This document shows, one piece after another, positions 1 to 15,477 of a DNA stretch of 15,477 nucleotides. Origin of the DNA: Desulfobacterales bacterium. Its GTDB lineage: Bacteria; Desulfobacterota; Desulfobacteria; Desulfobacterales; JAFDCJ01. Position 1 is the first letter of the stretch. Every line of letters starts with the position of its first letter. The translations under genes were made by a program, and so were the position numbers. The notes below the pieces were generated by a model that worked only from the letters and a program-made list of their open reading frames with translations, made no database searches and had not been told where the DNA came from. The DNA lies in the NCBI GenBank assembly GCA_029939875.1, contig JAOZSC010000016.1, forward strand, positions 1 to 15,477, given 5' to 3'.

Positions 1-1288
1 CCAGTGCTTCCTGGATTTCATACTCCCAGGCAGGCATCTCGTCGCGGCTTTCCAGACAAACCAGGGTAACATTTTCGGCTCCTTTGCGCTTGGCGGTCAG
101 CGCCACATCGATGGCCACGTTGCCGCCGCCAACCACGATGACATCCTCACCGATGGGGACATCTTTTCCCAGGGCGCTGTCGCGCAGAAAATCCACCCCC
201 TGTAAAACACCGTCAATATCTTCATTTTCCACCCCCAGCGCGCGTCCGCCATGCAGTCCGATGGCCATGAACAGGGCCGAAAAACCGTCCGCTTTGAGGC
301 TGTCCAGGGTAATGTCCTTGCCGAAAGTGACCCCGGTTTTGATGGTGACGCCCATATCCTCGATCACCTTGATTTCGTCGTCGATAATATCCCGGGGCAG
401 CCGGTATTCGGGAATTCCCACCCGCATCATGCCGCCGGTGACCGGCAGTTTTTCGAAAATCGTCACCGGGTATCCGTCGCGGGCCAGAAAATAGGCCGCC
501 GCCAGTCCCGCCGGCCCCGAGCCCACAATAGCGACTTTTTCGCTGCGCGCTTCGGCCGTTTCAGGAATAAATGTTTCGTCCCGGCCCAGTTCCCAGTCGG
601 CCAGAAATCGGTGCAGTTCCCGGATCGCCAGGGGCTGGTCCAAGTCGTTGCGGGTACAGATTTCCTCGCACGGATGGTGGCATACCCGCCCGCAAATGCC
701 GGGAAAGGGGTGTTCCTCTTTGAACAGTTCCAGTGCCTCGAAGTATTTGCCCTCATTGATCAAAGCAATATAGCCCTGGATGCTGACATGGGCCGGGCAG
801 GTCGCCTTGCAGGGGGCCGTGCCGCGTTTGCTGATGCCAAAGGCCCCGGGAATCGCCTGGGGGTATTGCTTGTAAATTGCCTTGCGCTCAGAAAGCCCTT
901 CGTCGTACTCGTTTGGCAAAGAGATTGGGCATACCTTTTCGCACTCGCCACAGCTTGTGCATTTGGCAAGATCTACAAAGCGGGGCTGCTGTTTGACAGT
1001 CGCCGTGAAATTTCCCGGCTTGCCTTTCAGATCCAGCAGTTCGGTATCGGTTAACAGTTCGATGTTCAGGTGCCGGCCGACCTCGACCAGTTTAGGTGAA
1101 ATAACTCACATGGCACAGTCATTGGTGGGAAAAGTTTTATCCAGCTGGGACATCAATCCGCCAATGGCGGCCAGCTTTTCCACCAGATAGACATAGTAGC
1201 CGGATTCAGCCAGATCGAGTGCTGCCTGCATCCCGCTGATCCCGCCGCCGACAACCATAACAGATCCTACTGTCGTGTCATTGCTCAT
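1..1288 (-). CDS. hdrA: HdrA-type FAD oxidoreductase with GltD-like insert, selenoprotein, 3'-partial
   Basis: About 429 codons of a larger protein that continues beyond the left window edge. It starts with a Rossmann FAD motif ([10 protein letters not shown]) and the HdrA signature [11 protein letters not shown]. An in-frame TGA (1106-1108, codon 61) follows, and the frame stays open after it with [11 protein letters not shown], a CxxCxxCxxxCP ferredoxin motif and a GltD/Fer4_20 segment. That segment has its own GSGPAG FAD motif and a [11 protein letters not shown](P) motif. Known HdrA proteins have Cys where the TGA lies, so I read selenocysteine rather than a stop. The ATG at 1286-1288 is chosen because it matches the paralogue at 4195 codon for codon up to the UGA; an AGGAG lies 13 nt upstream. 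At the end of the second NAD(P) strand it reads CLESR where the paralogue has YRRTR, which suggests different nucleotide preference (inference). Likely the first half of an HdrL-like protein in electron bifurcation. Confidence 0.88.
1073..1090 (-). promoter_or_regulatory. Candidate bacterial SECIS hairpin of the minus-strand hdrA
   Basis: Fifteen nt after the UGA, CTGGTC pairs with GGCCGG (6 bp including two G-U pairs) around the loop GAGGTC. The loop GG lies 24-25 nt after the UGA, comparable with the SelB-binding apical loop of E. coli fdhF. The hairpin is identical in the plus-strand hdrA copy, although codons on either side differ at third positions. Confidence 0.65.
1106..1108 (-). other. 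In-frame UGA read as selenocysteine (codon 61 of the minus-strand HdrA)
   Basis: The TGA directly follows FPTNDCAM, where HdrA family members carry a conserved Cys in an FeS/FAD-proximal motif. Homology continues in the same frame without a gap on both sides. HdrA selenoproteins are known in methanogens and deltaproteobacteria. A hairpin follows at the right distance. Confidence 0.85.
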
Positions 1289-1360
1289 AGTGTTCTTGTG
1301 TCTCCTCGCAAGTTGTTTCGATTGTTTGTCTGGCAAATACCGAAAATTCAAAAAGAGGAA

Positions 1361-1390
1361 AAGTTACCATAATCATTTAAAGGATGTCAA
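1361..1390 (-). promoter_or_regulatory. Candidate sigma-70 promoter of the minus-strand hdrA
   Basis: On the minus strand a perfect -35 TTGACA (1385-1390) is followed after 18 nt by TAACTT (1361-1366). TG one base upstream of it forms an extended -10 element. It would give a leader of about 65 nt before the ATG at 1288. It implies that hdrA is transcribed separately from the regulator gene upstream. Motif evidence only. Confidence 0.55.
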
Positions 1391-1402
1391 GGGCATTTTA
1401 GG

Positions 1403-1433
1403 GCCTGAACAGGCTTTCCAGCATCATTCAGGC
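1403..1433. other. Inverted repeat upstream of the hdrA -35 element
   Basis: GCCTGAA (1403-1409) and TTCAGGC (1427-1433) form a perfect 7-bp inverted repeat with a 17-nt centre, between the regulator stop codon and the candidate hdrA promoter. No T-run follows on the minus strand, so it is a poor intrinsic terminator. It could be an operator or a weak processing hairpin. Confidence 0.35.
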
Positions 1434-1475
1434 TCGCTGCCAATTGTCAGGATAGGTGGTGGGTTTTTTGGGAAG

Positions 1476-2837
1476 CTAAGTTACCCCGTAAGATTTCAAC
1501 TTCCTGCGCAGAGTGTTCAAACCGATGCCCAGCACGCGGGAAGTGCGGGATTTATTTTGTCCCATCCGCTCGTAGACCTTGAGGATGTGGGCCTTTTCCA
1601 TCTGTACCAGGCTGACCACTGAGTCAGGATCGCTGCACCGGTTCCGTGCCTTGGGGCGTTTCAACAGCGCGGGTAGACAGTCAGACACAATAGGCCCGTC
1701 CATGGCCAGGTTGGCGGCGGACTGAATAATGGACTTTAGTTCACGGATGTTTCCGGGATAGTCGTATTCCAACAGCAGGCACATGGCCTCATCGTCAATT
1801 TCGGCCTGCAGGCTTGACGGGCGGTAGCGCTTCATAAAAAAACGGACCAAAAGCGCAATGTCCCCCGGCCGTTCCCGCAGGGGAGGCAACTGCAGCCATC
1901 CACCCCGGATACGGAAATATAAATCCTTGCGAAACAGTTTGCGGGCCATCATCCGTTCCAGATCTTCGTTGCTGGCGGCCACAATGCGAACATCCGCCTT
2001 TTTCCTATGGCTGCTGCCCAGTTTGAAATAATCGCCGTCCTGCAAAAAGCGCAGCAATTTCCCCTGGAGTTCCAGGGGCAGGTTGCCGATTTCATCCAGA
2101 AACAGCGTACCCCCGTGGGTATGCTCCAGGTAACCTTTGCGACCCTCGGCGGCACCGGTAAACGCCCCCCGGGTGTGGCCGAAAAATTCGGCCTCGAACA
2201 GGTTGCCCGACACCGAAGCCATATTGACCGCTGTAAAGGAAAATTCGGCCCGGGGGCTGGCGGCATGAATCGCCCGGGCCAGCAGCTCTTTGCCGGTGCC
2301 GCTTTCCCCGGTAATCAGCACAGGCACCCTGCTGGCCGCATGCAGCTCGGCCTCTTTGAGCACTTTGAGGAGGTTGGCCGCCCGGGTGACAATGGCGCGA
2401 AAGGCCCCGGCATGCTGCAGTACCGGTGCGCAACGGCTCTTTTCGAGGGTCACGATGTCCAGCAGCCGCTTGCGCTCCAGGGTGCGATTGATGGACAAGC
2501 GCAAAGCATCCGCGTCCACCGGTTTGACCAGGTAGTCATAGGCACCGCGGTTGAGGCATTCCACCGCGACGCGGGCTTCATTTACCGCCGTCACCATGAT
2601 GCACTCGGTGCCCGGACTGGTGCGCTTGATGGCCTCCAGCACCTCAATGCCGTCCATCCCGGGCATGGTCATGTCAATCAGGGCCAGATCAAAGTCCACG
2701 CCGTTTTCAAAAACGGATACCGCTGAATGCGGATCACTTTCGGTACGCACGTTTTTAAATCCGATCCGACCCAGTTTGCCTTTTATAATTTCAAGGTAAT
2801 CCGGATCATCATCAATGACGATAATGCGGTTGTTCAT
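1476..2837 (-). CDS. NtrC-family sigma-54-dependent response regulator
   Basis: 453 residues with three domains. The receiver (about 4-120) has the acidic pocket D9-D11, phospho-acceptor D55, T83 and K105. The AAA+ sigma-54 activation domain (about 140-375) has Walker A GESGTGKE (177-184), the sigma-54 contact loop GAFTGA (224-229) and Walker B LFLDE (245-249). A Fis-type helix-turn-helix follows (about 413-453). All key residues are present, so it should be a competent phosphorylation-dependent activator that remodels RNA polymerase-sigma-54. The ATG at 2837 has AGGAGG 10 nt upstream. It is divergent from the metF-hdrA series, whose leader region holds a strong sigma-54 promoter, and lies just upstream of the other hdrA copy. 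I infer that it controls these Hdr/C1 genes. No histidine kinase is adjacent; two lie at the far end of the window. Confidence 0.93.
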   Translation of the reverse strand: MNNRIIVIDDDPDYLEIIKGKLGRIGFKNVRTESDPHSAVSVFENGVDFDLALIDMTMPGMDGIEVLEAIKRTSPGTECIMVTAVNEARVAVECLNRGAYDYLVKPVDADALRLSINRTLERKRLLDIVTLEKSRCAPVLQHAGAFRAIVTRAANLLKVLKEAELHAASRVPVLITGESGTGKELLARAIHAASPRAEFSFTAVNMASVSGNLFEAEFFGHTRGAFTGAAEGRKGYLEHTHGGTLFLDEIGNLPLELQGKLLRFLQDGDYFKLGSSHRKKADVRIVAASNEDLERMMARKLFRKDLYFRIRGGWLQLPPLRERPGDIALLVRFFMKRYRPSSLQAEIDDEAMCLLLEYDYPGNIRELKSIIQSAANLAMDGPIVSDCLPALLKRPKARNRCSDPDSVVSLVQMEKAHILKVYERMGQNKSRTSRVLGIGLNTLRRKLKSYGVT

Positions 2838-2888
2838 TTTAAAGGCACCTCCTATTTTCCCGCCGAAACACCCTGGTCCCGGTGACTT

Positions 2889-2897
2889 TATATACCA
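2889..2897 (-). promoter_or_regulatory. Possible extended -10 promoter of the NtrC-type regulator
   Basis: On the minus strand TGGTATATA supplies a TGn extended -10 with TATATA at 2889-2894, about 50 nt upstream of the start codon. No good -35 is seen at 17 nt, so this is tentative. Confidence 0.35.
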
Positions 2898-2923
2898 AAA
2901 CCATAGGAATTACAAACAACTGT

Positions 2924-2953
2924 TCCAAAACGGCATACTCCAAAATGGCATAA
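2924..2953. repeat. Two tandem 15-bp direct repeats in the divergent control region
   Basis: TCCAAAACGGCATAC (2924-2938) is followed without a gap by TCCAAAATGGCATAA (2939-2953), two mismatches in 15. An AACTGT/ACAGTT inverted pair (2918-2923 and 2956-2961) brackets the tandem unit. The position, roughly 190-220 nt upstream of the predicted sigma-54 start, suits activator binding. This is inference. Confidence 0.45.
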
Positions 2954-2958
2954 ATACA

Positions 2959-2977
2959 GTTAATCATTTGAATTAAC
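2959..2977. promoter_or_regulatory. Dyad GTTAAT-N7-ATTAAC, candidate activator site
   Basis: A perfect 6-bp inverted repeat with a 7-nt centre lies about 180 nt upstream of the predicted sigma-54 start site, within the usual range of NtrC-type enhancer sites. A second, shorter dyad ACCAG-T-CTGGT lies at 2995-3005. Which protein binds, if any, cannot be told from sequence. Confidence 0.4.
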
Positions 2978-3119
2978 AGGTGATATTTTCGGTGACCAGT
3001 CTGGTTTGGAATGGTTGCCGGCCATCCTCTCCGACAAACAGTGACGGCCTCAATAAGAATTTATTCGTAACTGTCCGGTTTTACATCTCTTATTGTCCCC
3101 ACCCATTTGGTGCCACCCC

Positions 3120-3135
3120 TGGCATACAACTTGCT
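3120..3135 (+). promoter_or_regulatory. Sigma-54 (-24/-12) promoter of the metF-hdrA-mvhD-metVF series
   Basis: TGGCAT-ACAAC-TTGCT matches the consensus TGGCAC-N5-TTGC with one change. GG (3121-3122) and GC (3133-3134) are separated by exactly 10 nt, and a TTTT follows. Transcription would start near 3146, leaving a leader of about 165 nt before metF. The divergent gene encodes a full NtrC-type activator, which strengthens the call. Confidence 0.75.
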
Positions 3136-3180
3136 TTTCCAGGCAGCACGTCACGTCAAAACCCGGCTCAACAGCGACGC

Positions 3181-3269
3181 ATGTCGGCATACCGGTCACC
3201 CGGCGGGTTCGACATTGTATCCGAACGGCCTAGTTTCGGAGACAGTGAGGGGATTGCGGTTCAAACCGC
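3181..3269 (+). other. Structured 5' leader with three consecutive hairpins
   Basis: Between the sigma-54 promoter and the metF ribosome-binding site lie three inverted repeats. ATGTCG/CGACAT (3181-3186 and 3210-3215) encloses CCGG/CCGG. TCCGAA/TTCGGA is at 3220-3225 and 3235-3240. GCGGT-TCAA-ACCGC is at 3256-3269. I recognise no known riboswitch. It may be a regulatory or stabilising leader, or chance in GC-rich DNA. Confidence 0.4.
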
Positions 3270-3310
3270 TGCATGGCGACACAGTGCAGCTAAAAATGGT
3301 GGAGGTGGGT

Positions 3311-4180
3311 ATGCAGCTAAAACGCAAATTCGAAACCGGAGAATTTGCCGTCCTGGCGGAAATAGAACCGCCCAAGGGGGTGGACACCTCCCGGATGCTG
3401 GCCAGCGTCAAGCGGGTCAAGGGCAACGTGGATGCTTTCGTGGTGCCGGAAATGAGCAATGCCGTCATGCGCATGAGTTCCCTCGGTGGGGCCATGATAC
3501 TGCAAGGGCTGGGGGTGGAAACGGTGGTCCAGGTATGCTGCCGCGACCGCAACCGACTGGCCCTGCAAGCCGACCTCCTGGCGGCTTCCGGATGCGGCAT
3601 CTGCAACGTCATGGCAGTCACCGGTGAAGATCCGAGTTACGGGGACCATCACCAGGCGCGGCCCGTATACGACATTGATATTTTCGAACTGCTGCAGGCG
3701 GTCCAAAGTCTGCAGTCCGGACGGGACATGGCCGGCATCGAGATTGGCGGCGCCCCCGAATTTATGGTCGGCTCTACGGTCAATGCCGGTGCCAGGGGCA
3801 AGTCACCCGAATTGGAGCTGGAAGAAATGAACAAAAAGATGGCGGCCGGAGCCAAATTTTTTATCACCCCGCCCGTGTTTGACAAAACGGCTCTCGATCC
3901 GTTTCTCAAACGGGTGGACCGCTCCAGGGCCATCATCGTTCCCACCGTGCTGCTGCTCAAATCTCTCGGAATGGCTCGTTACATCCAGCGCAATATGGAG
4001 CATGTTTATATCCCCGATGAACTGATTGACCGCATCCGCAAAGCCCCGGACAAGGTGCGCGAATGCATTCACATTGCCGCACAATTGATCACAACCTTAA
4101 AACAGGAAGGATTTCACGGTGTTTTGATCGCCACCCTTGGCTGGGAAGACAGGCTGCCGGAAATTCTGGAATTGACATGA
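3311..4180 (+). CDS. metF: Methylenetetrahydrofolate reductase family protein (first MetF copy)
   Basis: 289 residues, the normal size of a single-domain bacterial or acetogen MetF (TIM barrel, FAD). The AEIEPPKG segment aligns with the EFFPP region of E. coli MetF, placing the catalytic Glu at E17. The [15 protein letters not shown] and [15 protein letters not shown] segments are the folate/FAD barrel motifs. The ATG at 3311 is chosen because GGAGG (3301-3305) sits 5 nt upstream. The ATG at 3296 would overlap that site, and the open frame further upstream runs through the promoter and leader. It is the first gene after the sigma-54 promoter and ends 14 nt before the large hdrA, so the two are probably co-transcribed. 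It is clearly diverged from the second MetF at 10019. It may reduce methylene-THF or act as a folate- or flavin-binding partner of HdrA; the substrate is not proven by sequence. Confidence 0.85.
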
Positions 4181-4194
4181 GAGGGACAGATAAT

Positions 4195-7100
4195 ATGGAA
4201 AACCCCCGCAAAATCGGTTCGGTTATGGTACTCGGAGGTGGCATTGCCGGGATGCAGTCCGCCCTGGACCTCGCCAATTCCGGCTATTACGTCTATCTGG
4301 TGGAAAAATCAGCTGCCATCGGAGGACTCATGTCGCAGCTGGACAAAACCTTTCCTACCAACGACTGCGCCATGTGAATCATCTCACCCAAACTGGTCGA
4401 GGTCGGCCGGCATCTGAACATCGAACTGTTGACCAACAGTGAACTGATGAGTCTTGAAGGCCATCCGGGAAATTTCACCGCCCGGGTGAAAAAACAGGCG
4501 CGTTTTGTAGATCTTGCCAAGTGCACCAGCTGTGGAGAATGCGCCAAGGTCTGCCCGGTGGAGCTTTCCAACGAATACGACGAGGGCCTCGCCCTTAAAA
4601 AAGCCGCTTACAAGCAGTATGCCCAGGCGATCCCGGGGGCCTTTGCCATCCAGAAAACAGACCCGGCGCCCTGCCGCCTGGCCTGCCCGGGGGGACTCAA
4701 TGTGCAGGGATATGTCCAGATGGTCAAACAGGGCAAATATAAAGAAGCCCTGGAAATCATCATGGAAGACCTCCCGCTGCCCGGCGTTCTGGGGCGTATC
4801 TGTCCCCACGGCTGCGAAGATGCCTGCCGCCGCTGCGAGGTGGATCACCCGGTGGCCATCCGGAATCTAAAACGCCTGGCCGCAGACCGCTTCGACTGCC
4901 GCCAGATCGAAATAGACTGCCCGCCCCCGGCTGAGGAAAAGGTGGCCATTATCGGCTCCGGGCCCGCCGGGCTTTCAGCCGCCTACCATCTGGCCAGAAA
5001 AGGCATCCTGTCCACCATCTTTGAAGCCCTGCCAAAAGCGGGGGGCATGTTGCGCGTGGGCATTCCAGCCCATCGCCTGCCACGGAAAATACTGGACCAG
5101 GAGATAGAGGTCATTACCGGCCTGGGGGTAGAAATCAAAACCAACACCCCGCTGGGCAAAGATCTGAGCATTGACGACCTGCTCAACGACGGGTACCGGG
5201 CCGTCTACCTGGCCTTAGGCGCCCACCGGGGAATCGAACTGGCGATTCCCGGTGAAAAAGCCCAAGGTGTGCGCCAGGGAGTCGATTTTTTACGCGAAGT
5301 GAACCTCACCGGCAAAACCGCGGTGGGTAAAAAACTGGCCATCATCGGCGGCGGCAACGTGGCCATTGACGTCTCCCGCGCCGCGGTGCGCCTGGGTGTC
5401 GATGAGGTTACCATCATTTATCGGCGTACACGCGCCGAGATGCCCGCCTGGGAAGAGGAAATCCAGGCCGCCGAAGCCGAAGGGGTCCGGATCACTTACC
5501 TTTCCGCTCCCAAAGAAGTTTTGACCGCAGGCGATCGGGTCATCGGTTTGCGCTGCATTCGCATGGAACTTGGCGAACCTGACGAATCCGGCCGCAGAAG
5601 ACCGGTGCCCATAGCTGGCAGTGAATACGACATCGACATCGATCAGCTGATCGCCGCCATCGGCCAGAAACCCAACCTGGCGCCCCTCGAGGATCTGGCC
5701 GGGGTGAACTTTTCCCGCTGGGGGACCGTTGAAGTGGACAAGCTCACCTGCGCCACTGAAAAGCCCGGAGTTTTTGCCGGCGGGGATCTGCAGACCGGAC
5801 CGGCGGTGGCCATCGGCGCCATTGGTGCCGGCAAGGAGGCCGCCGAGTCCATCTTCCGTTATCTCAACGGTCAAGACATGGCCGCCGGGCGCCAACCGGC
5901 GGTCAATGAAGCCCCCGACTTCCGCCCGGTTCCTGAAAAAGAACCTCAACAGGCGCGGGCTGAAATGCCCGAGCTGCCCGCAGCCGAGCGTCGCGACAAC
6001 TTCAATGAAGTCGAACTGGGATATGACGAGACCGCCGGACAGATCGAAGCCGGCCGCTGTCTCAACTGCGGCTACTGCTCCGAGTGCTACCAGTGCGTCA
6101 CCGCCTGCCTGGCCGATGCCATCGATCACAGCCAGCAATCCGAGACCCTCGACCTTTCGATCGGCTCGGTGATTTTAAGCCCGGGCAGTCGGCCCTTCGA
6201 CCCCGCCGACCTGGAAAATATCTACCATTACAAAACCTGTGCCAACGTGCTCACCAGCCTCGAATTTGAACGTCTCCTCAGCGCCTCGGGTCCCACCATG
6301 GGCCATCTGCTCAGGCCGTCAGATGAAAAAGACCCCAAGAAAATCGCCTGGCTGCAATGCGTGGGCTCCCGGGACACCAATCGGTGCGGCAACAGCTACT
6401 GCTCATCAGTGTGCTGCATGTACGCGCTGAAAGATTCCATGATTGCCAAAGAGCATGCCGGTGGCGACCTGGACTGCGTCATTTTCAACATGGACATCCG
6501 CACCTTCGGCAAGGATTATGAAAAATATTACCAGCGCGCCAAAGACGCCGGCATCCGATTTTACAAATCACGTATTCATTCCCTGGACGAAGTACTTGGC
6601 ACCGACGATCTGAGCATCCGCTACATGGATGAGGCCGGTGCGCTGCAAGAGGAAACATTTGACATGGTCGTGCTCTCGGTGGGACTTCAGATACCCGCTT
6701 CGGTGGCCGATCTGGCCCGCCGGCTGGACGTTAAACTGGATGCACACAATTTTGCCGCCACCCACCCTTTTGCACCGGTAAAAACCTCACGCCCCGGCAT
6801 CTATGTCTGCGGAGTTTTCCAGGAGCCCAAGGACATTCCCAGTTCCGTGATGGAAGCCAGCGCCGCCGCATGCCTGGCCGGAAGTGATCTGGTACAAGTC
6901 CGTGATACCCTCACCCGCAGCGTCGAGCTTCCGCCTCAAATCGATGTAACCGAGCAGGAACCGAGAATCGGCGTGTTTGTCTGCCACTGCGGTATCAATA
7001 TCGCCGGAGTGGTGGATGTGGAAGCGGTGGAAGACTATGCCAGGACCCTGCCCCACGTGGTTCATGCCGGCCGCAACCTGTTCAGCTGCTCCCAGGATTC

Positions 7101-8628
7101 CCAGGAGCTGATGAAAGACCTTATCAAGGAGCATGGCCTCAATCGGTTGGTCATCGCCGCCTGCACGCCCAAGACCCACGAGCCGATCTTCATGGACACC
7201 CTGGAAGAATCCGGACTCAACAAGTATCTCATCGAAATGGCCAACATCCGCAATCAGAATTCCTGGGTTCACTCGCAAAATCCCCGCCAAGCCACCGAAA
7301 AAGCCAAGGACCTGGTGCACATGGCCGTTGCCCGTGCCTCCACCCTGTACCCGCTGGAGGAGAAAAAAATTTCCGTTATTCAGCGGGCCCTGGTACTCGG
7401 CGGTGGGGTGGCGGGGATGAACGCCGCCCTGAGCCTGGCCGACCAGGGCTTTGAAGTCGTTCTCGTGGAAAAGGAAAAACAACCGGGGGGACTTGCCACC
7501 CGGTTGACCGCCACCATCGAAGGCGCTGTAATTGGGGAATATTTAACGCAACTGTTACAAAAAGTATCCGGCCATGACAATATCCAGGTCCTGACACAGT
7601 CGCTGGTGGTCGGCTTTTCGGGGTTCAAGGGCAATTTCACCACTGAACTGCTGATCGGACCCGGTATGTATGAACGCAAGGTGGATCATGGCGTCGTCAT
7701 CCTGGCCACGGGTGCCGATGAGTACCGGCCCAAAGAGTATCTTTACGGCGAGGATAAACGGGTGGTCACCCAGATCGAACTGGCCGACCGGCTCGAAGAA
7801 AATTTCGCCGCTGATCTTCAGCAGGTGGTCATGATCCAGTGTGTCGGGTCCCGCAATGATGAAAATCCCAACTGCTCCAGGATCTGCTGCCAGACGGCCG
7901 TTAAAAACGCCTTGCACATCAAAAAAGACAATCCGGACGCGGAGGTTTACATTCTCTATCGCGACATCCGCACCTATGGCGTGCTGGAGGATTACTACAA
8001 GGAAGCCCGGCGGCTGGGGGTGCTGTTTTTCCGTTTCACCCCCGACGATCCTCCCCGGGTGCAATCAACCGGACAGGCCCTGACGGTGACGTTTAAAGAC
8101 CATGTCCTGGATCTGGATCTGGAAGTCGAGACCGATCTGTTAGCCTTGAGCGCCGGAATGGTGGCTGCCGACACCGAAGAGCTGGCCTCGATCATAAAAG
8201 TGGCGCGCAACGCGGAAGGCTATTTCATGGAGGCCCATGTCAAATTGCGACCGGTTGACATGTCCACCGAGGGCATCTTCGTCTGCGGCACGGCCCACAG
8301 CCCCAAGCTGATCTCCGAGACCATTTCCCAGGCCCAGGCGGCCGCTTCACGGGCCACCACCTTCCTGTCCCAGAGCCAGTTGACCCTGTCGGCGGTAACC
8401 GCCCACGTGGAGGCAGAGCACTGTGCCTCCTGTCTGATATGCGTGCGGTCCTGCCCCTTCGGTGTGCCGCGGATCAATACCGAGGGCGTCAGCGAAATCG
8501 ACATGGCCCTTTGCCACGGGTGCGGCATCTGCGCCTCGGAATGCCCGGCCAAGGCCATTGACCTGCGGTGGTACCAGGACGAGCAGATCATGTGCAAATT
8601 GGACGCCCTGCTGGAAGGAGCCCTTTAG
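4195..8628 (+). CDS. hdrA: HdrL-like double-module HdrA with GltD-like insert, selenoprotein
   Basis: 1477 residues including Sec61. Module A has the FAD motif GGGIAG near the start, FPTNDCAM-U, and CxxCxxCxxxCP at 110-120. A GltD/Fer4_20 insert follows (Cys 160, 164, 203, 207, 211, 214; FAD motif GSGPAG 254-259; NAD(P) motif GGGNVA 385-390 with YRRTR at 409-413), then a dense Cys cluster (622-638) and an HdrA QCVGSRD...CSSVCCM segment. Module B begins with the HdrA N-terminal motif GVFVCHCG (about 926), has a second FAD site GGGVAG (1069-1074) and a second QCVGSR...CSRICC. It ends in two ferredoxin motifs (1410-1420 and 1440-1450). Canonical HdrA is about 650 residues. The family carries out flavin-based electron bifurcation; the insert probably adds NAD(P)H chemistry, as in NfnB/GltD. 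The ATG at 4195 has GAGGG upstream and aligns with the paralogue on the minus strand. A standard gene caller would split it at the UGA. Confidence 0.93.
4375..4377 (+). other. In-frame UGA read as selenocysteine (codon 61 of the large HdrA)
   Basis: The TGA replaces the conserved HdrA Cys after FPTNDCAM. The reading frame stays open for more than 1400 codons on the far side, starting with [12 protein letters not shown], which is contiguous HdrA homology. There is no ribosome-binding site at the downstream TTG or ATG codons that could start a separate protein. Confidence 0.9.
4393..4410 (+). promoter_or_regulatory. Candidate bacterial SECIS hairpin of the large hdrA
   Basis: CTGGTC (4393-4398) pairs with GGCCGG (4405-4410) around the loop GAGGTC, starting 16 nt after the UGA, with the loop GG at 24-25 nt. 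The loop resembles the AGGUCU apical loop of E. coli fdhF. It is identical to the minus-strand copy at 1073-1090. Confidence 0.7.
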
Positions 8629-8669
8629 AAGTTGGAAGGCGGAATGCGGAAGTGGGAAGTGGGGAGGCG
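8628..8669 (+). repeat. Degenerate 7-bp tandem repeat (GAAGNNG family)
   Basis: Starting at the last base of the hdrA stop codon, six heptads follow without a gap: GAAGTTG, GAAGGCG, GAATGCG, GAAGTGG, GAAGTGG, GGAGGCG. The tract is entirely outside genes. It overlaps a small GC hairpin, GGCGC-TGAC-GCGCC (8666-8679), that has no T-run. Confidence 0.6.
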
Positions 8670-8680
8670 CTGACGCGCCA

Positions 8681-8715
8681 GTTAATAGCTGATGGCTCAT
8701 AGGTGGAAGGGGAAA
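8681..8715 (+). repeat. Second 7-bp tandem repeat tract (GCTSATA family running into GGNGGAA)
   Basis: Five heptads in register: GTTAATA, GCTGATG, GCTCATA, GGTGGAA, GGGGAAA. The first three belong to the same family as the tract after the aroE-like gene at 12283. The remainder of the 208-nt hdrA-mvhD spacer (8716-8836) is purine-rich and then AT-rich; TTGCGC-N17-TAAAGA near 8774-8802 is at best a weak promoter. Confidence 0.55.
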
Positions 8716-8836
8716 GGGCTGGAAGGCTGGGAAACGCCCCAAAAGGACACCGAGAGCGAGGCCGAAATACCTATTGCGCGGGGTGAACGCACTTTTTAAA
8801 GAAGTTACCGTATTTTTATAAAAGAGGGGATCTCCC

Positions 8837-9268
8837 ATGAGCGAGGATTTCACACCAATCATCATCGCGTTTTGCTGCAATTTCTGAGGGTATACCGCTG
8901 CGGACCTGGCAGGTACCATGCGACTGCAATACCCGACCGACATTCGTATCATTCGCGTTCCGTGCACCGGCAAAGTCGATGTACTGCATATTCTGCACGC
9001 CTTTGAAAAGGGCGCCGACGGGGTTTACGTCGTCGGGTGCATGGAAGGCGATTGTCACTATAACAGCGGCAACCTGAGAGCCCGCAAACGGGTAGAGCAG
9101 GCGGCCATCATTCTCGACACCATCGGCATCGGCGGGCAACGGGCCCAGATGTATAACCTGGCCTCCAGCGACGGTCCCCTTTTCGCAAAATACGCTGCCG
9201 AGATGGATACGAGAATCCGCGAGATGGGTCCCAACCCCATCAAACTGGCCCAAAAAAATGCCGCATAG
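8837..9268 (+). CDS. mvhD: MvhD-family [2Fe-2S] electron-transfer subunit, selenoprotein
   Basis: 143 residues including Sec17, the usual MvhD length (about 140). The N-terminal motif reads FCCNFU-GYTAADLAG against the family pattern FCCNWCSYxGAD, so UGA stands at the last Cys of the cluster. C43 (RVPCTG), C68 and C73 (GCMEGDCHY) complete the MvhD pattern. A His to Met change is seen at residue 69 of the usual GCHxGDCHY. In methanogens and acetogens MvhD passes electrons between a partner (hydrogenase, formate dehydrogenase or MTHFR) and HdrA. The ATG at 8837 has GAGGGG upstream. A caller that stops at UGA would start at the internal ATG (8918) and lose the first 27 residues, including the cluster motif. 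It sits between hdrA and metV, which suits its role as connector. Confidence 0.9.
8885..8887 (+). other. In-frame UGA read as selenocysteine (codon 17 of MvhD)
   Basis: The TGA sits at the fourth position of the FCCNxC motif. Upstream (FCCNF) and downstream (GYTAADLAG) sequence together rebuild the family motif in one frame, and a ribosome-binding site precedes only the upstream ATG. MvhD/VhuD selenoproteins are known in methanogens. Confidence 0.88.
8904..8914 (+). promoter_or_regulatory. Candidate SECIS hairpin of mvhD
   Basis: ACCT-GGC-AGGT forms a perfect 4-bp stem with loop GGC, with the two loop G bases 21-22 nt after the UGA. This is the spacing expected for the SelB-contacting Gs of bacterial SECIS elements. 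The stem is short; an outer GGTA/TACC pairing (8889-8892 and 8914-8917) could compete with or extend it. Confidence 0.5.
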
Positions 9269-9277
9269 CAACTGCAT

Positions 9278-9333
9278 CGGTTGGTCGCACAAGACAGCGC
9301 CGGTCCACAGGCGGGAATCCTCCCCACCAACCG
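9278..9333 (+). other. Long-range inverted repeat between mvhD and metV
   Basis: CGGTTGGT (9278-9285) and ACCAACCG (9326-9333) are a perfect 8-bp inverted repeat enclosing 40 nt. That loop can itself fold through CGCC/GGCG (9298-9301 and 9310-9313). It fills most of the 85-nt spacer and ends just before the metV ribosome-binding site. It may be a processing or translation-tuning structure; there is no T-run, so not a terminator. Confidence 0.4.
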
Positions 9334-9353
9334 GGAAAGAGAGGGCGAAATTT

Positions 9354-10022
9354 ATGATTGTTGCCGATAAAAAACCGATTGAAGAAATCATCGAGCAAGT
9401 CAAGGACAAAAAAACGGTTCTGGTACTGGGATGCAACGAGTGCGTCACGGTTTGCGAAGCCGGAGGCAAAAAGGAAGTGGGCATTCTCGCGTCAGCCCTG
9501 CGCATGTATTTTCTCAACCAGGGGCAGGAAATAAAAATTGACGAGGTGACCCTTGAACGGCAGTGCGATCACGAATACCTGGAAGAGATCCGGGATGTGA
9601 TCGACCGTTACGATGCCGTTGTCTCCATCGCCTGCGGTGTGGGAGTCCAGTTCATGGCCGAAAAATACCATTCGACACCGATTTTTCCCGGCGTGAACAC
9701 CTGCTTTCTGGGGGTGACCGAAGAGCGCGGCCTGTGGACTGAACGCTGCCAGGCCTGCGGTAGCTGTATCCTGGCCACCACCGGCGGGATCTGCCCGGTA
9801 TCGCGCTGCGCCAAGCGGCTGCTCAACGGGCCCTGCGGTGGTTCCACCGGCGGCAAGTGCGAAATCAGTAAAGAAGTCGACTGTGCCTGGCAGCTGATTG
9901 TCGACCGTCTCAAGGCGCTGGACAAAATGGACGATTTCGAAACCATTGCACCCGTTAAGGACTGGTCCACGGACAGGGCGGGAGGACCCCGTAAAGTGAA
10001 CAGGGAGGATGTGCAGCCATGA
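9354..10022 (+). CDS. metV: MetV, methylene-tetrahydrofolate reductase small (C-terminal-type) subunit
   Basis: 222 residues with two Cys-rich regions. CNECVTVC comes early (C27, C30, C34), and CQACGSC starts at C132, followed by GGICPVSRCAKRLLNGPCGGSTGGKCE and a further Cys. This is the pattern of the MetV/MTHFR C-terminal family that partners MetF in acetogens and binds zinc and/or FeS clusters. The ATG at 9354 is preceded by GAGGG with an 8-nt spacer; the longer open frame from 9258 overlaps mvhD and lacks such a site. The stop overlaps the metF start (ATGA), implying translational coupling and a 1:1 complex. With MvhD directly upstream it resembles the Moorella MetVF-HdrCBA-MvhD arrangement, but without HdrB and HdrC. 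Confidence 0.9.
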   Translation: MIVADKKPIEEIIEQVKDKKTVLVLGCNECVTVCEAGGKKEVGILASALRMYFLNQGQEIKIDEVTLERQCDHEYLEEIRDVIDRYDAVVSIACGVGVQFMAEKYHSTPIFPGVNTCFLGVTEERGLWTERCQACGSCILATTGGICPVSRCAKRLLNGPCGGSTGGKCEISKEVDCAWQLIVDRLKALDKMDDFETIAPVKDWSTDRAGGPRKVNREDVQP

Positions 10023-10951
10023 ATCTAAAGACACCCAGCAAATTGGAAAAAATTCTGGCCGCCGGCCATCTTGCCGTTACCTCGGAATGTGGCCCGCCCC
10101 GGGGCAGCGATCCGGAAGTCATCACCCGTAAGGCAGAAATGATCAAGGACCACGTGGATGCCATCAACATTACCGATAACCAGACCTCGGTGACCCGTAT
10201 GTGCAGCCTGGCGGCCTGCATCCGGCTCAAACTCATGGGTCTGGAGCCGGTGTTACAGATGGTTACCCGGGACCGCAACCGTATCGCTCTGCAAAGCGAC
10301 ATCCTGGGAGCAGCCGCGTTTGACATCCACAACATCCTGTGCCTGTCCGGAGATCACCTGAGTTTCGGCGACTGTGCCCAGGGACAGAACGTCCACGACC
10401 TGGACTCCATGCAGTTGATCCAGACCGTTCGGCACATGCGCGATGAGGGTAAATTTCTCGGCGGGGATGATATCAAACGGCCGCCACAGATGTTCGTCGG
10501 GGCGGCGGCCAACCCGTTTGCCGATCCGTTTGAAATCCGGGTGCCGCGGCTGGCAAAAAAAATTGCCGCCGGAGTGGAATTCGTCCAAACCCAGTGTATT
10601 TACAATCTCGACAAATTCGAAGAATGGATGAAGCTGGCCCGTGACCGGGGACTGCATGAAAAAGTATATATCCTGGCGGGAATGACCCCCATGAAAAATG
10701 CCGGCATGGCCCGGTATATGAAAAACAGGGTGCCCGGCATGGATGTCCCCGACGAGCTCGTCAAGCGTTTAGCAGATACTCCCAAGGAAAAACAGGCCGA
10801 CGAAGGCATCAAGATCTGCATTGAAGCCATCCAGCGGCTCAAGGAAATCGAGGGAGTCGCCGGTTTTCATATCATGGCCATCGAATGGGAACAAAAAGTG
10901 CCCGAGATCGTGGAAGCTGCCGGTCTTTACCCCCGGCCACAAATCGACTGA
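10019..10951 (+). CDS. metF: Methylenetetrahydrofolate reductase, MetV-associated (second MetF copy)
   Basis: 310 residues. The TSECGPPRGSD segment is typical of the MetVF-type MetF, with the catalytic Glu at E23 by alignment to the E. coli EFFPP region. RDRNRIALQSDILGAAAFDIHNILCLSGDH supplies the barrel FAD/folate motifs, and FVQTQCIYNLDKFEEW and GMTPMKNAGMARYM are family segments further on. It reduces methylene-THF to methyl-THF in the methyl branch of the Wood-Ljungdahl pathway, or runs in reverse in acetate oxidisers. Translation is coupled to metV by a 4-nt overlap, with GGAGG 10 nt upstream. It is the better candidate for the catalytic reductase of the complex; the copy at 3311 may have a distinct role. 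Confidence 0.93.
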   Translation: MNLKTPSKLEKILAAGHLAVTSECGPPRGSDPEVITRKAEMIKDHVDAINITDNQTSVTRMCSLAACIRLKLMGLEPVLQMVTRDRNRIALQSDILGAAAFDIHNILCLSGDHLSFGDCAQGQNVHDLDSMQLIQTVRHMRDEGKFLGGDDIKRPPQMFVGAAANPFADPFEIRVPRLAKKIAAGVEFVQTQCIYNLDKFEEWMKLARDRGLHEKVYILAGMTPMKNAGMARYMKNRVPGMDVPDELVKRLADTPKEKQADEGIKICIEAIQRLKEIEGVAGFHIMAIEWEQKVPEIVEAAGLYPRPQID

Positions 10952-11044
10952 TAAGGTTAGACCCGATTCCCCGGGCTTCTCCAGCCAGGGAGAAACACCG
11001 AAACTTTGGCCAACACCAACGTTTGCGTAACCAAGGAGGATAAA

Positions 11045-11434
11045 ATGAGCGAGAAAAAAAAGATCCTGGTGGTGGATGACGAACCCGATTTCGCCTCCCT
11101 TGTCCAGGGAAATCTGGAAAAAGAAGGCTTTGAAGTCGATGTCGCCTATAACGGTGTGGAGGGAATCGAAAAGGTTCATGCCGCACCGCCGGACGCCATT
11201 GTGCTGGATGTGATGATGCCGGAAAAAGACGGCTACAAGGTTTGCGCAGAATTAAAAGCCGATGCACGCTATGCGAACATCCCCATCATTCTGCTGACCG
11301 CCGTGGCCTCCCACGTAACCTCCACCCGGTACTCTCATGCGGACGGGATGAGCACTGAAGCCGATGACTATCTTCCCAAACCGGCCTCGGCAGAGCAAAT
11401 CACCGAAAGCGTCAAGGGCCTGTTGGGTTTGTGA
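11045..11434 (+). CDS. Single-domain response regulator (receiver only)
   Basis: 129 residues, a complete CheY-like receiver and nothing else. The acidic pair is D11/D12, the phospho-acceptor D55, the switch Thr T85 and the Lys K112. The stretch between T85 and K112 (ASHVTSTRYSHADGMSTEADDY) is a few residues longer than usual, giving an unusual alpha4-beta5 region. A perfect AAGGAGGA (11033-11040) lies 4 nt before the ATG at 11045; a TTG at 11006 in the same frame is rejected. It lies 93 nt after metF and 32 nt before the aroE-like gene. With no output domain it probably acts by protein contact or as a relay step, possibly receiving phosphate from one of the kinases at 12330-15303 (inference). 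Confidence 0.9.
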   Translation: MSEKKKILVVDDEPDFASLVQGNLEKEGFEVDVAYNGVEGIEKVHAAPPDAIVLDVMMPEKDGYKVCAELKADARYANIPIILLTAVASHVTSTRYSHADGMSTEADDYLPKPASAEQITESVKGLLGL

Positions 11435-11466
11435 ATAAGTGTGCAAAGCCGGCCCTGGAACCTTAA

Positions 11467-12282
11467 ATGAAAGTATTCTGCATTTTAAGTGACGAACGGG
11501 TGTATCGCTCTAAATCCCCGGCCATGTTTTCCATGGTTCTGCAACGCATCGGGATCCAGGCGGCTTATGTGCCCTTTAAAGTCGAGCCGCAGAAAATAGG
11601 TCAGGCGCTTCAGGGGCTTAAGGTCCTGAACATCGCCGGTGCCAACGTCACTGTTCCGTATAAAGAGATGGTCATCCCCCACCTGGACGGATTGTCCGAA
11701 GGGGCCAACATCATCGGCGCCATCAACACCATCGTGCGCAACGGCGATGAGCTCAAGGGATACAATACCAACGCCATCGGCTTCATGGATGCCTTGAACA
11801 AGGCCGGTTTTGAAACCGCCGGCAAGTCCGCGCTGGTTTTTGGAACCGGAGGGGCGGCCAAGGCGGTGGTCTTCATGTTAAACTGGCTGCAGGCTGCCAC
11901 CGTCCATGTAGCCGGGCGTGACATTGCAAAAACCGACCGCATCGTGGATAAATTCGGGGGAACGGCACATCGGCTCAACGATCTGGCGGATCATCCCGTT
12001 AGTCCAGACATTGTGGTCAATGCCACTTCGGTTTCCAGCCCCCGGGAAGGCCCCCGGCTGGCGGACCTGGTGGCAAACCTGCAGATTCCCGGCTGTCAGC
12101 TGGTTTTTGATCTGAACTACGGGCGCAGTGAAAATTTCTGGCAAACCATGGCCCGCCGCAACAACATCCGGTTTATGGACGGTCTTACGGCCCTGGCCTT
12201 CCAGGCCCGACGCACCCTGGCCCTGTGGACCGGGGTGCAGGTGGCTCCCGAAGAGTTTCTCAACGCGCTGCCGGGGACCTAA
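11467..12282 (+). CDS. aroE: Shikimate dehydrogenase (AroE) family protein with altered active site
   Basis: 271 residues, normal AroE length. It has the substrate-binding SKSPAM near residue 15, GANVTVPYKE with catalytic K66, GAINTIV (84-90), a nucleotide motif GTGGAAKA, AGRD with a possible NADP-binding Arg, NATSV, and a C-terminal WTG. The otherwise canonical GxNTDxxG motif reads GYNTNAIG, so the catalytic Asp (D102 in E. coli AroE) is Asn102 here. The C-terminal DxVYNP-like motif reads DLNYGRSE. Substrate and activity are therefore uncertain; AroE-like proteins with other substrates are known, and its place behind C1 genes may be meaningful. It is the last gene of the plus-strand series, with a weak ribosome-binding site, and is followed by a terminator. 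Confidence 0.82.
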   Translation: MKVFCILSDERVYRSKSPAMFSMVLQRIGIQAAYVPFKVEPQKIGQALQGLKVLNIAGANVTVPYKEMVIPHLDGLSEGANIIGAINTIVRNGDELKGYNTNAIGFMDALNKAGFETAGKSALVFGTGGAAKAVVFMLNWLQAATVHVAGRDIAKTDRIVDKFGGTAHRLNDLADHPVSPDIVVNATSVSSPREGPRLADLVANLQIPGCQLVFDLNYGRSENFWQTMARRNNIRFMDGLTALAFQARRTLALWTGVQVAPEEFLNALPGT

Positions 12283-12310
12283 GCTGATAGCTCATAGCTG
12301 ATAGTCTATA
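12283..12310 (+). repeat. 7-bp tandem repeats GCTSATA after the aroE-like gene
   Basis: Four heptads directly after the TAA: GCTGATA, GCTCATA, GCTGATA, GTCTATA. The same family occurs at 8681-8701. An inverted copy lies at the end of the convergent kinase gene, making a 12-bp inverted repeat GATAGCTCATAG (12286-12297) with CTATGAGCTATC (12330-12341). Confidence 0.65.
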
Positions 12311-12329
12311 GGATGGAATCCTTTTTTTT
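12310..12329 (+). terminator. Intrinsic terminator of the plus-strand gene series
   Basis: AGGAT-GGA-ATCCT forms a 5-bp stem followed by eight T residues (12322-12329). It is nested inside the 12-bp inverted repeat 12286-12341. It lies between the convergent aroE-like and kinase genes, where a terminator is expected. The small stem is weak alone; the U-run supports the plus direction. Confidence 0.6.
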
Positions 12330-13832
12330 CTATGAGCTATCTGCTTCTTTCACCGGTAATGTGACCGTAAACGTGCTGCCGCTGGCTGGAGTGCTTTCCA
12401 CGTCGATAAACCCACCCAGGGAGTCCACCAACCCCTTGACGATGGGCAGGCCCAGGCCCGTGCCGGTTATAAAGCGGGTATTTTCATCTTTTACCCGGTA
12501 AAATCTGTCAAAAATTTTTTCCAGGTGGCGGGCCCCGATGCCAAATCCGTTGTCGATAACGCTTACCCGTATGCTGATTCCCGCAAGCTCCGCCCGGACC
12601 CGGATCAGACCGCCTTGCGGCGTGTAATTGAGGGCATTGGCAATCAGGTTGCCGAAAATGCTTTCCAACGCCAGGGGATCCGCCATCAGTGCCGGCAGCG
12701 GTTGGTCCGGCAAATCGAGAAGCAGGGACTGATTTTTGCCCTTTGCCCGGGTTCCCATAAAATCGACGATATTTTTCAGCAGTTCATCGATGCACACGGA
12801 GGTAGGCTCCTGGGTAACAATGCCCGCCTCGATACGGGATAAATCAAGCAAATCTCCGATCAGGGAAATCAGACCATGGGTTTTTTCCTTGGCCCGCTGG
12901 AGAATGTGGGGGTCCACCCCGGAGGATTCTTCCAGCATTTCACTGAGCACATGGGCCAGCTGTTCGTGAATGGTGGACAGCGGTGAACGCAGTTCATGGG
13001 AAACCTTGGCCACGAATTCGGATTTCATGCGGTCTATGATTTTCATGCTGGTGATGTCCACCAGGTTGACCACGGCTCCCAGGCACTGGTTTTTTTCACC
13101 CAGCACCGGCCGGCTGCGAGCCAGGAGAAATTTTTCGTCGGAGACATCCAGCTCATGGCTGGGAATGTCCTCATAGTCCACGTGCCAGCCCTGGGAGATT
13201 TCCCGAATCAAATTGCAAAACTCGTTGTCGGCAATACAGGCTTCAATGGGTTTGCCCGGAGCACAGTCAGGCGGTAAATCCAGCAGCTGTAAAAAAGCCG
13301 GATTCATCAAGACCATCTGCCCCTGTGAATTGGTCACCCCCACGCCGTCGGGAAGTGATTCGACAATGGTGCGAATGCGAGTTTTTTCAGTATGAAGGTC
13401 GGCCAGCGTCCGGTTGCGCTCTTCTTCCAAAGCCCGGGTCTCGTGGAGCAACTGCATTTTTTCGGCTGCCCGGTTGACGACAATCCGCAGTTGCTCCGGC
13501 TCGAAAGGTTTGGCAATAAAATCATAGGCGCCGTTTTTCATTGCTTCAATGGCCGTTTCCACCGTGGCAAAACCCGTAATCATAATCACCAGGGTGGTCT
13601 CGTCCATCTCCCTGACATGGGTGAGAACCTGCATCCCGTCCATGCCGGGCATCTTCAGGTCCAGCAAAAGGATGGGAACGCTATTGCGGCTCATCACCTC
13701 CAGGGCGGCGGCTCCGGTGGAGGCTGTCAGGACCTGAAAACCAATCCGGGTAAGGATGCGCTCACAGGCATCCCGGATATCCTTTTCATCATCTACAACC
13801 AGCACCGACATGGGTTTGTCAGTCTTGTCCAC
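12330..13832 (-). CDS. Receiver-PAS histidine kinase (hybrid two-component sensor)
   Basis: 500 residues. An N-terminal receiver (about 8-125; D14/D15, phospho-acceptor D58, T86, K108) is followed by a short coiled segment (about 125-152), a PAS domain (about 150-262), HisKA with H279 in SHELRSP, and a HATPase domain with DNGFGIG and GTGLGLPIVKGLV. There are no transmembrane segments, so it is cytoplasmic. The receiver-first order fits a relay that is itself switched by another kinase, plausibly the neighbour it overlaps by 14 nt. The start is GTG at 13832, supported by AAGGAG 6 nt upstream; the ATG 21 nt downstream has no such site. Its last codons (GAT AGC TCA TAG) coincide with an inverted copy of the intergenic heptad repeat. 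Confidence 0.92.
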   Translation of the reverse strand: MDKTDKPMSVLVVDDEKDIRDACERILTRIGFQVLTASTGAAALEVMSRNSVPILLLDLKMPGMDGMQVLTHVREMDETTLVIMITGFATVETAIEAMKNGAYDFIAKPFEPEQLRIVVNRAAEKMQLLHETRALEEERNRTLADLHTEKTRIRTIVESLPDGVGVTNSQGQMVLMNPAFLQLLDLPPDCAPGKPIEACIADNEFCNLIREISQGWHVDYEDIPSHELDVSDEKFLLARSRPVLGEKNQCLGAVVNLVDITSMKIIDRMKSEFVAKVSHELRSPLSTIHEQLAHVLSEMLEESSGVDPHILQRAKEKTHGLISLIGDLLDLSRIEAGIVTQEPTSVCIDELLKNIVDFMGTRAKGKNQSLLLDLPDQPLPALMADPLALESIFGNLIANALNYTPQGGLIRVRAELAGISIRVSVIDNGFGIGARHLEKIFDRFYRVKDENTRFITGTGLGLPIVKGLVDSLGGFIDVESTPASGSTFTVTLPVKEADSS

Positions 13833-15303
13833 CTTGATCTCCTTGAGTTTTGCGCATGGCTACGGGAAGCTCGATGACGAAAGCGGCTCCGCCTGCAGGC
13901 TGATTGCGGGCATGAATCCGGCCCCCGTGATTTTCAATAATTCCGTATACCAGGCTGAGTCCCAGGCCGGTCCCCTGCCCCTCCTCTTTGGTGGTATAAA
14001 ACGGGTCAAAAATGCAGGGCATCACCGCGTCGGCAATGCCGGGGCCCGAGTCTGCAATCTCCACCACCACCCACCCGACGGCGGCATCGTGATCGGTGGT
14101 GATCGTCAGTTTCCCCTTGCCGTCCATGGCCTGGGCGGCATTTAAAATGATATTCATAAAGACATGGTTCAGCTGTTGGATGTCCGCGTTTACCGGCGGC
14201 AGATCGGCTGCAAACTTTTTTTCGATTTCTATATTTTGAAACAGGCTTTGATTTTCCAATAGAAACAGGGTGCGGGCAATGGCCTGGTTGACTTCGTGGG
14301 GTCGCATATGATGGCGGGTTTGACGGGTAAATTCCAGCAGTTCCTTGACCGTATCCCGGCACCTGCGGGCATCTTTGAGAATCCGTTGCAGATCCTGCCG
14401 TACGCCTTCTTCCAGCTCGTATTCCTCCAAAGCCAGTTTGGCAAACAATGTGATGCCGCCCAGGGGATTGTTGATCTGGTGGGCCACTCCGGCTGCCAGT
14501 TTACCCAGGGAAGCCATTTTTTCAGCCTGCAACAGCTGAACCTGGGTTTTTTCCAACTCCGCCTTGATGCGCAGCCGCTCCCGCAGGTCATGGAAAAAGC
14601 CGATGGTCGCCGTCTCGCGTCCATCCTCATAGATGATGGAGGCATAAAGACTGATGGGAATCAATTCACCGTTTTTGGCCTTCACATCGACGTGGTATCT
14701 TTTCAGTTTACCCTTTGCCCCGTATTCGTCACTGCGCAGTTTGCGCATCACTTCTTTGGCCCCATCGCCGGGGTACAGATCGCGGATGTTCAGATCCTTT
14801 AAGGCTTCCTCCACGCTGTAGCCGAATATTTCGGCCGCCGAGTTGTTGAAATTCAGGATCTTGCCGCTCAGGTCGGCGGCAATCACACAGTCAACCGCAC
14901 TGAGAATCAGGTTGCTGAAAAAAGCATTGGTGCGCCGCAGCTTTTCTTCGAGCGCATCCAGGGCGGGAAAATCAAAATCCATCATTACATAGCCGTCAAT
15001 TTTTCCACTGGAAACCAGGGGGTAGGAATACAGGCATGGTATCTGGTTCGGTTTCTGGGGAGGATGGTACCCGTGGCTAAGTGCCGGCTGGCGCAGACGA
15101 CTCACCTTGAAAGTCGGACACTCGATGCAGGCCGCTTGGCGCTTGTACAGGGTTTTGTAACATTTGCTTCCGATGACATCGCTGCCGGAAACGCCGGTAT
15201 CGTGTCCCCGGATGGCCAGTATTTCAAACTGCGGGGACACCACCAGTATTTTACGATTGAACGCGTCCAGGGCCCGCAGCATGATTTTGGTCTGTTCATC
15301 CAT
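13819..15303 (-). CDS. PAS-domain sensor histidine kinase with Cys cluster
   Basis: 494 residues from the ATG at 15303. The N-terminal PAS-like domain carries CX10CxxCP (C48, C59, C62), a pattern seen in Desulfobacterota sensor PAS domains that could bind metal or sense redox. A second PAS (about 125-240) follows, then HisKA with H275 in AHQINNPL and a HATPase domain with DSGPGIAD and GTGLGLSLVYG. There are no transmembrane segments, hence cytosolic. The frame is open up to an ATG at 15408, but that 35-residue extension has atypical codons and composition. A plausible -35/-10 pair lies inside it, so the 15303 start is preferred although it lacks a good ribosome-binding site. It overlaps the next kinase gene by 14 nt, so the two form an operon. 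The target regulator is unknown; the NtrC-type protein and the lone receiver in this window are candidates. Confidence 0.88.
   Translation of the reverse strand: MDEQTKIMLRALDAFNRKILVVSPQFEILAIRGHDTGVSGSDVIGSKCYKTLYKRQAACIECPTFKVSRLRQPALSHGYHPPQKPNQIPCLYSYPLVSSGKIDGYVMMDFDFPALDALEEKLRRTNAFFSNLILSAVDCVIAADLSGKILNFNNSAAEIFGYSVEEALKDLNIRDLYPGDGAKEVMRKLRSDEYGAKGKLKRYHVDVKAKNGELIPISLYASIIYEDGRETATIGFFHDLRERLRIKAELEKTQVQLLQAEKMASLGKLAAGVAHQINNPLGGITLFAKLALEEYELEEGVRQDLQRILKDARRCRDTVKELLEFTRQTRHHMRPHEVNQAIARTLFLLENQSLFQNIEIEKKFAADLPPVNADIQQLNHVFMNIILNAAQAMDGKGKLTITTDHDAAVGWVVVEIADSGPGIADAVMPCIFDPFYTTKEEGQGTGLGLSLVYGIIENHGGRIHARNQPAGGAAFVIELPVAMRKTQGDQGGQD
13839..13844 (-). promoter_or_regulatory. 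Ribosome-binding site deciding the GTG start of the hybrid kinase
   Basis: AAGGAG on the minus strand, 6 nt before GTG (13830-13832) and inside the end of the upstream kinase gene. It implies translational coupling of the two kinases. Confidence 0.7.
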
Positions 15304-15365
15304 GGTTGTTTTGACCGCAATGGGGTTCGATAATTCCAGAAAACATCCTCGGCCCGAAATGTAGA

Positions 15366-15394
15366 AAAATACGCTACAAACCAAATAATTGCAA
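15366..15394 (-). promoter_or_regulatory. Candidate sigma-70 promoter of the kinase operon
   Basis: Minus-strand TTGCAA (15389-15394), 17 nt, then TATTTT (15366-15371), which predicts a start near 15359 and a leader of about 56 nt before the ATG at 15303. Beyond it, 15395-15477 shows nothing I recognise. Confidence 0.4.
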
Positions 15395-15477
15395 GCTGAT
15401 TTAGGCATCAATTAAGGCTCAATCATCATATTCAACCAACACGACGATTGAAATGCCGGTAAAATGCTGTTATGAAT

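Follow-up and report, generated by a model that had tools for sequence, protein, structure and literature searches.

The window, that is, the whole stretch of 15,477 nucleotides analysed here, carries five genes that share the + strand according to ORF calls and Pfam, in the very order proposed by the first-pass annotation. They comprise a MetF-like gene 5' of hdrL (MetFa, positions 3311–4180, 289 aa, MTHFR-fold, Pfam MTHFR E 9.8e-31); hdrL, encoding a double HdrA flavoprotein with a GltD insert (4195–8628, 1477 aa including the predicted Sec61, Pfam Pyr_redox_2 and Fer4_20); mvhD (FlpD; 8837–9268, 143 aa including the predicted Sec17, FlpD E 2.6e-48); metV (9354–10022, PF12225, MTHFR C-terminal, E 3.4e-37; DUF5981/MTHFR C-terminal); and metF (10019–10951, Pfam MTHFR E 1.4e-35), the start of which overlaps the end of metV by 4 bases. 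The linkage of metV and metF to hdrA and mvhD is that of an Hdr-type methylene-THF reductase (MTHFR), and the fusion of HdrA with a glutamate-synthase-like NAD(P) domain, adjoined by mvhD, is that of HdrL as described for Desulfobacterium autotrophicum. Divergent to this operon lies the 5' part of a second HdrL, which runs off the contig (1–1288, − strand, with a TGA at 1106–1108 and a CLE-type GltD insert); an equal inverted arrangement is observed at L057, L058, L111, L112 and L117.

Regarding the architecture of HdrL, the previously claimed GltD-like domain with an NAD(P) site is supported by a predicted GltD/NfnB-like insert at residues 157–560 (4663–5874, + strand) with the motif YRRTR..MPA, subtype T1. 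The insert lies between the cluster motifs at residues 110–120 and 622–638, the arrangement of a type III HdrA, and divides module 1's inserted ferredoxin domain in two. The second half of HdrA module 1 (residues 622–930, 6058–6984, + strand) carries the bifurcation signature E692 and K746, these residues being defined by E356/K409 of M. thermolithotrophicus. Module 2 (residues 945–1477, 7027–8625, + strand) has a C-terminal 2x[4Fe-4S] domain and no inserted ferredoxin domain; it keeps K1237 but has Ala1197 at the Glu site, and the bifurcation pair is thus present once in HdrL, not twice. Three GltD subtypes are distinguished, each corresponding to one clade in the GltD tree, with 15 changes of subtype on the C-half tree, of which two to three per subtype are forced by starred branches; all trees are quick searches, and a long-branch warning applies to the N-half and GltD trees. 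In the nearest solved GltD-type domains (9bov, 9n5u, 8oh5 and 4ylf), presumably Nfn/Stn-type transhydrogenase subunits, YRR is found at the aligned place, and the YRR motif of the window points to NADP(H) as its probable cofactor.

MetV is detected at E ≤ 1e-20 in 181 of the 194 genomes searched, the window's own included. The sample from the order consists of 115 loci, 112 of them hand-picked for flank length and identity spread, hence non-random, and three from the window's own genome (the window, C164 and C452); HdrA is complete in 102 and incomplete in 13. Among the 102 complete MetV-anchored loci, 61 bear a GltD insert in HdrL (GltD+ loci), and the series HdrL–MvhD–MetV–MetF recurs in 61 genomes, window included, distributed over 30 family codes. 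This recurrence indicates that the layout is more than a chance arrangement and substantiates the association of HdrL with MvhD and MetVF. MetFa accompanies it in 36 of the 52 GltD+ loci for which 6.3 kb or more of sequence 5' of metV is available. The gene-order search suggested by the first-pass annotation gives the anticipated result, since an hdrC-hdrB pair occurs in none of the 61 GltD+ loci (the view extends 6.3 kb or more upstream of metV in 52 of them and less far in nine), and tblastn maps of these loci contain no HdrB or HdrC match of any identity at E 1e-6. The same holds for the window itself, where neither the CCG-motif scan nor tblastn with HdrB, HdrC and HdrD queries returned HdrB, HdrC, HdrD or CCG. 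CCG-motif scans covered 56 MetV loci, four own contigs, 40 phylum loci and the window, with tblastn alone for the remaining loci. Of 80 loci from named organisms, 12 were mapped; the operon is present in Desulfonema magnum, Desulfospira joergensenii and strain NaphS2.

The hdrCB pair, scored in the order as HdrB and HdrC matches of more than 40% identity (L106, which is not GltD+, has matches of 26%), is present in 16 other loci. The order sample (n = 102) therefore divides into 61 loci with GltD only, 16 with hdrCB only, 25 with neither and 0 with both, an exclusion significant at 5e-8 in a Fisher test that takes no account of kinship. That GltD and hdrCB are strict alternatives was considered; it holds in the order sample and is rejected by the rest of the phylum, where both occur together in 5 of 34 complete loci (L299, with hdrCB ahead of an outer, second HdrA, being scored as without in this count).

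The length of 1477 residues previously given for HdrL is correct, but it is reached only when the in-frame TGA at 4375–4377 (+ strand, codon 61, NDCAMU), a predicted selenocysteine at the NDCAM(C/U) site of HdrA, is read through; this had gone unmentioned, as had the TGA at 8885–8887 (codon 17, CCNFU), readthrough of which is needed for MvhD. The HdrA-site TGA is found in all 60 readable GltD+ loci, the 61st (L039) having no 5' end, and the site is Cys in 16/16 hdrCB loci of the order. Similarly, the MvhD-site TGA is present in 61/61 GltD+ loci, and the residue is Cys in 13/13 class B loci. SelA is present in the window's genome; no tRNA-Sec scored above the cut-off in this incomplete MAG (80% complete). 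A SECIS-like fold search places a 7-bp hairpin 15 nt 3' of the HdrL TGA, and the folds 3' of the HdrL and MvhD TGAs are no more stable than shuffles. HdrL and MvhD both apparently contain selenocysteine.

The Glu and Lys equivalent to E692 and K746 are conserved in module 1 of 99/99 aligned rows, including 60 GltD+ rows, and Glu at the module 2 site is found in 0/60 GltD+ rows vs 13/13 of class B (L106, with a broken HdrL, L245, with 22 in-frame stops, and L092 are left out of the E/K alignments, trees and half identities). Across 131 rows (L299 and L272, the latter with 9 stops, left out), the module 2 Glu accompanies hdrCB in 20 of 23 loci and occurs in 3 of the 108 others (20/3/3/105), a correlation for which independent-pairs significance is out of reach, the traits changing only 3–4 times on the tree. 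This distribution bears directly on the earlier proposal of a self-contained enzyme whose second HdrA module stands in for HdrBC. The proposal agrees with a window that has a second module and no hdrBC; however, 16/16 hdrCB loci of the order possess the module just as well, as do Moorella and Sporomusa (PMC9430772, in excerpt), the bifurcation Glu is mostly missing from it where HdrBC is absent, and Pfam finds no CCG domain in HdrL. The comparative data thus contradict the replacement, which is considered very unlikely, and this part of the first-pass annotation is not upheld.

An alternative is that HdrD, an HdrCB-like fusion selenoprotein encoded elsewhere in the genome, serves as partner in trans, in which case the complex would not be HdrBC-free. 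Contig C164 of the same genome carries a second MetVF cluster, HdrA C-terminus–MvhD(Sec)–HdrD(Sec)–MetV–MetF, and an HdrD orthologue (E < 1e-150) is found in 55/61 GltD+ genomes vs 9/16 hdrCB genomes by hand count. Furthermore, among the 51 GltD+ loci in which 4 kb downstream of metV can be inspected, 13 have an HdrD of more than 50% identity some 2 kb beyond metV, and HdrD lies upstream of MetFa or HdrA in 8/21 class C loci. Against this, the other 38 of those 51 loci contain no HdrD above 50% identity downstream of metV (L040 has one of 36%), HdrD is common in genomes of several classes, and a strong HdrD is missing from six GltD+ genomes, namely G030 (96% complete), G040 (97%), G187 (91%), G004 (87%), G137 (82%) and G042 (77%). 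Taking both sides into account, HdrD in trans is considered rather improbable.

Three relatives, L063, L064 and L107, possess a mosaic HdrA. Its N half shares 68–76% identity with class B vs 45–54% with class A and groups with class B in the starred set (100), whereas its C half shares 68–71% with class A vs 44–48% with class B; the border between class A and the rest (MetV 69% identity) was chosen after the data were seen. Judged by these half identities and the nearest rows, on which the reading rests, hdrCB and module 1 are swapped as a block in front of an unchanged module 2–MvhD–MetVF core. Against it, an AU test on the C half does not reject a tree in which a single branch sets class B and the mosaic rows apart from all others (p 0.78); this constrained tree even outscores the unconstrained quick-search tree by 27 log units. 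Joint transfer of the adjacent hdrCB and module 1 does not by itself prove contact between them.

A broader but tentative reading is one in which Desulfobacterales and relatives would possess an HdrBC-free double-selenoprotein MTHFR with one bifurcating flavin, its MetVF core being re-wired by a plug-in partner cassette, and in which HdrBC would serve a second bifurcation at module 2, not the link to MetVF. The cassette might be GltD of any of the three subtypes, HdrCB, or a second HdrA–MvhD pair, and its swap by recombination at the HdrA module boundary would provide the MetVF core with different electron carriers in each lineage. In Sporomusa, Strep-tagged MetV pulled down HdrA and not HdrB, which favours the HdrBC-free interpretation; in the same experiments HdrB pulled down MetF and MetF pulled down HdrB (PMC9430772, in excerpt). 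The HdrB–MetF result speaks for a position of HdrB near MetVF where HdrB exists, and the probability of the cassette reading is lowered because these pulldowns also join HdrB and MetF.

It could also be supposed that MetVF acts alone with ferredoxin, as does the known MetVF-only, ferredoxin-dependent enzyme of Clostridium ljungdahlii (PMC8515935, in excerpt), HdrL–MvhD being merely co-regulated and having other partners. L087 and L248 consist of MetV–MetF with no HdrA or MvhD match in the stretch examined, and L296 and L298 of MvhD–MetV–MetF with no HdrA match, as such an enzyme would allow. The recurrent clustering seen in the order's 102 loci with a complete HdrA, as well as the recovery of HdrA with both MetV and MetF in the Sporomusa pulldowns (PMC9430772, in excerpt), makes this quite unlikely.

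The interpretation favoured here, with a probability of roughly 0.6, is that HdrL–MvhD–MetV–MetF is related to the Hdr-type methylene-THF reductases but free of HdrBC, an enzyme in which module 1 of HdrL would bifurcate and GltD would act as NAD(P)H port. MetF (FMN) would handle methylene/methyl-THF, MetV and MvhD would relay electrons, module 2 would be a plain relay, and the only HdrA FAD capable of bifurcation or confurcation would sit in module 1. That module, together with its insert or, in other lineages, with HdrBC, may represent an interchangeable partner-side unit, and module 2–MvhD–MetVF a constant folate-side unit. In a C1-oxidising sulfate reducer, the enzyme would probably oxidise methyl-THF (−200 mV) while reducing NAD(P)+ (−320 mV), with the aid of a second donor of low potential, a role for which ferredoxin is one candidate. 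DsrA is present in the window's genome; AcsB was not detected in this 80% complete MAG and is present in 4/8 genomes of the genus.

Ferredoxin might instead be excluded because GltD sits in the ferredoxin-binding inserted domain, so that NAD(P)H and methylene-THF would be coupled to another acceptor or donor, e.g., a membrane carrier via MvhD, or no bifurcation would take place. That GltD could block ferredoxin is predicted for type III HdrA (PMC12054007, in excerpt), and the excerpts on Sporomusa report 75% of MvhD in the membrane fraction and an enzyme that reduced methylene-THF with H2 while neither NAD(P)+ nor ferredoxin was reduced (PMC9430772). The retention of Glu and Lys in module 1 of every aligned row, GltD+ rows included, argues against this exclusion, as does the endergonic character of methyl-THF oxidation with NAD(P)+ alone; the exclusion is regarded as possible but doubtful. 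Overall, the window probably encodes a variant of the known Hdr-type MTHFR that is widespread, does without HdrBC and has putative electron partners.

The Wood–Ljungdahl pathway has long raised the question of how energy conservation is linked to the reduction of methylene-THF or the oxidation of methyl-THF, and which electron partners the Hdr-type enzyme uses is still unsettled. Loci that have GltD (accompanied by HdrBC or not), only HdrBC, or neither of the two, together with the three mosaic HdrAs, form a natural series of directly comparable enzymes, through which each part could be matched to its carrier. If the HdrBC-free interpretation is true, the common Desulfobacterales form works without HdrBC, and any model with HdrBC positioned between HdrA and MetVF needs revision.

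The closest known counterpart is the MetVF-HdrCBA-MvhD complex of Moorella thermoacetica, in which hdrA, mvhD, metV and metF also lie together. According to excerpts of PMC9430772, its HdrA is 1487 aa long and contains additional Fd and TrxR modules as well as a GltD insert, and the GltD-bearing double HdrA is therefore already the Moorella design and not peculiar to the window. Unlike the window, which has no hdrCB and has Ala in module 2, the Moorella operon includes hdrCB, and each of its two HdrA modules carries the E/K pair (PMC9430772, in excerpt); the TGA codons at the Sec sites of the window's HdrL and MvhD may be a further difference. Against the interpretation favoured here, the Moorella complex did not catalyse NADH-dependent methylene-THF reduction (PMC6295475). 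The HdrCBA-MvhD-MetVF system of Sporomusa ovata resembles the window in its double TrxR HdrA with E/K in one module only and in its MvhD and MetVF, but differs in having HdrCB and no GltD (PMC9430772, in excerpt). Literature searches across openly accessible papers, some available in part, found no published account of HdrL/MetVF without HdrBC. In Db. autotrophicum, HdrL1-3 are likewise predicted Hdr/glutamate-synthase fusions followed by mvhD, and hdrL1 and hdrL3 carry Sec, which is predicted for the window's HdrL too; in the excerpted text, however, the hdrA/hdrL loci are associated with dsrABC, fdh and hydrogenase genes rather than metVF, and no MTHFR role is proposed (PMC2702500). Finally, among the HdrA types of methane-metabolising archaea, type II is distinguished by two TrxR modules and type III by a GltD insert within the ferredoxin-binding domain; these archaeal types serve CoM-S-S-CoB metabolism, whereas the HdrL of the window joins both features in one protein linked to MetVF (PMC12054007, in excerpt).

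Each of the five genes of the operon, namely a MetF-like gene (3311-4180), hdrL (4195-8628), mvhD (8837-9268), metV (9354-10022) and metF (10019-10951), has a Pfam match and lies on the + strand, which bears out the gene series in the first-pass annotation, where a self-contained, HdrBC-free electron-bifurcating methylene-THF reductase built on HdrL had been proposed. The hdrL frame is open only with the TGA at 4375-4377 read as an amino acid, and that of mvhD only with the TGA at 8885-8887 read through. Both codons, absent from that annotation, are predicted to encode selenocysteine, the first sitting at the NDCAM(C/U) site of HdrA and the second at the CCNF(C/U) site of MvhD. SelA is found in the host draft genome (3.04 Mb, the window being one entire contig of it); no tRNA-Sec exceeds the cut-off there, which says little for an assembly that is 80% complete. 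Module 1 of HdrL (residues 1-155 and 622-930) comprises an FAD domain and an inserted ferredoxin domain, the latter split by a GltD/NfnB-like domain (residues 157-560). Module 2 (residues 945-1477) comprises an HdrA N-terminal domain, an FAD domain and a C-terminal two-cluster domain, and lacks an inserted ferredoxin domain. Alignment with E356 and K409 of M. thermolithotrophicus, the residues marking bifurcating HdrA flavins (PMC9430772), gives the bifurcation signature E692 and K746 in module 1; in module 2 the Glu site is occupied by A1197 and the Lys is kept (K1237).

The MetF-like gene is kept in 36 of the 52 loci (out of 61 whose HdrA carries the GltD insert, GltD+) that extend 6.3 kb or more upstream of metV, despite the full MetF downstream, and may encode a second reductase or a folate-binding paralogue. 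On the 3' side of metF, also on the + strand, lie genes for a single-domain response regulator (11045-11434) and a shikimate dehydrogenase (11467-12282). Their families are represented in 30 and 20, respectively, of the first 57 loci, and hdrD sits between the two in some loci; their functional tie to the operon is not obvious. On the - strand, the operon is bordered by sigma-54-type response regulator and histidine kinase genes (1476-2837, 12330-13832 and 13819-15411); among the first 57 loci, these families turn up in 26 and 34. Facing away from the operon, also on the - strand (1-1288), is the 5' part of another, divergent HdrL gene. It has its own in-frame TGA at the same site, shares 61% identity with residues 1-426 of the operon's HdrL and carries a GltD motif of the CLE rather than the YRR type; inverted HdrL genes like it are found upstream in L057, L058, L111, L112 and L117.

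A MetV search of 194 genomes, the host included, gave a match at E<=1e-20 in 181. From the match list, 112 MetV-anchored regions were chosen and their genes mapped by tblastn; with the window and two other loci of its genome, the sample amounts to 115 loci, 102 of which show a whole HdrA. Among these 102 loci of the order, 61 are GltD+ without an adjacent hdrC-hdrB pair (hdrCB), 16 are GltD- with hdrCB, 25 are GltD- without it, and none combines GltD with hdrCB. Since the 61 GltD+ loci, the window included, span 61 genomes and 30 family codes, hdrL-mvhD-metV-metF without hdrBC is a stable arrangement and not a single-contig gap; the absence of hdrBC beside it, suggested from the window, thus holds in the order (hdrCB in 0/61 GltD+ loci). 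This arrangement is shared by named strains such as Desulfonema magnum, Desulfospira joergensenii and NaphS2, and, judged by MetV, most of the closest named relatives are listed as Desulfobacterales or one of its families. The HdrA site is TGA in 60/60 readable GltD+ loci and Cys in 16/16 hdrCB loci. The MvhD site is TGA in 61/61 GltD+ loci, 3/3 mosaic loci and the 4/4 remaining loci of that clade; it is Cys in 13/13 loci of class B (the hdrCB class) and 19/19 readable loci of class C, another class of the order. In L114, L246 and L255, where an HdrL belonging to the window's clade has no GltD, a further MvhD precedes it, with the HdrA of that MvhD also in view in L114 and L255. MetV-MetF stands without an adjacent HdrA in L087 and L248, possibly an HdrA-independent reductase in the same order. 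In L106 (also L210) HdrL is broken right after the Sec site, through either decay or assembly error, and the MvhD-MetV-MetF matches are intact.

A second sample, drawn from 395 genomes across the phylum, added 40 loci, 34 with a complete HdrA: 16 GltD+ without hdrCB, 5 with both, 11 with neither and 2 GltD- with hdrCB. Mutual exclusion of GltD and hdrCB therefore fails outside the order, the five loci carrying both having the Moorella layout. The module 2 Glu is present in 7/7 hdrCB loci of this sample vs 3/27 others, and in 20/23 vs 3/108 when both samples are combined, the three hdrCB loci lacking it being the mosaics described below. Since the tree shows no more than 3-4 changes of these traits, few independent events lie behind this pattern. 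Sporomusa ovata is a further exception, with HdrBC present, yet E/K in one module only (PMC9430772).

The HdrAs of L063, L064 and L107 are mosaic. In the N half they share 68-76% identity with class B against 45-54% with class A (the window's clade, its border set at 69% MetV identity once the data had been seen); in the C half the relation is reversed, at 68-71% with class A against 44-48% with class B. The switch falls around residue 920-960, where the two modules meet. The N-half tree joins them with class B in one starred set (100*), and in the C half their nearest rows are one another and GltD+ rows. Because grouping them with class B was not rejected by an AU test of the C half (p 0.78), the tree alone is no proof of a mosaic origin; the identities point to it clearly. 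In these loci the MvhD site retains the Sec codon and the HdrA site is Cys, and one of their genomes, G189, shares its genus code with the GltD+ genomes G034, G093 and G129. The GltD domains form three clades, T1 (25 rows, YRRT motif, window included), T2 (15 rows, YRR) and T3 (20 rows, CLE replacing YRR). On the C-half tree they call for 15 changes, of which starred branches force 2-3 per subtype, and 29 of 30 family codes hold a single subtype. Collectively, the mosaics, the subtype changes and the additional MvhD(-HdrA) loci suggest that module 1 with its insert, or HdrBC, is a partner-side unit exchanged among lineages, joined to a folate-side unit, module 2-MvhD-MetVF, that stays constant.

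HdrD, a selenoprotein similar to a fusion of HdrC and HdrB, is encoded in the window's genome between mvhD and metV on another contig, C164, in a second cluster (L007/L240) with the order HdrA C-terminus-MvhD(Sec)-HdrD(Sec)-MetV-MetF; contig C452 carries a third MetV. In 13/51 GltD+ loci HdrD lies downstream from metV, at a distance of roughly 2 kb, and in 55/61 GltD+ genomes it occurs anywhere in the genome (hand count). A strong HdrD match is missing in 6/61, among them two genomes of 96% completeness or more. By gene content, HdrD could be a partner without being obligatory.

Alongside the observed gene order, conservation, domains, E/K state, TGA codons and swaps, a mechanism may be outlined in which NAD(P)H exchanges electrons with the GltD FAD of HdrL, the only HdrA flavin to bifurcate is the FAD of module 1, electrons are relayed by module 2 and MvhD, and the folate chemistry takes place at MetVF. 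Since the YRR of the window aligns with that of the nearest solved GltD-type domains, the motif points to NADP(H), although the Moorella HdrA oxidises NADH (PMC9430772). HdrBC, in lineages that have it, would work with module 2 and make that a second site of bifurcation; an argument to the contrary is that HdrB and MetF pulled each other down in Sporomusa (PMC9430772). dsrA is found in the genome, and in a sulfate reducer the likely direction would be methyl-THF oxidation, uphill to NAD(P)+, so that a second donor would be needed. Ferredoxin has been proposed as such for an acetate oxidiser (PMC6295475), but the GltD insert could block its access, following an argument in PMC12054007, so that the second carrier may be ferredoxin or a different one. 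AcsB was not found in the 80% complete draft genome and is present in 4/8 genomes of the genus.

In the parts of these sources available, HdrL was named as a Sec protein with adjoining mvhD and proposed for NADH in sulfidogenesis (PMC2702500), an HdrL-like protein accompanies fdhAB and mvhD (PMC12142623), MetFV-MvhD is frequently found away from hdrABC, with HdrABC assumed elsewhere in the genome (PMC6085437), and an acs cluster contains HdrA and MvhD, the HdrBC genes lying elsewhere (PMC6295475, PMC10608574). Neither the available text of these five nor that of the other literature drawn on (PMC5736913, PMC5861303, PMC7325909, PMC12054007, PMC9430772) was found to propose an Hdr-type methylene-THF reductase acting without HdrBC. 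The Moorella HdrA (1487 aa), with additional Fd and TrxR domains and an interrupting GltD (PMC9430772), has the same domain layout as the HdrL of the window.
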